A stretch of 64,000 nucleotides of DNA, taken from positions 1,426,001-1,490,000 of the forward strand of contig NZ_CP097121.1 of assembly GCF_024029675.1 (NCBI RefSeq). The letters run 5' to 3'. Made by a program: the position numbers and the translations under genes. Under the pieces are notes generated by a model. That model saw nothing but the letters and a program-made list of their open reading frames with translations. It ran no database searches and was not told where the DNA came from. The stretch is from Fructilactobacillus carniphilus. Lineage in GTDB: Bacteria > Bacillota > Bacilli > Lactobacillales > Lactobacillaceae. Positions 1-64,000 of the stretch are shown here, piece by piece (position 1 is the first letter of the stretch; the number at the start of each line of letters is the position of its first letter).

Positions 1-593
1 TTCGGTTATTTGTCTTCTTTCTGATCTTAACTGCGTGCTTTCAATTACTATTGGTGCACACGGGACCCAGCTTGTGGCAATGGGGGATTTTGCAGGTGAC
101 TTCCGGTAGCTTACGGGCGGCGGCGTTGTTATTGGCCAAGTTTGGGACGGCGCTGGTGGTGCTGAACCTTCTAACGTTAATTGCTAATCCGGTCGCAATG
201 ACCGCTGCTTGTGAGCGAGGACTGGCCCCGCTCCAAAGAGTAGGAATTCCGGTGGGAGATGTCGCGTTAACCCTCAGCATTGCGTTTCGGTTCGTACCGA
301 CGTTAACTGCTGAGTTCCAAACGGTGACCGCAGCACAACAGGCGCGCGGGATTACCTATCGCACTGGTCCTTTAAAACAACGAATCCAGGCGCTCTTAGC
401 CGTGTTCTTGCCGGTGCTCGTGAATAGTTTTCGACGGGCCGAGGATTTAGCTGCAGCGATGCTCCTCCGGGGCTATGATGGGAAGCATCAATTACCCCAA
501 TACCTGGTACCCCAACGAACGAGCAAGGACTGGCTCACAATCGGTACGAGCTTATTGCTTCTAGTATTAATCATTGGGATTAACTATTTATAA
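1..593 (+). CDS. ecfT: ECF transporter transmembrane protein EcfT (5'-truncated by window edge)
   Basis: The reading frame is open from base 3, so only about the last 196 residues of a protein that normally has about 265 are present. It is hydrophobic and carries the two EcfT coupling motifs, QARG near the middle and LLRGY about 80 residues later; in this family these contact the two ATPases. EcfT is the scaffold of the energy-coupling-factor complex and links the EcfA/EcfA' ATPases to exchangeable vitamin- or metal-binding S components in the membrane. The ATPase genes would be expected just to the left, outside the window. The gene ends at a strong hairpin shared with the convergent gene. 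Confidence 0.9.
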   Translation, partial: RLFVFFLILTACFQLLLVHTGPSLWQWGILQVTSGSLRAAALLLAKFGTALVVLNLLTLIANPVAMTAACERGLAPLQRVGIPVGDVALTLSIAFRFVPTLTAEFQTVTAAQQARGITYRTGPLKQRIQALLAVFLPVLVNSFRRAEDLAAAMLLRGYDGKHQLPQYLVPQRTSKDWLTIGTSLLLLVLIIGINYL

Positions 594-601
594 CTAAAAA
601 G

Positions 602-634
602 ACAGTTATTTCATCGCGAAATAACTGTTTTTTA
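602..634. terminator. Bidirectional terminator between ecfT and the 5'-nucleotidase gene
   Basis: An 11-bp perfect stem (602-612 with 618-628) is flanked by T-runs on both strands and lies between two convergent genes. Confidence 0.85.
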
Positions 635-638
635 ATTG

Positions 639-2192
639 CTATTTAATTACTTTAAAGTTACGGGTGTGATCGGCCTTCACTTCAGGATGTTTTTGTAAGT
701 ACTTGGCAATCAGGTTACTCATCGTAATCGTATCGTACCGGATCACTTTATCTTCACTATACATTGGGTAGTGACCACCCCCGACGGCGCGGTAGGTATT
801 TAAGACGATCTTTAGTTTCATCTTATTGGTCACCGGTTTGCCGTGGTAGGTCGGATTAATGACGCGTTTCCCAATCGGATTAGAAACCTTAATCGTATAG
901 TCAATTCCAGCGTACATGTCGTAGTTGTAATCACGAATTTTAGGATGGTGATACCTGGGATCAACGATAATTTGGTCGTTTTTAATTGTAAAGTATTCAG
1001 CCGTTTTTTCGAGCGCCGCCTTTAAGTCGGCCCCGGTAATCTCTAACAACGAGAGGGTGTTGGGGTAGACGTAGTTGGTGATGATGTTGCGCATTGTGAT
1101 GGGATTTTCAAAACCCCGGGCTTCGTTGGAAAAGAGGGCGGTAGCCGAGACATCGCAACCCATTGTTTCCATCTGGACCTTTTGAATGAAGTTGACGAAG
1201 GCCGAACCATGGAGTCGAACCTGGAACGGATCGTCATAGGTCATGCTGCCGTCAATGTGAGCCAAGGGCAGGGCTAGCCATTTTTCGACGTTGGCTTCCG
1301 TTGCCGTAAAACTTTCAGCCGTTGTGGAATCCGGTTTAGCGTCCCCGGTCTTAATCAATTTTTGGTGACTCTTTTGGACCTGGTAGCGACCGTTCACGCG
1401 CTCCAAGTCGAGTTGGATGCGGCCGACGTAACTGCCCCGGTGCCCCGGTTGGACGTAGGGAATCCCAAATAACTTGCCGGCGAGCGCCCGGTGTTGGTGT
1501 CCCGTTGCCATCACGTCAATGCCCGGCACCTGCTGCATAATTGCGTAGGCTTCGTTTTCACCGTCAATTTTATCGTTCGGTTTGCCGTCGCTTAAATCGC
1601 GTTCAAAACCACCGTGGTAAAGAACCACCACGACGTCTGCTTTTTCCCGCATTTCGGGGACGTACTTTTGGGCAGCTTCTAGTGCAGAGATAAACTTTAG
1701 ATTGTGAATGCTCGCCTGGTTTTCCCAAGCATCTACGGATTGAGTGGTAAGTCCGAGCACGGCGACCCTTAAATCACCGCAAGTTTTAATGGCGTAAGGA
1801 TCTCCAAATGCAGGGGTACCGTCGTCATTTAAAATGTTCGCGGACACAAATTGACGCTGACTGCCCGCAATGGCGTTTTTCAGGTAGTCTTGACCGTAGT
1901 TAAATTCATGATTGCCAATCGTTCCAAAGTCATACTTGATGCTGTTAAAGGCTGCATTAATCGCAGTCGGGGCCGGAGCTTTTTCGACCTCAGCTTGATA
2001 GTAAGCAAGCGGTGATCCTTCCAAAAAGTCACCGTCGTCGAGGGTTAAGTGATACTCACTTTTTTCCTGTTCCCGCTTTAAAATGGTGGCCGCTTTTTCT
2101 AGACCAAAGGGCTGATTAGCGTGAGGCTTAACGTAATTCGTGGGTGCCAAGAAGCCGTGCGTATCGCTAGTGGTTAAGATTGTCAATTTCAT
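639..2192 (-). CDS. Metallophosphoesterase / 5'-nucleotidase family protein
   Basis: 517 residues. The N-terminal half is a calcineurin-like metallophosphatase domain with the ordered metal ligands visible as SDTHG (about residue 9), DDGDF (about 52), IGNHEF (about 96), LYHGG and TGHQH. The C-terminal half matches the 5'-nucleotidase substrate-binding domain. The family hydrolyses nucleoside monophosphates, UDP-sugars or 2',3'-cyclic nucleotides. There is no signal peptide, LPxTG or lipobox, so unlike most homologues it is probably cytoplasmic. It stands alone, divergent from spx. The exact substrate cannot be read from sequence. Confidence 0.88.
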   Translation of the reverse strand: MKLTILTTSDTHGFLAPTNYVKPHANQPFGLEKAATILKREQEKSEYHLTLDDGDFLEGSPLAYYQAEVEKAPAPTAINAAFNSIKYDFGTIGNHEFNYGQDYLKNAIAGSQRQFVSANILNDDGTPAFGDPYAIKTCGDLRVAVLGLTTQSVDAWENQASIHNLKFISALEAAQKYVPEMREKADVVVVLYHGGFERDLSDGKPNDKIDGENEAYAIMQQVPGIDVMATGHQHRALAGKLFGIPYVQPGHRGSYVGRIQLDLERVNGRYQVQKSHQKLIKTGDAKPDSTTAESFTATEANVEKWLALPLAHIDGSMTYDDPFQVRLHGSAFVNFIQKVQMETMGCDVSATALFSNEARGFENPITMRNIITNYVYPNTLSLLEITGADLKAALEKTAEYFTIKNDQIIVDPRYHHPKIRDYNYDMYAGIDYTIKVSNPIGKRVINPTYHGKPVTNKMKLKIVLNTYRAVGGGHYPMYSEDKVIRYDTITMSNLIAKYLQKHPEVKADHTRNFKVIK

Positions 2193-2394
2193 GTGCAGCC
2201 CTCCATCGGATTGTAGAATGTTTAAATTATAATATTAAAAAGCGTTCGTGTAAATTAAGTAAAGTAATTATTAAGTTTTAAAAAGCACGTTGAACTCTTG
2301 GATTATTATGATAAGATAGAGTTGTCTAATAAATAGTCAATATTTGTCAGACGTACTTTATGTCACATGCTTTGCATGAGGAGGTAGGCTGATA

Positions 2395-2790
2395 ATGTTA
2401 AACTTATATGTTGCACCAAGTAGCGCATCTAGTCGGAAGGCACGGGCTTGGTTAAAAGATCACGACATTCCCTTTAAAGAAAGAAACATTAACTCGAAAC
2501 CATTAAATGCTGCCGAAGTAAAACACATTTTACGGTTAACCGAAAATGGGAGTGAAGACATCATCTCCACTCGTTCCAACATTTTCAAGAAGCTGCACTT
2601 AAACTTGGATGACTTGTCCTTAACTCAATTAGTTGACTTATTGGTTAAGTATCCAGATTTAATCAAGCGGCCCATCATCTTTGATGACAAGCGGCTCGAA
2701 GTGGGTTACAACGAAGAAGAAATTCGGCGTTTCTTACCACGTAGCATTCGGCAAGCAGAACTCAAAGAACTAGAAGCAAAATTAAGTTAA
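2395..2790 (+). CDS. spx: Spx-family transcriptional regulator lacking the CxxC redox switch
   Basis: 131 residues, the normal Spx/ArsC-fold length. Spx binds the alpha C-terminal domain of RNA polymerase and redirects transcription during thiol stress. Conserved blocks are present: SRKARAWL, the TRS motif, KRPIIFD and GYNEEEIRRFLPR. At the position of the usual CTSC switch this protein reads SASS (residues 10-13), so both cysteines are serines and there is no cysteine elsewhere. It could act as a constitutive, redox-blind Spx, or as a paralogue beside a canonical Spx elsewhere. A GAGGAG-type ribosome site precedes the ATG and a terminator follows. Confidence 0.9.
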   Translation: MLNLYVAPSSASSRKARAWLKDHDIPFKERNINSKPLNAAEVKHILRLTENGSEDIISTRSNIFKKLHLNLDDLSLTQLVDLLVKYPDLIKRPIIFDDKRLEVGYNEEEIRRFLPRSIRQAELKELEAKLS

Positions 2791-2801
2791 TAATTACTAC
2801 G

Positions 2802-2826
2802 GACGCCTTGTTTAAGGCGTCTTTTT
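2802..2826 (+). terminator. Intrinsic terminator after spx
   Basis: GACGCCTT pairs with AAGGCGTC, followed by five T. Confidence 0.85.
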
Positions 2827-2841
2827 GATTGGAGTAAAATC

Positions 2842-3648
2842 ATGATTAAGTTGATTGCGTTGGATTTAGACAATACCCTCTTAAACTCCCAAAAGCAGAT
2901 TAGTCTCGCAAACGAACGGGAACTGCGGTGCTTACATGAAGCGGGAATGAAGGTCGTACTCTGTACCGGTCGGCCGATTAACGCCATTTGGAATTACATC
3001 GAACAACTGGGACTAACGGAACCGGAAGACGCCACGATCACCTTTAATGGGGGGTTAGTGCTGGATAACACGACCCGTAAGGTGTTGGCTCAACGGGGAA
3101 TGAATAAGCAGTCCCTACAACCTTTGTACCAATTTGCGCAGGAGCAGGGCGTTCCGTTGGATGTGCTTGATTTTAACCGGGTTTATCCGGTTAGTGATCT
3201 GGGCAGTTCGATTTATCGCGATAAGTTAAACGGAAAGATCGACTTTGAACCCCGTTCGTTTGTCGATTTACTGGAGCAAGAGTGTGCGAAGGGGATTCTT
3301 GCTAATACTTCAGCTGAACTAGATCGGTTGCAACAAAGCTTACCGGACGCTGTAAAACAACAATACCACATTGTGCGCTCCCAACCCGAAATTTTGGAGT
3401 TTTTACCACCAAAAGTGGATAAAGCGGTTGGATTAGATGATCTCTTACACCACTTTGGTTGGGATTTTTCAAACCTGATGGCGTTTGGGGATGCGGAAAA
3501 CGATGCCGGTATGTTAGAAAAAGCGGCAGTGGGAGTCGCAATGGGCAATGCTTCCTCGGAAATTAAGCAAATTGCGAACCAGGTCACGACCACGAATGAC
3601 GCAGACGGGGTAGCAGTTTTTTTACGTCAATATTTTTCAAAGCAATAA
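2842..3648 (+). CDS. Cof-type HAD-IIB family phosphatase
   Basis: 268 residues, typical of Cof/YidA sugar-phosphatase-like enzymes. The nucleophile motif DLDNTL lies at residues 8-13, the second motif is CTGRP, and the C-terminal metal motif is GDAENDAGM near residue 217. The insertion between them is the type IIB cap domain. The family dephosphorylates a wide range of sugar phosphates and nucleotides in the cytoplasm; the substrate is not predictable. The start is the ATG after GGAG. It follows spx closely but behind a terminator, so it is probably separately transcribed. Confidence 0.88.
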   Translation: MIKLIALDLDNTLLNSQKQISLANERELRCLHEAGMKVVLCTGRPINAIWNYIEQLGLTEPEDATITFNGGLVLDNTTRKVLAQRGMNKQSLQPLYQFAQEQGVPLDVLDFNRVYPVSDLGSSIYRDKLNGKIDFEPRSFVDLLEQECAKGILANTSAELDRLQQSLPDAVKQQYHIVRSQPEILEFLPPKVDKAVGLDDLLHHFGWDFSNLMAFGDAENDAGMLEKAAVGVAMGNASSEIKQIANQVTTTNDADGVAVFLRQYFSKQ

Positions 3649-3712
3649 ACGAACTTTTTCGTTGATAAGATTACAAAAACAACCATAAACCGAAAATTAT
3701 TATAAAAAGCGG

Positions 3713-3740
3713 TTGACTTTCTGATTTTTTCCTGTATATT
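3713..3740 (+). promoter_or_regulatory. SigA promoter of the leader peptide / transporter transcript
   Basis: TTGACT at 3713-3718 and TATATT at 3735-3740, 16-nt spacer, just upstream of the leader ribosome binding site. Confidence 0.7.
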
Positions 3741-3766
3741 TAGAAAAAACGCAAAGGAGACCCATC

Positions 3767-3838
3767 ATGAAACCAACGATGAATTTTACGAACAACGTCT
3801 TAGTCTTGAGCTTAATTAACGAAATTATTATTCGTTAG
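3767..3838 (+). CDS. 23-residue branched-chain-amino-acid-rich leader peptide
   Basis: The ATG follows AAAGGAGA with a 7-nt spacer. The peptide ends VLVLSLINEIIIR and then a stop; 10 of its last 13 residues are Val, Leu or Ile apart from S, N, E and R, with three successive ATT isoleucine codons right before the Arg-stop. Directly after the stop begin overlapping hairpins that end in an intrinsic terminator, 150 nt before a transporter gene. This is the layout of a ribosome-stalling attenuation leader responding to charged tRNA-Ile, Leu or Val. The ORF is seen directly; the regulatory role is inferred. Confidence 0.75.
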   Translation: MKPTMNFTNNVLVLSLINEIIIR

Positions 3839-3839
3839 T

Positions 3840-3950
3840 GAGGTCAAGTACTTTGGACTGACCTCACCCGCTTGAGGCCAGTCCTTTGTTCGCTTACAGA
3901 TTCATCGCAGAACAGCGCTGGTTAGTAACTTAACCGGCGCTGTTTTTGTT
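3840..3950 (+). promoter_or_regulatory. Transcription attenuator ahead of PTS_EIIC_2-type transporter gene
   Basis: Four overlapping pairings are visible. GAGGTCA 3840-3846 pairs with TGACCTC 3859-3865. GGACTG plus CCTCA (3855-3866) pairs with TGAGG plus CAGTCC (3874-3884), sharing bases with the first. TGTTCGC 3887-3893 pairs with GC-a-GAACA 3907-3914, which overlaps the 5' arm of the final stem. The final stem 3911-3945 is a GC-rich hairpin followed by TTTTTGTTTT, an intrinsic terminator. Sharing of arms between neighbouring stems is what an attenuator needs; which state is ON cannot be decided here. Confidence 0.72.
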
Positions 3951-3992
3951 TTAAGATAGGAATTCTGACACTATTATGGGAGGAAATCACAA

Positions 3993-5090
3993 ATGAAGAA
4001 GGTACGACGAAAGACAACCGAACCCACGCCCACCAATTGGAAGGGTTGGGTGTATCAAGTTTCCCAAGGAGTTTCCAATACGATTTTAGCTGTTTTAGGG
4101 ATGGGATTATTACTGAGTACCCTCGGAACCATGTTGCACTGGCAACCGCTCAACGAAGCCGGTTTGATTGGTCAACGCTTATTAGCTCCTGCATTGGGAA
4201 TGTCCGTAGCGGTCATGCTCCGAACGACTACGTTAGTTACCGGAGCCACCATGATTGCTTCGACGGTAGGGGCCAACTCGGTGTACTTCACCACCGCTCC
4301 GGTTGCCAAAACCATGACGGCGACCAGCTGGGTGGCTCCCCAAGCGTCTGGATCGGCCATCTTGACAATCGGACAGCCAGTGTCCGCCGTGTTAGCAGCA
4401 GTGGTCGCTGCTTTAATTGGAAAATGGTTAACGGGCAGAACCCCACTTGATTTGGTGTTGGTCCCGCTTGCGACGGCCTTAACTGGTTGTATTGCTGGAC
4501 TGGGATTTGCGGCTGTAACGACGCCCGCATTGAACTGGATCAGTGAACGGTTGGCGGATACGATGCAAATCAGTCCAATTGTGGGTTCGATGGTAGTGGC
4601 CACCGCTTGGTTCCTGTTCCTAATGACGCCCGCTTCTTCTGCAGCCTTAGCCATCGCCGTGCAGCTCGATCCGAAGTCGGGAGGCGCCGCCATGATCGGG
4701 ACCACCATCGGGTTCGTCATCTTTACCGCGATGTCGTTTAGAGAAAATGACTGGGGTGGCAACATTGCCCAAACGCTGGTAACGCCGAAGGTACAATTTC
4801 CGAACCTGTTGAAACGACCACTGTACGCGGTAGGACCGCTCCTAATCGTAATGGTGCTGGCCCCGATTTCCGTAGTGGGCTTTCATTTCCAGGCACCGTA
4901 CACGATTGCCGGATTAGGGTTGAACTCCTTGATTGCGCCACTCTGGTACTGGGCAAACGACAAGACGGGCTTGGTACTGCTATTGGCCTTTGGAGTAGTA
5001 ATTCCGGCTTGCCTTGGTTTTGCTTACTATCAACTATTGAAGCTACTGGGGAAGACGGCGCCGGCCGATCTCCATTTAGAAGAAGTGTAA
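3993..5090 (+). CDS. PTS_EIIC_2-family membrane transporter, substrate unknown
   Basis: 365 residues with about nine or ten hydrophobic segments rich in Ala, Gly and Thr. It resembles the PTS_EIIC_2 family, often labelled PTS transporter subunit IIC or regulator, which lacks EIIA and EIIB domains; no phosphotransferase domain or PTS gene is present here either. The gene sits alone behind a leader peptide loaded with Ile, Leu and Val codons and an attenuator. That context suggests a role with branched-chain amino acids or a derivative rather than sugar, but this is inference from regulation only. It ends at a bidirectional terminator. Confidence 0.75.
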   Translation: MKKVRRKTTEPTPTNWKGWVYQVSQGVSNTILAVLGMGLLLSTLGTMLHWQPLNEAGLIGQRLLAPALGMSVAVMLRTTTLVTGATMIASTVGANSVYFTTAPVAKTMTATSWVAPQASGSAILTIGQPVSAVLAAVVAALIGKWLTGRTPLDLVLVPLATALTGCIAGLGFAAVTTPALNWISERLADTMQISPIVGSMVVATAWFLFLMTPASSAALAIAVQLDPKSGGAAMIGTTIGFVIFTAMSFRENDWGGNIAQTLVTPKVQFPNLLKRPLYAVGPLLIVMVLAPISVVGFHFQAPYTIAGLGLNSLIAPLWYWANDKTGLVLLLAFGVVIPACLGFAYYQLLKLLGKTAPADLHLEEV

Positions 5091-5098
5091 TCCAACTA

Positions 5099-5132
5099 AA
5101 AAAGGACTGGAAATTTTTCCAGTCCTTTTTTC
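5099..5132. terminator. Bidirectional terminator
   Basis: AAAAGGACTGG/CCAGTCCTTTT stem with T-runs on both strands, between convergent genes. Confidence 0.88.
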
Positions 5133-5136
5133 ATGT

Positions 5137-6084
5137 TTAATTAAAGAGTTGCTTAAAGTGATCCATGAAGACCTGGAGGTACCGGTCCTTGTCCACGGCC
5201 ACCGCAACTTTAACGTTCGGGTTCGGGTCGTTGAGCCGCGCCTTATCACCAATCGTCCGGGCGTAGTAAGCGTCGTGTTCGGTGGTCACCATCATGTTCA
5301 TGTCGATGGTGGTTACAAAATTGGGGTCAATAGCGACTCCGACAGCCAGGGGATCATGTAAGGAACAACCGCCCAACTCGGGGTAAAGGTCTGCATACAC
5401 GTCAATGTAGAAGTCTACGATGTCAGCCATTTTGCTGCCGGCCTCAGTAGTCCGCCATTGGCTCGTTTCGTGCTTAGTTAGCAGGGTTCTGAGGGTCACG
5501 TCTAAACCAACCATAGTGACGTTTAGGTCACTGGTAAAGAGTTGGTTGGCAGCCACGGGGTCTTGTTCTACGTTGGCTTCGGCCACGGGAGTCACGTTAC
5601 CAGGTACCGTGAGCGCGCCCCCCATGATGGTGATGTTGCCAATTTTTTTCATAGTTGCTGGATCTTGTTCCCAAGCAGCCGCGAGATTTGTCATCGGACC
5701 CGTGGCTACAACGGTCAATTGATCGCCGTATTCCTGAGCAGCGGTTAAGAGAAAGTTCACGCCGTCCTGGGTGGCCACTGGTTGGGTGGGATTCGGGAGT
5801 TCAACTTCTCCAATTCCATTTTCACCGTGAATCTGGGAGTTAACGCCAATTCGTTGGTAGTTGTGATCTAGCGGATTTTGGTGGCCGATAAACACCGGAA
5901 CGTCGTCGGCACCCACGAGGTGTAAAATTTTGAGAGCATTTTGGGCAGCCCGGTCGGATTCGATGTTACCAAAGGAGGATAGGATTCCAATTAATTCAAC
6001 TTCGGGATCAGCCACGGCATAGGCAATCGCCATCGCGTCATCAATCCCCGTATCAACATCTAAAATCATTTTCTGAACACTCAT
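5137..6084 (-). CDS. Inosine-uridine preferring nucleoside hydrolase family protein
   Basis: 315 residues, the usual family length. The calcium-binding signature DVDTGIDDA occurs at residues 9-17, followed by the GNI segment and a C-terminal HDPLAV block that supplies the catalytic His and another calcium ligand. The family cleaves the N-glycosidic bond of ribonucleosides to free base and ribose in salvage. This fits the ribokinase and 5'-nucleotidase elsewhere in the window, though these are not linked. GGAGG precedes the ATG with good spacing. Purine or pyrimidine preference is not readable. Confidence 0.92.
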   Translation of the reverse strand: MSVQKMILDVDTGIDDAMAIAYAVADPEVELIGILSSFGNIESDRAAQNALKILHLVGADDVPVFIGHQNPLDHNYQRIGVNSQIHGENGIGEVELPNPTQPVATQDGVNFLLTAAQEYGDQLTVVATGPMTNLAAAWEQDPATMKKIGNITIMGGALTVPGNVTPVAEANVEQDPVAANQLFTSDLNVTMVGLDVTLRTLLTKHETSQWRTTEAGSKMADIVDFYIDVYADLYPELGGCSLHDPLAVGVAIDPNFVTTIDMNMMVTTEHDAYYARTIGDKARLNDPNPNVKVAVAVDKDRYLQVFMDHFKQLFN

Positions 6085-6170
6085 GCGTTAACCTCCACTA
6101 AATATTAGTTATTTAATCCTATAATACTGTAATGCACAGGTGAAAACAACCGAAAATTAGTCAAATGCGA

Positions 6171-6201
6171 ACAAAAAGCGATTATCGTTCGATAATCGCT
6201 T
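6171..6201 (-). terminator. Terminator of the alpha/beta hydrolase gene
   Basis: AAGCGATTATC/GATAATCGCTT perfect stem with T-run on the minus strand. Confidence 0.85.
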
Positions 6202-6206
6202 GGATT

Positions 6207-6968
6207 TTAGTTGAACATGTATTCTCCGATGATCTTGTTGACCTCAGGATTTTCATGGAGCATCGAGTGTTGCGCTTGTTGCGGATCACCGTTATAAACG
6301 TAGAGTTTGTAGCTCTTTACATGGCCCCGCACCAGTTCCTTCATCTTGACTACGTCTCGGACCGGAATTAAACCATCACTCCCGGTGTTGCTGACGTTTC
6401 CACAGAAGTTTAAGATCTGCAGGTTCTTAGGCAGGTTCGTGATGTTGGGATCCTTCAGAGGGTAAGTGTTTGCCATGGAAACAAATTTTACCGTTTCTGG
6501 TTGATCAGCCGTTTTCCGGTACTTGGTCAGGTAGTCGTAAATAATTTCTCCCCCAGAAGAGTGGCCAATCAGGTTGACCTTTTGAATGCCATAGTTTTTC
6601 TTGAGGTAAGCTAGTAACTGCGGCATGTGGGTTGCTTCAAAACTTGGTTTATTGTTAGTTTGGAAATTTGCCTGAATGACCGGATTATTTTTCCCGATTT
6701 TATTAAACTGTTTGGCGGTGCTAACCTTCCCGTTATCCTTAACGTAGACTTGCAAAGCCTTGGTAGCGGCCCCGTTCTTATCCCACGAAGAAACCATGTA
6801 GTCTGAGGTAATGTAATTCCCCCCTAATCCAGGAATAAAGACCGTGGCCGTTCGGGATTGCTTAACGTGATAGTTGGCGGCTTTTTGAGTGTTATACCAC
6901 CAGCCACCGAATCCGGTTCCAACGACTAATAAAAAGATGAAAAAAATAAATGTCTTCTTGTGTTTCAT
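6207..6968 (-). CDS. Membrane-anchored alpha/beta hydrolase (DUF915-like)
   Basis: 253 residues. A Lys-rich start and one hydrophobic segment (residues 6-22) predict an N-terminal anchor or uncleaved signal, placing the rest outside the cell. The nucleophile elbow GHSSGG lies near residue 136, preceded by an oxyanion-hole FIPGLGGN block. The late acid (around SDGLIPVRD) and histidine (AQHSMLHEN) positions match DUF915 serine hydrolases of lactobacilli. Substrate unknown, probably an ester or lipid. Monocistronic with its own terminator; divergent from the reductase gene. Confidence 0.85.
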   Translation of the reverse strand: MKHKKTFIFFIFLLVVGTGFGGWWYNTQKAANYHVKQSRTATVFIPGLGGNYITSDYMVSSWDKNGAATKALQVYVKDNGKVSTAKQFNKIGKNNPVIQANFQTNNKPSFEATHMPQLLAYLKKNYGIQKVNLIGHSSGGEIIYDYLTKYRKTADQPETVKFVSMANTYPLKDPNITNLPKNLQILNFCGNVSNTGSDGLIPVRDVVKMKELVRGHVKSYKLYVYNGDPQQAQHSMLHENPEVNKIIGEYMFN

Positions 6969-7012
6969 GTTAAAATTCCTTTGTAAATAAAATTTAGTGA
7001 GGACGGATAAGA

Positions 7013-8005
7013 ATGACCAACGTTGTCTATGATATCACAATTATTGGTGGGGGACCCGTCGGAATGTTCACGGGTTTTTACGCCGGATTACGGGAAGCTA
7101 AGGTCCAAATTATTGAGAGTTTGGAACAGCTGGGCGGTCAAGTGATGGCCCAGTATCCCGAAAAGAACATTCTCGACGTAGCGGGGTTTGCCGGCGTTAG
7201 CGGTCGCCAACTCGTGCAGAATCTAGAAGCGCAGTTAGATACGGTGCCGGAGGTCGAACGCCACCTCAATACTAAGGTGACGAACGTAACCAAGCACGAT
7301 GATTACTTTGAAATTGAGACCACCCAGGGAACCAGTAAAAGCCGAGCAGTTATTTTGGCCGCTGGGAACGGTGCCTTTCACCCTCGAGAATTACGGGCAG
7401 AAAACGCCGAAGCAGAAACCGGTAAACATTTGTTTTACGGAATCTCTGATTTGAGCCGCTTTGCTGGTCAGGACGTTCTGGTCGCTGGGGGCGGAAATTC
7501 TGCCGTCGACATGGCGTTGATGCTAGAACCAGTGGCCCATCAGGTAACCTTGATCCACCGACGCAACGAATTTCGGGGATTGGAAAAGATGGTTCACCAA
7601 CTGGAAGCATCTTCGGTCCAGATTGTAACCCCCTACTTGATTCAAAAACTGAATGAAGTCGACCACCGCCTCCAGGTCGAAGCGAAACGGATGAAAACGG
7701 ACGATGATTTCATCACACTGACGGTGGACGACGTGGTGGTTAACTACGGCTTTATTGCCAACAATAAGGATTTGGAAGTTTGGGACGTTCAGCCAGAACT
7801 GGAACACTCCTTGGTTAAAGTTAATCGCGAGTTAGAAAGTAGCGTGCCGTTGCTCTTTAGCGTGGGAGATCAGGCCATTTATCCAGGGAAGGATACGCTG
7901 ATTGCCACGGGCTTTGGGGAAGCTCCCCTCGCCGTAAATACGATTATGAAACGCCTTTATCCGGACCGGCAACTGCCAATTCACAGTACGTCGTTGAAGC
8001 GCTAG
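7013..8005 (+). CDS. Ferredoxin/flavodoxin-NADP+ reductase, thioredoxin-reductase-like (YumC type)
   Basis: 330 residues. The FAD-binding GGGPVGM motif is at residues 12-18 and the NADPH-binding GGGNSAVD motif near residue 162. There is no CxxC between them, which separates this type 2 reductase from thioredoxin reductase. The C-terminal SVGDQ and ATGFGEA blocks complete the FAD site. It transfers electrons from NADPH to ferredoxin or flavodoxin in the cytoplasm. The downstream DUF1054 gene begins 17 nt after its stop, so the two are probably cotranscribed. Confidence 0.93.
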   Translation: MTNVVYDITIIGGGPVGMFTGFYAGLREAKVQIIESLEQLGGQVMAQYPEKNILDVAGFAGVSGRQLVQNLEAQLDTVPEVERHLNTKVTNVTKHDDYFEIETTQGTSKSRAVILAAGNGAFHPRELRAENAEAETGKHLFYGISDLSRFAGQDVLVAGGGNSAVDMALMLEPVAHQVTLIHRRNEFRGLEKMVHQLEASSVQIVTPYLIQKLNEVDHRLQVEAKRMKTDDDFITLTVDDVVVNYGFIANNKDLEVWDVQPELEHSLVKVNRELESSVPLLFSVGDQAIYPGKDTLIATGFGEAPLAVNTIMKRLYPDRQLPIHSTSLKR

Positions 8006-8022
8006 AAGGGGTGACCAGTCAT

Positions 8023-8616
8023 ATGTTTACTGACAGTGATTTTAAGGTATTTGAAGCGCCCACGTTGAACGAACGGATGGAGCGAATCCGGTCCGTGCTG
8101 GATCCTCAATTTGAGGAAGCGGCGCAGACCTTCTTACCAATTTTGGCAACGACGGGCGAAACGTGGTACGCGCACGTTGCCAAGCACCGGATGCGGACCA
8201 CGAATCCGCCTGACAATACGTGGGTGGCTTTTTCGACGAATCCACGGGGGTACAAAATGTTGCCTCACTTTGAACTGGGTTGTTGGGCCGACCACTTGTA
8301 CTTCTATTTAGCGGTTGAAAGTAACATGAAGCCCCAGTACACCAGTACGATTATTCCGAAGTTAGAAGCGCTCGCCCCGTTAGTAGCTCGGTTACCGAGG
8401 AACTTTGTGTTAAGTGCCAACCACATGGTAGAACAAACTTTACCAGTAGCCGACTATGAGCAACTAGTTGAGCGATTCCAGAATGTGAAAGCCGCGGAGG
8501 TCTTAATTGGAATTCAGATTCAACGTGGTGATCCTCGGTTAGGAACGCCCCAAGTGCTTGTGGATTTAGAACAGACGTTACAGACTTTATTACCTTTATA
8601 CCAACGATTGCAGTAA
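8023..8616 (+). CDS. DUF1054 family protein
   Basis: 197 residues from the ATG at 8023. This start follows AAGGGGTGA with good spacing and gives the usual MFTDxDFKVFE opening; a GTG 12 nt earlier would lie inside the ribosome site. DUF1054 (YktB-like) proteins are small globular cytoplasmic proteins of Firmicutes without assigned activity. Conserved features seen are KHxRRT-like KHRMRTTNPPDNTW and the GYKMLPHFELG block. It is probably in one transcript with the reductase and is followed by a bidirectional terminator. Confidence 0.88.
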   Translation: MFTDSDFKVFEAPTLNERMERIRSVLDPQFEEAAQTFLPILATTGETWYAHVAKHRMRTTNPPDNTWVAFSTNPRGYKMLPHFELGCWADHLYFYLAVESNMKPQYTSTIIPKLEALAPLVARLPRNFVLSANHMVEQTLPVADYEQLVERFQNVKAAEVLIGIQIQRGDPRLGTPQVLVDLEQTLQTLLPLYQRLQ

Positions 8617-8650
8617 AAAATCCATTCCCAATTATGGGAATGGATTTTTT
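8615..8650. terminator. Bidirectional terminator
   Basis: AAAAAATCCATTCCCA/TGGGAATGGATTTTTT stem between convergent genes. Confidence 0.88.
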
Positions 8651-8662
8651 AGTTAGGAACGA

Positions 8663-10822
8663 TTATTTTTCCTGGTTTGAATCCGGATTTTGAATTTGAA
8701 TTCGACTGGTATCACTGCGGGGTTCGTTAACTTCGGGTGCATCAGTCTTGTAGAGCTTCGTCGTATCCTTCTTGCCGTTAGTGTCAAAGAGACTCTTCGA
8801 TTTATCGCCTAACTGCTCTTCGGTCCGTTTTTCGTGACTAAGACCGTTGGAGTAGTTAAACTTCGTCGGGTCAACCTTTTGGAAGCCATCGGGATGGTAG
8901 AACTGCAGTAAGTTTTGCTGGTTCAAGGTATCGGATAACGATAGTTCGGTATTAACCTTTTCTTGAATCTCTTGCAGTTTTTTCTTCAACTTCTTGTCCG
9001 GATGGATGACCTTACCGGTCTTGGAATCGTAGATGGTTCCGTCCACGGAAGTGTATTCTGGGGAGACCCAATCCTTATTCCGGAAGGCGACCACCTGATC
9101 GTGCTTGGCAGAGAAGAGGTCCGTTCCAAACTGAATGTATTTCTGGGAGTTAATCCCTAGGAGGTGCATCAAGGTTGGTAAGACGTCAATTTCACCGCCG
9201 TAGGTGTGATCTACATAGCCATTGTTAATGGATGGCGAGTTAATCATGAATGGGACCCGTTGTAACTGGGCATTATCAAAGTTATTCCACTTCGACTCAC
9301 TCTTGCCCAGTAACGGGGCCAGAGTTGGGTTTTCGGAATTAGACAAACCGTAGTGGTCTCCGTAGAGGACGACGACCGTGTTCTTAGCGAGACCGGTTTT
9401 ATCGAGGTAGTCATAGAATTCCTTGATTGACTGATCTAGATAGTGGGCGGTCACAAAGTAATTGTTAACGGCACTATCATCCGTATCTGGAGTCTTAATT
9501 TTGTTGTCCTTGATGTCTTCATCATCAAGCTGGTACGGGAAGTGGTTGGTGACCGTGATGTACTTTGCGTAAAACGGCTGTTGTAGGTGCTGGAGGTACT
9601 TGATGGAATCCTTGAACAGCAGTTTATCCTTTAGACCGTAACCAGTGGCCTTATCTCCAGTCGTATCGTAGTAACTGGCATCAAAGAAGTACTGGTACCC
9701 CAGGTTTTTGTAGGTATTGTTCCGGTTCCAGAAACTGGCCACGTTTCCGTGGAAGACGGCCGAACTGTAACCATCTTGGCCGAGAATGGCGGGGGCCCCT
9801 TGGAAGGTATTGTCGCTTCCTAACTGGGCAAACAATGATCCCTGCGGCAAGCCGTAGGTGCTGGTTTCTAGCATGTTTTCGGCGTCAGAGGTTTTTCCCT
9901 GACCCACTTGGTGGAAAAAGTTATCGAAGGCATAAGTATGGTTACTGTTGTAGATTTGGTTTAAGAACGGCGTAACTTCCTTACCGTTGATTTTCTTGTT
10001 AATTAAAAATTGTTGGAAACTTTCCAGGTGAATAACCACCACGTTTTTGCCCTTTAACGTCCCAAATAAGTTAGGATTGGGTTCGGCGTAGTGGGCATCG
10101 GTAAAGGCCTTCACGTTATAAATTTCAGCTTTGTTGGCCTGGGACCGAAGCTCATTGGACTGGTGCGTCTGAAAGGCATCGTAAGCCGTAAAGACGTCTA
10201 AGCCCAGGTATTTAACCAGGTAATTCCGGTCAAAGGCCCGGGTCAGCAGTTGAGGGCGGTCCATGTCTGCTAACGTAATGTTAAAGGTTAGAAACAAGGC
10301 GCCAATGGAGAAAACTGCAAAGGCGAATCGATTGGAAAGACTTCGCTTGTCAATCTTGATCACCCGAAATAGGAGCAAGAAGATGACGATAATGATGTCT
10401 AACCAGTAAAACACGTCGTGAGGCATTGTGAGCGCTAAAGACGCACCACTCAGTCCTTGATCGACCTTGGAGTATCCGGTCATTGTGGACACGGTCATAA
10501 AATCGGTGAATTCTCGAAAGTAAATCACGTTTAAATACAGTAGGACGGTGTCAATGATGTCTAGAAGTAGGATGGCCGGATAAAAAAGTTTGGCCGGTTT
10601 AAAGTAAAACGCGAGCCCAAAGATTAGGATGGTCGTGGCAATCGGGTTAATGAACAGCAGCAAAAATTGCAGCGTTCCCTCGGTTCCCAATGCGAAGTCC
10701 GCAAAGTAGGCGTAAATGGTTTTTAACCAGAATAAAGCGATTAAGAGGACAAAAAAGCCAACTCGAGTATTAACCTTGGCTAGAATCTGTTTTATGAATT
10801 TCAAAGGTAAGATTCCCTTCAT
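8663..10822 (-). CDS. ltaS: LTA synthase family phosphoglycerol transferase
   Basis: 719 residues. Five hydrophobic segments in the first 210 residues are followed by an extracellular sulfatase-like domain with the metal and catalytic blocks VIHLESFQQF, GKTSDAE (catalytic Thr), and YGDHYG. It polymerises glycerol-phosphate from phosphatidylglycerol onto the lipoteichoic acid anchor. The C-terminal 90 residues are a charged, low-complexity tail. The annotated ATG has no ribosome site; a TTG six codons inside (10804) is preceded by AAGGGAATC and may be the real start. Single gene, convergent with DUF1054. Confidence 0.92.
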   Translation of the reverse strand: MKGILPLKFIKQILAKVNTRVGFFVLLIALFWLKTIYAYFADFALGTEGTLQFLLLFINPIATTILIFGLAFYFKPAKLFYPAILLLDIIDTVLLYLNVIYFREFTDFMTVSTMTGYSKVDQGLSGASLALTMPHDVFYWLDIIIVIFLLLFRVIKIDKRSLSNRFAFAVFSIGALFLTFNITLADMDRPQLLTRAFDRNYLVKYLGLDVFTAYDAFQTHQSNELRSQANKAEIYNVKAFTDAHYAEPNPNLFGTLKGKNVVVIHLESFQQFLINKKINGKEVTPFLNQIYNSNHTYAFDNFFHQVGQGKTSDAENMLETSTYGLPQGSLFAQLGSDNTFQGAPAILGQDGYSSAVFHGNVASFWNRNNTYKNLGYQYFFDASYYDTTGDKATGYGLKDKLLFKDSIKYLQHLQQPFYAKYITVTNHFPYQLDDEDIKDNKIKTPDTDDSAVNNYFVTAHYLDQSIKEFYDYLDKTGLAKNTVVVLYGDHYGLSNSENPTLAPLLGKSESKWNNFDNAQLQRVPFMINSPSINNGYVDHTYGGEIDVLPTLMHLLGINSQKYIQFGTDLFSAKHDQVVAFRNKDWVSPEYTSVDGTIYDSKTGKVIHPDKKLKKKLQEIQEKVNTELSLSDTLNQQNLLQFYHPDGFQKVDPTKFNYSNGLSHEKRTEEQLGDKSKSLFDTNGKKDTTKLYKTDAPEVNEPRSDTSRIQIQNPDSNQEK

Positions 10823-10950
10823 ATTAGTTCGATAACATGCCTTTAATGATAGCAGACTTTGAAATTAAAAAACACTAAGGAAAGTATAAGAATACCGAAG
10901 CATGGGGGAGCGTGATATACTTAATTAAACGAGAAAGAGGATGAATGCAC

Positions 10951-11610
10951 ATGGCCAAATTTACATTATACTTAGTACGCCACGGACAAACGTACTATAA
11001 CGTCTTCAATAAGTTGCAGGGATGGAGTAATTCGCCCCTAACCCAGCAGGGAATTGATGACGCCGTGGCCACCGGAAAACGGCTCAAGGACATTAAGTTT
11101 AAAGCTGCTTACTGTAGTGATTTAACGCGAGCCCAGAAAACGATGTCGTTACTGTTTGACCAAAACGAAACCTTTAATTCAATTACGCCAATTGTGTCGC
11201 CATTTTTCCGGGAGGAATTTTACGGCTACTTTGAAGGCCTGAATATGGACGAAGTTTGGTACCAAGCTGGGGCACCCCACGGAGCCAAAACTTTTGCTGA
11301 AATTATTGACCAGTACGATATGAACGTGGCCAAGGATTTCTTAAAACAAGCTGATCCGTTTCACATGGCGGAAAATGCCGAGGAATACTGGCATCGTCTA
11401 CAACAAGGGTTAGATTTAATTACCAGTAATCCCAACGTTGAGGATGGAGATAGCGTGTTGCTCGTAAGTCACGGAAATACGTTGTTAAGCTTGGTCGATC
11501 GCTTTTCACAACCAGGTCAGTTTGACCTGCGCACGCGACCAGCGAATGGTAGCATTACGAAACTAGCCGTCGACGGCGACCAGCTGACGGTAACAGACTA
11601 TAACAAGTAG
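10951..11610 (+). CDS. Histidine phosphatase (phosphoglycerate mutase) family protein
   Basis: 219 residues starting MAKFTLYLVRHGQT, where LVRHG holds the phosphate-accepting His. An ATG two codons earlier is too close to the AAGAGG ribosome site. The second conserved His is in LLVSHGNTL near residue 176 and the acidic block is FFREEFYGYFEG. The family includes phosphatases of sugar phosphates and cofactors as well as mutases; this two-domain-free member is most likely a phosphatase. The MerR-type regulator gene begins 12 nt after its stop, suggesting an operon. Confidence 0.88.
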   Translation: MAKFTLYLVRHGQTYYNVFNKLQGWSNSPLTQQGIDDAVATGKRLKDIKFKAAYCSDLTRAQKTMSLLFDQNETFNSITPIVSPFFREEFYGYFEGLNMDEVWYQAGAPHGAKTFAEIIDQYDMNVAKDFLKQADPFHMAENAEEYWHRLQQGLDLITSNPNVEDGDSVLLVSHGNTLLSLVDRFSQPGQFDLRTRPANGSITKLAVDGDQLTVTDYNK

Positions 11611-11622
11611 GGAGGAATGAGG

Positions 11623-12090
11623 TTGGTAGATCAAGTAGATCACGCCGCTTTTTATAAGACATGTAACGAAGATAATTACATTTTTCGCATCGGGGAAGTT
11701 AGTAAAATGACGAACGTTTCCCCCCGCCAGTTACGCTACTGGGAACAAAAAGGCTACATTCACAGTGAACGAAACGAAAAGATGGCGTCACGGGTGTTTA
11801 ACCATGAAAACTTCATGATGGTTAAGTTGATTAAATTTTACTTAGATCAAGATCATTCGTTGAGTACGGCCTTTGAAAAAGCTCAACACCACATGCAAAT
11901 TGTGCGGTCGACCTACGCCTTCATTTTAAAAATGCACCATGGCCTAGTTCAAAAAGACGGGCACCAAATGATTGACATGGGTTACTTTGATAAAGAGCAT
12001 ACGAAACGCCTCTACGGCTATCTTGACGAAAATCAAGAGATCGTCTACACGGTTAGTGATGTTGATGATGCTCATCAATCAGCAGAATAG
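11623..12090 (+). CDS. MerR-family transcriptional regulator
   Basis: About 155 residues. The winged helix-turn-helix is visible as FRIGEVSKMTNVSPRQLRYWE (within residues 22-45) followed by the wing KGYIHSER. The remainder is a short helical dimerisation and effector region without a Cys-metal signature. The TTG at 11623 is preferred: GGAGG at 11611-11615 stands 7 nt before it but only 1 nt before the ATG at 11617. It lies directly downstream of the phosphatase gene and ends at a strong terminator. Effector and targets are unknown; it resembles GlnR/TnrA-like small MerR proteins only in general form. Confidence 0.85.
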   Translation: MVDQVDHAAFYKTCNEDNYIFRIGEVSKMTNVSPRQLRYWEQKGYIHSERNEKMASRVFNHENFMMVKLIKFYLDQDHSLSTAFEKAQHHMQIVRSTYAFILKMHHGLVQKDGHQMIDMGYFDKEHTKRLYGYLDENQEIVYTVSDVDDAHQSAE

Positions 12091-12096
12091 CGACGT

Positions 12097-12137
12097 AAAA
12101 AAGCAGCCGATTTCCACCAGGAAATCGACTGCTTTTT
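12097..12137 (+). terminator. Terminator after the merR-type gene
   Basis: AAAGCAG-c-CGATTTC pairs with GAAATCG-a-CTGCTTTTT. Confidence 0.85.
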
Positions 12138-12152
12138 CAGTTGATTGAGTAC

Positions 12153-12185
12153 AAAAAAAGAACAGCACCAAGGCTGCTCTTTTTA
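12153..12185 (-). terminator. Terminator of the tRNA gene
   Basis: On the minus strand AGAGCAGC...GCTGTTCT is followed by seven T, 10 nt after the tRNA 3' end. Confidence 0.8.
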
Positions 12186-12189
12186 ATTA

Positions 12190-12262
12190 TGAGCGGTCAA
12201 GGACTTGAACCCCAATCTCACGGACAAAGAGCCCGTTGCTCTAACAGTTGAGCTAACCGCTC
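12190..12262 (-). tRNA. Atypical tRNA-Lys (anticodon CUU)
   Basis: A 73-nt cloverleaf folds with every arm at canonical length: a perfect 7-bp acceptor stem GAGCGGT/ACCGCTC with discriminator A, 4-bp D stem GCTC/GAGC, anticodon loop CTCTTTG giving CUU, and T loop TTCAAGT. CCA is not encoded. Departures from normal tRNA: the D loop AACTGTTA lacks G19, position 37 is T instead of a purine, the anticodon stem closes with G-T, and three of five T-stem pairs are G-T or T-G wobbles. It has its own terminator and stands alone, not in a tRNA cluster. Either a degenerate or a specialised tRNA. Confidence 0.8.
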
Positions 12263-12356
12263 GTTTCATTACTTTTATAGTATAGCATGGGTAACCTGGT
12301 TTGGCTACCCCTTCTTGTGTTTTTTCGGTTTAGGGATAGTACGGACTAAAAAATGA

Positions 12357-12385
12357 TTGACACCCATAAAAAATGATGGTTTAAT
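12357..12385 (+). promoter_or_regulatory. SigA promoter of the serine leader / steT transcript
   Basis: TTGACA at 12357-12362 and TTTAAT at 12380-12385 with a 17-nt spacer. Confidence 0.7.
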
Positions 12386-12417
12386 CAAAGGTATCAAAAC
12401 AGAAAGGAATTAGGATA

Positions 12418-12474
12418 ATGAACAAATTGATGCAAAAATTGATGTCCTCCTCTAACTCTACTTGGATTGCGTGA
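12418..12474 (+). CDS. 18-residue serine-rich leader peptide
   Basis: MNKLMQKLMSSSNSTWIA then TGA. The ATG follows AGAAAGGA by 9 nt and lies 33 nt after the -10 box. Codons 10-15 are Ser-Ser-Ser-Asn-Ser-Thr. The peptide precedes an attenuator and a transporter of the serine/threonine exchanger family, so it very probably measures seryl-tRNA supply. Too short for ordinary gene calling. The ORF and its position are seen; the sensing role is inferred. Confidence 0.78.
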   Translation: MNKLMQKLMSSSNSTWIA

Positions 12475-12495
12475 CTCTAAGTAAGGTTAGTTTAG

Positions 12496-12612
12496 GATGC
12501 CTGGTTAGAAGTTCACGTAGTTGCTAGCCAGGCCATCAGTTGTTCGAATCCTTCCTACGACTAGTTAAGCAAAGGTCCTGGTTAGTAATTACTAACTGGG
12601 ACCTTTTTATTT
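12496..12612 (+). promoter_or_regulatory. Transcription attenuator upstream of steT
   Basis: Three mutually exclusive pairings can be drawn. Segment 1 CCTGGTTAG (12500-12508) pairs with segment 2 CTAGCCAGG (12524-12532) in a stem extended by GATG/CATC. Segment 2 can instead pair with segment 3 CCTGGTTAG (12577-12585), an exact copy of segment 1. Segment 3 is inside the terminator hairpin AAAGGTCC 12571-12578 with GGACCTTT 12599-12606, followed by a T-rich run. This is the classical 1:2, 2:3, 3:4 attenuator design. In addition the Ser-codon stretch 12451-12463 can pair with 12479-12490. Confidence 0.78.
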
Positions 12613-12646
12613 TTTATGAAGATGAATGACAAAGGAGCGATAAAGA

Positions 12647-13978
12647 ATGGCAGAACAAAAATTAAAGCGGAGCATTGGGCCCTTTACCGCACTAGCGATG
12701 GTGATGGGGACCGTGATTGGGGGCGGAGTCTTCTTTAAGATTGCCAGTGTGACGGCCGTAACCCATTCCATTAGTTTGACCCTGTTAGCCTGGGTGGTCG
12801 CCGGAATTTTAACCATTTGCGGGGGATTGACGGTTGCTGAACTAGGAGCCGCCATTCCAGAAACTGGTGGTAGTGTACAATACATGCGTCATACCTATGG
12901 TCCTTTGAGTGGATTCTTACTAGGTTGGTCGGAAATGTTGATTTACGTGCCTGCCAACATGGCTGCGTTGGCAATTATTTTTGCCACCCAAGTAGTGATT
13001 TTATTGCACCTGGCAACGTCGTTAGTGGTGCCAATTGCGATTGTAGTTGTAGTGACAATTACCGGCTTAAACTTATTAGGGGCAAAAGTGGGTGGAACAG
13101 TGCAATCGTTAACCCTGATTTTTAAACTGATTCCGGTTTTCTTAATTGTGATTGTTGGATTATTCATGCCTGGTCACGTGGATGTAACCTTCTTTCCGGT
13201 TACCCCAACTGACCACTCGAACGTGATTACCGCCTTTTCAGGAGGACTGTTAGCTACTATGTTCGCCTACGAAGGTTGGATCAACGTGGGAGACATTGCG
13301 GGTGAAATGAAGAACCCCAAACGGGATATTCCCAAGGCTGTGGTGTTGGGATTAACCTTTATCATGATCATTTATGTATTGGTAAACTGGGTCTTCTTGA
13401 AAAACATGCCGATTAGTCAAATCGCCGGGAACCCGAACACGGCTGCCGAAGTAGCGGGCAAACTGTTTGGAAACCTCGGAGGTAAGTTAGTTACGATTGG
13501 AATCTTGGTTTCGGTGTTTGGGACCATCAATGGTTACACCATGACGGGAGCTCGGATTCCTTACGCCTTAGCCAAACAAGATTTATTACCGTTTAGTAAC
13601 CTATTCCAACGCTTAAACCGGGCAGCGGCACCATTTGTAGCCAGCTTGTTTATTTTGTTGATTGCCATCATTATGATTTGCTTAGGCAGCTTTGACTTGC
13701 TGACTGACATGTTGGTGTTTGTAATGTGGATCTTTAACTGCTTGCTATTCCTGGCCGTTTTCATCCTTAGAAAGAAAGAACCGCTTTTGGAACGGCCGTA
13801 CCGGGTGCTTTGGTACCCACTCGTTCCCGCCGTTGCCATCTTAGGTGGACTCTTCATCGTGGTAACAACGTTAATTAACCAACCCGGCTTAGCCTTTGCT
13901 GGGTTAGGCATTACCGTAATTGGCGTGCCAGTTTACTACCTGCACCGTTACACGACGCGGAAAAAAGCCCAACAATAA
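12647..13978 (+). CDS. steT: APC-family amino acid exchanger, SteT-like (serine/threonine)
   Basis: 443 residues with about 12 membrane segments. The APC/LAT signature GTVIGGGVFF lies at residues 22-31 and the conserved GWSEM, FAYEGWIN and GARIPYALAKQ blocks follow. It is closest in pattern to the SteT serine/threonine exchanger of Bacillus, member of the L-amino acid transporter subgroup. The leader peptide just upstream is loaded with serine codons, which independently supports serine as substrate. It is transcribed alone from the promoter at 12357 and ends at a strong terminator. Confidence in family is high; in exact substrate moderate. Confidence 0.85.
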   Translation: MAEQKLKRSIGPFTALAMVMGTVIGGGVFFKIASVTAVTHSISLTLLAWVVAGILTICGGLTVAELGAAIPETGGSVQYMRHTYGPLSGFLLGWSEMLIYVPANMAALAIIFATQVVILLHLATSLVVPIAIVVVVTITGLNLLGAKVGGTVQSLTLIFKLIPVFLIVIVGLFMPGHVDVTFFPVTPTDHSNVITAFSGGLLATMFAYEGWINVGDIAGEMKNPKRDIPKAVVLGLTFIMIIYVLVNWVFLKNMPISQIAGNPNTAAEVAGKLFGNLGGKLVTIGILVSVFGTINGYTMTGARIPYALAKQDLLPFSNLFQRLNRAAAPFVASLFILLIAIIMICLGSFDLLTDMLVFVMWIFNCLLFLAVFILRKKEPLLERPYRVLWYPLVPAVAILGGLFIVVTTLINQPGLAFAGLGITVIGVPVYYLHRYTTRKKAQQ

Positions 13979-13992
13979 ACGTCATTAATTAG

Positions 13993-14035
13993 AAAAGCCT
14001 GCCGTTTCTCATTGGAGAAACGGCAGGCCTTTTTG
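13993..14035 (+). terminator. Terminator after steT
   Basis: AAAGCCTGCCGTTTCTC pairs with GAGAAACGGCAGGCCTTTTTG. Confidence 0.9.
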
Positions 14036-14108
14036 TTTATTAGTAAAAATTTGCAATGTTGAACTTTAATAAAATTACTTTAACTACTGAATACAGGGGG
14101 TCTCTAAG

Positions 14109-14567
14109 ATGAAGGATTGGCAAACCCAACGAATTATTGCGGCGCAACGAGGAGAAAATCCCATGGTAATGGCAGAAACTGAAGGTGGATATGCAGCCTT
14201 TGGCGACGTGCAATTTTTACCTGGTTATTCAGTGCTTCTCCCCAAACACGAAGTTAGTAGTTTAAATGATTTGAGCACGGCAGAACGGAATGCCTTTTTA
14301 ATGGCGATGACGGAATTAGGCGATGCCTTATTAGCAGTTTGTCATCCCTACCGAATTAATTATGATATTTTGGGAAACACCGATCAGTTTTTACATGCCC
14401 ATGTGTTTCCACGCTATCAAAGTGAACGGATTGAGCGAAGACTAAAACCAGTTTGGCTGTATCCAGCTAGTAACCGGAGTTTACCAACAAATGAATATCA
14501 ACCGGATCGTGATGACCCGATTAGAAAGCGAATCACAGAATGGTTGTTGCAACACGGTTGGCATTAG
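14109..14567 (+). CDS. HIT-like protein
   Basis: 152 residues. The motif FLHAHVFPRY near residue 97 matches the His-x-His nucleotide-binding block of the HIT superfamily, closer to the GalT-like or diadenosine polyphosphate hydrolase branch than to classical HxHxH HIT proteins because the third His is Phe. The LPGYSVLLPKHEV segment corresponds to the conserved strand before it. Likely hydrolyses a nucleotide-phosphate linkage in the cytoplasm; substrate unknown. The stop overlaps the end of the convergent corA by four bases, and there is no terminator between them. Confidence 0.78.
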   Translation: MKDWQTQRIIAAQRGENPMVMAETEGGYAAFGDVQFLPGYSVLLPKHEVSSLNDLSTAERNAFLMAMTELGDALLAVCHPYRINYDILGNTDQFLHAHVFPRYQSERIERRLKPVWLYPASNRSLPTNEYQPDRDDPIRKRITEWLLQHGWH

Positions 14568-15487
14568 CGGTTAAAGAAGTCACTGAAGCGCATAATGAGT
14601 AGTACCACCACGACAAAAATGACCGTAATCACAATGGTGATTTGCCAGGCCAGGGGACTATCCATGAATGGCAGTTTGACGTTTTCCCCGTAAAAACCAA
14701 AGACAATGTTCGGAACCGTCAGGACAATCGAGAAGACGGTCAAAAACTTCATGGTCGTATTTAGGTTACTGTCTAGCAGGTTTGAGTAGGCGCCCGCTAC
14801 CTGTTGCGCGGCTTGATTAGCCATTTGTGCCATGGAAAGCCCCTGTTGGATTTCGACGATGACGTCATCAAGGGCATCGTTATCGTCATCAGATAGCGTT
14901 TTACCTAACTTGCGTTTAAACATGGTCAACATATCGTTGTTAGCCGACAGCGAGGTTAAGAAGTAAACCAAATCAGTCTGCAAGTTTAGCAACTGGTTAA
15001 TCGCTGCTTTATTAGTGCGTCCGCGTAAGTTTCGTTGGATGCTGGTTCGAATACTGTTAATGTGATTGATGTAATCAAAGTATTGAATCGCGAGCTGATA
15101 CATCGTTTTCAGCACAATGTCTAACGGAGAGGCGTTGTCCCGCTGTAGCTGAGGCAGTTTGTCCACGACGGAGCGAATCAGAGGGTTCACAAAGTTGGTT
15201 TGGTTGGCCGTGAAGGTAAACAAGGTGTTACCGTGGATAATCAAGCCAATTGGTTCGGCCGCAATATCACCGTTGAATCGCGTTGGTTCGGCTACGTCAA
15301 AGATAATTAAGAGAATTTGTTCGTCGTCATAGTACTCCATCCGGGGCCGTTCGTGGTGGTCCAGCGCGTAATACAGCATTTCAGTCGTGAGATGATATTC
15401 TTGCTTTAACGTTTTTTTCTCGACGGGAAGACAATCAGTGATCTGCACCCAGTCGATGTTTTGATTAATTTTGTCCGTTTTAATCAT
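14564..15487 (-). CDS. corA: CorA-family divalent cation transporter with altered GMN motif
   Basis: 307 residues, normal for the 2-TM-GxN family. A soluble N-terminal funnel domain of about 240 residues is followed by two C-terminal membrane helices. The selectivity loop at the end of TM1 reads YGENVKLPF near residue 266, so the usual Gly-Met-Asn is Gly-Glu-Asn. The family forms pentameric magnesium or other divalent-cation channels in the membrane. A Glu in the filter could change ion preference, so transport of magnesium is not assured. Single gene with GGAGG before the ATG. Confidence 0.85.
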   Translation of the reverse strand: MIKTDKINQNIDWVQITDCLPVEKKTLKQEYHLTTEMLYYALDHHERPRMEYYDDEQILLIIFDVAEPTRFNGDIAAEPIGLIIHGNTLFTFTANQTNFVNPLIRSVVDKLPQLQRDNASPLDIVLKTMYQLAIQYFDYINHINSIRTSIQRNLRGRTNKAAINQLLNLQTDLVYFLTSLSANNDMLTMFKRKLGKTLSDDDNDALDDVIVEIQQGLSMAQMANQAAQQVAGAYSNLLDSNLNTTMKFLTVFSIVLTVPNIVFGFYGENVKLPFMDSPLAWQITIVITVIFVVVVLLIMRFSDFFNR

Positions 15488-15643
15488 GTGATTGCCTCCC
15501 TTTTATGCACTAACTTCAATTATAATCGATTTTTAAGCAAAAGTTTACCATCTAGCCCGATTTTTGGGGTATTTACGGTCAAAGTGTAATTAAAAATTAA
15601 TTTCAATAGGGTATAATGAAGAATACAAAGGAGTGCAGATAAC

Positions 15644-16285
15644 ATGAGACAAAAACCAGAGAAATCAGAACGAAGCAGTTTGTGGTATCCATTGATTGCT
15701 TTTTTAATTGTTGCCGGAGTGTGCTTAGCAATCTACGGGACCTATAAAGTTCGGCAACACATTAACTATCAACGGATGATTGCGGCCCAAAAGAAGTATG
15801 ACGAAGAAAATAATCCAGTGTTAAAGCACGAACGTAAGTTTATCAAGCAGGTAGCTGACCCGTCAGTGAAACTGTATAAGCAGGATCATAAGGTTTTACC
15901 CAGCATCGTGATTGCCCAGGCCATTTTGGAATCAAACTGGGGGAAGTCGAAGCTATACACGGAAGCCAATAATCCGTTCGGAATTAAAGGAACCTATAAC
16001 GGAAACTATATTATGTACGAAACTGGGGAATACATTAATCACAAGCACATTACCGAAAAGGCCCAATTCCGGAAATACCCTGACTTGCAGTCTGCAATTG
16101 AAGACCACAACCAAGCGTTGTACGAGAAGTTTTTAAAACGTAACGATAAAATTACTGATTATCGTGAAGAAGCAAAACTGTTACAAAAGAATACCTATGC
16201 AACTGATCCGGACTATGCTAATAAGTTGATTCGGGTAATTAAGGCCCACAACTTACAAAAGTATGATCAGGAAGCAATGAGGTAA
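15644..16285 (+). CDS. GH73 glucosaminidase domain protein, membrane-anchored
   Basis: 213 residues. One hydrophobic segment at residues 15-36 anchors the protein. The rest is a glucosaminidase (Flg/LytG-type, GH73) domain with QAILESNWGKS holding the catalytic Glu and NNPFGIKG as the family block. It cleaves N-acetylglucosaminyl linkages in peptidoglycan at the cell surface. No separate cell-wall-binding domain. The TerC gene follows 34 nt after the stop and may be cotranscribed. Confidence 0.9.
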   Translation: MRQKPEKSERSSLWYPLIAFLIVAGVCLAIYGTYKVRQHINYQRMIAAQKKYDEENNPVLKHERKFIKQVADPSVKLYKQDHKVLPSIVIAQAILESNWGKSKLYTEANNPFGIKGTYNGNYIMYETGEYINHKHITEKAQFRKYPDLQSAIEDHNQALYEKFLKRNDKITDYREEAKLLQKNTYATDPDYANKLIRVIKAHNLQKYDQEAMR

Positions 16286-16319
16286 GAACCATTAAATTGA
16301 AGCATAAAGGAGATTTTAA

Positions 16320-17090
16320 GTGCTGGCACTACTAGAAAAACTGTACGGCCCGTTTTTCGATTTACACAATTGGGAAACGGTTTTAACTTCGGGAAATGAC
16401 TGGTTAATCATCTTTTCCCTAGTAGTTTTAGAGTGTGTGATGTCGGTTGATAATGCGATTGTCCTCGCGACCCAAACCCAGGTATTACCCACGAAGAAGT
16501 TACAGGAAGAATCCCTGTTTTACGGACTGTGGGGGGCCTATATCTTTCGTTTCCTGGTAATTGGAGCCGGGGTGTACCTAATTCATTTTTGGGAAATTAA
16601 GGTCGTGGGTGCGATTTATTTAATCTACCTCTCGGTCAAATATTTTTTTCCACGGCGGTCTAAATCAGGGAAAAAGCGGACTGTCAGAGCATTTGGTGAT
16701 CCCCATAGTCGCAAGTTTTTCTGGTGGGTTGTTATTCAAATCGAATTTATGGATATCCTGTTTTCGATTGATTCTGTATTGGCCTCCCTCGCTGTCTCTA
16801 ATAATCCGGTCGTGGTGTTAATTGGAGGAATGGTCGGGATCTTAGCCATGCGGGGAATTGCCGAAGTTATTATGAAGATTATGAAACGAATTCCGGAGTT
16901 GAAAACGATGGCGTACGTGCTGGTCTTCATGATTGGAGTGAAGTTACTTCTTTCGATTCCCGCGATTGACATTGAAATTCCGGCTACCTGGTTTGGAATC
17001 TTTGTGATTGCCGCGATTGCAGTCACGCTTATCATTCATTTTATCCGACAAAGGAGGAACTCTAATGGCAGTGGAGCTCAATCAAGTTAA
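16320..17090 (+). CDS. TerC-family integral membrane protein
   Basis: 256 residues, seven hydrophobic segments. The paired acidic motifs VDNAIVLA (about residue 42) and IDSVLASLA (about 151) lie in membrane helices, as in TerC/YjbE proteins linked to manganese export and metal loading of secreted proteins. GTG start with AAAGGAG 7 nt upstream. The thioredoxin gene begins inside its last 26 bases, so the two are translationally coupled. Substrate, most likely Mn2+, is inferred from the family. Confidence 0.88.
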   Translation: MLALLEKLYGPFFDLHNWETVLTSGNDWLIIFSLVVLECVMSVDNAIVLATQTQVLPTKKLQEESLFYGLWGAYIFRFLVIGAGVYLIHFWEIKVVGAIYLIYLSVKYFFPRRSKSGKKRTVRAFGDPHSRKFFWWVVIQIEFMDILFSIDSVLASLAVSNNPVVVLIGGMVGILAMRGIAEVIMKIMKRIPELKTMAYVLVFMIGVKLLLSIPAIDIEIPATWFGIFVIAAIAVTLIIHFIRQRRNSNGSGAQSS

Positions 17091-17385
17091 TTTTACGGCG
17101 GAAGTCCAAGGACCCATGACCTTAGTCGACTTTTGGGCTCCGTGGTGTGGACCGTGTAAAACGATGGACCCGGTATTAGCGCAACTAGAACGAGAATTTA
17201 GCGGGCGGGTAAAGTTCGCTAAGTTAAACGTCGATCAGAACCAGGAGCTGGCCCAGCAGTATCAAGTCTTAGGCCTCCCTAGTTATGTATTATTTGTGAA
17301 TGGAACCGGAGTCGAAAAGGTAACCGGGGTTTATTCTAAGGAAAAATTAGCACATTATTTAAATCGGAAGTTAGCAGCAAATTAG
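17065..17385 (+). CDS. trxA: Thioredoxin
   Basis: 106 residues from the ATG preceded by AAAGGAGGAACTC. The active site WCGPCK is at about residues 29-34, with the cis-proline loop GLPSY near 73. It reduces disulfides in cytoplasmic proteins using thioredoxin reductase. The start overlaps the TerC gene by 26 nt and the nhaC gene follows 9 nt after the stop, giving a terC-trxA-nhaC operon, an unusual partnership. Confidence 0.93.
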   Translation: MAVELNQVNFTAEVQGPMTLVDFWAPWCGPCKTMDPVLAQLEREFSGRVKFAKLNVDQNQELAQQYQVLGLPSYVLFVNGTGVEKVTGVYSKEKLAHYLNRKLAAN

Positions 17386-17394
17386 GAGATGACC

Positions 17395-18771
17395 ATGCAA
17401 ACAGAGAAGCAACCACGGCTCCTAGAAGCCGTTTTCATTTTGCTGGGAATGCTCGTCGTCATGGGAGTCGGAATTATTGGCTTCCATTTGACCCCCGTCG
17501 TTCCCATTTTAACCGTGATTTTTGTTTTGATGATTTGGGGAAAAGTGCGCGGCTTTTCCTGGGATGAGATTCAAGCGGGAATTGTGGTTGGAGTTCGTAA
17601 CGGGATTATCCCGTTATTTATTTTTCTATTAATTGGAAGTTTAATCGGAGTTTGGATCATGGCGGGGGTCATTCCGACCCTGATGGTTTACGGTTTTCAC
17701 ATTCTGAGCGTCCGGTGGTTCTTACCGTCGGTCTTTCTGATGTGTGCCTTCGTGGGCTGTTTCATCGGAAGTGCCTTTACAATTATTTCCACGGTCGGAA
17801 TTGCTTCCATGGGAATTGGGGTCACAATGGGTCTAGATCCCGCTATGATTGCTGGAGCTATCGTTTCAGGAGCCGTGTTCAGTGATAAGATGTCGCCGCT
17901 ATCTGCCACCACCAACCTGGCATCTGCGATTGCCGGCGATGATCTGTACAGCCACATTAAGAACATGCTGTGGTCGACGGTGCCCGCTTTCATAATTTCG
18001 TTAATCCTGTTTACGGTTTTAGGTAATCATCACCAGGCAGCCAGTTTAACCAAGATTACTCAAACCACTCACATTTTAACCAGTAACTTTCCGGTTTCAG
18101 TGTGGATGTTATTACCGGTGGTTCTGCTGTTAATCTGCGCCTGGACTAAAATTCCTACCATTCCCACTTTGTTCATTAACATTACCGTTACCATCATCAT
18201 GACGTTGTTTACACCCCATCACCCATCGTTTGCCAAAGTTGCCGACGTGATGGAAAATGGTTTTACAATTAAAACGAGCAGTGCCGAAGTGAACCAAATC
18301 CTTAATCGGGGCGGAATTAGTTCGATGACGGGAACGATGACATTGATTATCCTGGCCCTAGCCCTGGGGGGATTATTAATTAAGTTAGGCATCATTGACG
18401 TCGTGATGACTCGCTTCTCCCAGCACATTCACTCAGATGGAATGTTAGTGTTAAGTACCGTATTAGCTGCCATCGGGGTCAACCTGTTTATTGGAGAACA
18501 ATACTTATCGGTGGTACTGCCTGGAACGGCCTTTAAGGCGGACTTTAAAAAGGCCCATTTGGCTCCTGAAGCGCTCGGAAGGGCGTTAGAAGATGGTGGC
18601 GCCGTCATTAATTACTTGGTTCCGTGGGGAGTCGCCGGGGTGTTCGTTGCCAATACTTTGAACGTCCCAACCCTTAGTTACCTTCCATTTGTTTTCTTTA
18701 GTTTACTTTGTCCAGTCTTCTCAGTCCTAAGCGGATTTACGGGAATTGGACTCAAACGAGCTCAGCAATAA
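17395..18771 (+). CDS. nhaC: NhaC-family Na+/H+ antiporter
   Basis: 458 residues with about 11-12 membrane segments. The family blocks GAVFSDKMSPLSATTN (residues about 160-175) and GEQYLSVVLPG are clear. NhaC members exchange Na+ for H+, and a subgroup (MleN) exchanges malate for lactate coupled to ions. The ATG at 17389 abuts the AGGAG ribosome site, so the second ATG, 6 nt later, is chosen. Last gene of the terC-trxA-nhaC operon, followed by a terminator. Confidence 0.87.
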   Translation: MQTEKQPRLLEAVFILLGMLVVMGVGIIGFHLTPVVPILTVIFVLMIWGKVRGFSWDEIQAGIVVGVRNGIIPLFIFLLIGSLIGVWIMAGVIPTLMVYGFHILSVRWFLPSVFLMCAFVGCFIGSAFTIISTVGIASMGIGVTMGLDPAMIAGAIVSGAVFSDKMSPLSATTNLASAIAGDDLYSHIKNMLWSTVPAFIISLILFTVLGNHHQAASLTKITQTTHILTSNFPVSVWMLLPVVLLLICAWTKIPTIPTLFINITVTIIMTLFTPHHPSFAKVADVMENGFTIKTSSAEVNQILNRGGISSMTGTMTLIILALALGGLLIKLGIIDVVMTRFSQHIHSDGMLVLSTVLAAIGVNLFIGEQYLSVVLPGTAFKADFKKAHLAPEALGRALEDGGAVINYLVPWGVAGVFVANTLNVPTLSYLPFVFFSLLCPVFSVLSGFTGIGLKRAQQ

Positions 18772-18792
18772 ATTATTACCATAATTATAGTA

Positions 18793-18824
18793 GAAACGTC
18801 TCTGCAAGGAGTCGTTTTTTTTGT
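18793..18824 (+). terminator. Terminator after nhaC
   Basis: AAACG-t-CTC pairs with GAG-t-CGTTT, followed by eight T. Confidence 0.75.
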
Positions 18825-19200
18825 GCGCAAAAATAAGGAAATTTATACATTAGACGTCTAAAGTTAGTGGTAAAAGTAAAAACAAGCTTTAATTTTAAAA
18901 TTAATGAAAAAAATTTAATGATTTTGTTAGATAAGTTGACATTGATGCAGTAATAATTGACATATTTCTATCCCGGTCTGATGGGAATGAGCCAGGTTAG
19001 AAGTTAGTTAAGTAACAAAATATGTCTAAATTGTTGCGATGTTACAAAAAGTTCGTTTTTGGTAATTGCTCTGTAATCTTTCTGTAACACTTACCCTTTA
19101 GTATAGCTATTGTTGATTGAGACGAGGTAATCGTCCTTCGAATATTCTAGTATCATGACCTGTATTTTACATTTTTTATTTTTAAGGAGAGATTTATTTT
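18825..19200 (+). promoter_or_regulatory. Long non-coding region upstream of the LysM gene
   Basis: About 375 nt without a gene. It is AT-rich, contains the WalR-type box at 19072-19088 and a likely promoter just after it, and ends in AAGGAGAG before the LysM ATG. No other structure was recognised. Confidence 0.5.
19072..19088 (+). promoter_or_regulatory. WalR (YycF)-type binding box
   Basis: TGTAAT, five bases, TGTAAC: an exact match to the known WalR consensus TGTWAH-N5-TGTWAH. It is 110 nt upstream of a secreted LysM cell-wall protein, the usual kind of WalRK target. Binding is inferred. Confidence 0.65.
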
Positions 19201-19911
19201 ATGAAGTTAAAAGGTCTTAAGTCCATTGCCGCAGTTGCAGCCGTATCAGCCGGAGTTTTATTAGCTGGTGCTTCTCAAGCTGACGCTTCCACTAAGATCA
19301 CTGTTCAATCCGGTGATACGCTTTCACAATTAGCTCAAACTTACGGAGTGTCCGTTGATAGCTTACAAAAAGCTAACAACATCAAAGATATTAACCGGAT
19401 TTATGTTGGTGAAGTTTTTGTTGTTGGTGATAACGGAAACGTTAAGGTTGCTAGCGCAACGAGTGAAGCAGCTAAGACTGCTACTCCTGCTCAACCAGTT
19501 GCAGCCCAAGCTAACGACAACGAACAAGCTGCTGCTAAGCCAGCTACTCAAGCTAGCCAACCAGCTTCACAATCACAAGCTGTTCAAGCTCAAGCACCAG
19601 TTGCTCAAGCAACTCCTGCCGCACAACCAGCTGCCCAAACTAGCCAAGCTGCTGCACAACCAGCTACTTCAAACAACAACGCCGCTGTTGAAAATGATGG
19701 TTCATTAGATTCTATCGCTGCCGTTGAATCAGGTGGTTCATACACGGCCCGGAACGGTCAATACATTGGTAAATACCAATTATCTTCTTCATACTTAAAC
19801 GGTGACTACTCACCAGCTAACCAAGAACGCGTTGCTCGTCAATACGCAATTAGTCGTTACGGTTCAGTTGCGAACGCCGTTGCTTACCGGAACTCACACA
19901 ACTACTGGTAA
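19201..19911 (+). CDS. Secreted LysM protein with Apf-like C-terminal domain
   Basis: 236 residues. A signal peptide of about 29 residues ends ASQADA. One LysM domain (about residues 31-75, opening TKITVQSGDTLSQLAQTYG) binds peptidoglycan. A Gln/Ala/Pro-rich linker covers residues 85-160. The last 65 residues (IAAVESGGSY ... GRYG-like SRYGSVANAVAYRNSHNYW) match the lysozyme-like C-terminus of aggregation-promoting factors. Likely a cell-surface muralytic or shape-maintenance protein. A WalR box lies upstream and a strong terminator follows. Confidence 0.88.
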   Translation: MKLKGLKSIAAVAAVSAGVLLAGASQADASTKITVQSGDTLSQLAQTYGVSVDSLQKANNIKDINRIYVGEVFVVGDNGNVKVASATSEAAKTATPAQPVAAQANDNEQAAAKPATQASQPASQSQAVQAQAPVAQATPAAQPAAQTSQAAAQPATSNNNAAVENDGSLDSIAAVESGGSYTARNGQYIGKYQLSSSYLNGDYSPANQERVARQYAISRYGSVANAVAYRNSHNYW

Positions 19912-19948
19912 AAAGTTGTTAATTAAATAAATCCCATTTCGGTGGGTT

Positions 19949-19997
19949 ATACCCAAGCAATTAGAAGGGAGTCTCTAATTGCTTGGGTATTTTTTTA
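19949..19997 (+). terminator. Strong terminator after the LysM gene
   Basis: 17-bp perfect stem ATACCCAAGCAATTAGA with its complement, then seven T. Confidence 0.92.
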
Positions 19998-20146
19998 TCC
20001 TCTTTTAAGGGAATCTCTAGTATTTACACCGTTTGATGAAAGCGTTATCTTTAAAGGAGACGTACCGCTTCTTAATGGGATGGAGCTTGGAACCTAGCCA
20101 GCAAATGACTTTATAATTGGGTTTGTAAGAAAGCAGGGGCAACGGA

Positions 20147-21634
20147 ATGGAAAAATATCTAATGGGAATTGACATTGGGACTTCAAGTACCAAAGGATTA
20201 CTTTTGACTACCACTGGCAAAATTATCAAACAGGCGAAGCATTCGTATGGAATTAAGACTCCGCACGCCGGCTGGGCAGAAGGGAATGCCACGGATTGGC
20301 TAGAAGCGGTAACAGCAGTCATTCAGCAACTTGTCCAAGCAATTAATCCTGACCAGTTAATTGGGATTGGTCTAGACGGTCTTTACGGCGGATCTGGAGT
20401 CCCAGTTGATAAGCATAATCGGGTTTTAGGTCCTGCTTTGATTTGGATGGATCGCCGGGCAACCCAACAGGTTCATGAAGTTTACGCTCGTGTAAATCCA
20501 ACGGAACTAATGCAAACCACCGGGAATTTAGCCGACCCATACTATGGATATCTTAAAATTATGTGGATTAAAGAACATCAACCGGAGTTATACGCGCAAA
20601 CCGCTCGCTTTTTACCACCAGAATCGTATGTGATTAAGGAACTCACTGGTGTAGAGAGCATCAACTACTCGGCCGCTGGTAATTTAGCAGGGATTTTTAA
20701 CATTAATTCGGACCAGTGGGATTCTACCTTAGCGAGTCAGTTAGGAATTGATGTGGCCAAATTACCCACCAAGTTAGTGGAAGGTACAGAAGTGGCAGGT
20801 TCGATTTTACCAGAGTGGGCAGAACGACTAGGAGTGAATGCTGGGACCCCAATCTTTAATAACGGGGTCGATGTTGGACCTGCCACGGTGGGAACTGGTG
20901 TCTTTGGACCTGGCTCGGTCACGATTGCGATTGGAACGTCTATGAATGCGGCCCTTGTGACCGAACAACCACTTTTAAACCGAAATCTGATCATTTGGCC
21001 GTACGCCTACCAGCCCCAGAAATATTATTACAACTTTGCGGGAGCTAATACGGCGGGAGCCATTGTGGCCTGGTTTACTCAGGAATTTGTGACGGAAGAC
21101 TCAGAGCAATTAGACGAACTAAGTCAGTCAGTTCCAGTTGGGAGTAACGGACTGACCGTGTTACCGTTTTTCATGGGTGAAAGAAGCCCGTTGTGGGATT
21201 CAAGCGTGAGAGGAACGATTTTGGGGCTTTCCTTAAAGACTTCGAAGCTTGATCTATACAATGCTTTTCAAGAAGCCATCGCTTTTTCGGTACGCCAAAG
21301 CATTGAACAATTTGGGGATCAAGTTGGAAATTCCATCACGGTGGTCGGTGGAGTTAGTAACTCGACCAAAATGCTACATTTAATTGCAGACGTCACCGGT
21401 AAAACGGTGAAAACGACTCAATCGGGAGGAGAAGCAGACTTGGGGAGTGCTATGTTGGCAGGGATCGGAACACGAAACTTAAATCCAGTCACTGCCCAAC
21501 GATGGGCGCAAATTGATGAAACGGTTACGCCTAATGAGACAAAGCATCAGTTATATGATCGGGAGTATCAAAAGTATCGGGCTGCTTATCAAGCCGTAAA
21601 GCCATATTACGAAAAATTTAAGGAGCTAGATTAA
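20147..21634 (+). CDS. gntK: Gluconokinase (FGGY family)
   Basis: 495 residues. The FGGY kinase phosphate-1 motif GIDIGTSSTKG occurs at residues 7-17, the substrate-side block WMDRRA follows, and the C-terminal ATP-binding GGEADLGSAMLAG is present. The pattern matches lactobacillal gluconokinase, which makes 6-phosphogluconate for the pentose phosphate/phosphoketolase route. No gluconate permease or 6-phosphogluconate dehydrogenase lies beside it. Ribosome site AGGGG is modest. Xylulose- or glycerol-kinase function is less likely but not excluded. Confidence 0.85.
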   Translation: MEKYLMGIDIGTSSTKGLLLTTTGKIIKQAKHSYGIKTPHAGWAEGNATDWLEAVTAVIQQLVQAINPDQLIGIGLDGLYGGSGVPVDKHNRVLGPALIWMDRRATQQVHEVYARVNPTELMQTTGNLADPYYGYLKIMWIKEHQPELYAQTARFLPPESYVIKELTGVESINYSAAGNLAGIFNINSDQWDSTLASQLGIDVAKLPTKLVEGTEVAGSILPEWAERLGVNAGTPIFNNGVDVGPATVGTGVFGPGSVTIAIGTSMNAALVTEQPLLNRNLIIWPYAYQPQKYYYNFAGANTAGAIVAWFTQEFVTEDSEQLDELSQSVPVGSNGLTVLPFFMGERSPLWDSSVRGTILGLSLKTSKLDLYNAFQEAIAFSVRQSIEQFGDQVGNSITVVGGVSNSTKMLHLIADVTGKTVKTTQSGGEADLGSAMLAGIGTRNLNPVTAQRWAQIDETVTPNETKHQLYDREYQKYRAAYQAVKPYYEKFKELD

Positions 21635-21664
21635 GCAAAGGATGTTCTTAAGCTTAAGTCCAAC

Positions 21665-21702
21665 TAAAAAAGCGTGCATCATGTTCTGATGTACGCTTTT
21701 TT
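21665..21702. terminator. Bidirectional terminator between gntK and tyrS
   Basis: AAAAAAGCGTgCATCA pairs with TGATGtACGCTTTTTT between convergent genes. Confidence 0.9.
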
Positions 21703-21713
21703 GTTTGGATTAA

Positions 21714-22970
21714 TTAGTTATTTACCCGGGCTAGGAAGTGTTTCTTCTTACCGCGCCGGACAATCACGTACTGTCCGTCAAAGTTTGCGGCCGGGTCAAT
21801 TGTAGCGTTCACGTCCGTAATCTTTGTTCCGTTAACCGTAATGGCGCCGTTTTGGACGTCTTCGCGAGCCTGGCGTTTGGAACTATCGACGCCCATCTCC
21901 AGCAAGAGGTCGATCACGTTATGAGGACCAGCGGTGATTTCCGTGGTGGGAACGTTGTTGAAAACTTGGCCGACTTCTTCAGTACTTAATTCTTGCACGT
22001 TACCAGTGAAGAGCAGCTGGGAAATTCGTTCAACATTTTCAACTGCTTCTGGTCCATGCACAAACTTGGTTACTTCTTCAGCTAAACGGCGTTGCGCAGC
22101 CCGTTTCCACGGTTCGTCCTTAACCTGGTTGGCTAATTTGTCAATCTCAACCTGATCCAAGAAGGTGAAGTACTTCAAACACTTAATGACGTCACGGTCA
22201 TCCTGGTTAAACCAGAACTGGTAAAATTCGTAGGGTGAGGTCTTCTTCGGGTCGAGCCAAACCGCGCCACCGGCTGATTTTCCGAACTTAGTTCCGTCAG
22301 ACTTTAACATCAATGGAATCGTGAGGCCGTAGACCTTAGTGTCTGCTCCGCGTAACTTGTGGATTAAATCAATTCCGGCGGTAATGTTTCCCCACTGATC
22401 TGCGCCACCAATTTCAAGTTGCACGTCGTATTTCTCGTGCAGGTGGAAGAAATCGTAGGCTTGCAGGATTTGGTACGTAAACTCGGTAAAGGAAATCCCT
22501 TGTGACAACCGACTAGCGACGACTTCCTTATTTAACATGGTGTTGACGTTAAAGAGCTTTCCGTAGTCGCGCAAAAAGTCGAGCAGGGTCATGTCCTTGG
22601 TCCAATCGTAGTTATTGACGATGTGCGTGTTGGGAGCATCGCCAAATAACTTTGTCATCTGCGCGGTTAATGCTGCGACGTTTTTTTGGACTTGTTCTTT
22701 AGTTTGTAATTGGCGTTCCGTTTTACGACCGCTGGGATCACCGATGGAACCAGTGGCCCCACCAATTACGATGTAGGGATGGTGTCCAGCTCGAGCAAAT
22801 CGTTCCATAATCATGAAGGGAAGTAAGTGCCCGATGTGCATACTGTCCGCAGTGGGATCAACCCCACAGTAGAGGGCAATGGGATGTTCGTTAATCGTTT
22901 TTGCTAAACCTTCAGCGTCGGTTTGCTGATTTATTTCACCCCGCCACTGTAAATCTTCAATGATATTCAT
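21714..22970 (-). CDS. tyrS: Tyrosyl-tRNA synthetase
   Basis: 418 residues, class I synthetase of the bacterial TyrRS type. The HIGH-type motif MHIGHL is at residues 45-50, the tyrosine-binding GGADQWGN block near 190, and the KMSKS-type loop KFGKS near 229. A C-terminal S4 RNA-binding domain covers about residues 350-410. GGAGG precedes the ATG. It starts 22 nt after the upstream phosphatase gene, so there is no room for the tyrosine T-box leader commonly found on tyrS in Firmicutes. Confidence 0.96.
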   Translation of the reverse strand: MNIIEDLQWRGEINQQTDAEGLAKTINEHPIALYCGVDPTADSMHIGHLLPFMIMERFARAGHHPYIVIGGATGSIGDPSGRKTERQLQTKEQVQKNVAALTAQMTKLFGDAPNTHIVNNYDWTKDMTLLDFLRDYGKLFNVNTMLNKEVVASRLSQGISFTEFTYQILQAYDFFHLHEKYDVQLEIGGADQWGNITAGIDLIHKLRGADTKVYGLTIPLMLKSDGTKFGKSAGGAVWLDPKKTSPYEFYQFWFNQDDRDVIKCLKYFTFLDQVEIDKLANQVKDEPWKRAAQRRLAEEVTKFVHGPEAVENVERISQLLFTGNVQELSTEEVGQVFNNVPTTEITAGPHNVIDLLLEMGVDSSKRQAREDVQNGAITVNGTKITDVNATIDPAANFDGQYVIVRRGKKKHFLARVNN

Positions 22971-22992
22971 ATAAACCTCCTGGGTACTGAAA

Positions 22993-23796
22993 TTATGCTA
23001 GGTAAAGGGTTTGTAATTGTTCGCGCTCGGCCGGTCCTACGCCTAATTCGGTGGTTAGGAATTGGTCTAAGCCACCATACTGCTCGTTGATGGTGGCTAA
23101 GGCAGCGTCTAAGAAGTCCATGTTAACGGTATAGAGGGATCGCAAACTTCGAATGGCCGTTTCTGAAAAGCCGTTGGCTCGAGCTTCATCCATCTTTTGA
23201 TCAACAATCGGTTTTACTACTTGGTTAGTCAGAATGTAATCCTGTTTGATGGTGTCTAAATCAACCCCTAAGGCGTATAGAAGAAAGACTGCAGCCATCC
23301 CGGTTCGATCCTTTCCCGCTGTACAGTGAAAAAGGACGGTACTGTCTGCTTGATTGTTTTGCAGTAAAACTTGGAAAAAGCGATGGTAGGCCTGGTGGCA
23401 GCCATCATTTTGAACCATCCGTTTGTAAACGGAAACCATGTGGTCGTGACCGTAGTTGGGATTGTCCTCTAACATTTGCCTGAATTCTTCTGGATCCTGG
23501 GAGTTATCGGTTCGGTCTTCGTCAAAGACCGGATCAAAAATGTATTCCACCTGGTTGTTTTGGTGATCGAGGAGGGCATCTGGAACATCAGCACGTTCCT
23601 GACCCGAGCGTAAATCAACGTCATAGCGGACGCCATAGGCCTTTAAAAAGTTCAGGTCAGCGTTAGTTAGCATGCCTAAACTACCGGAACGCAGTAATTT
23701 ATGCCATTTGATGGTTCTGCCGTCGGTGGTTTGATAGCCACCCAACTCGCGCAGATTGTCTGTCGAGTTAAGTTTAATGATGCGTTCGTTTTTCAT
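22993..23796 (-). CDS. Tyrosine-protein phosphatase (Y_phosphatase3 family)
   Basis: 267 residues. The P-loop FHCTAGKDRTGMA, with catalytic Cys and Arg, is near residue 168; the N-terminal NLRELGGY block and the DLRS acid-containing loop are also typical of the LipA/IphP-type dual-specificity phosphatases of Gram-positives. The ATG is preferred over a GTG three codons earlier that abuts the AAAGGA site. It lies just upstream of tyrS in the same direction, probably in one transcript. Substrates may be phosphotyrosine proteins or phosphoinositides. Confidence 0.88.
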   Translation of the reverse strand: MKNERIIKLNSTDNLRELGGYQTTDGRTIKWHKLLRSGSLGMLTNADLNFLKAYGVRYDVDLRSGQERADVPDALLDHQNNQVEYIFDPVFDEDRTDNSQDPEEFRQMLEDNPNYGHDHMVSVYKRMVQNDGCHQAYHRFFQVLLQNNQADSTVLFHCTAGKDRTGMAAVFLLYALGVDLDTIKQDYILTNQVVKPIVDQKMDEARANGFSETAIRSLRSLYTVNMDFLDAALATINEQYGGLDQFLTTELGVGPAEREQLQTLYLA

Positions 23797-23936
23797 TTGG
23801 TTCACGTCCTTTGCTCGATTGTCATACTACCATTATATCACTGACAGATTCGGGAATTGAAGCATAATAATAGTTTACAAACGAACCTAAGTGCACTAGG
23901 CTTATGGTAATTAACAAACGAAGGGGAATGACACTG

Positions 23937-24188
23937 ATGGAAATGACAGAACGCCAATTAATTCAAGAGATTTTAAACACGGTTGATGTAATCTATGACT
24001 TTGAAAACGTGGATGAAGATACCAAGGAATACACCCTGTTAATCAAGCGTCAAACGGGAGATGTTCGTGCTTTAAACGTGATTAACGACGAGATGAAACA
24101 CTACTTTAACGAAGCCAATTTTGATTACCAAGAAGAAGTTGAACCAGCCGAAATTGATTGTGACATTCGGGTTCAAATCAAACGTTAA
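23937..24188 (+). CDS. Small acidic hypothetical protein
   Basis: 83 residues from the ATG at 23937, chosen because AAGGGG lies 10 nt before it and only 1 nt before an earlier ATG. The protein is acidic with alternating hydrophobic and charged residues and no membrane segment, signal or metal motif. I do not recognise a family, though similar short conserved proteins occur in lactobacilli. Monocistronic with its own terminator. Confidence 0.72.
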   Translation: MEMTERQLIQEILNTVDVIYDFENVDEDTKEYTLLIKRQTGDVRALNVINDEMKHYFNEANFDYQEEVEPAEIDCDIRVQIKR

Positions 24189-24198
24189 GCAGGAAAAC

Positions 24199-24229
24199 AA
24201 AGGTGGGAAGTTAATTCCTCCTTTTTTAT
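24199..24229 (+). terminator. Terminator after the small acidic gene
   Basis: AAAGG-t-GGGAA stem with TTCC-t-CCTTTTTT. Confidence 0.75.
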
Positions 24230-24499
24230 TTGGCATTACAGGCTTAAAAACTATGTGACTGACGCTACAAAGAACTACTGCTGATCAGTAAGTAAATCAA
24301 ATTTGGATCATCTTGAATAAAGAAAAAATGGAAATCAGCTTGAGCATCGGCTTCATTGCACAGCTAGCAAACAAGGGGTTTAGCAACCCTTAAAATTTTG
24401 TAAAAAAAGTTTGTGAAATCGTTTTCATTTCTGCTAAAATGCGTTATACTTAAAACCGTTAAAAGGAATCGAAAATTGATTCATTGGAGGGTATTAATT
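24230..24499 (+). promoter_or_regulatory. Upstream region of the sugar transporter with cre operator
   Basis: 270 nt without a supported gene. A small hairpin AAGGGGTTTAGCAACCCTT sits at 24374-24392. The cre site at 24414-24427 and candidate -10 boxes at 24435-24450 follow, then GGAGGG before the ATG at 24500. No other element recognised. Confidence 0.5.
24414..24427. promoter_or_regulatory. CcpA operator (cre) of the sugar transporter gene
   Basis: TGAAATCGTTTTCA matches the cre consensus TGWAANCGNTNWCA at every fixed position. It lies 8-18 nt upstream of candidate -10 boxes (TAAAAT 24435, TATACT 24445), a position expected to block the promoter. Confidence 0.78.
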
Positions 24500-25429
24500 A
24501 TGAGTGCATTAGCTTTATTAATCGGGATTATTCCCGTGATTGGTTGGGGTTTCTTCCCCACGGTTTCATCTAAAATTGGTGGGAAACCAGCTAACCAAAT
24601 TTTAGGGGCAACCATTGGTGCCTTGATTGTCGGCTTTGTGGTCTTCTTGGTAACCGGTTGTGGGTTCCCAACGGGACTTAACTTGGTCTTAGGAATCTTA
24701 TCTGGATGCGGTTGGGGCTTCGGTCAAATCATGGCCTTCAAGGGTTACTCATTGATTGGATCATCCCGGGTAATGCCAATTACCACGGCCTTTCAGTTGA
24801 TTGTAACGGCTCTCTGGGGTGCTTTTGCTTTAAGTAGTTGGCCTGGGGTTACTAACAAAATCATCGGAATGATTGCCTTAGTAGTTATCATTATCGGGGC
24901 AACGTTGACCACTTGGAACGAAAACAAGGAAAACACCAACGCTGCTGCTTTACGGAAAGCCATCATTTACCAATTAATTGGTGTGATTGGTTACTGGCTC
25001 TACTCGGCTGCTCCGCAAGTAGAAAACCTGAAGTGGGCCGAAGGATTCATTCCACGGACTGCTCCAATGAGTGGATTACAAGCTTTCCTTCCCCAAACCA
25101 TTGGGATGGTGTTAGTCGCTGTCATCTACTGCTTGACTCAAGTTGGTAAAGAAAACGTCTTCAAAGAAGCAACTTCTTACAAACAAATTATTGCCGGTTT
25201 CTTCTTTGGAATTGCCGCATTAGCTTACTTAGTTGCTGCTCAACCAGTTTCAAAAGGTGGCTTAGGCTTATCTACAGCCTTCGTGCTTTCCCAAGTTAGT
25301 GTAGTAATCGCTACGTTAACCGGAATCTACATGTTAGGCCAAAAGAAGACTCACAAGGAAATGGTTGCTACTTTAATTGGATTGGCTCTGATTATTGTTG
25401 CCGCTGCCGTTACGGCCTTCTTAAACTAA
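24500..25429 (+). CDS. GRP-family sugar uptake protein (GlcU/RbsU type)
   Basis: 309 residues from the ATG preceded by GGAGGG; a longer upstream frame would run through the cre site. Ten hydrophobic segments in two similar halves, typical of the glucose/ribose porter family. Conserved blocks are GWGFFPTVSSK near the start and GWGFGQIMAFKGY about residue 72. It imports glucose or ribose by proton symport without phosphorylation, which suits a phosphoketolase organism lacking a glucose PTS. A cre operator indicates glucose repression, which favours ribose or another secondary sugar. Confidence 0.87.
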   Translation: MSALALLIGIIPVIGWGFFPTVSSKIGGKPANQILGATIGALIVGFVVFLVTGCGFPTGLNLVLGILSGCGWGFGQIMAFKGYSLIGSSRVMPITTAFQLIVTALWGAFALSSWPGVTNKIIGMIALVVIIIGATLTTWNENKENTNAAALRKAIIYQLIGVIGYWLYSAAPQVENLKWAEGFIPRTAPMSGLQAFLPQTIGMVLVAVIYCLTQVGKENVFKEATSYKQIIAGFFFGIAALAYLVAAQPVSKGGLGLSTAFVLSQVSVVIATLTGIYMLGQKKTHKEMVATLIGLALIIVAAAVTAFLN

Positions 25430-25441
25430 TTAACTACCATT

Positions 25442-25477
25442 AAAATCCTTAAACCAATTTGGTTTAAGGATTTTTTG
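25442..25477 (+). terminator. Terminator after the sugar transporter gene
   Basis: AAAATCCTTAAACC/GGTTTAAGGATTTTTT. Confidence 0.9.
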
Positions 25478-25559
25478 TTTGGAGCGGCAAAAAATGCTTA
25501 CGAAGCTGACTCGCTTTGTGCTAAAGTAAGCAACAGTTAGCACAAAGAGGAGGAAGCAA

Positions 25560-26024
25560 ATGCCTAAAAATTGGAAAGAAGAATTATTTTTTACCGGTAT
25601 GATGGCCGGCTTAATGGTCTTAGGGATGACTTTTTATAACATTGTCAAAACGGACGGCTTTTCCAGTCACGTGTGGACGGAAGTCTTAACTGGTTACCCA
25701 CTGGGTTTATTGGTGGCGGTTCTATTAGATCTTTTGTTAGTGGGACCACTGGTCAAGGCCGTGGTTTTCAAGTTCTTGATTAAGGACCCCGCAAACACCA
25801 GTCCGATTCGGATTGGAATGACTATTTCGGTCCTGATGGTCTTGGGGATGGTGACCTGCATGTCCTTATTTGGACTGCTGATGAGCACTGACACACCATC
25901 AAACTGGGGTGTAGCATATCTGATGACCTGGGGCTTGAACATCATCGTGGCCTTACCCTTACAACTACTGTTGGTGGGACCGATTTCTCGCTTCGGGTTA
26001 CAGAAGTTACAACAAACGAATTAA
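25560..26024 (+). CDS. DUF2798 family membrane protein
   Basis: 154 residues with four membrane segments arranged as two related halves, each with a GLMVLGMTFYN- or ISVLMVLGMVT-like helix followed by a LLLVGP helix. This internal duplication is characteristic of DUF2798 proteins. Function unknown. GAGGAGG precedes the ATG. Single gene, convergent with the next. Confidence 0.8.
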   Translation: MPKNWKEELFFTGMMAGLMVLGMTFYNIVKTDGFSSHVWTEVLTGYPLGLLVAVLLDLLLVGPLVKAVVFKFLIKDPANTSPIRIGMTISVLMVLGMVTCMSLFGLLMSTDTPSNWGVAYLMTWGLNIIVALPLQLLLVGPISRFGLQKLQQTN

Positions 26025-26026
26025 CT

Positions 26027-26071
26027 AAAAAACACTTCCACTTTGCGTAATGCAAACTGGAAGTGTTTTTG
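26027..26071. terminator. Bidirectional terminator
   Basis: Long stem AAAACACTTCCAcTTTGC with its complement GCAAAcTGGAAGTGTTTT between convergent genes. Confidence 0.9.
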
Positions 26072-26072
26072 G

Positions 26073-26480
26073 TTAGCGATAATAACGATGTTGTTTCAAC
26101 AACTGCTCCGAACGTTGGTCGTACGGTTCATAACCAAGATTTTGCGAGTGACGGAAGTACATTAAGTTGTAAATCCCACACCACAAAAAGTTAAAGAAAA
26201 CCCCGAGGGCGTAAGAAGCGGTTGCTAAGTCGGTTCGAGTGAGATAACTATATAGCATGGTGAAGCCGGCTTCAATCCCGAGCATACAGAAAATGTTATA
26301 CCAGTCACCTCTAAACCAAGCCGGTAGGATTCCAAAAAACAGCGCAGTAAAGGATAAACCGACCTTGTTAATCCGCACCCGTCCGTCCTTGCGGTAGACC
26401 ACCGCGTAGTTATCCGGGAGCATGGTTAGCAGTTGTTTTAATTGGTCATCATCTTCGTCATTAAGGTTAAATTGATTCAT
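26073..26480 (-). CDS. DUF2628-like small membrane protein
   Basis: 135 residues from the ATG with AAGGAG 7 nt upstream. A charged N-terminal 45 residues precede three hydrophobic segments (about 47-120). The pattern of an INKVGLSFTALFFGILPAWFRGDW block resembles DUF2628 proteins that are predicted to sit in the membrane near the pole or division machinery; no activity is known. It is only 12 nt downstream of the rRNA methyltransferase gene and probably cotranscribed. Confidence 0.7.
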   Translation of the reverse strand: MNQFNLNDEDDDQLKQLLTMLPDNYAVVYRKDGRVRINKVGLSFTALFFGILPAWFRGDWYNIFCMLGIEAGFTMLYSYLTRTDLATASYALGVFFNFLWCGIYNLMYFRHSQNLGYEPYDQRSEQLLKQHRYYR

Positions 26481-26492
26481 AAACAATCTCCT

Positions 26493-27899
26493 TTATTTCA
26501 GAGTTAATTTAACCACAATTTCGACGTGTGCCGTTTGCGGTAGCATGTCGACGGGTTGTAAGTAGTCAACGGTGTATTCCTTGGTTAACTGGACCAGGTC
26601 CTGGGCCAAGGTGGATTGGTTGCAGGAAACGTAGACAAATTTCCGGGGTCGGGTGGCGAGAATGGTATCAATCAATTTTTGATCCAAGCCGACCCGGGGC
26701 GGATCAACTACGAGCGCATCGGGATACCACCCCGCTTGTTCCCATTCGGGCAAGAGTTCTTCGGCCTTTCCGGTAAAGTAGTGGGCATTTTCAATCCGAT
26801 TGGTAGCGGCGTTTTGATTAGCATCTTCCACTGCTTCCGGAATCGTTTCCATTCCTCGGACCTCAGCCACTTGATTAGCCAAGGTCAGTCCAATGGTTCC
26901 GACTCCCGCGTAGGCATCAACCAGCCGATCAGTTGAGGCTAATTCTAACGCTTGACCAGCTAAGTCATAGAGCTTGGGGGTCATGATGGAGTTTAATTGT
27001 AAGAAAGCCCGGGCCGAAAGGGAAAATGATAAGCCCTTGATTTTTTCGGTGATCGTCGGACTTCCAGCCAATCTCATGGTCTGTTCACCCCAAATTAGCG
27101 GAGAAGTACCGGGATTGACATTGTGCATGATTGACGTCACTTCCGGGAGTTCTTCGGCAATCCGCCAGATTAACTGGTGTTGTTTTAAAAGCTTCTTAGA
27201 GTGCGTAATAAAAACTAGTTGTACCTGATCGGTGTTTCGAGCGGCCCGTACCACAATCGTCTTTAAAATCCCGGTGTTAGATTCTTCGTCATAGGTCGGA
27301 ATCTGGAGGTCTTCTACCATCCGGACCACGGCGCGCATGACCTTCATCGTGAGTGGGTCTTGAACCGCGCAGGTTTCCATGTCGACCACTTCGTGTGTCC
27401 CTTCTTTATAAAGCCCAGCAATTATGCGACCGTCTTCATCGGTCCGAATTTGAAATTGGGCCTTATTCCGGTATTCATACGGATCTTGCATCCCAATCAC
27501 GGGGCGCACGTCGTATTTTTCAAACCCCCGGGGATGAAAGCGACTGAGGGCTTGTTTGACTAAATCCCGTTTAAACTTTAACTGTTGGGGGTAGTCGAGC
27601 ACTTCAAGTTCTAAACCACCGACTTCGTTGGCGTAGGCGTCACGAGGAGCAATCCGGAACTGACTTTTTTTATCAATTTGTTGCAGCGTTCCCCGAAGGT
27701 AGCGCGGTTTAATTTCACTAATGTCAGCCTGGACGACTTCCGTCGGGAGGGCGCCGGGAATGAAGATTAATTTGCGGCGGTAGTAACCGACCCCTTCGCC
27801 GTTAATGCCAAGTCGTTTGATGGTAACGGTCACGCGTTGGTGCAGTTGCACCTGGACGTCTGTGGACCGCTGGTGAGACTGGTTTCGTTGTTTTTTCAT
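26493..27899 (-). CDS. 23S rRNA (uracil-5)-methyltransferase RlmD/RlmCD family
   Basis: 468 residues. An N-terminal TRAM RNA-binding domain (about residues 15-75, VTVKRLGINGEGVGYYRRK) is followed by a SAM-dependent methyltransferase domain with DAYAGVGTIGL and DPPRVGL, and the catalytic cysteine in VSCNQSTLA. The family methylates U747/U1939 of 23S rRNA or U54 of tRNA. The iron-sulfur cysteines of E. coli RlmD are not evident, as is usual in Firmicutes. GGAG precedes the ATG. Confidence 0.92.
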   Translation of the reverse strand: MKKQRNQSHQRSTDVQVQLHQRVTVTIKRLGINGEGVGYYRRKLIFIPGALPTEVVQADISEIKPRYLRGTLQQIDKKSQFRIAPRDAYANEVGGLELEVLDYPQQLKFKRDLVKQALSRFHPRGFEKYDVRPVIGMQDPYEYRNKAQFQIRTDEDGRIIAGLYKEGTHEVVDMETCAVQDPLTMKVMRAVVRMVEDLQIPTYDEESNTGILKTIVVRAARNTDQVQLVFITHSKKLLKQHQLIWRIAEELPEVTSIMHNVNPGTSPLIWGEQTMRLAGSPTITEKIKGLSFSLSARAFLQLNSIMTPKLYDLAGQALELASTDRLVDAYAGVGTIGLTLANQVAEVRGMETIPEAVEDANQNAATNRIENAHYFTGKAEELLPEWEQAGWYPDALVVDPPRVGLDQKLIDTILATRPRKFVYVSCNQSTLAQDLVQLTKEYTVDYLQPVDMLPQTAHVEIVVKLTLK

Positions 27900-28032
27900 T
27901 TTTTCTCCTTATGTAACTAATCCGTTTAATTATATCATTTCTAGGCGTGTTCCCGCAGGGGTTGGCTTCTAGTTGGAGTCATGGGTAAATCAGCGTATAA
28001 TTAAAAAAGATTTAAGAAAAGAGGAGATTGCC

Positions 28033-28689
28033 ATGCATCAGTTAGAGACACAAGCATTGTGCTATACGATTGACGATCGTAACATCATTAACAACATTAA
28101 CTGGTCGATTGATCAAGGCGCCGTGGTCACGATTACTGGTCCTTCCGGAAGCGGGAAATCGACCTTTGTCAAGCTGTTGGCGTCATTACTAAACCCCACT
28201 AGTGGGACGATTACCTTTGCAGGCAAACCGATTACCGAACTAGATCCAATTGCGTATCGACGCGAGGTTTCGTATGCGGTGCAACAGCCAACCTTGTTTG
28301 GTGATACCGTGCGGGAAAACCTCGAGTTTCCGTACCAAATTCGCAAGCAACCGTTTGACGAACAGCACGCCATCCAAGCGCTGAAGACGGTGGATCTCGG
28401 GGAAGCGGACCTAGATCGCCAGGTTACGAGCTTGTCGGGGGGAGAAAAACAACGGGTTGCATTACTGCGGAACGTGCTCTTTCCGCCGAAGATTTTAATT
28501 ACGGATGAGGTTACCACTGGCTTAGATAGTGATAGTAAAGAAAGTGTTCACAAAATGCTGGATTATTTTAACCAGAAGTACCAAATGACGGTCATCATGA
28601 TTACGCACGATGACGAAGAAATTCAGGCGGCCCAACATCTCTACCAAATCAAAGCCGGTCAAATGGAGGAGGTTGCTAAACATGCATAA
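28033..28689 (+). CDS. fetA: ABC transporter ATP-binding protein FetA
   Basis: 218 residues from the ATG after GAGGAG. Walker A GPSGSGKST is at residues 37-45, the signature LSGGEKQR near 137 and Walker B ILITDEVT follows. With FetB it forms an iron-homeostasis exporter in E. coli; Gram-positive homologues are less studied. The last 8 bases overlap the start of the fetB gene, indicating translational coupling. Confidence 0.88.
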   Translation: MHQLETQALCYTIDDRNIINNINWSIDQGAVVTITGPSGSGKSTFVKLLASLLNPTSGTITFAGKPITELDPIAYRREVSYAVQQPTLFGDTVRENLEFPYQIRKQPFDEQHAIQALKTVDLGEADLDRQVTSLSGGEKQRVALLRNVLFPPKILITDEVTTGLDSDSKESVHKMLDYFNQKYQMTVIMITHDDEEIQAAQHLYQIKAGQMEEVAKHA

Positions 28690-29443
28690 TCTAATTGTTT
28701 CTAATACGGCCCTCGCGTTAACGGCGGTCTTTGTGGTCTTTGCCATGTGGATTGGGTACCGGGAACACCTGGGCATTACCAAGGACTTGATTGTTGCTAC
28801 GATTCGGTGTGTGATTCAGTTATTCGTAGTGGGATACGTGTTAAAGTACGTGTTCCAAGTCAACAACTGGTTGCTCACCATGTTGCTAATCTTAATCATC
28901 ATCTTCAACGGGGCTTATAACGCGCGGGGTCGTAGTGGTGGCTTGCGAAATGCCTTTTGGATTTCATTAACGGCGATTGCCACCAGTACATTAGTGATTT
29001 TACTGGTACTGGTGCTTGACGGTGCTTTGAAGTTCATTCCTTCCCAAATTATTCCAGTCTCGGGGATGATTGTTAGTAACTCAATGGTTTCGATGGGCCT
29101 CTGTTTCCGGACAATGAATTCGATGTTTAAGGACCGTCGTTCCCAGGTTTTGGAAATGTTAGCGTTGGGAGCAACCCCGATGATAGCTAGTAAAGGGATT
29201 ATCCGTGATGCCATCAAGACGGGGCTCCAACCCACAATTGATAGTGCCAAAACGGTGGGACTCGTAGCATTACCCGGGATGATGTCTGGGATGATCTTTG
29301 CCGGAGCTGATCCAGTATTAGCCATCAAATACCAGATTATGGTGACGTTCATGCTTTTGGGGATCACCTCAATTAGTTCCATTATTGGGTGCTACTTAGG
29401 CTACAAGAGCTTCTTTAATCAACGGGATCAATTAATTCGCTAA
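28682..29443 (+). CDS. fetB: FetB/YbbM-family membrane protein
   Basis: 253 residues with about seven hydrophobic segments. Diagnostic blocks are RCVIQLFVVGYVLKYVF near residue 42, NARGR near 80 and LPGMMSGMIFAGADP near 197. It is the permease partner of the FetA ATPase. ATG start preceded by GGAGG inside the end of fetA. The ferric iron export role is known only for the E. coli pair. A bidirectional terminator follows. Confidence 0.88.
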   Translation: MHNLIVSNTALALTAVFVVFAMWIGYREHLGITKDLIVATIRCVIQLFVVGYVLKYVFQVNNWLLTMLLILIIIFNGAYNARGRSGGLRNAFWISLTAIATSTLVILLVLVLDGALKFIPSQIIPVSGMIVSNSMVSMGLCFRTMNSMFKDRRSQVLEMLALGATPMIASKGIIRDAIKTGLQPTIDSAKTVGLVALPGMMSGMIFAGADPVLAIKYQIMVTFMLLGITSISSIIGCYLGYKSFFNQRDQLIR

Positions 29444-29452
29444 TGGATATTA

Positions 29453-29487
29453 AAAAGGAGTAACTCGTTATGAGTTACTCCTTTTTG
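29453..29487. terminator. Bidirectional terminator
   Basis: AAAAAGGAGTAACTC/GAGTTACTCCTTTTT between convergent genes. Confidence 0.92.
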
Positions 29488-30128
29488 TGGGTTTGGTGTT
29501 TTTCGTGGTAGAGATAGGCGCCCAGGATGAGGATGATAATCAGGGCCAGCACCACGAAGCGAATTAAGCGCGAAAAGCCAATTGGATCCGTCGTGGTAGG
29601 GCTGATAATGGGAAACAAGATGAGCGGATAAAAGAGGATCAGCCACAAGAGCACGGTGAGTACAATCGTAGCCCAGGTCGGTAACCGTAAGAAGAAGCGC
29701 ATCATGAAGGGACGAGTAACGAGCCAGCCAAAGCCCCAGATGTAGGCCACGGCCAACAGTAAGCTTCCTACGTTGAGTTGCAAGTGAGGAATCAGTAGGA
29801 CTGGAACACACAGGGCGATTACCAACCAGAAGGTTACTATGCACAGAAAATGTAAAAGAGACTTCGGTTTGAGCTTTTGGGCCTGGGTTAATTGATAAGC
29901 CAAAATTTTCGGATTCATCTGAAAGGTAGCCTGTCCAGATTTGCCCTGTTTTTGTCCGTCTAAGAGCCGATAGAGGATTCCTAGTAGTTCGGATTCAATC
30001 TCCGTTTCGTGGACAAAGAGGCTGAAGAACCGGACGTAGAACAGCAGGGATTGATAATAACGCTGATGAGGTTTGTCGAGCTTGGCTTGTAAGTTAGCAT
30101 TTTGTTGGCTCAATTGATTGTATTTCAT
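29475..30128 (-). CDS. DUF1129-like membrane protein
   Basis: 217 residues. The first 90 are soluble and helical and include LLDGQKQGKSGQATF, which fits the DUF1129/DUF1048-type pattern; the remaining residues contain four hydrophobic segments and a charged tail. The family is common in lactic acid bacteria and has no known activity. Its 3' end lies within the stem of the shared terminator. Single gene. Confidence 0.68.
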   Translation of the reverse strand: MKYNQLSQQNANLQAKLDKPHQRYYQSLLFYVRFFSLFVHETEIESELLGILYRLLDGQKQGKSGQATFQMNPKILAYQLTQAQKLKPKSLLHFLCIVTFWLVIALCVPVLLIPHLQLNVGSLLLAVAYIWGFGWLVTRPFMMRFFLRLPTWATIVLTVLLWLILFYPLILFPIISPTTTDPIGFSRLIRFVVLALIIILILGAYLYHEKHQTHKKE

Positions 30129-30214
30129 GAGCAGACTCCTTTACTAAGTAATTTGGTTCATTATATCATTTCTGAACCCGCTTTGAACGGTTGGCTCAGT
30201 TTAAAACTGTAAAC

Positions 30215-30243
30215 AAAAAGCCCCTCCTAGGAGGGGCTTTTTG
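30215..30243 (-). terminator. Terminator of the opp operon
   Basis: AAAAAGCCCCTCC/GGAGGGGCTTTTT immediately after oppF. Confidence 0.9.
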
Positions 30244-30246
30244 TGG

Positions 30247-31167
30247 TTATTGATACTTTTTGGCAGTCGCTTCGTCACAGTAGAGGAAGTGGCCGGGTTT
30301 TACTTCACGGAGTTCCTCGCCTTCCTTAAACGGATGCGAGTGATCAAACTCTTTAACGTGATGATTGCGTTCTAGTTCTGGATCAGGAACTGGAACCGCT
30401 GATAGCAGGCTCTGAGTGTAGGGGTGGAGCGGATGGTTATAAACTTCTTCCGTTTCCGCCATCTCGACGATTTTACCCTTGTAAAGCACGGCAATTCGGT
30501 CACTGATGTACTTCACCATCGACAAATCGTGGGCGATAAACAGGTAGGTTAATCCTTGTTCTTCCTGAATGTCTTGTAACAGGTTGACCACTTGGGCTTG
30601 AATTGAAACATCAAGGGCCGAAATCGGTTCGTCGGCAATGATGAAGTCAGGTTGTACGGCTAATGCGCGGGCTATCCCAATCCGTTGTCGTTGTCCCCCA
30701 GAGAATTCGTGGGGATATCGGTTGGCAAATTCAGGGTTCAAGTTAACCTTCTTGAGTAAGTCGGCTACCTGACGATCCCGGTCTTCGCTGTTTTGGGCCA
30801 GGTGATGAATGTCAATTCCTTCGGCAATGATGTCCTTAACCTTCATCCGGGGGTCTAAAGAAGCGTAGGGATCTTGGAAAATCATCTGCATCTGCTTCCG
30901 GAAGTCCTTGAGATGTTTGTTTTTTAATTTCGCAATGTTTTCATCGTGAAAGTAAACGTCACCACTGGTTGGATTGTACAGCCTAATGATACTTCGGCCG
31001 GTGGTGGTTTTTCCGGAACCAGATTCACCCACTAAACCAAGGGTTTCACCTTCGTAGATGTCAAAGGAAATGTCATCCACGGCCTTGACTTCATCCTTTT
31101 TGCCTTCGTTAAAGTACTGCTTTAAGTGTCGCACCTTTACGATTGGCTTTTGTTCTGAATTAGTCAT
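30247..31167 (-). CDS. oppF: Oligopeptide ABC transporter ATP-binding protein OppF
   Basis: 306 residues from the internal ATG that follows GAGGTG. Walker [10 protein letters not shown], signature [14 protein letters not shown] and Walker [13 protein letters not shown] are present, with the C-terminal oligopeptide-family extension ending in YHPLHPYT-like [11 protein letters not shown]. Last gene of oppABCDF (minus strand); its start overlaps oppD by 8 nt. Powers import of peptides in the membrane complex. Confidence 0.94.
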
Positions 31168-32212
31168 GTTGTTCTTCACCTCGCAGTTCTTTGTACTTTG
31201 CAAACCGCTTTTGAATTGATTCTGGCGGAGTTACCTTGGGAGCGCGGGGATCGAGCAGCCAGGTAGCGGCGTAGTGGGTGTCCGTCACCTTAAAGAAGGG
31301 TGGTTGTAACCGTTCGTCAATCTTTAGGGCATAGGGATCCCGGGGAGCAAACGCATCCCCCTTGGGTGGGTTAATCAAGTTAGCTGGAGTTCCGGGAATG
31401 GCTTTCAGTCGTTGACCTTGAATGTCTAGGGTAGGCATTGAGTCGAGGAGTCCCCACGTGTAAGGGTGCTTTGGATCGTAGTAAATTTCGTCCGTCAATC
31501 CGTATTCAATGATCTTTCCGGCATACATCACGGCGACCCGATCAGCAATTCCGGCTACCACTCCTAAATCGTGGGTGATGAAGATGATGGAAGTTCCAAT
31601 CTTCTTTTGCAGGTCCTTTAATAAGCTAATGATTTGAGCTTGCACAGTCACGTCCAACGCTGTGGTTGGTTCGTCGGCAATCAGAATTTCGGGGTTATCA
31701 ATAATGGCCATCGCAATCACGATCCGTTGCCGTTGCCCACCAGAGAATTGGTGAGGATAGTCCTTGATTCGTTCCTTGGCGTTCGGAATGCCCACCATTT
31801 CTAAGACCTCGAGCGCTCTTTTCATGGCTTCTTCTTTTGAAGCATCACCGTGAGTAATCAACGGTTCAGCCACTTGCTTACCAATCGTCATGGTGGGGTC
31901 CAATGAGGTCATTGGATCCTGGAAGATCATCGAGATGTCTTTTCCCCGAATCTTATCCATTTCCTTGGGACTTAAATGGAGGAGATCCTGGTCATGAAAC
32001 TGGACGGAACCACCAGTAACCTTGGCGTTCTTAGCGTACAGTTGAATCACGCTACGCACGGTTACTGATTTTCCGGAACCAGATTCACCCACGAGGGCGA
32101 GGGTTTCTCCCTTTTTCAGGTCGAAACTAACGTCTCGGATGGCGTGGACAGTTCCGTTTAAGGTGGAAAAGTCTACTTGTAAATTTTTCACTTGTAAAAT
32201 GTTGTCAGTCAT
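31160..32212 (-). CDS. oppD: Oligopeptide ABC transporter ATP-binding protein OppD
   Basis: 350 residues. Walker [11 protein letters not shown], signature [14 protein letters not shown] and Walker [13 protein letters not shown] are visible, plus the C-terminal [12 protein letters not shown] peptide-transporter extension. GGAG precedes the ATG. It pairs with OppF as the two ATPases of the importer and sits 15 nt after oppC. Confidence 0.95.
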
Positions 32213-32227
32213 CGGTACTCCTCCTTT

Positions 32228-33253
32228 CTAATCAGATTGTGGGTCAAAGGCGTCCCGCAGGCCGTCCCCAACGAGGTTCGTGGTAATCATAATCAAACTC
32301 AGGATTAAAGCAGGAATCCACATCTGGTAAGGCAGGAAGTGGAAGGCTTTTTGTCCGTCGCTCATCAACGTACCTAAAGAAGCGTTTGGTGCCGGAATCC
32401 CAATCCCGATGAAGCTTAGGAAGGCTTCAAAGAAGATGGCACTTGGAATCGAGAACATCGTCTGAATGATGATGGTCGAACTCAAGTTAGGAATCAAGTG
32501 TTTCCAAGCAATCTTAGTCTTTGATTCACCTAAAGTTTGGGAAGCTAACACGTATTCGTTTTCCTTCAGTTTGAAGACCTGCGCCCGAATCAAACGAGCC
32601 ATGGTAATCCAACCGGTAAAGGCAATCGCAATCGTGATCGAAGTCAAACCTGGTTTCAACACGATTAACAACAAGATTACGACGATGAGGTCAGGAACAG
32701 AAGAAATAATTTCGATAATTCGTTGCATGAACGTATCAACACGTTCGCTGGCTAATCCAGAAACGATTCCGTAAGGAACCCCGATGAAGAGGTCCAACAG
32801 GGTCGCAACGACGGCGACGATAATTGAGAGTCGGGTTCCGTAAAGCACCCGAGCGAAGAGGTCCCGACCTAGGTAGTCGGTCCCAAAGACATAGTAAGTA
32901 CCGTGGGGAACGTGAGCCTGTTTATAGGCGTCCACCGTGTGACCAGCGACCGTTTGCATTCCATTAAAACCAGGAATGTTCAAGTTCCCAATCTTGGGTG
33001 GCAAGTTAGCAAATAAAACGTTTTGCGCGTTTGGATCAGTCGGAACAAAGGCTGGTCCAAGGAACGCGATTAACACGATCAGTAAGAGGATGATTCCGGA
33101 AACCATCGCGATTTTGTTGTGGAAGAGACGCCGTTTAACGTCTTGAAAGTAGGTCCGTGAGTCACCAACGACTTCGCCAGAAATGGGCAAGTTCGATAAA
33201 TCATTGCTGACAAATTGGAATTCACTTTCCTGGGGTGGTAAATTTTGTGCCAT
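32228..33253 (-). CDS. oppC: Oligopeptide ABC transporter permease OppC
   Basis: 341 residues. A soluble N-terminus with one membrane helix (about 47-70) is followed by five helices. The cytoplasmic coupling motif EAFLSFIGIGIP...ASLGTLM near residue 275 is typical of OppC/DppC. Its start shares one base with the oppB stop. A periplasm-side insertion of about 60 residues between helices 1 and 2 (NLPPKIGNLNIPG...) is longer than in E. coli but common in lactobacilli. Confidence 0.95.
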   Translation of the reverse strand: MAQNLPPQESEFQFVSNDLSNLPISGEVVGDSRTYFQDVKRRLFHNKIAMVSGIILLLIVLIAFLGPAFVPTDPNAQNVLFANLPPKIGNLNIPGFNGMQTVAGHTVDAYKQAHVPHGTYYVFGTDYLGRDLFARVLYGTRLSIIVAVVATLLDLFIGVPYGIVSGLASERVDTFMQRIIEIISSVPDLIVVILLLIVLKPGLTSITIAIAFTGWITMARLIRAQVFKLKENEYVLASQTLGESKTKIAWKHLIPNLSSTIIIQTMFSIPSAIFFEAFLSFIGIGIPAPNASLGTLMSDGQKAFHFLPYQMWIPALILSLIMITTNLVGDGLRDAFDPQSD

Positions 33254-34185
33254 TATGCTTTTCCTCCTTTACCAAGTCTAATCCGTGGGTCAATGATTCC
33301 GTAAAGGATATCAACAATCAGAATGATGGAAACCATCAAGACCGAGTAGAAGATCGTCAAGCCCATGATGGTTGGGTAATCATTGGTTAAAATTGACTGC
33401 ACAAATTGATTCCCAATCCCAGGAATCGAGAAGATTGATTCAACTACCATGGAACCGGTCATGATGGAAACAGCCATCGGACCAATTACCGTGATGATGG
33501 GAATTAAGGAGTTTCGAATGGCATGCTTGATAATCACTTGGCGACTGGTATCACCCTTAGCTTTGGCAAGCTCAATGTAGTCACTGTGGAGCACATCAAC
33601 CATTTCCGTCCGCATGTATCGCGCGATACTGGCCAATGGAAAGGCCGCTAAAGCAAGCGTGGGGAGGATGGAGTAACTAAAGCCGTGCCAGAGAGCCACG
33701 GGGAAGAGTTGCCATTTGTAACCAAGGTAGTATTGCAACAGGATGGCTAACACGAAACTAGGGATGGATAATCCTAAGATCGATACAATTGTAGCCGTTG
33801 CATCCACCCAGGAGTTTTTCCGGATGGCAGCGATACTTCCAAGGATGATTCCAAGGACCGTTCCAACAATCATGGCTTGCAGTCCTAATTGCATCGAAGG
33901 TCCAATGTGGTCCCCGATTAATTGCGTAACGGGTTGGTTGTTAAATTGGAAAGATGTTCCCAGGTCACCGTGTAAGAGGTTTCCCATGTAGATAAAGTAT
34001 TGTACGTAGAGTGGCTTATCAAACCCATACTTATGGTTCATCATGGCTAATTGGGCTGGAGACATTTTGGCTTGGTTCGTGTACGGCGTCCCCGGCAACC
34101 CTTTCATCATGAAGAAGGTGATGGAAGCGATAATTAGTAACGTGAGAAACAGATAAAAAATTCGTTTTAGGATGTACTTCGTCAT
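33253..34185 (-). CDS. oppB: Oligopeptide ABC transporter permease OppB
   Basis: 310 residues, six membrane helices. MTKYILKRIFYLFLTLLIIA opening, ARYMRTEMVDVL coupling region near 185 and VVESIFSIPGIGNQFVQSI near 250 are family hallmarks. Forms the channel with OppC. It begins 15 nt after oppA and overlaps oppC by one base. Confidence 0.95.
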   Translation of the reverse strand: MTKYILKRIFYLFLTLLIIASITFFMMKGLPGTPYTNQAKMSPAQLAMMNHKYGFDKPLYVQYFIYMGNLLHGDLGTSFQFNNQPVTQLIGDHIGPSMQLGLQAMIVGTVLGIILGSIAAIRKNSWVDATATIVSILGLSIPSFVLAILLQYYLGYKWQLFPVALWHGFSYSILPTLALAAFPLASIARYMRTEMVDVLHSDYIELAKAKGDTSRQVIIKHAIRNSLIPIITVIGPMAVSIMTGSMVVESIFSIPGIGNQFVQSILTNDYPTIMGLTIFYSVLMVSIILIVDILYGIIDPRIRLGKGGKA

Positions 34186-34200
34186 CGTTTTTAACCTCCT

Positions 34201-35850
34201 TTATTTTTTGTAAACGGCTGCCATGTCATATTGACCATTTGGGGTAATGTTAAAGCCACGCACGTCTGGTTTTGTTAAAGAAGCAGTCGTGTTTTGGTAC
34301 ATTGGGATAATTCCCTGTTCTTGGGTCAAAATGTGTTGCGCGGTTTGCATGTTTTGCCAACGAGCAGTTGGATTGTTGGCATTGGTAGATGTAGCTGCCT
34401 TTTCTTGTTCGTCAAAGGCTTTGTTCGACCATTTTCCGTTGTTTTGCGGGTTGCCGGTCGTTGCTAAGTCTAAGAAGTTGGTTGGGTCAGGATAATCAGC
34501 GTTCCAAGCAGAGGTGGCCATGTCAAAGTCCCCACTGGCTTCCCGTTGAAGTCGGGTCTTAAATGGAACGGAGCTGATGGTCATCTTTAGACCAGGTAAG
34601 TCCTTTTCCATGTTGTTTTGCAGGTATTCAGCGAGTTTCTTGGTGGTGTCGGTGTTATCCGCCGTGAAGGTCAGGTTGAGTTCTTTTTGCCCAGTTTCCT
34701 TCATTCCTTCTTGCCACAGCTTCTTCGCTAAGGTGGGGTTGTAAGCCGTGTACTTGCGATCAGCCATAGCTTGATCGGTCTTAGTAAAGTCCTGCCCAGT
34801 TTGGGGATCCTTGCTCATCTTGCTTGGTACCAGGCTGTGAGCCGGAATCCCGGTCTTTCCTAAGATTACGTTAGAAAGATCGTTTCGGTTGATAGTTAAA
34901 GACATAGCTTGTCGTAACTTGGCGTTTTTCAACGCTGGAATTTTCTTTTGGTTTAACTCTAGGTAGTAAGTTGAGTTCGAAGGATCAGTGCTAAATTCTT
35001 TACTGTTTGATAATTGCCGGGCCGTGTCACCATTCAGGTCTTGGTACCGGTCTAAAACGTTGGTGTCGTAAAGGTTCAAGCCAGTATTTGGATCAGCAAT
35101 GGTGTAGTATTTCACCTTGTTTAACTTCACGTTTTTAGCGTTCCAGTAATTGTCGTTCTTCACATCGGTCCACTCAGTGTCGCCGACCTTCCAGTTCTGC
35201 AACTTGTACGGTCCGTTGAAGACCATGCCCTTGCTGGCTAGTCCGTATTGGTCACCGAGCTTTTCAACCACTTTTTGGTTCAATGGGTAGAATTGGGAAC
35301 TAGCCATCAAAGTGTCGAAGAATGGGATGGGGTGATCCAGGTCAATTTGCAACTTGTAAGGACCCAACGCCTTAATTCCCAGTTGGTCGGGCTTTTTCTT
35401 CCCGGCTGTAATGGCGTCTGCGTTTTTAATTCCACTATAGATGTAGGAATATTGCGAAGCGGTCTTAGGATCCACAATCCGTCGCCAAGCGTACACGAAA
35501 TCGTTGGCGGTTACTGGGTCACCGTTTGACCATTTGGTTTTTTTCAAATCAATCGTGTAGCGTTTCCCATCATTGGTGGGTTTTGCAATTGATTTAGCAA
35601 CAGCCGGTTCTAAGTTTTTACCGGTGAAGCGATATATTCCCTCCATGGTGTTGTTTAAAGACTGAGCTCCATAAGCATCAGTGTTTAAAGACGAGTCCAT
35701 GGTGTTGATGGGAGCTTTGGCACTAACTGAGAGCGTCTTTTTGTCACCGCCATCAGCAGCATGAGCTGGATTAATTAACCCAGTCAGCGTGAGAGCAGCG
35801 GCACCAACGAGCGCAACCGAAATTAGTTTATGGTGCCGAAAAAATTTCAT
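34201..35850 (-). CDS. oppA: Oligopeptide-binding protein OppA without a lipobox
   Basis: 549 residues from the ATG with GGAGG 9 nt upstream (a TTG five codons earlier lies across that site). An SBP_bac_5 extracellular peptide-binding domain with WSNGDPVTANDFVYAWRR near residue 110. The N-terminus has a basic start and hydrophobic core AALTLTGLINPAHAADGG. Where the lipobox cysteine would follow LTG there is Leu, and no cysteine was found in the mature protein. A signal peptidase I site PAHA-AD is plausible. First gene of the opp operon. Confidence 0.93.
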   Translation of the reverse strand: MKFFRHHKLISVALVGAAALTLTGLINPAHAADGGDKKTLSVSAKAPINTMDSSLNTDAYGAQSLNNTMEGIYRFTGKNLEPAVAKSIAKPTNDGKRYTIDLKKTKWSNGDPVTANDFVYAWRRIVDPKTASQYSYIYSGIKNADAITAGKKKPDQLGIKALGPYKLQIDLDHPIPFFDTLMASSQFYPLNQKVVEKLGDQYGLASKGMVFNGPYKLQNWKVGDTEWTDVKNDNYWNAKNVKLNKVKYYTIADPNTGLNLYDTNVLDRYQDLNGDTARQLSNSKEFSTDPSNSTYYLELNQKKIPALKNAKLRQAMSLTINRNDLSNVILGKTGIPAHSLVPSKMSKDPQTGQDFTKTDQAMADRKYTAYNPTLAKKLWQEGMKETGQKELNLTFTADNTDTTKKLAEYLQNNMEKDLPGLKMTISSVPFKTRLQREASGDFDMATSAWNADYPDPTNFLDLATTGNPQNNGKWSNKAFDEQEKAATSTNANNPTARWQNMQTAQHILTQEQGIIPMYQNTTASLTKPDVRGFNITPNGQYDMAAVYKK

Positions 35851-35893
35851 AGTGACTACCTCCAAAAAAAGTTCAAAAACTTAAGTTTTTCTT

Positions 35894-35924
35894 ATTGTAC
35901 CCCCCATGAAAAGCAAATGTAAAC
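35894..35924 (-). promoter_or_regulatory. Promoter of the opp operon
   Basis: On the minus strand TTTACA (35924-35919), 18-19 nt and TACAAT (35899-35894), about 45 nt before the oppA ATG. Confidence 0.65.
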
Positions 35925-36096
35925 ATAAAATATTAATATTCACGTAATTAATGAGGATATTAAGGAATGGTTTGCGAACGCCTGACGGGGAAAGAAAGGC
36001 AATGTTTGCTAATTAGCTGGTTTGAATGCTAATGAGGACAATTGTTCACCTAAAATAGACTCAAATCAGAAAATTAAGGGTAATTACTCATCATAC

Positions 36097-36124
36097 AAAA
36101 AGCAGTTCCACAATTAGAACTGCT
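36097..36124 (-). terminator. Terminator of the amino acid permease gene
   Basis: AGCAGTTC/GAACTGCT stem with T-run on the minus strand. Confidence 0.82.
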
Positions 36125-36130
36125 GCAATG

Positions 36131-37543
36131 TTATTTATTTAATACTGAATGACGACGACTGTAACCGAAGTAAACGATTAATCCGAGCACTAACCAGATG
36201 AAGAACCGCACCCAGGTTTCCCAGTTCAGACCTGCAATTAACATGAAACAGAAGAGAATTGACATGATGGGCGTGAAGGGAACCAAGGGAGCCTTGAAGC
36301 CCCGTTTGGCGTTGGGTTGCGTGTAGCGCATTAACATGATTCCAGCCGCTACTAGAATGAAGGCTGACAGGGTTCCAATGTTCACCAGTTCGGACAGGAT
36401 GTTTAAGTTAATGAAACCAGCGGCAAGGGCCGTAATGATTCCAAAGAACCAGGTTACTACGTAAGGGGTTTGGTGTTTTTGGTCCACCTTACTAAAGACT
36501 TTCGGAAAGAGACCGTCCCGCGCCATCGAGTAACTAATCCGAGATTGACCGTACAGCATTACTAAAATGACAGTGGTCATTCCAACTACGGCTCCAAGAC
36601 TTACGACCGCAGCGAGCCACGTTTGTCCGGTTTGGGCGAGTACGGCTAGTACCGGAGCGTTGAGGTATTTAGCAAAAACGGGGTACTTGACTACTCCAGT
36701 CATAATTAAGGTCATTACGATGTAGAGAATTGTTGAAATGATTAGCGAGAAGAGAATCCCACGTGGGAGGTTCTTGCTCGGGTTAATCGTTTCTTCAGCA
36801 CTGGAAGAAACAGAATCAAATCCGATGAAAGAGAAGAACACGATTGAAGCGGCCGGAATGATTCCAGCAGCCGTCCCGTTGTGGATGGAGTACCAGCCAA
36901 ATGGGTTAAATGGTTTCCAATTAGCTACCTTAACCGACCAAACTGTAAAGAGAATGAAGAGTAAGATTACGGCCAACTTAATGAACACCATGATGGAGTT
37001 CAGCCGTTTGGTTTCGTTGATTCCCAGCGAGATAACCCAGGTGATGATTAGGACAATCAGGAAGGCCGGGAGATTAAAGATGGTGTGGACGCCCGGAGTT
37101 GTTCCAGCGGCCGCGGTTAAAGCCGTCGGGACCTTAATCCCAATATTGGCTAAAATGTTAACGAAGTATCCGGACCACCCGACGGCCACGGTGGCGGCTG
37201 CAAGGGCGTACTCTAAAATCAAATCCCAGCCAATGATGAAGGCAATTAACTCACCAAAGGCAATGAAAGAGTAGGTGTATGCCGAACCAGAAATGGGCGC
37301 CATGGAGGCGAATTCTGCGTAACAGAGACCCGCGAACCCACAACAGATGGCGGCAATCAGAAATGAAATGGAGAGGGCCGGACCCGCAGTCAATGCACCT
37401 TTCCCCGTCAGAACGAAGATCCCGGTTCCGATGATGGCCCCGATCCCGAGTAGGGTGAGGTCCTTAGCGGTTAGACTCCGTTTCAGCGGGGTTGATTGGT
37501 TAAGTAATGTATTAATGTCTTTTTTACGAAAGAGACCGTGCAT
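36131..37543 (-). CDS. APC-family amino acid permease (cationic amino acid transporter group)
   Basis: 470 residues with 12-13 membrane segments. GIGAIIGTGIFVLTGKGA near residue 31 and GFDSVSSSAEET near 238 mark the CAT/YfnA branch of the APC superfamily, generally importers of basic or branched-chain amino acids or exchangers. AAGGAGG precedes the ATG. Transcribed alone from a TTGACA promoter with a perfect palindrome in front of it, so a dedicated repressor or activator is likely. Substrate unknown. Confidence 0.87.
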   Translation of the reverse strand: MHGLFRKKDINTLLNQSTPLKRSLTAKDLTLLGIGAIIGTGIFVLTGKGALTAGPALSISFLIAAICCGFAGLCYAEFASMAPISGSAYTYSFIAFGELIAFIIGWDLILEYALAAATVAVGWSGYFVNILANIGIKVPTALTAAAGTTPGVHTIFNLPAFLIVLIITWVISLGINETKRLNSIMVFIKLAVILLFILFTVWSVKVANWKPFNPFGWYSIHNGTAAGIIPAASIVFFSFIGFDSVSSSAEETINPSKNLPRGILFSLIISTILYIVMTLIMTGVVKYPVFAKYLNAPVLAVLAQTGQTWLAAVVSLGAVVGMTTVILVMLYGQSRISYSMARDGLFPKVFSKVDQKHQTPYVVTWFFGIITALAAGFINLNILSELVNIGTLSAFILVAAGIMLMRYTQPNAKRGFKAPLVPFTPIMSILFCFMLIAGLNWETWVRFFIWLVLGLIVYFGYSRRHSVLNK

Positions 37544-37583
37544 GGTAATTCCTCCTTTACGGTGTGAAAATTAAATTTTTCTA

Positions 37584-37612
37584 ACGATAGCACGAAGAAT
37601 AATTGCTGTCAA
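37584..37612 (-). promoter_or_regulatory. Promoter of the amino acid permease gene
   Basis: Minus strand TTGACA (37612-37607), 17 nt, TATCGT. About 40 nt before the permease ATG. Confidence 0.6.
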
Positions 37613-37618
37613 CGTAAA

Positions 37619-37634
37619 ATAAACAATTGTTTAT
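37619..37634. promoter_or_regulatory. Perfect 16-bp palindrome upstream of the permease -35 box
   Basis: ATAAACAATTGTTTAT is a perfect palindrome ending 7 nt before the -35 hexamer, a position suited to an activator or a repressor. No regulator gene adjoins. Confidence 0.5.
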
Positions 37635-37727
37635 GTCACAAAACACTTCATGGAAGTGACGCTTGTGCGGATTGTTATATAGAAGAAAAAAGCCGAAATA
37701 GTCCGACTTTGCTAGGAAAATAAGCAT

Positions 37728-37760
37728 AAAAAAACCACGTTACTAAATTAGTAACGTGGC
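37728..37760 (-). terminator. Terminator of the mdh operon
   Basis: CCACGTTAC/GTAACGTGG followed by seven T on the minus strand. A second hairpin lies at 37685-37712. Confidence 0.88.
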
Positions 37761-37766
37761 TAAAAG

Positions 37767-38609
37767 TTATTGTTTAATCTTTTTTTCTTCTTCGTGTTCC
37801 TCAATATCGCTATCAATTTCTTCAGCGATAATGGATTCATCACCTTCCGCAATATCCACAGCTTGGTGTTTCAGGTGTGGGAAGACCATCTTATCAGCCC
37901 AACCAGTAATGTTTCCTTGGAAGAGGAAGGCAAAAATGGTTCCAATTCCGTAGTAGGTAAACTGACGGGTGATGATAAAGGCAATCACTCCCATGATCGT
38001 AGGGGGAATGTAGGAAGCCCACATTGCTCGCGCGGCATGACCTTTGAAGTATTTGAACCGCAGAATCTGCATCAAGTCATCAGCTGGGTGCAACACGAGG
38101 TTAACCCGCTGATAAATTGAAATGGCAATTGCGATGAAAGCCACCCCGATAAAGTTAATCAAGATGTAGAGGGCGATTAACCACCAGTCACCGGCATGAG
38201 CGCTGGCAACCGGGATGTTAACGATGGGACTCATGTGGAAGCCAAATAAGTCACCACCCACGAACAAGTTATCAAAGAATTGAATCAGGAAGGAGAACGG
38301 CACCATGAAAATTACGTTTCCCAAGGCCCGCCCCCAATCCCAGTGACCAACTAGAATCGCGTTTAAGATGGTCGTTAAAATTCCTAGGATTAAGAACGCC
38401 CAAAACAAGTTCCAGTGAAAGGCAATCCCTAGGTTTGTTTCAGTCGCCGTCCAATAGGCTGATCCCAAAAAAGAAGGAAGCACTTTTGAACTAGAAACCA
38501 ACGTAAGTACGTTACCCAACGAGTTAATTACCAAAGAGAGGATAAAAAACATGATGGACGTCTTCATGGAAATCGTCCGTGGCGTTTTTTTGGGTTTTTG
38601 ATAAGCCAT
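37767..38609 (-). CDS. Multi-pass membrane protein downstream of mdh (candidate YczE/YitT-like permease)
   Basis: 280 residues with about six hydrophobic segments and an acidic C-terminal tail rich in Glu (SDIEEHEEEKK). The opening FILSLVINSLGNVLTLVSS resembles YczE/YyaS/YitT membrane proteins. It starts 20 nt after the mannitol dehydrogenase gene and shares its terminator, so it is cotranscribed. A role in fructose or mannitol movement is suggested only by this pairing. GGAG precedes the ATG. Confidence 0.65.
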   Translation of the reverse strand: MAYQKPKKTPRTISMKTSIMFFILSLVINSLGNVLTLVSSSKVLPSFLGSAYWTATETNLGIAFHWNLFWAFLILGILTTILNAILVGHWDWGRALGNVIFMVPFSFLIQFFDNLFVGGDLFGFHMSPIVNIPVASAHAGDWWLIALYILINFIGVAFIAIAISIYQRVNLVLHPADDLMQILRFKYFKGHAARAMWASYIPPTIMGVIAFIITRQFTYYGIGTIFAFLFQGNITGWADKMVFPHLKHQAVDIAEGDESIIAEEIDSDIEEHEEEKKIKQ

Positions 38610-38629
38610 GTTTCTCTCCTTTAGTTAGA

Positions 38630-39655
38630 TTATTTCAAGTCAGGGTTAACGGCAACGATGGTTTTACCAGTCTTAGGAGTAGAGTGGTCTAAAACACCTT
38701 CAACTTCTTCTAACGAAATTACGTTAGCTTGGAAAGGTTCAACCTTTACGGCACCTGATTCAAGTAATGCAATGGAGTCCACGAAAGCATGCGGGTTAAT
38801 CATAGAACCTTTAACCGTTAATTGCTTCTTGAAGATTTCGTAAGTGTTCATTGAGAAGGTTTGGCCAGGAGCACCAACCCCGAACATAAATACTTGAGCA
38901 CCTGGGTTAGTGTGTTCAACGGCTTGTTCTTGGGTTTCTGGTTTACCAACGGCTTCGATTACAAAGTCGTAGTTACCAGGAATGTCTTCTTTAGTCGTAT
39001 TAACGACGTGGTTTAAGTTTAATTGTTCTTTTTCTTGGGCCAGTAAGTCATCGTGACGACCAGTCATCGTGATGTCTTGGATTCCGTAAGCACGCAATAA
39101 TTGGGCGAATAACTTAGCCATGTAACCATCACCGATGATTAAAGCTTTCATGCTTGGTTGAATGTCTTCCGTGATGTGCATCGTGTGAACACCACAAGAA
39201 ATTGGTTCCATTGAGCAAGCAGCCTTTAAGGAAATGGCATCTGGAACATGGTAAGTTACTTCTTCAGGAGCAGTGAAGTATTGTTCCAAACCACCATCAC
39301 GAGTAACCCCAACGGCAGAAAGGTTTTCACATTCTTCGTAAAGGCCGATGTGACAGTAGTGACACTTGCCACAGTAGATGTTAGGGTCAACGGCTACCCG
39401 GTCGCCTTCCTTAAAGTTTTTCACGTTCTTACCCACGGCACGAACGACACCTGAGTTTTCGTGACCTAAAACAATCGGAGGAACGGCATCAGCAGAACCT
39501 GGAAGCCCGTTAAAGAGGGCGTTGTCAGTACCACAAATCCCTGCGTAAGCAGTTTCTACTAAGACCTCATCGTCTTTAGGAGTAGGAACTTCGCGTTCTT
39601 CAATTTCCATTTGTTGCTTGGCAGTCATTACTAAAGCTTTCATCTTGTCAGCCAT
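38630..39655 (-). CDS. Mannitol 2-dehydrogenase (zinc alcohol dehydrogenase family)
   Basis: 341 residues from the ATG preceded by AAGGAG. Matches Leuconostoc/heterofermentative mannitol dehydrogenase: YAGICGTDNAL with the catalytic zinc Cys near residue 40, GHENSGVV with zinc His and Glu near 70, structural zinc cysteines in CGKCHYCHIGLYEEC near 100, and the Rossmann GDGYMAKL near 180. It reduces fructose to mannitol with NADH, regenerating NAD+ during heterolactic growth. First gene of a two-gene operon. A divergent region with cre-like and palindromic sites lies upstream. Other polyol dehydrogenase activity is possible. Confidence 0.85.
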   Translation of the reverse strand: MADKMKALVMTAKQQMEIEEREVPTPKDDEVLVETAYAGICGTDNALFNGLPGSADAVPPIVLGHENSGVVRAVGKNVKNFKEGDRVAVDPNIYCGKCHYCHIGLYEECENLSAVGVTRDGGLEQYFTAPEEVTYHVPDAISLKAACSMEPISCGVHTMHITEDIQPSMKALIIGDGYMAKLFAQLLRAYGIQDITMTGRHDDLLAQEKEQLNLNHVVNTTKEDIPGNYDFVIEAVGKPETQEQAVEHTNPGAQVFMFGVGAPGQTFSMNTYEIFKKQLTVKGSMINPHAFVDSIALLESGAVKVEPFQANVISLEEVEGVLDHSTPKTGKTIVAVNPDLK

Positions 39656-39770
39656 AATCTTTCTCCTTATAAAGTAAAGTGATAATTTGAGCATAATTAT
39701 TAACCTGAGATAATCCCTTAAAATGATGATATTTCTCATTAACAATCAAACTCAACGTTACACCTTAAAA

Positions 39771-39785
39771 TATAAACCGTTTACA
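39771..39785. promoter_or_regulatory. Imperfect cre site upstream of mdh
   Basis: TATAAACCGTTTACA; read on the minus strand it fits the cre consensus except for the last two positions. It lies 116 nt before the mdh ATG. Confidence 0.45.
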
Positions 39786-39956
39786 TTATTATTGCAAGGG
39801 GTTTTGAAGAGTTTTTCTAAATTTGCTTAATTTCACAAGTGAAATAGTGCGCAAGTTAATTTACGGGTGCATGAGCTGGCTTATTTTAGCAAAAACCTCC
39901 TTTTAATTAATGTAACTTTTCACAATCTCGGCAATGTGCACAGGGTTATCAGTGTT

Positions 39957-39970
39957 TGTAAGCGGTTACA
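39957..39970. promoter_or_regulatory. CcpA operator (cre) of rbsK-rpiA
   Basis: TGTAAGCGGTTACA satisfies every fixed position of the cre consensus and overlaps the -35 region of a promoter with TATAAT at 39980-39985, so repression by CcpA is expected. Confidence 0.8.
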
Positions 39971-40019
39971 ACAACGTGGTATAATCGAGGCGAAAACGAG
40001 ATAGAAATGAGGTCATGAG

Positions 40020-41642
40020 ATGAAAAATGTTGTTGTTGTCGGATCTACCAACGTTGATAAGGTTTTAAACGTGGAAAAATACGCGCTGCCTGGGGAAACG
40101 CTGGCGATTAATAGTTACCAACAATCCCACGGTGGTGGTAAAGGAGCAAACCAGGCCATTGCGGCAGCCCGGTCGGGAGCGCAAACTACCTTTATTACGA
40201 AACTAGGAAACGATGAAGACGGTCAAAGCATGCTAACTGGTTTTCAAAATGACCACATTAACGTGGATCACTTAGTTACAACTGATCAAGCCCAAACGGG
40301 AAAAGCATACATAACGGTCGACCAATCCGGCCAAAATTCAATTTACGTTTACGGTGGGGCCAACATGGAATTGACAGCTGATGACGTGGAAGCACACCAA
40401 TCAGTGATTGCCAAGGCAGATCGGGTGATTGCCCAACTGGAAATTCCGCTCTCAGCGATTATTGCTGCCTTTAAGATTGCCAAAGAACATGGGGTGCAAA
40501 CCATTTTGAATCCAGCGCCTGCCAAGGAGTTACCGGAAGAGTTATTGCGTCTAACTGACGTGATTACGCCGAACGAAACGGAAGCGCAAACGTTGACTGG
40601 CATCGAGGTCGCTGATGAGGTTTCAATGCTGGATAATGCCATGGCCTTCTTTAGCAAGGGGATTTCGATGGTAATTATCACGGTTGGTTCTAAGGGAGCG
40701 TTTTACGCGACGCCACAAGCACACGGCTTTATTCCCGCTTTTAAGGTTAAGGCAGTGGATACGACTGCTGCTGGGGATACCTTTATCGGGGCCCTGGCTT
40801 CGCAATTAGAGATGGATAACAGCAACATTGAAGACGCCATGCTGTACGCCAACCGCGCTTCTTCATTAACGGTGCAGGTTGCGGGTGCTCAAAACTCGAT
40901 TCCAACTCGAGAACAAATTGAGGCTGCCAACCAAAAGACCAATCACTCTAAAGAACAGATTGAACGCGAAAAGGAACAAGCAGCCCAATACGTGGCAGCC
41001 CGAATTCCAGATCACATTGTGCTGGGCCTCGGCTCTGGAACCACGGCGGCTTACTTTGTGAAGGCGATTCACGATCGGATTGAGAAGGAACACCTGGATA
41101 TCGAGTGTGTGGCGACTTCGGTCGGGACGCAACAACTAGCTGAGAAGTTAGGAATGCGGATGTTGGATGTGAACACAATTGATGCCGTTGACGTGACGGT
41201 CGACGGGGCTGACGTGGTTGATGATCACCTCGATGGAATTAAAGGCGGTGGAGCAGCGCTCCTGTTTGAAAAATTAGTCGCTAACATGTCGAAACGCAAC
41301 ATCTGGATTGTGGATGAACGCAAACCACGGCACTCGCTCGAGGGTCAAATGTTGCCAGTAGAAGTCATTCCGTTTGGAGGGATGGGGGTCTTCCGTTACT
41401 TGCGTGACAATGGGTACCATCCTGCTTTCCGCTTCCAGGAAAACGGGGACATCATGGCGACCGATTCGGGTAACTACCTGATTGATATCACAATTCCTAA
41501 TGATGCTGATTTACAAGCTCTATCCGAAAACCTCAAGAAACAAACTGGGGTGGTGGAGCACGGGTTGTTCCTAAACATCTGTGATGAGATGGTTGTTGGT
41601 GGCGACCAGGTCAAGGTGGTTAAGCGTGAGGATTCGAAGTGA
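40020..41642 (+). CDS. rbsK-rpiA: Bifunctional ribokinase / ribose-5-phosphate isomerase A fusion
   Basis: 540 residues in two enzyme domains. Residues 1-300 are ribokinase: GGGKGANQA near 39 for substrate and DTTAAGDTFIGA near 246 with the catalytic base. Residues 310-540 are RpiA: LGLGSGTTAAY near 336, GADVVDDHLDGIKGGGAALL near 397 and DERK. Together they convert ribose through ribose-5-phosphate to ribulose-5-phosphate in one chain, feeding the phosphoketolase pathway. The joint is a short charged helix (KEQIEREKEQ). Such fusions are known in some bacteria. A perfect cre overlaps the promoter. Confidence 0.94.
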   Translation: MKNVVVVGSTNVDKVLNVEKYALPGETLAINSYQQSHGGGKGANQAIAAARSGAQTTFITKLGNDEDGQSMLTGFQNDHINVDHLVTTDQAQTGKAYITVDQSGQNSIYVYGGANMELTADDVEAHQSVIAKADRVIAQLEIPLSAIIAAFKIAKEHGVQTILNPAPAKELPEELLRLTDVITPNETEAQTLTGIEVADEVSMLDNAMAFFSKGISMVIITVGSKGAFYATPQAHGFIPAFKVKAVDTTAAGDTFIGALASQLEMDNSNIEDAMLYANRASSLTVQVAGAQNSIPTREQIEAANQKTNHSKEQIEREKEQAAQYVAARIPDHIVLGLGSGTTAAYFVKAIHDRIEKEHLDIECVATSVGTQQLAEKLGMRMLDVNTIDAVDVTVDGADVVDDHLDGIKGGGAALLFEKLVANMSKRNIWIVDERKPRHSLEGQMLPVEVIPFGGMGVFRYLRDNGYHPAFRFQENGDIMATDSGNYLIDITIPNDADLQALSENLKKQTGVVEHGLFLNICDEMVVGGDQVKVVKREDSK

Positions 41643-41681
41643 AAATTAGTTAGTTTATCAATTTTAAGTAATATCTAAATA

Positions 41682-41722
41682 AAAATGGGATGTTTACCAA
41701 TTAGGTAGATATCCCATTTTTA
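41682..41722. terminator. Bidirectional terminator
   Basis: AAAATGGGAT...ATCCCATTTT with an inner TTACC/GGTA stem, between convergent genes. Confidence 0.82.
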
Positions 41723-41730
41723 TTATTTGT

Positions 41731-42285
41731 TTATATTTGATATGTTTTGCCGTTATTATAATTAATTGAAATTTCTGGCTGAAAGTTTGGAACGTATTCT
41801 TGGAACGTTTCTTCTGATTTCATAGCAGTTACATTGATTAAAATTCCTCGTGGAACTATTTCGTTTCCATTGTATTGAAGTCTAGCTTCATATAATATGC
41901 TCTCTTCATCATAATTTTCTAATAATTTAAGCATTTTTCTTTCAATTTTTCGAAAAATCACTTGATTACTATGTTGGGTTTGAGTGAAAATATTACATCT
42001 ATTTGCCCAAGTCCCGTGAGTATTTTTTTCTTCATAACCATCGTCGTTTATATTATTTAAAAATTTAAATGGAACTATGTGGCCCCGATTGTAAACAAAA
42101 ATATTCCCTTTACTGGTTTTATAGTAATCATTTTCAAATCCTAAAGGTTTAAATTTTGAACCGTGTCTTTTTTTACCTTCTTCAATTAAATTATGTTTTG
42201 TTAAAATTGCTGTAGCACCAAAAGGCCTTCCCTTGGGATCTTCATTAAATTTATCTTTATAGAAATTTATAACATTATTTTCCAA
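41731..42285 (-). CDS. Orphan DNA/RNA non-specific endonuclease domain protein
   Basis: 184 residues, markedly more AT-rich than its neighbours. NRGHIVPFKFL near residue 68 corresponds to the DRGH catalytic motif of beta-beta-alpha metal nucleases (EndA/NucA), and the later NIFTQTQHSNQ...RKIE block supplies the metal-binding Asn. There is no signal peptide, membrane anchor or trafficking domain. The only upstream start is a TTG two codons after an in-frame stop, with no clear ribosome site, so the gene may be the separated nuclease tip of a larger toxin. No immunity gene adjoins. Confidence 0.7.
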   Translation of the reverse strand: MENNVINFYKDKFNEDPKGRPFGATAILTKHNLIEEGKKRHGSKFKPLGFENDYYKTSKGNIFVYNRGHIVPFKFLNNINDDGYEEKNTHGTWANRCNIFTQTQHSNQVIFRKIERKMLKLLENYDEESILYEARLQYNGNEIVPRGILINVTAMKSEETFQEYVPNFQPEISINYNNGKTYQI

Positions 42286-42335
42286 ATTCTATATCACGCT
42301 TTCTAAATTTTATAGTTGTTTTTATAACCTTATTT

Positions 42336-42983
42336 TTAAACACTCAAATAAATCGAAAAGTACATTAAAATCGTCCCCAACATCACAAACAGGTGCCAAA
42401 TGACGTGGCCAAACAAAATTTGCTTAAAACTGTAAATTACAGCCCCCAGCGTGAAGGACACGCCACCGGCAAAGAGGAGCCAGAAACTCAGATGACTAAG
42501 GTTCTGCCATAAGGGCCAGGCGTCGACTAAGCAGGCCCAGCCCATAATAATGTAGATTACGGTTGAAACCATGGGGAACCGATTGCCGTACATGGCCTTG
42601 TAAATGATTCCCGCAATTGCCATCAGCCAAATCACGATGAGCGTGGTCCAACCCAGCCATCCACCGATGGTAATCAAACAGTAGGGCAGGTAGGTTCCGG
42701 CAATCAGAATGTAGATCGCGGAATGATCAAAGACCTGAAAGACGTGTTTGGCCGGAGTGAACGAGAGGCTGTGAAATAGGGTGGAAGCTAGATAGAATAG
42801 CACCAGAATGGAGCCATAGATTGCAAAGCAGGTGATTCTTAGGGCACCGCCTTCTTGGATGCCGCGGATAATTAACATCACTAGTCCGGCAATGCTAAGG
42901 GCTACGCCAATCCCATGGGTGAGGGCACTGAGAATCTCGTTTAAAATACGATAGTCTTGGCTGTTACGAAATTGATTGATCAT
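42336..42983 (-). CDS. Hemolysin III / adiponectin-receptor-like membrane protein
   Basis: 215 residues, seven membrane segments. The PAQR/HlyIII hallmarks are present: EILSALTHGIG near residue 13, LFHSL in the second loop, DHSAIYILIAGTY near 95, and GHVIWHLFVMLG near the end, whose His, Asp and His residues bind zinc. A longer frame upstream lacks a ribosome site; the ATG at 42983 follows GAAGAGAG. The family may be lipid hydrolases or regulators despite its name. Confidence 0.9.
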   Translation of the reverse strand: MINQFRNSQDYRILNEILSALTHGIGVALSIAGLVMLIIRGIQEGGALRITCFAIYGSILVLFYLASTLFHSLSFTPAKHVFQVFDHSAIYILIAGTYLPYCLITIGGWLGWTTLIVIWLMAIAGIIYKAMYGNRFPMVSTVIYIIMGWACLVDAWPLWQNLSHLSFWLLFAGGVSFTLGAVIYSFKQILFGHVIWHLFVMLGTILMYFSIYLSV

Positions 42984-43030
42984 AGATAAAACTCTCTTCA
43001 TTAATAAAATTGGTTCAGCTTCATCATACC

Positions 43031-43061
43031 AAAAAAGGAACCGCACAGGCGGTTCCTTTTT
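43031..43061 (-). terminator. Terminator of the sunset-domain gene
   Basis: AAAAGGAACCGC/GCGGTTCCTTTT. Confidence 0.88.
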
Positions 43062-43518
43062 AACGGGCAGCTTTATGATATCCAGCGGCTTGGGCTTCTG
43101 CTTCGGAATGGAAGGAAACAATGTTACCGCTGTTAATGTGATAGTTTGATTGGTCGGGGGTATGGTAAACCATGGTCCGACTATTTCCGACTATGGTTCC
43201 AGTTGCTGGTGAATTGGAAGCAGGTTTGGCATCAGTTTGATTCTGTTCCGCCGTAGTTTGATCCGTGGTAGCTGGACTAGTCGATGTTGACTTTGTTGGC
43301 AAAGCAGATTGCATCGTTTTCTTATGCTTTTTTGGTTTGTGATGTTGTTTTTTAGGCGTCGTTTTTTTAACCTGGGACGTTTTTGTTTTGGCAGAATGGC
43401 TAGTAGCTCGAGCGTTTGTAACCAAAGAAGTAACAATTGTTAGGGTGAAAATGGTAACAAGACCAACCAGAAGCTTTAAACTACGGTGAATGGAACGAAT
43501 GATGAACAACTCCTTCAT
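43060..43518 (-). CDS. Secreted sunset-domain protein
   Basis: 152 residues. A signal peptide or anchor covers residues 10-38 and ends near NARA-TS. A Lys/His- then Thr/Ser/Gln-rich linker of about 70 residues follows. The C-terminal 45 residues (IVGNSRTMVYHTPDQSNYH ... FHSEAEAQAAGYHKA) match the small sunset/Ada-like domain that often ends secreted nucleases and cell-wall proteins. Function unknown; surface-exposed. The stop lies at the base of the terminator stem. Confidence 0.78.
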   Translation of the reverse strand: MKELFIIRSIHRSLKLLVGLVTIFTLTIVTSLVTNARATSHSAKTKTSQVKKTTPKKQHHKPKKHKKTMQSALPTKSTSTSPATTDQTTAEQNQTDAKPASNSPATGTIVGNSRTMVYHTPDQSNYHINSGNIVSFHSEAEAQAAGYHKAAR

Positions 43519-43606
43519 TATTTTGTAATTAGTTTAATAATAGCAATTTCAGCTTTTAATTTCCACCACAATTTGTTACAAAATCGGATATAACGTCACA
43601 ATTTTT

Positions 43607-44941
43607 TTACCAGCCAATCTTATGACTCGGCTTAGCAAGTTTACCAGCTGCTAATTCAGCGCAAGCTTGGTCAATCGTTTGCAAAGCTTGATCGAGTGTT
43701 GCTTCTGGAATTACCAACGGTGGTTGGAAGCGGAGAATGTTGCCACGCACTGTAATCATGAGGACTCCAAGTTCAAACAAGCGGGTGATTAACATGGAAG
43801 CGGCAGTTTCATCTGGTTGCTTAGTAGTGGGATCTACGATGTCAATTCCACCATTTAAACCGTAGATCCGGACGTCACCAATAAAAGGGTAGCGATCCCG
43901 TAAGTCCAGGAAGAACTGGCGAGCTTTCTTACCTAGGCGAGCACTACGTTCCACTAAGTGTTCATCTGCAATCACGTCGAGGGTGGCATTGGCTGCCGCC
44001 GTAGTGACGGGGTTTCCAGCGGTAGTGTAAACGTTGCCGGGAGCAGCAAGGGAGTCAATCACTTCAGCACGTCCAACCACGGCACTGAGTGGGAGTCCAG
44101 AAGCAATCGACTTACCCACGGCAATTAAGTCAGGATGCACATCCGGGAAATGGTCAATGCTCCACATTTTGCCAGTTCGTCCCAGTCCTTGGTTAACTTC
44201 ATCCACAGCGAATAAGATTCCATGGTCCTGACAGAACTGGTAAACCTGATTGAGGTAGCGTTCTGGGGCCTTACAAAAACCACCATCTCCTTGAATGGCT
44301 TCAATTTCCACGAGCGCAGTTTCATCAGCGGGCAGGTAAGTTTCAAACGGTTGCTTGAAGGCCGCAAACATTCGATCACAGAACTCATCTTCTGTTTCGT
44401 AAGGAAGTTTGTCCCAGTGACTCGGGAAGGGCACCTTAACTACCCCTGGGAGGAGCGGTCCAATCTTGCGTGCCATGTTCAGACTAACGGCTGAGGTGGT
44501 AATGGATCCGTAGGTCGAGCCGTGGTAAGCGCCAGTGAAACTTACCACGTTTTGCCGTCCGGTGTATGCCCGGGCAAACTTGATAATGGCGTCGTTTGCG
44601 TCGGAACCGGAGTTTCCAAACGCCAGTTTTGTTGGTCCAACGATGGGAACTAAAGCGGTCAGGCGTTTAACTAATTCAATCTCAGGTTCCGTTGCAAAGT
44701 AAGCGGGGGTGTATTGAATTAACCGCGCGGCTTGGTCCTGGATGGCTTTGACTACGTGCGGATGAGCGTGACCAGTGTTGGTTGACGAAGCGCTGGACAG
44801 TAAATCGATGTAATCATTGCCATCGGCATCGGTGAGGATGGCTCCTTTTCCTGATTTAAGGACCACGTCAAAAAATTTAATTCGACTGGCAGGGGCGAGT
44901 CCTTGTGCTTCTTGGTGCAATAGTGATTCGTTCTGTGACAT
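43607..44941 (-). CDS. Isoleucine 2-epimerase (PLP-dependent, aminotransferase fold type I)
   Basis: 444 residues from the ATG after AAAGGAGG; ten extra codons upstream would span that site. It closely follows the Lentilactobacillus buchneri isoleucine 2-epimerase pattern: FGNSGSDANDAIIKFARAY, YHGSTYGS, DEVNQGLGRTGKMW, the PLP lysine in VGKSIASGLPLS, and the ends ILRFQPPLVIPEA and HKIGW. The enzyme racemises the alpha-carbon of isoleucine, valine and leucine, giving D-amino acids such as D-allo-isoleucine. Regulated by an upstream leader peptide and attenuator. General 4-aminobutyrate aminotransferase activity is the less likely alternative. Confidence 0.87.
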   Translation of the reverse strand: MSQNESLLHQEAQGLAPASRIKFFDVVLKSGKGAILTDADGNDYIDLLSSASSTNTGHAHPHVVKAIQDQAARLIQYTPAYFATEPEIELVKRLTALVPIVGPTKLAFGNSGSDANDAIIKFARAYTGRQNVVSFTGAYHGSTYGSITTSAVSLNMARKIGPLLPGVVKVPFPSHWDKLPYETEDEFCDRMFAAFKQPFETYLPADETALVEIEAIQGDGGFCKAPERYLNQVYQFCQDHGILFAVDEVNQGLGRTGKMWSIDHFPDVHPDLIAVGKSIASGLPLSAVVGRAEVIDSLAAPGNVYTTAGNPVTTAAANATLDVIADEHLVERSARLGKKARQFFLDLRDRYPFIGDVRIYGLNGGIDIVDPTTKQPDETAASMLITRLFELGVLMITVRGNILRFQPPLVIPEATLDQALQTIDQACAELAAGKLAKPSHKIGW

Positions 44942-44977
44942 AACAGTTCCTCCTTTGAATTTGACAACCAAATCCTG

Positions 44978-45070
44978 AAAAAAGCCTCCAGCTAGGTTGA
45001 CTGGAGGCTTTAGGAGATGAGCTGCTATTGTAAATCTCGATCGTCCTCACAGTCTGTAGCTGTGCGGACG
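44978..45070 (-). promoter_or_regulatory. Transcription attenuator upstream of isoleucine epimerase gene
   Basis: Minus strand, in order: hairpin 1 CGTCCgCACAG with CTGTGaGGACG (45070-45042); then a terminator AAGCCTCCAG with CTGGAGGCTTTTTT (45012-44978). The 3' arm of hairpin 1, CTGtGAGG (45052-45045), can also pair with CCTCCAG (45007-45001), the 5' arm of the terminator, giving an antiterminator. The three structures exclude one another in the classical order. Confidence 0.75.
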
Positions 45071-45083
45071 GTAGGGTGACTAA

Positions 45084-45167
45084 TTAGGCAAACATCACTT
45101 TATCATCCGCATGGTTCAAAATGACGGATAATAAAATAAACATTGATGGTTGTTGATGCTGTGCCAT
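45084..45167 (-). CDS. 27-residue Ile/Leu-rich leader peptide
   Basis: The ATG follows AAAAGGAGTGACAATC. The core MFILLSVIL (residues 9-17) has two Ile, three Leu and one Val, and a charged tail NHADDKVMFA follows before TAA. It is 14 nt ahead of the attenuator hairpins and 140 nt before a gene for an enzyme acting on branched-chain amino acids. Leader function is inferred; the ORF, ribosome site and promoter are clear. Confidence 0.75.
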   Translation of the reverse strand: MAQHQQPSMFILLSVILNHADDKVMFA

Positions 45168-45197
45168 GATTGTCACTCCTTTTCAGTAATTTTTATA

Positions 45198-45226
45198 AGT
45201 ATAGAACGGCACCTAGGAGCTGTCAA
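45198..45226 (-). promoter_or_regulatory. Promoter of the epimerase leader transcript
   Basis: Minus strand TTGACA (45226-45221), exactly 17 nt, TATACT (45203-45198); 31 nt before the leader ATG. Confidence 0.8.
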
Positions 45227-45340
45227 TCACTAATTTTTTTCTTCGATGTTACATAACCCAACATTAACCCTAAACAAATGGTCGGCGGGTTCTTATACTG
45301 ATTTCTATACTGAGAAAAAACAAAGAAGGAGAGATTTACA

Positions 45341-46543
45341 ATGGCGGTTAACGTGTTATTTATTTTCTTGTGTTCGATTCTGGTCTTTGTGATGACGCCA
45401 GGACTAGCGTTTTTTTACGGAGGAATGGTGCCACGGCGTGACATTAACAATACGTTAATGGCCGTTTTCATTATGTGTTGTGTGCCCGTGTTATTGTGGG
45501 TAATTTGTGGATACTCGCTCTCGTTTTCGGGTAACAATTGGAACGTCATTGGAAATTTGCATAACTTCTTTTTACATAACGTGAAGTTAAATGCTCCAGC
45601 TCCAACCACTGGAGGGAGCATTACCAACATCTCCTTCTTAATCTTTCAAATGATGTTTGCGTTGATTACGCCCGCTTTGTTCGTGGGAGCAGTCGTGGAA
45701 CGGATTAACTTTCGCTTTTTGATTCTGTTCGTCGTTTTGTGGTCATTATTCGTCTACTACCCATTAGTTCACATCGTTTGGGGTGGTGGATTCCTCCAGA
45801 GCCTCGGTGTATTAGATTTTGCTGGAGGCCTGGTGGTTCATATCAATGCTGGGGTCACAGCCTTATTGTTGGCTTACTTCCTGGGACCTCGGTTAATCAA
45901 AGAAAAAGGTAGTCCTAAGAGCCTGAGTTGGGTGCTACTGGGGACCACTTTTCTCTGGATTGGTTGGTACGGTTTTAACGCTGGCTCTGCCTTTGCCATC
46001 AACGGCATTGCCATGCAAGCAATGTTAACCACAACGGTAGCGACTGCCACTGCCATGTTAGTGTGGGTGATCTTGGACGTCTTCATGAAGCGAAATGCGA
46101 CGCTGTTTGGAATTTGTTCTGGAGCCATTTGTGGATTAGTTGCGATTACACCGGCTTGTGGATTTGTTTCAATTGAAAGTGCGATGATCATTGGCACGAT
46201 TGCCACGATGGCGAGCTATGGCTTCATTACTGTAATTAAACCCAAACTGAAGATTGATGACACGCTAGACGCCTTTGGTTGCCATGGGGTTTCTGGAATT
46301 GTTGGTAGTATCTTAACTGGATTGTTTGCTACTAAGACGATTAATCCGGCCGTTGCGCACAATGGTTGGCTGGTCGGAGGAAGCTTTCACCAGTTCGGGA
46401 TTCAACTAGGAGCTACATTGTTTACAGTCGCATTCACCACGGTGGTAGTGACCGTGATTATCATGGTACTCAAACAGGTCATGAGCATGCGGATGCGCCA
46501 TGAAGAAGAAATTGTTAAAAAAGAAATGGCTGAGTTACAGTAA
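45341..46543 (+). CDS. amtB: Ammonium transporter AmtB
   Basis: 400 residues with 11 membrane segments. Family signatures: FYGGMVPRRDINNTLM near residue 26, FAGGLVVHINAGVTALLLAYFLG near 165 with the first pore His, and DAFGCHGVSGIVGSI near 310 with the second. It conducts ammonium into the cell. It has no signal peptide and no glnK PII gene beside it, which is unusual. GGAGAG precedes the ATG and a terminator follows. Confidence 0.94.
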   Translation: MAVNVLFIFLCSILVFVMTPGLAFFYGGMVPRRDINNTLMAVFIMCCVPVLLWVICGYSLSFSGNNWNVIGNLHNFFLHNVKLNAPAPTTGGSITNISFLIFQMMFALITPALFVGAVVERINFRFLILFVVLWSLFVYYPLVHIVWGGGFLQSLGVLDFAGGLVVHINAGVTALLLAYFLGPRLIKEKGSPKSLSWVLLGTTFLWIGWYGFNAGSAFAINGIAMQAMLTTTVATATAMLVWVILDVFMKRNATLFGICSGAICGLVAITPACGFVSIESAMIIGTIATMASYGFITVIKPKLKIDDTLDAFGCHGVSGIVGSILTGLFATKTINPAVAHNGWLVGGSFHQFGIQLGATLFTVAFTTVVVTVIIMVLKQVMSMRMRHEEEIVKKEMAELQ

Positions 46544-46557
46544 AGAGCTAAATGATA

Positions 46558-46597
46558 AAGGACCTCACCGATGTTGGTGGAGTCCTTTTTTATTTTT
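46558..46597 (+). terminator. Terminator after amtB
   Basis: AAAGGACcTCACC pairs with GGTGGAgTCCTTTTTT. Confidence 0.85.
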
Positions 46598-47014
46598 ATA
46601 TCTATAAATTTTTGCTAATATTCTTTCCTCGTACATATTGGATATGAATAAATTATTATCTATTCCAAATGTTTCTAGAAAAGTATTAAATACCTGTATT
46701 AAAACGGGATATGTTATGAAGATTAGTACATTGTTTACATCTGTACCAGTACTTGATTTATACATAAAATAAATTATTGGGATAAAAGCTAGTAGTATAC
46801 TTCTAATCTTTTTAGTTATGTTATCCCATTTGTATATTTTTCTCCATAAATTAACTAGGTTTTTGTTTGGTAAGGATGGAAGATATGATGGAGTATGATT
46901 ATTTTTATTATCTATATCTATTATTATGTCCTTGTTAACCTTAAGATACCAAAATAATAGTGTAATTCTAATTAATACGTAAATTATAAGAAGAATGTAT
47001 AATATTTTTATCAA
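46565..47014 (-). CDS. AT-rich hypothetical membrane protein
   Basis: 149 residues. Hydrophobic segments at about 3-22 and in the region 70-110, with Lys/Asn-rich loops. Base composition is far more AT-rich than the flanking core genes, pointing to recent acquisition. No family recognised. The ribosome site is poor (no GGAGG near the ATG), and its 3' end overlaps the amtB terminator, so expression is uncertain. Confidence 0.5.
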   Translation of the reverse strand: MIKILYILLIIYVLIRITLLFWYLKVNKDIIIDIDNKNNHTPSYLPSLPNKNLVNLWRKIYKWDNITKKIRSILLAFIPIIYFMYKSSTGTDVNNVLIFITYPVLIQVFNTFLETFGIDNNLFISNMYEERILAKIYRYKNKKGLHQHR

Positions 47015-47087
47015 TTTTTACCTCTAATTTTAATATACTTATTATTTTAAACTATTTTATTATCTATATTTTAAATCATATGTAAAA

Positions 47088-47127
47088 CAAAAAGGATTTA
47101 TTCCGAAATTAATCAGAATAAATCCTC
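47088..47127 (-). terminator. Terminator of the adhesin gene
   Basis: AGGATTTATTC/GAATAAATCCT with a T-run on the minus strand. Confidence 0.75.
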
Positions 47128-47177
47128 TTGTCCTGCACCTTAAATGCTAATTAAGTTGCTGATGAACTTGATTAGAT

Positions 47178-50100
47178 TTATTTGTCTTCTTTCTTCTTGT
47201 ATCCAAAGAAAGCAAGGAAGGAAAGAAGCAATGCGCCGATCAAACTCATAATTCCAGTTGACTGGCTTTCACCAGTTTGTGGCAAGACTTGTTTGTGTGG
47301 TGCTGGGGCAGCTTGTTTTGGTGCCGGAGCCACTGGAGAAGATGGCTGTGCGGCAGGAGCAGCCGGTTGAACTGGTGCTGATGGAGTCTTAGCAGGAGTA
47401 GGTTCAGATGGAGTCTCAGCTGGAGCAACCGGTTGCTTAGGTTCTGCTGGAGTACTTGGTTTAGTAGGAACTTCATTCTTAACGTAATGAATTGGAGTAT
47501 CTTTACCAATGTTTTCAGGGGCAATTGGGTAAGGGTCTCCTGGAACCAACTTGTTACCATTACTGTCAACAGGAGTGTAACCTGGAATATCAGGAATCAA
47601 TGGGTCGTGAATCTTACTTGGATCGTTTGGATCATTCGGGTAAGTTTCAGGAGTAGTTCCTGGAACATCTGGAACCAAGTGACCAAGTGGGAAGTAAACA
47701 ACCGTAATTTCGGCATTTTGAGTTTCAGGGGTAACTGTTACGGCGTTAACTAGTGGAGTTCTAGTGTAGTAACCAGTGACAACTGGTGACTTAACGGCGT
47801 TCCAACTACCACCTTGCGAAGTCCATTGTCCCGTTTCAATGATCTTACCAGTTACCTGATCGAAGGTCATATTCCGGGTGTACTTAACCGTTTCTGTAAC
47901 GTCCTTCGCAGCTTCTTGGCCGTTAGAGAGACGGTAGTGGATTGTCCGAGTGATGTTCTTAACCAAGTTGGATTCGTCAGTACCATTAGGGTACTTCGGT
48001 CCATCTGGGTTGTTAGGATCAATCGGTTGACCAGGCTTACCAGGGTTTTCAGGGGTAACCGTGGTCGTCTTGTGCTTGAAACTAACCGTGAAGGTTGGTT
48101 CAGCAGTGGTGAACTTGTATCCAGGCTTGAAGCCGTCGTTAACGAGTTCGTAACCTTGTTTTTCAAGAGCGGCAATTTGGTCTTTAGTAGAGTAGGAAGA
48201 GGTGTCACCAAATTTACCAGTCAACAGATCACTCTTAATGATCTTGTTATTAGCGTCTTGATCAACGTAGTTAACGTGAGCATGTTCTTCATTAGCGTTG
48301 TACGTAACCGTCACAGCACTATCAGAATCATTTGGAGTGACTGTAGTTGCACTAACCGTTGGTTGATCAGCAGTGTAACCACTGATAACAGGAGAGTCAA
48401 CGGCAGCGTAGCTAGTCTTGTCACTAGTCCATTTACCCGTTTCAATGATCTTGCCCGTTACTTGGTCAAAGGTCATGTTTCGGGTGTACTTAACCGTTTC
48501 CGTTACGTCTTTGGCTGCTTCACGACCGTCGGCGTATCGGTAATGGATGGTTCGAGTGATGTTCTTAACCAAGTTGGATTCGTCAGTCCCATCAGGGTAC
48601 TTCGGACCATCTGGGTTATTTGGATCAACTGGTTGACCAGGCTTACCAGGGTTTTCAGGGGTAACCGTGGTAGTCTTGTGTTTCAAGGTAACCGTGAAGG
48701 TAGGGTCTTCAGTGGTGAACTTGTAACCAGGTGTGTAACCATCGTGAACGAGTTCGTAACCTTGTTTTTCAAGAGCGGCAATTTGGTCTTTAGTAGAGTA
48801 GGAAGAGGTGTCACCAAATTTACCAGTCAACAGATCACTCTTAATGATCTTGTTATTAGCATCTTGATCAACGTAGTTAACGTGAGCCCGTTCGGCATCG
48901 GTATTGTAAGTTACCGTCACGTTGCTGTCCGAATCTTCTGGAGTGGTAGTAGCAGCACCGACCGTTGGTTGATCAGCGGTGTAACCACTGATAACAGGAG
49001 AGTCAACGGCGTCGTAGCTATTCTTACTACTCTTCCATTCGTCAGTTTCAATGATCTTGCCCGTTACTTGGTCAAAGGTCATGTTCCGAGTGTACTTAAC
49101 CGTTTCCGTTACGTCTTTGGCTGCTTCACGACCGTCGGCGTAGCGGTAATGGATGGTCCGAGTGATGTTCTTAACTAAGTTGGATTCATCGGTCCCATCT
49201 GGGTACTTTGGTCCATCAGGATTGTTCGGATCAACGGGTTGACCAGGCTTACCAGGGTTTTCAGGGGTAACCGTGGTAGTCTTGTGTTTCAAGGTAACCG
49301 TGAAGGTTGGTTCGTCGGTGGTGAACTTGTAACCAGGTGTGTAACCGTCGTTAACTAATTCATAACCTTGTTTTTCAAGTGCCGAGATCCGATCTTTGGT
49401 GGAGTAATCTGACGTAGAACCAAATTTACCAGATAAGGTGTCGCTCGTAATGATCTTGCCATTTTCGTCTTGGTCCACGTAGTTAACGCGAGCATGTTCT
49501 TCGTTCGCGTTGTACGTAACCGTAACGCTACTGTCAGAATCATTTGGCGTGGTCGTAGCAGAACTAACCGTTGGTTGATCAGCGGTGTAACCAGGAATGA
49601 CAGGGGAGTCAACTGCATCGTAGTTAGTTTTATCACCGTTCCAGTTACCAGTTTCAATAATCTTGCCAGTAACTTCATCAAAGGTCATGTTCCGGGTGTA
49701 CTTAACTGATTCCGTCACGTCTTTGGCTGCTTCACGACCATCGGCGTAACGATAGTGAATCGTCCGGGTGATGTTCTTAACTAAGTTAGCTTCATCAGTC
49801 CCGTCTGGGTACTTCGGACCATCTGGATTGTTTGGATCAACTGGTTGACCAGGCTTACCAGGGTTTTCAGGGGTAACCGTCTTGGTCTTGTGCTTGAAAC
49901 TAACCGTAAAGGTTGGTTCGTCGGTCGTGAACTTGTAACCAGGTGTGTAACCATCGTGAACGAGTTCATAACCACGTTTTTCAAGTTCAGCAATCCGATC
50001 CTTCGTAGAGTAATCTGACGTAGAACCAAATTTACCGGCTAAGGTATCGCTCGTAATTACTTTGTTGTTGTCGTCTTGATCAACGTAGTTAACACGAGCT

Positions 50101-53100
50101 CGTTCTTCGTTGTTAGTATAAACAACTGTGACAGAGCTATTAGTGTCGTTAGGCGTTACCGGAGCGGCATCAACAGTTGGCTTGTCAGGCGTGTAACCAG
50201 TAATTGATGGTGATTGAACGGCATCATAGCTAGTCTTATCACTCTTCCAATCATCGGTAGCAATGATCTTACCAGTAACCTCATCAAAGGTCATGTTGCG
50301 AGCGTATTTAACCGTTTCCGTTACATCTTTGGCTGCTTCACTTCCATCTGAGTAACGGTAATGGATTGTCCGAGAGATGTTTCTAACTAGGTTAGCTTCA
50401 TCAGTGCCATCCGGGTACTTTGGTCCATCCGGGTTATTCGGATCAACGGGTTGACCCGGTTGACCAGGATTTTCAGGAGTAACCGTCTTGGTCTTGTGCT
50501 TGAAGGTTACCTTAAAGGTTGGTTCGTCAGTTCCGAATTTGTAATTAGGGGTATAGCCGTCATTGACGAGTTCGTAACCTTGTTTTTCTAGCTTAGCGAT
50601 TTGATCTTTGGTGGAGTAGTCTGATGTGGAACCAAACTTACCAGTCAGAGTATCGCTTGTAATGACCTTGCCATCTTCGTCTTGGTCTACGTATTCAACG
50701 TGAGCTTGTTCTTCATTAGCGTTGTACGTAACGGTGACAGCACTATCAGAATCATTTGGAGTAACTGGAGTAGCCCCAACCGTTGCTTGATCCGGTGTGT
50801 AACCAGGAATCATCGGTGATTGAACGGCATCATAGCTAGTCTTATCACTGGTCCAGTTACCGGTTTCCGTAATCTGTCCCGTAACCTCATCAAAGGTCAT
50901 GTTGCGAGCATACTTAACCGTTTCCGTTACATCCTTGGCTGCTTCACGACCATCAGCGTAACGGTAATGGATTGTCCGGGTAATGTTCTTAACCAAGTTG
51001 GATTCATCAGTCCCGTTCGGGTACTTTGGTCCATCCGGGTTATTCGGATCAACTGGTTGACCTGGTTGACCAGGATTTTCGGGGGTAACCGTCTTGGTCT
51101 TGTGTTTCAAGGTTACCGTGAACGTTGGTTCGTCAGTGCTGAATTTGTAATTAGGGGTATAGCCGTCATTGACGAGTTCGTAACCTTGTTTTTCCAGTTT
51201 AGCGATTTGATCTTTGGTGGAGTAGTTTGATGTGGAACCAAACTTACCAGTTAAAGTATCGCTTGTAATAACCTTACCGTTATTATCTTGATCTACATAA
51301 TTAACGTGTGCTTTTTCAGCGTTAGCATTGTAGACAACGTCAACTGTGTCGTTAGTTGCTTCTGGAATGTTTGTGTAAGCAACGTCAGCCTTATCAGCGG
51401 TGTAACCAGTAATTTTTGGAGATGGAACATAAAAACTATTTTCTTGGTCTGGAATCCATTCATTCCAAGTTATAGTATTACTTTCAAGATGTTTCGTTCC
51501 GGTTCGATGGTAAGTAAACTTAAAGGTTTTATCAGGAGCAGCTTGAGATCCGTCATCATAAATGTAACGAATTCTTACGTTTGAAACCCCAGAATTATCA
51601 GTTACCGCTTCAGTATCTTTCTTAAACTGAATGGTGTAAACCAGTTGTTTACCATTATTGTAGGAGAGGACAATTCCATCTTGAGGGAAGTCACTACTGA
51701 TCTGCTTGTATCCTTGTTCTTCAAGAAGTTTGGTTTCTCCAGCTGGAGAATAGTCAGATCGTTCGTTAATCTTACCGCTAACTTGGTCCTGGTGTAGTTC
51801 AGTCCCTTGATCATCAATGTATCGGATGACAGCATCCTGATGGTCGACAACATAAGGAACTTTCGTTTCTTCACCAGGATCTTGAATGGGAACCGGTGTT
51901 CCAGGCGTGGTTGTCTTGGTTGGATCATTTGGATCTAACGGAACGTAGCCAGGAATGTTTGGTAATGGAGTAGGGTTAGCCTTCGTTGGATCGTTGGGAT
52001 CAAGGGTATAAGGCACATCGTAGCCACCATTATCAATTGGGGTGCCATTTTTGTCGACTGGAACCAGTTTACTTAATTTATTAAGTTCAAAGACAATGTT
52101 TCGAGTTTGCGGGGTATAAATTGGGTAAATTGGGTAAAAACCAGTAGATGGAAGATTAGCACTATTCGTTGGGTTCTTAACTTCCCAACCATATTCTCTA
52201 GTCTTATCGTTAAAGCGATATTCGGCATCAATATGGTAAGTTTCGCCAAATTGTTGTCCATCTGGGCTATAAAGTCTGGCATCCATGCCACCATGACCAT
52301 CAGTTTCTGTGATTTTTAGAACTGATCCATTGGCGTAGTGAGTGGTCCAAACCGTTCCAACCTTACCAAATGGGGAAATGAAACCACTAGAATTATCTGG
52401 TTTTCGACTAATGTAATAGTAACCATCGCCGGCCTTATCAGGTAACCCGGTTACCTTGAAGTCTTGACCAGTCAAACCATTGAAGTGAGATTCATAAACC
52501 GTTTGTTTCGTTTGTGCGTCAACATAACGAACGGTACTAGGAACTTCACGAGGAATGGAGAAGTTTTCTACCCCAAGTTGTAATGTACTTGGTTGGTGAT
52601 CAGCTAACGTCCACTCCCGATTAAACCGAATGTGGGAAGAATTAGTTTGTAATCCACCAGTGAAATCACCGTTATTCCGGTAATAGAAGTTTTGTAGGTT
52701 CTGCGAATTTTCTCTAGTTTCCTGACCTGGATTACTTTTAATCGTGTATGATCCAACTACTCGATTATCTTGATCAAGTTCAAAAGCATAGAGAGTTCCA
52801 TCACCGTTCCGATTGGTAGAGAAAACAATGGTTCTTACTCGACCAGCCTGATTAAATCCAGCCACGATCTTGTCGTATTGGAAAGTGTAGTGACTTTCAT
52901 CGGGATCAACCCAACGACCACCATAATCGGGATCGCCAACTTCAATCTTTAGTCCATTATCATATTTAATGTTGGTAGCAAGAACTACGTTAGTTGACTT
53001 AGCTTGTTCAGCAGCCTGCTTGATTTGGTCACGAGCCTGTTCTTCTGCTTGTTGAGCAACACTAGCCGACTGTGCTTCTGATGCTGCAGAGCTTGCTTGA

Positions 53101-53789
53101 GCATTCTCTGACGCAGAAGCAGACGTTTGGTCTGAGGTAGCGGCCTTTTGGTCACCAGTAGCAGCTTGATCGGTAATTGCGGCAGATGAAGCTGATTGCT
53201 CAGCTTGGGGTTGAGCATCGGCAATCTTGGTGGACTCGTTGCCAGTCAGTTGGTTGGATTGTTGTTGCTCGCTAGTAGGAGCCTGACTGGTTGCTTGATC
53301 GTCCTGTTGCTTTGCCTGGTCATCCTTGGCAAGTTTAGCAGTTTGATCAGTACTCTTCTGCTCAGTTGATTGTTGCTTGCTGGTAGCAGTAGAGTGCTGT
53401 TCAGATTTTGCTTCTGGACTAGTGGACTTAGTAGTTTCACTGGTCTGCTCAGTAGAAGCCTGCTTTTGATCATTAGCAGCTTGGGTCGAAGTAGTTTGGT
53501 CAGTGCTTGAAGCTGCTTGGCTAGTAGCATTCTCAGCTGTGACCGTTTGCTTCTGTTGTGCCTGTTGATCTTGGTTCTCTGTCTTACTCGTGGCAGTGTT
53601 CGAAGCGCCGGGGTCGGTGCTAGAACTAGCTGTCGTTTGTGTCGACAAAGAACTAGTATCAGCATGAACGTCATTAACATTAAATGCGAAAAAGCCGGCG
53701 GAAAGGGCGGTCACTGTAATGGCACTAAATAACCACCGTTTTCCAGCTTTATACATTTTATAATGCGTTTTGCTGTCTTTAAACGGCAT
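47178..53789 (-). CDS. Giant sortase-anchored mucin-binding (MucBP) adhesin
   Basis: 2203 residues from the ATG after AAGGAGG. Order: KxYKxGKxW-type signal peptide (YKAGKRW near residue 12), a Ser/Thr/Gln/Ala-rich stretch to about 265, a unique A-region to about 610, Pro-rich DPNDPTK linkers, one diverged MucBP unit, then six near-identical 202-residue units (about 735-2030). Each unit joins a RTIHYRYADGREAAKDVTE domain to a NYVDQD MucBP domain. A second Pro-rich linker, LPQTGES near 2168, a hydrophobic helix and KKKEDK end the protein. Covalently attached to the wall by sortase; likely host or surface adhesion. Confidence 0.95.
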   Translation of the reverse strand: MPFKDSKTHYKMYKAGKRWLFSAITVTALSAGFFAFNVNDVHADTSSLSTQTTASSSTDPGASNTATSKTENQDQQAQQKQTVTAENATSQAASSTDQTTSTQAANDQKQASTEQTSETTKSTSPEAKSEQHSTATSKQQSTEQKSTDQTAKLAKDDQAKQQDDQATSQAPTSEQQQSNQLTGNESTKIADAQPQAEQSASSAAITDQAATGDQKAATSDQTSASASENAQASSAASEAQSASVAQQAEEQARDQIKQAAEQAKSTNVVLATNIKYDNGLKIEVGDPDYGGRWVDPDESHYTFQYDKIVAGFNQAGRVRTIVFSTNRNGDGTLYAFELDQDNRVVGSYTIKSNPGQETRENSQNLQNFYYRNNGDFTGGLQTNSSHIRFNREWTLADHQPSTLQLGVENFSIPREVPSTVRYVDAQTKQTVYESHFNGLTGQDFKVTGLPDKAGDGYYYISRKPDNSSGFISPFGKVGTVWTTHYANGSVLKITETDGHGGMDARLYSPDGQQFGETYHIDAEYRFNDKTREYGWEVKNPTNSANLPSTGFYPIYPIYTPQTRNIVFELNKLSKLVPVDKNGTPIDNGGYDVPYTLDPNDPTKANPTPLPNIPGYVPLDPNDPTKTTTPGTPVPIQDPGEETKVPYVVDHQDAVIRYIDDQGTELHQDQVSGKINERSDYSPAGETKLLEEQGYKQISSDFPQDGIVLSYNNGKQLVYTIQFKKDTEAVTDNSGVSNVRIRYIYDDGSQAAPDKTFKFTYHRTGTKHLESNTITWNEWIPDQENSFYVPSPKITGYTADKADVAYTNIPEATNDTVDVVYNANAEKAHVNYVDQDNNGKVITSDTLTGKFGSTSNYSTKDQIAKLEKQGYELVNDGYTPNYKFSTDEPTFTVTLKHKTKTVTPENPGQPGQPVDPNNPDGPKYPNGTDESNLVKNITRTIHYRYADGREAAKDVTETVKYARNMTFDEVTGQITETGNWTSDKTSYDAVQSPMIPGYTPDQATVGATPVTPNDSDSAVTVTYNANEEQAHVEYVDQDEDGKVITSDTLTGKFGSTSDYSTKDQIAKLEKQGYELVNDGYTPNYKFGTDEPTFKVTFKHKTKTVTPENPGQPGQPVDPNNPDGPKYPDGTDEANLVRNISRTIHYRYSDGSEAAKDVTETVKYARNMTFDEVTGKIIATDDWKSDKTSYDAVQSPSITGYTPDKPTVDAAPVTPNDTNSSVTVVYTNNEERARVNYVDQDDNNKVITSDTLAGKFGSTSDYSTKDRIAELEKRGYELVHDGYTPGYKFTTDEPTFTVSFKHKTKTVTPENPGKPGQPVDPNNPDGPKYPDGTDEANLVKNITRTIHYRYADGREAAKDVTESVKYTRNMTFDEVTGKIIETGNWNGDKTNYDAVDSPVIPGYTADQPTVSSATTTPNDSDSSVTVTYNANEEHARVNYVDQDENGKIITSDTLSGKFGSTSDYSTKDRISALEKQGYELVNDGYTPGYKFTTDEPTFTVTLKHKTTTVTPENPGKPGQPVDPNNPDGPKYPDGTDESNLVKNITRTIHYRYADGREAAKDVTETVKYTRNMTFDQVTGKIIETDEWKSSKNSYDAVDSPVISGYTADQPTVGAATTTPEDSDSNVTVTYNTDAERAHVNYVDQDANNKIIKSDLLTGKFGDTSSYSTKDQIAALEKQGYELVHDGYTPGYKFTTEDPTFTVTLKHKTTTVTPENPGKPGQPVDPNNPDGPKYPDGTDESNLVKNITRTIHYRYADGREAAKDVTETVKYTRNMTFDQVTGKIIETGKWTSDKTSYAAVDSPVISGYTADQPTVSATTVTPNDSDSAVTVTYNANEEHAHVNYVDQDANNKIIKSDLLTGKFGDTSSYSTKDQIAALEKQGYELVNDGFKPGYKFTTAEPTFTVSFKHKTTTVTPENPGKPGQPIDPNNPDGPKYPNGTDESNLVKNITRTIHYRLSNGQEAAKDVTETVKYTRNMTFDQVTGKIIETGQWTSQGGSWNAVKSPVVTGYYTRTPLVNAVTVTPETQNAEITVVYFPLGHLVPDVPGTTPETYPNDPNDPSKIHDPLIPDIPGYTPVDSNGNKLVPGDPYPIAPENIGKDTPIHYVKNEVPTKPSTPAEPKQPVAPAETPSEPTPAKTPSAPVQPAAPAAQPSSPVAPAPKQAAPAPHKQVLPQTGESQSTGIMSLIGALLLSFLAFFGYKKKEDK
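47820..51460 (-). repeat. Exact 606-bp tandem repeats inside the adhesin gene
   Basis: The conserved segment beginning ccatctggg/ccatccggg recurs at 48001, 48607, 49213, 49819, 50425 and 51031, a constant spacing of 606 bases (202 codons) with no insertion or deletion. Units differ by scattered substitutions. Confidence 0.93.
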
Positions 53790-54262
53790 AAAAATTACCT
53801 CCTTAAAATCATATAGTATGATGCTAAAATTGTTATATAATACTGGCTTATATAACGTCTTAACTATAAAACGAAACCAAATTTTGTACAATCACTACTT
53901 GTACAATCAAGGATTATGAAATTTTGCACTAAATCAATATATTTTTGTAAAATTATAAGTGTAATCTACTTTTCCTGAAATAGGGGGATAAAATGTTGCT
54001 ATATCAGCGTTTTAATCCACTTTAATGATCTTGTTTTTCGGTAATCTGTGTGTTATTTTTGCTTTTGGGGGATAAAATAATTTAAAATATTTTTGATAAA
54101 CTGTTACAAATATATCAATAAGTATCTTATTTTACTTTGATTATCTGATTGTTGTGTAAAATTAGTGAAAAAAGTTGCAACTTATCCTATGCAAATTTAA
54201 GTAATTTTTAAAATTTGATTTGATGAAGATATAAATTTAGGGACACTAGGTAAATTAAGCAC
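53790..54262 (-). promoter_or_regulatory. Long AT-rich upstream region of the adhesin gene
   Basis: About 470 nt with no gene supported on either strand. Very AT-rich, with several possible -10 boxes; a single promoter cannot be assigned. AAGGAGG precedes the adhesin ATG. No clear operator recognised. Confidence 0.45.
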
Positions 54263-54305
54263 AAAAAAAGACCTCTTCCAATGATCATTGGAAGGGGTCT
54301 TTTTA
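54263..54305 (-). terminator. Terminator of the baeRF gene
   Basis: AAAGACC-CTTCCAATGATCATTGGAAG-GGTCTTTTT, a long stem. Confidence 0.9.
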
Positions 54306-54324
54306 ATTAAGTTAGAAAGTTAGC

Positions 54325-55416
54325 TTACCATCTTAAGATGGCAGCAACTTGAGCACCTTCTGGCATGTCTGCGGCAGGTAAGACAGTAACGTCACCGTCT
54401 AAACCTAAAACAGTTAATGCCAACGTGTTCAGTTCGTTAGCGGCACGAGCACCTTTGCTCGTTGTTACGTCAACCGTTTCACCGTTGTCTTTGCTTTCAA
54501 CGTAAGCATCTTCAGCGATGATCAAGTTGGCAATCCGGTCTTCTAAGACAGATTGTTCGATGTCGTCTAAGCTGCTAGTAGCTTTCTTAGCACCTAACAT
54601 TTCACTGTACTTAGCTTTAACGGCTTGCTTGCCGGCAGCTACGAATTGATCGTGAATCTTTTGAGCCACTGCTTGTGCATTTTCGCCAGCATTCTTAACG
54701 GCAGCGTCAATTTCAACGGACTTGTCAGTTACCAAGTAAGGGTTGTGAGAAGCCTTCTTGAAGCGACCAGCGTCTTCAGCGTTAGCAACCAAGACCAGTG
54801 GGTTGTGGTCAACGTCTGAGTAACGTTTTTGCACGTACTTATCAACTTGTTCAAAGTATTCGTGTGTATCCCATTCAGGACCGTTCTTTTTGGGATCCTT
54901 GATGGTGTTAGTTTCGGTCCTATCACTATCAAATGGGTCAGCTGGAACGTTGTCAGGGTCAGTAACGTCTAAACCATTGACAGAGTAAAGCTTGTAAGAA
55001 TCACGTTGTAAGAACAACATGTCGAAGTCTGGGGTGAATTCCAATTGTCTAACGATTGGTAAAACAGGAAGCTTGTCACTGATGGAGAATTCTGGTTGGG
55101 GAGCATAGTTTAAGTTGTACACAATTAAGCTATCGTTCGTAACGTACAAAATCAAACCTTCAGCAATCGTGGTGTTATCCTTCAACGTCTTAAGGTAGTT
55201 GTTGATTTCAAATTCGTAAGCCTTCCATAATTCTGGTTTGTAGAGTTTTTGGAAAGCATCCCGAGCAGATTTAACCAAGCTATCCATTTGGATGTGGTCT
55301 AAGCGAGTGTTATCTTCCTTAGGATCCAAAGGCATGGTGATGGTAACGATTGGTCCTGATTGTTTTTCTAAGTCTAATAAGTTTTTAATTTTATCTTTTT
55401 GATCATGTCTTGCCAT
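54325..55416 (-). CDS. baeRF-family (eRF1-like domain) protein
   Basis: 363 residues from the ATG after GGAGGATT. The three-part arrangement, with ITMPLDPKEDNTRLDHI at the N-terminus, a middle LVLVANAEDAGRFKKASHNPYLV block and a C-terminal RIANLIIAEDAYVE/AANELNTLALTVLGLDGDV segment, fits the bacterial archaeo-eukaryotic release-factor-like families (baeRF6/7 type). These are predicted to act on stalled ribosomes or in stress but lack a demonstrated function. Cytoplasmic, monocistronic, GC content like the core genome. Confidence 0.72.
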   Translation of the reverse strand: MARHDQKDKIKNLLDLEKQSGPIVTITMPLDPKEDNTRLDHIQMDSLVKSARDAFQKLYKPELWKAYEFEINNYLKTLKDNTTIAEGLILYVTNDSLIVYNLNYAPQPEFSISDKLPVLPIVRQLEFTPDFDMLFLQRDSYKLYSVNGLDVTDPDNVPADPFDSDRTETNTIKDPKKNGPEWDTHEYFEQVDKYVQKRYSDVDHNPLVLVANAEDAGRFKKASHNPYLVTDKSVEIDAAVKNAGENAQAVAQKIHDQFVAAGKQAVKAKYSEMLGAKKATSSLDDIEQSVLEDRIANLIIAEDAYVESKDNGETVDVTTSKGARAANELNTLALTVLGLDGDVTVLPAADMPEGAQVAAILRW

Positions 55417-55500
55417 AGTAAAATCCTCCAATTGGTAGTATATCTCAATCATAACGCAAAAAATGGGTTTGAAGCAATTGAAAGCGCTTGATGTTTAAAA

Positions 55501-56706
55501 TTAAGCATTTATTTTTTGAACAGAATTATAAATATATTCGCAAATTAATAAATCTGGTGTTTGTGAGAAATAATATTTATATTTTTTTCCTAATATCTGT
55601 TCTGTTTCTTTGATAAATTTCTGGGTGTATTCTTGATCGCCAATTGGACTGGGGTCTTTACTATTAAAATAGATAGCAATAGCGTCATGTATTTTATTAC
55701 CAAAATAAACATCATTTTCATATTTAGGTAAAAAATTAGAAAAAACGTTTCTGAAGTCAAGAGAATAAATGTTATCAACGGATGGATTACGATATTCATC
55801 GTAAAATCTAGAAATAGAATTTGAAATTACTTCTTTAATTTTTTTACTTGTTATAGAGTTATCATTTTTGACATAGTTTAATATTTTTTGCAGTCCATAG
55901 CCTCCCCATTCTTCTATATATCGTTCTTTGATGTATCCGCCTCGTCTATGATTTCTTATTACATTGCCTAGTCTGTCAATGTTTATACTGTTATCAGCAA
56001 TAATTGCATTTTTTGAGGGGAATTTTTTGGGATCATTGAAATTAGGAGCAACGTAATCTTCTTTATCATTAATAATGAAATTGATAAAATTATCAATTTC
56101 ATTTAAGAGAACATCTTTGATATCTTTTGTTACAATTCCTACGATTGTTATGCATGTATTTTCATTTTGTTTGCTAACGTCTGAAGATGAATCGAGTCTA
56201 GCCATATCTTTAGGCTTTATTTTCCTAGATAATAAACTAAAAACATAATCATATTTGTCATTACAAAGATTTGGTATTGCTTGTTTTTCATCATAATTTT
56301 TTATGTAATCAAATTCAGTATTTTTAAATTGTTGAAGATTAAATTCTTTTAGATTAACTTGTTGACCCGCATGATAAATTAAAGTTCTTAGAGCAATTAA
56401 TTCTTTAAAAGATGAAGATGTGTTTTGGTATTTGAACCATGTAAACACATTCTCTAGCCTATAAATCCAGTTAAAGAAATGATCCATTTCTGATGAAATG
56501 TTTTCTACATGCATGGTTGGAGATATCCCTAAAAATTCTTGATCTAAATTGCTGAAATAACTAATGGCTCCCGATAAAATAAATTTCCAGTTTATTTGTT
56601 CATAAGGATTAACTTTACTTCTAATTTTTTTGATTTTTTCTTGAAGATTTTTTCCACTTATTTCTTTGAGACAGGATTGGGTTATTTCATAATTAGTAAG
56701 TTTCAT
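55501..56706 (-). CDS. Unknown AT-rich protein, candidate defence or accessory gene
   Basis: 401 residues, strongly AT-rich with Asn, Lys and Ile codons, unlike neighbours. No membrane segment, signal peptide or recognised catalytic motif. Predicted mostly helical; a conserved-looking RRGGYIKERYIEEWGGYGLQ stretch lies near residue 265. It has AAGGTG before the ATG and stands alone between core-like genes, 3-5 kb from a type I restriction locus. The composition and place suggest a horizontally acquired gene, perhaps antiphage, but there is no direct evidence. Confidence 0.6.
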   Translation of the reverse strand: MKLTNYEITQSCLKEISGKNLQEKIKKIRSKVNPYEQINWKFILSGAISYFSNLDQEFLGISPTMHVENISSEMDHFFNWIYRLENVFTWFKYQNTSSSFKELIALRTLIYHAGQQVNLKEFNLQQFKNTEFDYIKNYDEKQAIPNLCNDKYDYVFSLLSRKIKPKDMARLDSSSDVSKQNENTCITIVGIVTKDIKDVLLNEIDNFINFIINDKEDYVAPNFNDPKKFPSKNAIIADNSINIDRLGNVIRNHRRGGYIKERYIEEWGGYGLQKILNYVKNDNSITSKKIKEVISNSISRFYDEYRNPSVDNIYSLDFRNVFSNFLPKYENDVYFGNKIHDAIAIYFNSKDPSPIGDQEYTQKFIKETEQILGKKYKYYFSQTPDLLICEYIYNSVQKINA

Positions 56707-56946
56707 ATTTTACACCTTAATGATTTCACAATTATGACTAAATTTGTATTTATATAATTATTAATACTACAAAAATTTAAAATAATCAATTTGAATAATG
56801 GGAGATCTCTTATTTAGTTCTTTAAAGGAACCTAGCAAAAATTATTTGTGATTTCAGGTAACACATTGGCAAGCTAAAACGTTATTAATAGATGTAAGGG
56901 TTGGCCAACCACTTATCACTATTGAAAACACAGAGGAGAATTAATT

Positions 56947-57150
56947 ATGAAAAAAAGTTGGTTAAAAACGACGGCAACTTACACGATGGTAGGCGCGGGA
57001 CATGAAAAGGGGATGCGACGTGGGTTCGCAAATCTAACGGAAGATCTGACCGCGGACCAGGTGACCGAGTTTGGCAATATTTTAGCAGAACTAACCGGAG
57101 ACACGGTGGAAAAGGTAGTCTTGAACGATACCAATGTCATTGCAGCGTAA
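56947..57150 (+). CDS. DUF1659 family small protein
   Basis: 67 residues. Pattern MKKSWLKTTATYTMVG ... GFANLTEDLTADQVTEFGNILAELTG fits DUF1659, a short protein usually paired with DUF2922. Function unknown. GAGGAG precedes the ATG. The DUF2922 gene follows 16 nt after its stop. Confidence 0.8.
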   Translation: MKKSWLKTTATYTMVGAGHEKGMRRGFANLTEDLTADQVTEFGNILAELTGDTVEKVVLNDTNVIAA

Positions 57151-57166
57151 CCAAGGAGGAAAGCAC

Positions 57167-57400
57167 ATGAAAATTTTAGAATTAGTTTTTAATACAGAAC
57201 AACGTAAAGTTCGAACCTTACAGTTGAACTACGCGGACCAAAATCTTGAAGCGGCTCAGGTGGAGGCCTTGATGAAACGGATTGTAGATCTGGAAATGTT
57301 TAAAAAAGATGGCGTGAATCTGTATGCGACACCAGTCGCGGCGCGCTATGCGGAAAACAATAAGTACCCGCTTTTTGGGACGATTAAACCAGCTGCTTAA
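57167..57400 (+). CDS. DUF2922 family small protein
   Basis: 77 residues starting MKILELVFNTEQRK; ATG after AAGGAGGAAAGCAC. LQLNYADQNLEAAQVEALMKRI is the DUF2922 core. Cotranscribed with DUF1659 and ends at a strong terminator. Function unknown. A decayed copy of its middle part is found at 62020-62120. Confidence 0.82.
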   Translation: MKILELVFNTEQRKVRTLQLNYADQNLEAAQVEALMKRIVDLEMFKKDGVNLYATPVAARYAENNKYPLFGTIKPAA

Positions 57401-57414
57401 TTTTTAATTTAACT

Positions 57415-57449
57415 AAAACGATCCACTCCATAAAGGGGTGGATCGTTTT
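57415..57449 (+). terminator. Terminator after the DUF1659-DUF2922 pair
   Basis: AAAACGATCCAC/GTGGATCGTTTT. Confidence 0.88.
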
Positions 57450-57533
57450 GGTGATGGACGGAGAAAGGACCTGGGAATGATATAATGCAACCGAGGATGA
57501 GCAGGTCATTATAACGAACAAGGAGGCCATAAC

Positions 57534-57851
57534 ATGGACATTAATCGTCATCAAGATTGGTTAATTAATTTCTACAAACAGCGAGATTGGTATGATTATT
57601 CTCCAATTATTAGAATGAATTTTCTAAACGAAGAAACCGGTGAATTGAGTAGAGCAATCAGGGCCTACGAGATTGGCCGAGATCATCCTGGCGAAGCAGC
57701 TGAAAGTGATGAGCAACGGCTAGCTGACATTAAAGAAGAAATGGCAGATGTTTTGGATCAAGTCCTGATTTTAAGTGATCATTATAATCTTAGCGTTGCT
57801 GATTTATTGGAACAAAGTGAAACCAAGCTAAAACAAAGGTTTAATCTGTAA
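57534..57851 (+). CDS. MazG-like nucleotide pyrophosphohydrolase
   Basis: 105 residues, all-helical. NEETGELSRAIRAYE near residue 31 gives the EExxE metal-binding helix and DIKEEMADVLDQVLIL near 64 the ExxxD helix of MazG/dUTPase-like enzymes. Such small MazG proteins hydrolyse non-canonical or stringent nucleotides. AAGGAGG before the ATG. It borders the type I restriction locus and is followed by a hairpin. Confidence 0.82.
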   Translation: MDINRHQDWLINFYKQRDWYDYSPIIRMNFLNEETGELSRAIRAYEIGRDHPGEAAESDEQRLADIKEEMADVLDQVLILSDHYNLSVADLLEQSETKLKQRFNL

Positions 57852-57869
57852 GCTAATCGGGGTAACACG

Positions 57870-57902
57870 AAGGGCCTCCACGGTTATGGTGGGAGGCTTT
57901 TT
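57870..57902 (+). terminator. Terminator after the MazG-like gene
   Basis: GCCTCC-aC...G-g-TGGGAGGC stem then TTTTT. Confidence 0.75.
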
Positions 57903-57905
57903 AAT

Positions 57906-58613
57906 TTGCGCTCAGCAACTAACAACGGTTTGAACACTGTCACTGTCAAAAAGCGTAAGTTAGCCAAACTTCGTTCTGCGAAAATGGCATTGTTACAGCA
58001 ATTATTTCCCCAACCGGGGGCGGCTAGTCCAGGTCTACGCTTCACTAACTTTGACGATAAATCGCAACAGCGAAAGTTAGGGGATTTAATTACGCGAAAC
58101 GGAGTTAGAAACAAGGATCTAAAGGTCACTAACGTAGAATCCATTTCTAATCAGGTGGGCTTCATTAAACAAACTGATCAGTTTAATAATTATTCGGTAG
58201 CTAGCCAAGATCTTTCTAATTACTACGTCATTAAACCAGGCTATTTTGCTTATAATCCGTCACGGATTGACATTGGATCGATTGACTATAAAAGAGATGA
58301 TCAGCTTAGTTTGGTGTCGCCCCTATATGTTTCTTTTTACACAGATGAACGGATTAACAATGATTACTTCTTAGACTGGGTAAAAACGGATCATTTTCAA
58401 TCCCAGCGACAACGATTATCTGAGGGAAGTGTGCGCAAGATGCTTTCCTTTTCGCAATTAGCTGAAATGAAGTTTCCCTTTAAAAGTTACAAAGAGCAGG
58501 AAAAAGTATCAACTTTATTAAAATTAGTGGAAAAACGAATCAACTTGGCGGAACATCAACTTACGCTTTTAAGGAAAGTTAGTCGCTTACTTTTACACAA
58601 GATGATTTTGTAA
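57906..58613 (+). pseudogene. hsdS: Silent hsdS half (central spacer plus one TRD), no own start
   Basis: About 235 codons open but beginning with a weak TTG inside a post-terminator region without a ribosome site. It starts in the conserved central spacer (TVKKRKLAKL...ALLQQLFP), then one target-recognition domain (LRFTNFDDKSQQRKLGDLI onwards) and the C-terminal helix (RINLAEHQLTLLRKVSRLLLHKMIL). It is the missing second half for the minus-strand hsdS at 59649-60317. A silent, invertible cassette is more likely than a functional gene. Confidence 0.75.
57940..57969 (+). repeat. Left inverted repeat in hsdS spacer
   Basis: TCACTGTCAAAAAG then two mismatches then TAAGTTAGC, matching the complement of 59786-59815. 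Both copies encode the same spacer segment TVKKxKLAK, so inversion between them would keep the reading frame. Confidence 0.7.
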
Positions 58614-58688
58614 TTAGAGAAAACTCCTAGATAATATTATTCGTGCGTTTAATTGTACAAAATATATTTATTAAGGAGTTTCATGATT

Positions 58689-59615
58689 ATGAAAAGAAAC
58701 AAACAACAACTATTTTACGAGTACTTTGCCGAATGGATTGATCTCTATAAGCGTGATGCAGTTCGAACGGTAACGTTAAATAAATATCTAATTAGCTTAA
58801 AGTGGGTCCGTCGAATTGCCCCCTCCCTATACCTGAAGGACCTTAACAAACGAGCTTATCAAGAAATTATTAATGAATATGCACTGACACACGAACACCA
58901 AACGACTCTAGATTTTCACCATCAAATTAAAGGGGCCATTTTAGATGCCGTTGATGAGGAGCTGATTCCGATTAATCCGACCAGAAATGCGGTAATTAAA
59001 GGAAAAAAGCCGCGCGAAAAAAAACTAAAATTTTTAAATGAAGCCGAACTCCAAAAATTAATTCGTCAATTGGATTTAGGTCCAGAAATTAATTGGGACT
59101 GGTTTTTACTGTTGATTATTAAAACGGGGTTACGTTTTTCGGAAGCCCTCGCAGTCACTCCAAATGATTTTGATTTTCAAACCCAAATGCTTCGGATTAA
59201 CAAAACCTGGGATTACAAGTCCGTTCAGGGAAGCTTTCAAAAAACCAAAAACGAATCATCAGTACGTAGCGTACGGATTGATTGGAAGCTGGCCATGCAA
59301 TTTTCGCAGTTAATCAGTGGTTTGCCAGAAGATCAACCAATTTTTGTTTCTGATAAACGAATCTTTAACTCGACGATTAACCAACATTTGAAATCGTTGT
59401 GTAATAAAGCTGGGGTTCCAGTTATTTCTGTACATGGATTACGCCATACGCATGCCTCGATTTTATTGTATGGTAACGTTTCGATTGCAACGGTGGCTCA
59501 AAGATTGGGACACTCTAGTATTACGACCACTCAGGAAACCTACATTCACATCATTCGGGAATTAGAGGCCAAGGATAGTGAGCGGATTATGGAGGAAATG
59601 GCAAAATTAATGTAA
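58689..59615 (+). CDS. Tyrosine recombinase beside hsdS (candidate hsdS invertase)
   Basis: 308 residues from the ATG 10 nt after AAGGAG (an ATG two codons earlier is only 4 nt away). An N-terminal core-binding domain (residues 1-110) precedes the catalytic domain with TGLRFSEAL (Arg, about 147), HGLRHTHAS (HxxR, about 250), LGHSSITTTQETY (His and the nucleophile Tyr, about 283). It sits between two oppositely oriented hsdS pieces, as do recombinases that invert type I specificity genes. No phage genes are linked. Confidence 0.88.
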   Translation: MKRNKQQLFYEYFAEWIDLYKRDAVRTVTLNKYLISLKWVRRIAPSLYLKDLNKRAYQEIINEYALTHEHQTTLDFHHQIKGAILDAVDEELIPINPTRNAVIKGKKPREKKLKFLNEAELQKLIRQLDLGPEINWDWFLLLIIKTGLRFSEALAVTPNDFDFQTQMLRINKTWDYKSVQGSFQKTKNESSVRSVRIDWKLAMQFSQLISGLPEDQPIFVSDKRIFNSTINQHLKSLCNKAGVPVISVHGLRHTHASILLYGNVSIATVAQRLGHSSITTTQETYIHIIRELEAKDSERIMEEMAKLM

Positions 59616-59620
59616 ATTAA

Positions 59621-59650
59621 AACCACCAAAATGACAAAATTTTGGTGGTT
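59621..59650. terminator. Bidirectional terminator between recombinase and hsdS
   Basis: AACCACCAAAA...TTTTGGTGGTT perfect stem between convergent genes. Confidence 0.78.
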
Positions 59651-60317
59651 ACTTTGGGATTGTTAACGGCGAGCGGAACTGCCGCTGCTTATTTTTATAT
59701 GTAAAGTAAGTAAAATAAAGTGATCGAGTAAAACAATTTTGATATGAGCCTAATCGCTGTTGTAGCAAGGCTTTCAGATGAAGGCGTTTAGCTAACTTAT
59801 ACTTTTTGACAGTGATGAGCTGATCAATTTTTTGCAGGAAGGTTCCAATTTTTACTTGTTCCGGAAGAGAAGGCAAAGAAAGAGTGATTTTTTCTAATTC
59901 ACCTTTGTTTAATTTCGTTCTCCCAGAGCCAGTTAGGTAGTGCTTAATGTTAATGGTTTTTAGACTCTTCCCAATGAATAAATAATTAGAAATGTTTTCT
60001 AACGCCATTAAGATGTGGGCGTGATTATTGACCCAAACCTTACCCGTTACGATTTGAATTGGGTAGTCATTGATGTCGTTGGCGCCATCTTCGGCAATCA
60101 GAATCAGTTTCCCGTCGTGAGTAAAGCCCTTAACGTGGTCCTGGATGCCATTGGCCCCGTAGTAGGGAGTTGGTCCCGGAATTCGTTTGCTTTTAGTGAC
60201 GGGAACTCGGAGTTTATCCAAATTAACGGTCACGTTTTTTAATTTTTGTTCATCCCATTTGTCAGAAAAATCCTTAAATCTGATGGCTGGAACTCTTTTT
60301 GCTTCATTTTTCGTCAT
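59649..60317 (-). CDS. hsdS: Type I restriction specificity subunit HsdS, half-length form
   Basis: 222 residues against about 400 for normal HsdS. It has the first TRD (VPAIRFKDFSDKWDEQKLKNV to LPEQVKIGTFLQKIDQLI) and the central spacer TVKKYKLAKRLHLKALLQQRL, then a 30-residue tail without HsdS character (SYQNCFTRSLYFTYFTY...). Its ATG overlaps the hsdM stop (ATGA). Recombination with the inverted copy at 57940 would replace the tail with a second TRD. In the present orientation the enzyme is probably altered or off, though single-TRD HsdS can dimerise. Confidence 0.82.
   Translation of the reverse strand: MTKNEAKRVPAIRFKDFSDKWDEQKLKNVTVNLDKLRVPVTKSKRIPGPTPYYGANGIQDHVKGFTHDGKLILIAEDGANDINDYPIQIVTGKVWVNNHAHILMALENISNYLFIGKSLKTINIKHYLTGSGRTKLNKGELEKITLSLPSLPEQVKIGTFLQKIDQLITVKKYKLAKRLHLKALLQQRLGSYQNCFTRSLYFTYFTYKNKQRQFRSPLTIPK
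59786..59815 (-). repeat. Right inverted repeat in hsdS spacer
   Basis: Complement reads TCACTGTCAAAAAG, two mismatches, TAAGTTAGC; partner of 57940-57969, about 1.85 kb apart with the recombinase between. Confidence 0.7.
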
Positions 60318-61894
60318 TGTTTAAATACCTGTTTCAATAGTTCGAGGGTTTTTTGTTCGTCGGAGGTAGAGCCACTTAACTCATTCATCATCGCTTGGAT
60401 CTCACTAGTCAACTCAGTTTCCTGGTGATTCAATTCCTGGAGATCATCAACTAATTTGGGCACAGCGACCTGTGGTTTTGCTTCAAAAGTATTAACGTAA
60501 CGAGTCAGATTGAGGTTGTAGTCATTTTCCACAATTTCCGCCATGGAAGCGACGTGAGCGTATTTGGGAACGTCGTTTCGTTGAAGGAACGTTTGGACAA
60601 TTTTATCAACATTCTGCTTACATAATTTATTAATGTTTTTGGTTTTTTCAAATTCCTTTGAAGCGTCGATGAAGAGGATGTCATCAGTTGTGCGCTGCGC
60701 TTCTAAAATTAAAATCACAGTTGGCATTCCGGTATTGGTAAAGATTTTTTCCGGTAAGCCGATAATGGCCGAAATATTGTGATGATTTACCAAGTTTTTG
60801 CGGATTTCGCCTTCGGCACCGCTCCGAAAGAGGACTCCATGTGGTAAGACAATTGCCATGCGTCCGTTATGATTCAAATGGTAAAGGCCTTGTAATAGGA
60901 AAGCATAATCGGCACGAGACTTGGGGGCGACTCCCATTAGAAACCGAGGATCCTTTTTGCGGTTTTCATTATCCCAGTGTAGTGAATAAGGGGGATTAGC
61001 CATAACAGCATCAAAACGTTCTGGAACGTGGATACCATTGAAAACGAGATCTGGCCAGTCATCAGCCAAAGTGTCGGTGTTCCGAAGATGGATGTCATCA
61101 TAGGCCACGCCGTGCATCAAAAGATTCATTCGAGCCAGGTTGTAGGTCGTGGTGATTAATTCTTGCCCGTAGTATTCCACCTGATTTGTGTGAGCTGCGT
61201 TCCGCATGTAGCTGGCGGTTGTTAACAGTAAGGAACCGGAACCCATGGCGGGGTCGTAGAGCGTGTAGCTTTCGAGGTCCTCGCGCCCAGTGGTTAAAAT
61301 GCGAGCCATAATCTCAGAAACTTGATGCGGAGTATAGAACTCTCCAGCTTTAGCACCGGCACTAGCTGCAAACATTCCAATCAGGAATTCATAGAGGTCA
61401 CCGATGACGTCAGAATCGTCGTCTACTTCGATGTGACTCATTAAATTAATCATGTTAGTAAGTGTTGCAGTTCGGGCAGAAGTGTCACTTCCAATCCGAT
61501 TGGAGTTTAGATCCATGTCAGCAAAAATTCCGGATAATGCCTCTTGTGCTTGGGGAGCAATATGCTGATTAAAACGTTGTAATGCGTCTGCGACCATCGT
61601 GACTTTGAACGTCTGGTGATCGATGGCAGCCTGCCAATCTGAAAATAAATCGCCGGGTTGAATGACGTAACCGAGCTGTTCCTTCATGTAATTGCTGGCC
61701 CGGTGCGGGTCTTGTCGCCAAAGGTCGCTCCAGCTGGGCTGTTGGTTATGACACCATTTGCGGGCTTGGTCCGACAAGTACTTATAGAACATGATTCCAA
61801 AAATATAATTTTTGTATTCGGATGGCTCAATTTTCCCTCTAGTTTCGTTGAGAGCCTTCCAAATCAGTGCTTCTCTTTTTTCACTTAAAGCCAT
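60314..61894 (-). CDS. hsdM: Type I modification methyltransferase HsdM
   Basis: 526 residues from the ATG after GGAGGAAAATT. A helical N-terminal domain (about 1-150) is followed by the N6-adenine methyltransferase with SAM-binding YDPAMGSGSLLL near 213 and catalytic NPPYSLHW near 298. It methylates adenine at sites read by HsdS. The stop overlaps the hsdS start. The usual upstream hsdR is separated from it by a decayed abiH and other remnants. Confidence 0.94.
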   Translation of the reverse strand: MALSEKREALIWKALNETRGKIEPSEYKNYIFGIMFYKYLSDQARKWCHNQQPSWSDLWRQDPHRASNYMKEQLGYVIQPGDLFSDWQAAIDHQTFKVTMVADALQRFNQHIAPQAQEALSGIFADMDLNSNRIGSDTSARTATLTNMINLMSHIEVDDDSDVIGDLYEFLIGMFAASAGAKAGEFYTPHQVSEIMARILTTGREDLESYTLYDPAMGSGSLLLTTASYMRNAAHTNQVEYYGQELITTTYNLARMNLLMHGVAYDDIHLRNTDTLADDWPDLVFNGIHVPERFDAVMANPPYSLHWDNENRKKDPRFLMGVAPKSRADYAFLLQGLYHLNHNGRMAIVLPHGVLFRSGAEGEIRKNLVNHHNISAIIGLPEKIFTNTGMPTVILILEAQRTTDDILFIDASKEFEKTKNINKLCKQNVDKIVQTFLQRNDVPKYAHVASMAEIVENDYNLNLTRYVNTFEAKPQVAVPKLVDDLQELNHQETELTSEIQAMMNELSGSTSDEQKTLELLKQVFKQ

Positions 61895-62019
61895 AATTTT
61901 CCTCCATTTCTGCTCCAAAACTATGTAATCAAGGAGCTTAATTAGTAATTATAACAGAGGTTATACATTGTTGATTGTTGTGATTAATTTTGGTCTTTAA
62001 TTCGTAATTATTAATAATA

Positions 62020-62120
62020 CGAGAGATGGGGAGAGAATTATTTGGAAACTACAACCACGCAACAAGGATTTGATGAAACGGATTTCGGACTTAGAGATGT
62101 CAAGCATGTTGTATAGATAA
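62020..62120 (+). pseudogene. Decayed DUF2922 fragment
   Basis: In one frame the DNA reads DGERIIWKLQ then NKDLMKRISDLEM and a stop. The LMKRIxDLEM core equals that of the intact DUF2922 gene, and TTGATGAAACGGATT (62070-62084) is identical to 57269-57283. No start or full length; a relic. Confidence 0.5.
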
Positions 62121-62128
62121 GACAAAAT

Positions 62129-62168
62129 AAAAGCAATCCACTGATTAATAATGGTGGGTTGCTTTTTT
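62129..62168 (+). terminator. Terminator after the DUF2922 relic
   Basis: AAAAGCAATCCAC...GTGGgTTGCTTTTTT stem. Its survival supports a former gene on this strand. Confidence 0.8.
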
Positions 62169-63022
62169 GATATGTATTTTAAATACATTGAGATAAATAA
62201 TATTAAAAATTGGTCTGATGTAGAAGATCAAATAAAGAATATGATAATTAGTGTTGTATTCACAAAAATTTATTACTCTATTAAAAATTTTGAATATAAA
62301 TCGAATAAAGTATATGAAAATTTTGATCTTCTTAGTTCAGAATTCGATAAGGTTTTAGTCTTTGTTTATTCTTTATTAGATATATGTGAATATCAAGTTA
62401 ATAGGAATTTATATAATTATTTTACTACCTTTATAATTAATGAATTTAATAAATTTGAGCATAAATTAGGGGAATATATTAAGGAACAGTCAGAAAATAA
62501 TCAGTTTTTAAATAATGCTGAAAAGTTAAATATACTAATCCATTTTCAAATCAAAGCAATATCGCTAGTAATATTCATGGTGATACAGATAATCATATTG
62601 TTAGTGTAGATGCTTAAATAATTGAAGATGTAGTTAATGAAGATAATAATTTAAATTTTAAACAATTCACAAAAACGTATCAAATTATGTCTAACACTGA
62701 AAATCATAAAGACGTCTTACCCAATCCTAACGATATTGATACTATTTATTTTTATGGTCATTCTTTAGCTGAGGCTGATTATTCTTATTTTCAATCAATT
62801 TTTGATTATTATAATTTATATGACTCTAATCTAAATCTATTTTTTTATTATTCTGTTTATGCTCCAGAAAGATAATCCCAAATTGTTAACCAAAATATTA
62901 ATAATATTTGGAATCTAATTAATGAATATGGTGAATCAATGGGTAATGCTAAAGGTAAAAATTTGTTGCATAAATTAAATTTAGAAAACAGAATTAAAAT
63001 TAAAGATCTTGAAATTAAATAG
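62160..63022 (+). pseudogene. Degraded AbiH-family abortive infection gene
   Basis: Three pieces read through as an AbiH-like protein. Frame a (to about 62560): NWSDVEDQIKNM ... FNKFEHKLGEYIKEQ. Frame shift, then NIHGDTDNHIVSVDA and a stop near 62617. Then IYFYGHSLAEADYSYFQSIFDYY, an in-frame stop at 62873-62875, and IWNLINEYGESMGNA ... IKIKDLEIK with the true stop at 63020-63022. The N-terminal GNGFD block is missing. The frameshift plus two stops mean it is not functional. Very AT-rich and antiparallel to hsdR/hsdM. Confidence 0.72.
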
Positions 63023-63024
63023 TC

Positions 63025-63064
63025 AAAAAAGTCCCACGAAATTAATTTTTCGTAAGACTTTTTA
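63025..63064 (-). terminator. Terminator after hsdR
   Basis: AAAAAGTC-ACGAAA with TTTCGT-GACTTTTTT on the minus strand. Confidence 0.75.
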
Positions 63065-63088
63065 CGTATTTTGTTAAAAGTGATTTGA

Positions 63089-64000
63089 TTAGTGCAAACT
63101 AGTAAAGAAATCTTGGACCGCTTGTTCAAACTGAGCCCGATCAAAGAAACCGAGTTTTTCCTCGTCTTCGACTTTTTTAATAAGTTGATGAAATTCCGGA
63201 TTATCGTTTAAATCAGTGCTAGGCCGATAAACCGCAAACAATTTCATGATTTGGTTACCGCTGTAACCTTGATCATCGGCCCATCGTCTAATTCGTAGTT
63301 CCTGAAGTTCACCCCGAATTGCTTTCCGGGCTTGCTTCAAGCTCTCCGTGTCGAAATGTTCTTGGTAATCACCATCATCAATCTTATCCATAATGGCGCT
63401 AATTTCATTTTGACTCTGTTCGTCTAACGGTGTGATGTGATTCTCAACGGCCTTCCGATTAGCTTCTGTTTGATTATCCATGTAGGCATTCAAAAGATCA
63501 ACCAACCGATCATAGTCAATGATTTCTTGACTTTGTTGTTGTAGATGTAATTTTAAGTTGGTTAAATCAATTCGATCTTCGGGTGCTAATTTCTCGTTGA
63601 CGTCATTCCAACGAGCTTGGAGAGCGCTAAAGTCATCATCTGAATTTAACTTTAGACTAACTGATTTTCCCGTTTTTACGCCATCTTCATTGTAAACTTC
63701 AGCTGGGGTTCCTAGCTGATAACCTTGTTGCATTAATTGCTGTACTGGTCCATTTACTTCAGCGGCTAATTGCGAGAACTCTTTTTGTTCTTTGGATGAT
63801 CTTGGAATTTGGGAAAAATCTGTTCCAGCAATTTCTTCTAGTCGTTCCAGTTTCGGATTTATTTTTTCTATCTGTTCAGCATATTTATCAGCTAAAACAC
63901 CACTGTCAATTAATCCTTTATCATCTTTATCGGAAGCATGTTTCTCCGCATCCGTAATTGTATCGTTACCACCCAACGTGTAAATTACAAGTGCGTTTTT
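63089..64000 (-). CDS. hsdR: Type I restriction endonuclease HsdR, C-terminal part (window edge)
   Basis: About 303 residues of the C-terminus; the frame stays open through base 64000. Near the edge it reads ALVIYTLGGND, then a long helical region ending ELRIRRWADDQGYSGNQIMKLFAVY and the family-typical end FFDRAQFEQAVQDFF. This is the C-terminal helical domain of HsdR, which contacts HsdM/HsdS. The nuclease and translocase domains lie outside the window. It is separated from hsdM by 1.2 kb of remnants and has its own terminator. Confidence 0.85.
   Translation of the reverse strand, partial: KNALVIYTLGGNDTITDAEKHASDKDDKGLIDSGVLADKYAEQIEKINPKLERLEEIAGTDFSQIPRSSKEQKEFSQLAAEVNGPVQQLMQQGYQLGTPAEVYNEDGVKTGKSVSLKLNSDDDFSALQARWNDVNEKLAPEDRIDLTNLKLHLQQQSQEIIDYDRLVDLLNAYMDNQTEANRKAVENHITPLDEQSQNEISAIMDKIDDGDYQEHFDTESLKQARKAIRGELQELRIRRWADDQGYSGNQIMKLFAVYRPSTDLNDNPEFHQLIKKVEDEEKLGFFDRAQFEQAVQDFFTSLH

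Follow-up and report, generated by a model that had tools for sequence, protein, structure and literature searches.

A gene for a PF13303 (PTS_EIIC_2) membrane protein in Fructilactobacillus carniphilus is preceded by a short leader open reading frame (ORF) with branched-chain control codons, by hairpins that can pair in alternative ways and by an intrinsic terminator. We consider it likely that this leader is a ribosome-mediated transcription attenuator, and that it controls a branched-chain amino acid importer which works independently of the phosphotransferase system (PTS). The locus lies in a window of 64,000 nucleotides, which is the whole stretch of DNA that was analysed, within a genome of 1.49 Mb. 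The promoter, ribosome site, 23-codon ORF, hairpins and terminator that a preliminary description of this DNA had claimed are all in place (Table 1). The claim of a lone transporter gene also stands, since the gene has a terminator-like site of its own and is followed by a convergent nucleoside hydrolase gene. The leader ORF ends in VLVLSLINEIIIR.

Table 1 Features of the leader and transporter locus, in window coordinates
Feature	Position	Strand	Basis and remarks
Promoter-like site: TTGACT (3713-3718), 16-nt spacer, TATATT (3735-3740)	3713..3740	+	Consensus only, 10 of 12 positions matched; well placed for the leader
Shine-Dalgarno sequence AAAGGAG of the leader ORF, 7 nt 5' of the ATG	3753..3759	+	Sequence; length 7, strong
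Leader ORF MKPTMNFTNNVLVLSLINEIIIR plus stop, 23 codons; control codons Val, Leu, Ile	3767..3838	+	Sequence; like leaders in relatives
RNA arm A, overlapping the leader stop codon; would be covered by a ribosome at the stop	3838..3849	+	Folding, covariation
RNA arm B, partner of A or C	3855..3867	+	Folding, covariation
RNA arm C, partner of B or, as antiterminator, of the terminator 5' arm D	3873..3884	+	Folding, covariation
Intrinsic terminator D:E (17 pairs), with a T-rich tail 3' of it	3909..3946	+	Terminator scan, detector, covariation
Shine-Dalgarno-like GGGAGG of the transporter gene	3978..3983	+	By eye from the sequence
PF13303 (PTS_EIIC_2) membrane protein, 365 aa	3993..5090	+	ORF, Pfam; predicted EIIC fold, putative substrate
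Terminator-like site ending the single-gene transcript	5098..5131	+	Terminator scan
Nucleoside hydrolase gene	5137-6084	Convergent to the transporter gene	Neighbour

We propose the following mechanism of how the leader might act. The attenuator would sense charged tRNA for Leu, Val and Ile. In times of plenty, the ribosome would reach the stop codon and cover arm A, B would pair with C, and D would be left free to pair with E and terminate transcription. On shortage, the ribosome would stall in VLVLSLINEIII, A:B and C:D would pair, no terminator would form and the transporter would be made. Shortage would thus induce the gene, which makes a branched-chain amino acid importer its most likely product. 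In the window, the putative antiterminator pairs 3876-3882 with 3917-3923, a C:D helix of 7 pairs, 3 of them G-U.

The leader RNA (3746-3992) folds with -86 kcal/mol (z -7.4), and none of 200 shuffled sequences is as stable. Over positions 1-10000, promoter-like sites are not in excess (12 against 11.7 in shuffles), so that it is the position of the site in Table 1 that supports the promoter call, and terminator-like sites are not clearly enriched either (15 against 12.4). These scan counts, together with the many homologues that have no leader, are the points in favour of reading the short ORF and hairpins as chance or a spent relic, which we hold to be next to impossible. A detector with fixed criteria (a Shine-Dalgarno match of 4 or more, a length of 12-45 codons, Ile, Leu or Val at no fewer than 7 of 10 residues, and a terminator before the gene) was positive in 1 of 2500 dinucleotide shuffles as against 49 of 125 upstream regions of homologues, one of these 49 (L107) probably being a false call. 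These regions are part of those listed in a survey of 301 Lactobacillaceae genomes, 131 of which carry a PF13303 homologue at E up to 1e-30; in a second set, which overlaps the first, 31 of 80 regions were positive. Applied to every window ORF of at least 150 aa on both strands, spurious ones included, the detector called 1 of 54, the transporter ORF itself. The leader and terminator of the window are beyond chance, and their conservation across genera, with the covariation and the stalled-versus-stop folding pattern described below, refutes a chance origin.

The preliminary description had expected the upstream regions of orthologues to keep the leader and hairpins, which holds for close relatives and fails for most distant homologues. 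In the 80-region set, the detector was positive in Weissella (8/8), Leuconostoc (12/14), Fructobacillus (4/4) and Convivina (2/2), and negative throughout Lentilactobacillus, Lactiplantibacillus and Secundilactobacillus (0/9 each), Liquorilactobacillus (0/7), Apilactobacillus (0/3) and Lacticaseibacillus (0/3). No call was made in 76 of the 125 regions; some leaders recognised by eye score below the detector threshold, including those of O. oeni and of the closest relative (L002). As the more distant homologues mostly have no leader, leader control is not a family-wide trait. The leaderless homologues have in common AT-rich TTCTCATT/TCTAATT repeats downstream of their promoter.

Among the relatives that do carry a leader, it is the design that is shared more than the sequence. 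Each has a short ORF, translatable to judge by its sequence, with its own ribosome site just 5' of the terminator, and the relatives keep a control-codon run of a single amino acid class: KINVVIII in Leuconostoc, IIVISPIVIII in Convivina, NNVIVISIIII in Fructobacillus, LLLGLILDLIIIS in Weissella and SIILISLVLLIRQ in Oenococcus.

The dependence of hairpin choice on the ribosome was modelled as the share of terminator arm D that upstream RNA sequesters while arm E has yet to be transcribed, in 60 leaders and for three ribosome positions. L107 was dropped from this set as a likely false call, 12 leaders below the threshold were added by hand (L002, L005, L011, L025, L026, L123, L129, L131, L132, L134, L135 and L136), the leader start of L138 was shortened, and in five long leaders (L010, L080, L087, L093 and L120) only codons within the last 14 were scored. 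Over all 60 leaders, the predicted sequestration of arm D was 0.40 without a ribosome, 0.64 with a stalled ribosome and 0.46 with the ribosome at the stop codon. The stalled value exceeded the stop value in 57 leaders, by more than 0.2 in 27; L026, L046 and L048 did not follow this direction. When the spacers were shuffled (480 shuffles), the corresponding values were 0.52, 0.55 and 0.52; the stalled value then exceeded the stop value by 0.034 on average, against 0.190 observed. In the model, the position of the ribosome sets the hairpin choice with the right sign.

These pooled figures conceal a difference between classes. For the 36 Ile/Val-type leaders, the class to which the window belongs, sequestration is 0.28 without a ribosome, 0.67 when stalled and 0.47 at the stop, with the stalled value above the stop value in 34 of 36 and above the ribosome-free value in 36 of 36, a predicted pattern that is that of a super-attenuator. 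In the window leader itself, the value lies at 0.72-0.85 for stalling at control codons 11-21 and at 0.43 for codon 22, against 0.35 without a ribosome and 0.45 with the ribosome at the stop. The effect in the 19 Leu-type leaders is weaker than the pooled figures suggest: sequestration is 0.54 without a ribosome, a state that is not low here, 0.56 when stalled and 0.43 at the stop, and the sign relative to the stop is right in 18 of 19 (L026 being the exception), with a gain of more than 0.2 in only 5 of 19. In the five long leaders (0.76 without a ribosome, 0.66 stalled, 0.42 at the stop) the ribosome-free value is never below the stalled one.

The predicted folds alternate between A:B plus C:D when the ribosome is stalled and B:C plus D:E when it has finished, clearly so in most of 29 folds and not in all; L004 and L005, for example, retain B:C in the stalled fold. 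Covariation also bears out mutually exclusive terminator and antiterminator hairpins. The stalled helices A:B and C:D covary on three alignments (A2, the Leu class, 18 rows; A3, Leuconostoc, 14 rows; A4, the window type, 12 rows) and the finished helices B:C and D:E on A2 and A4. In all five tests, the share of paired cells, the cells with changes on both sides and the covariation score were each above all of 500 shuffles, which do not keep relatedness, and sliding the partners by 1-3 columns lowered the paired cells from 79-92% to 21-54%. Finer measures are more mixed. The number of further pair types is above the shuffles on A3 (reached by 1 of 500) and not in the other four tests (459, 69, 347 and 137 of 500), and for pairs with changes on both sides the observed number was reached by 20 of 500 shuffles in one A2 test, 1 of 500 in one A4 test and 66 of 500 on A3. 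The tests favour the structures put to them, as these were derived from members of the same alignments, and the C:D helix on A3 varies so little that covariation says little about it. An extra helix 4 on A4 is paired in 57% of cells.

The transporter paralogues form two classes. In a tree of 81 proteins, built by a quick method, a Leu clade of 19 rows (support 100) has a candidate leader in 19 of 19 and a Leu run such as NNALLLNLLLI in 17 of 19. Its two exceptions, L238 and L240, have Ile/Val leaders that were queried and not called by the detector, and are second genes of tandem pairs. The RNA model turned up two more second-of-tandem genes, which lie outside the tree and again have leaders of the Ile type (L265, QVIIIISLLNN; L266, QVIIIVSLLNN). 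Fructobacillus-type tandem pairs carry Leu codons before one copy and Ile/Val codons before the other. The clade that holds the window protein (39 rows, support 99, with L004 and L143 of F. lindneri being one gene) has Ile/Val-rich leaders in 36 of 39; no leader was found in the remaining three rows, all Lacticaseibacillus. The class of leader codons thus sorts with the transporter tree, one clade being Leu and another Ile/Val. The claim that the Ile, Leu and Val codons are the signal gains support both from this sorting and from the leaders of the relatives.

Counts over the last 12 codons follow the same division. Leu, Ile and Val codons total 105, 14 and 5 in the 19 Leu-clade leaders and 9, 128 and 47 in 23 Ile-clade leaders from genomes that also have a Leu paralogue; in 17 Ile-clade leaders from genomes in which no Leu paralogue was found, the totals are 54, 69 and 13. 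Two or more Leu codons are present in 16 of these 17 and in 1 of the 23 (Fisher p 4e-9, with kinship ignored), the second paralogue of G180, G251, G266 and G295 being a second match only, of 44-46% identity, and the exceptions being Weissella cibaria and G181. Placed on the tree, the same link (35 of 40 rows; outside it lie G053, G117, G252, G244 and the discordant G181, for none of which a full-length protein was available) amounts to 3 changes, with 1 to 3 independent pairs, and is not significant in a sign test, and we therefore regard it as a lead. The window is in the single-paralogue group, and its leader reads Leu, Ile and Val.

The leaders also bear on the idea that the element is a sensor of drugs or other ribosome inhibitors, of the ErmC/BmrC kind, which would work by a stalling peptide in place of amino acid sensing. 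Inducible resistance genes of that kind do have hydrophobic leaders and overlapping hairpins. The run before the PF13303 genes, however, keeps its amino acid class and not its sequence and is Leu or Ile/Val according to the paralogue, by eye the leaders have no fixed motif, and the target lies outside the known resistance families, so that we judge such a sensor very unlikely.

A tRNA-sensing leader of another type was considered and rejected for the window, in which no T-box was found at the gathering score. In 3640-4010, the Rfam matches below threshold, six at E up to 5, include no T-box and look like chance matches on the hairpins. No family reached the Rfam gathering score over the leaders scanned (the window, L172, L191 and 20 loci). 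In a scan of 20 loci for other kinds of element, 19 gave no Rfam match, and the one match is a T-box that belongs to a divergent gene. The PF13303 homologue of Ligilactobacillus salitolerans (L180) has a T-box immediately 5' of it on the sense strand, with 73.6 bits and an E of 5.4e-16, below the gathering score of 93. Its specifier was read by eye as CUC (Leu). A separate T-box precedes the divergent gene at that locus.

The window genome also has two tandem BrnQ-type genes, whose T-boxes fall just under the gathering score, none reaching it, with specifiers that we read as Val (GUA) and Ile (AUC). With T-boxes before BrnQ and a leader peptide before the PF13303 gene, this genome seems to use both types of sensor. 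Since two BrnQ-type transporters are present, the PF13303 protein is not the sole candidate importer. The biosynthesis genes ilvC and ilvD were not found in the window genome, in searches whose controls were positive in 14 of 14, and control of biosynthesis by the attenuator was set aside on this ground. Taken with the leader codons, the missing ilvC and ilvD suggest that the protein is most likely a branched-chain amino acid importer.

The protein itself matches PF13303 with an E of 5.9e-63 and 213 bits against a curated cut-off of 28.9, and it is assigned by Pfam to this family alone. NCBIfam gave no family for it, and no credible relative of solved structure was found by sequence (best E 0.19). 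Its predicted model has an EIIC fold (pLDDT 78), alike over most of its length to the PTS EIIC proteins of the glucose superfamily, PtsG and MalT, to which it has about 12% identity. GITE is the sugar-binding motif of PTS EIIC. A true PTS sugar permease to which leader control is incidental was considered and rejected, and we judge it very unlikely. Pfam reports PF13303 and not PF02378, a GITE-like motif occurs in 0 of 81 proteins, and neither His nor Glu is found at any column conserved to 85% or more. The absence of PTS partners that had been claimed extends genome-wide for Enzyme I and glucose-type EIIA and EIIB, none of which was found, while HPr is present. As Enzyme I is missing, a PTS permease is mostly refuted for the window genome, and the sugar-transporter label is probably wrong. 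One source names a Fructobacillus relative membrane regulatory protein PfoR. Membrane proteins labelled PF13303/PfoR belong to the same Pfam family, and the evidence here points to transport. We know of no test of function of PF13303 proteins in lactic acid bacteria, and in the literature we found the accession only quoted and no paper on PTS_EIIC_2.

The covariance search that the preliminary description had called for found the attenuator before PF13303 genes and also before others. A model of the Leu attenuator (R1), run on 121 genomes, matches in 20 of them; the matches followed up were those to E 1e-5 and one weaker match before a tandem PF13303 gene. In two Leuconostoc genomes, the match lies 5' of a NicO-type nickel transporter (identified by Pfam in one and by similarity in the other), with leaders ending in LLYLLLN and LLYLLLS, and in one genome 5' of an XRE-type regulator, assigned by eye. 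A window-type model (R2) matched the window and its close kin, with weak matches elsewhere. The Leu attenuator has therefore spread to genes other than PF13303 genes; leaders of this kind occur beyond amino acid genes, and caution is due against taking a leader as a label of the substrate. This spread, and the BrnQ transporters already in the genome, lend some weight to the possibility that the attenuator senses branched-chain amino acids while the cargo is something else, such as a branched-chain keto or hydroxy acid, a peptide or some other nutrient required when growth is slowed. We think this unlikely, though the most serious of the alternatives: the sorting of Leu and Ile/Val leaders with two clades fits a choice of substrate better, and one homologue has a T-box of its own.

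With branched-chain amino acid import as the preferred reading, we lean, with some reserve, towards a wider proposal, in which the Lactobacillaceae PF13303 subfamily would be a new kind of branched-chain amino acid importer with a PTS-free EIIC fold, whose split by duplication into Leu and Ile/Val types can be read in the leader codons and has perhaps arisen twice. One split may have separated the ancient Ile and Leu clades, and a second one the copies of the Fructobacillus-type tandem pairs.

The closest known systems are the leader-peptide attenuators of branched-chain genes. The available sections of the reports describe such control for Listeria Rli60-ilv-leu (PMC5864092) and the S. aureus ilv-leu leader (PMC5794164), and both mention the enteric ilv/leu attenuators. 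As far as these sections go, the likeness lies in a short ORF of branched-chain codons, overlapping hairpins, a terminator and readthrough on shortage, as judged from the published descriptions. The ilv/leu attenuators control biosynthesis operons, whereas the window has a single transporter gene in a genome in which ilvC and ilvD were not found, and PF13303 paralogues carry leaders with different codons.

T-box leaders, according to the parts available of Wels and others 2008 (PMC2494555), are tRNA-sensing controls of transcription that have been used to infer transporter substrates, and no PTS-like family is named there among the T-box transporters. The BrnQ genes and one PF13303 homologue described here share this type of control; the window element, in contrast, has no T-box match and would sense through translation of a leader peptide. 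A parallel for a leader peptide in place of a T-box in Firmicutes, tied to gene duplication, is given by the His leader peptides that replace T-boxes before hisS paralogues in bacilli (Naville and Gautheret 2010, PMC2965389), from which the window differs in gene and amino acid; that paper's main text, in the portion available, has no mention of branched, leucine, Leuconostoc or Oenococcus. A literature search, with most subscription journals outside its scope, found nothing on PF13303 with leader-peptide control. The mechanism is thus known, while the RNA family, its target and the functional proposal for PF13303 are apparently new.

The proposal gives PF13303, whose members are labelled in databases as sugar permeases, a testable substrate, and it suggests that the EIIC fold can be used without the phosphotransferase system. 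It also adds a family of classical leader-peptide attenuators in the Lactobacillaceae, where BrnQ genes use T-boxes. Fructilactobacillus, Weissella, Leuconostoc and Oenococcus are food bacteria amenable to culture and experiment, and the paralogues offer a natural experiment in which regulatory codons would predict the cargo of a transporter.

Leu-codon attenuators of the family that includes the PF13303 leaders also precede a gene of a different type in two Leuconostoc genomes (G134 and G078), namely a NicO nickel transporter, with leader peptides MHKTMKQVNHSLLYLLLN (L261) and MNKTIKKMNHSLLYLLLS (L263). An attenuator of the same kind, with leader MNKITTQLNNTFFALLVLM, stands at a further locus of G134 (L262). 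Ligilactobacillus salitolerans locus L180 carries two T-boxes in divergent orientation, one of them at a gene that we label hydratase-like, for which a Pfam search gave no match at E 0.001. We interpret the T-boxes of the two BrnQ genes in the window's genome (G000) as having GUA (Val) and AUC (Ile) as their codons.

Loci with attenuators, T-boxes or a further homologue
Feature	Coordinates	Strand	Gene context	Remark
Attenuator L261	G134:C1:94078-94200		Upstream of NicO nickel transporter	Downstream gene PF03824
Attenuator L263	G078:C1:1977660-1977789		Upstream of NicO nickel transporter	Gene assigned by similarity
Attenuator L262	G134:C1:108058-108184		Before XRE-type helix-turn-helix protein	Protein type read by eye
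T-box	L180:1570-1822	+	Before PF13303 gene	
T-box	L180:1154-1395	-	Before hydratase-like gene	Label our own
Tandem BrnQ transporters, two (L223, L224)	G000:C1:707575-710674		T-box ahead of each	
Second homologue in the window's genome (L028)	G000:C1:208669-209694			Distant, 26% identity

PF13303 genes occur as tandem pairs in Fructobacillus-type and g53 genomes (L265, L266, L238 and L240), in which the second gene bears an Ile/Val-type leader. Two of these, L238 and L240, adjoin the Leu clade in the protein tree, yet their leaders are of the Ile/Val type.

Leaderless homologues from Lentilactobacillus, Lactiplantibacillus, Secundilactobacillus and Apilactobacillus share, by eye, AT-rich TTCTCATT/TCTAATT repeats between promoter and gene (upstream regions L061-L116), which are perhaps the site of a regulator. 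Longer ORFs with SLVII in common, ending in NVSA plus one residue, were found in Ligilactobacillus- and Liquorilactobacillus-like genomes (L087, L083 and L094); only L087 passed our fixed-criteria leader-plus-terminator test. RNA structure overlaps the ORF here, possibly a variant layout.

Searches of G000 for Enzyme I and glucose-type EIIA/EIIB found none, and the HPr that this genome keeps is perhaps retained for regulation only.
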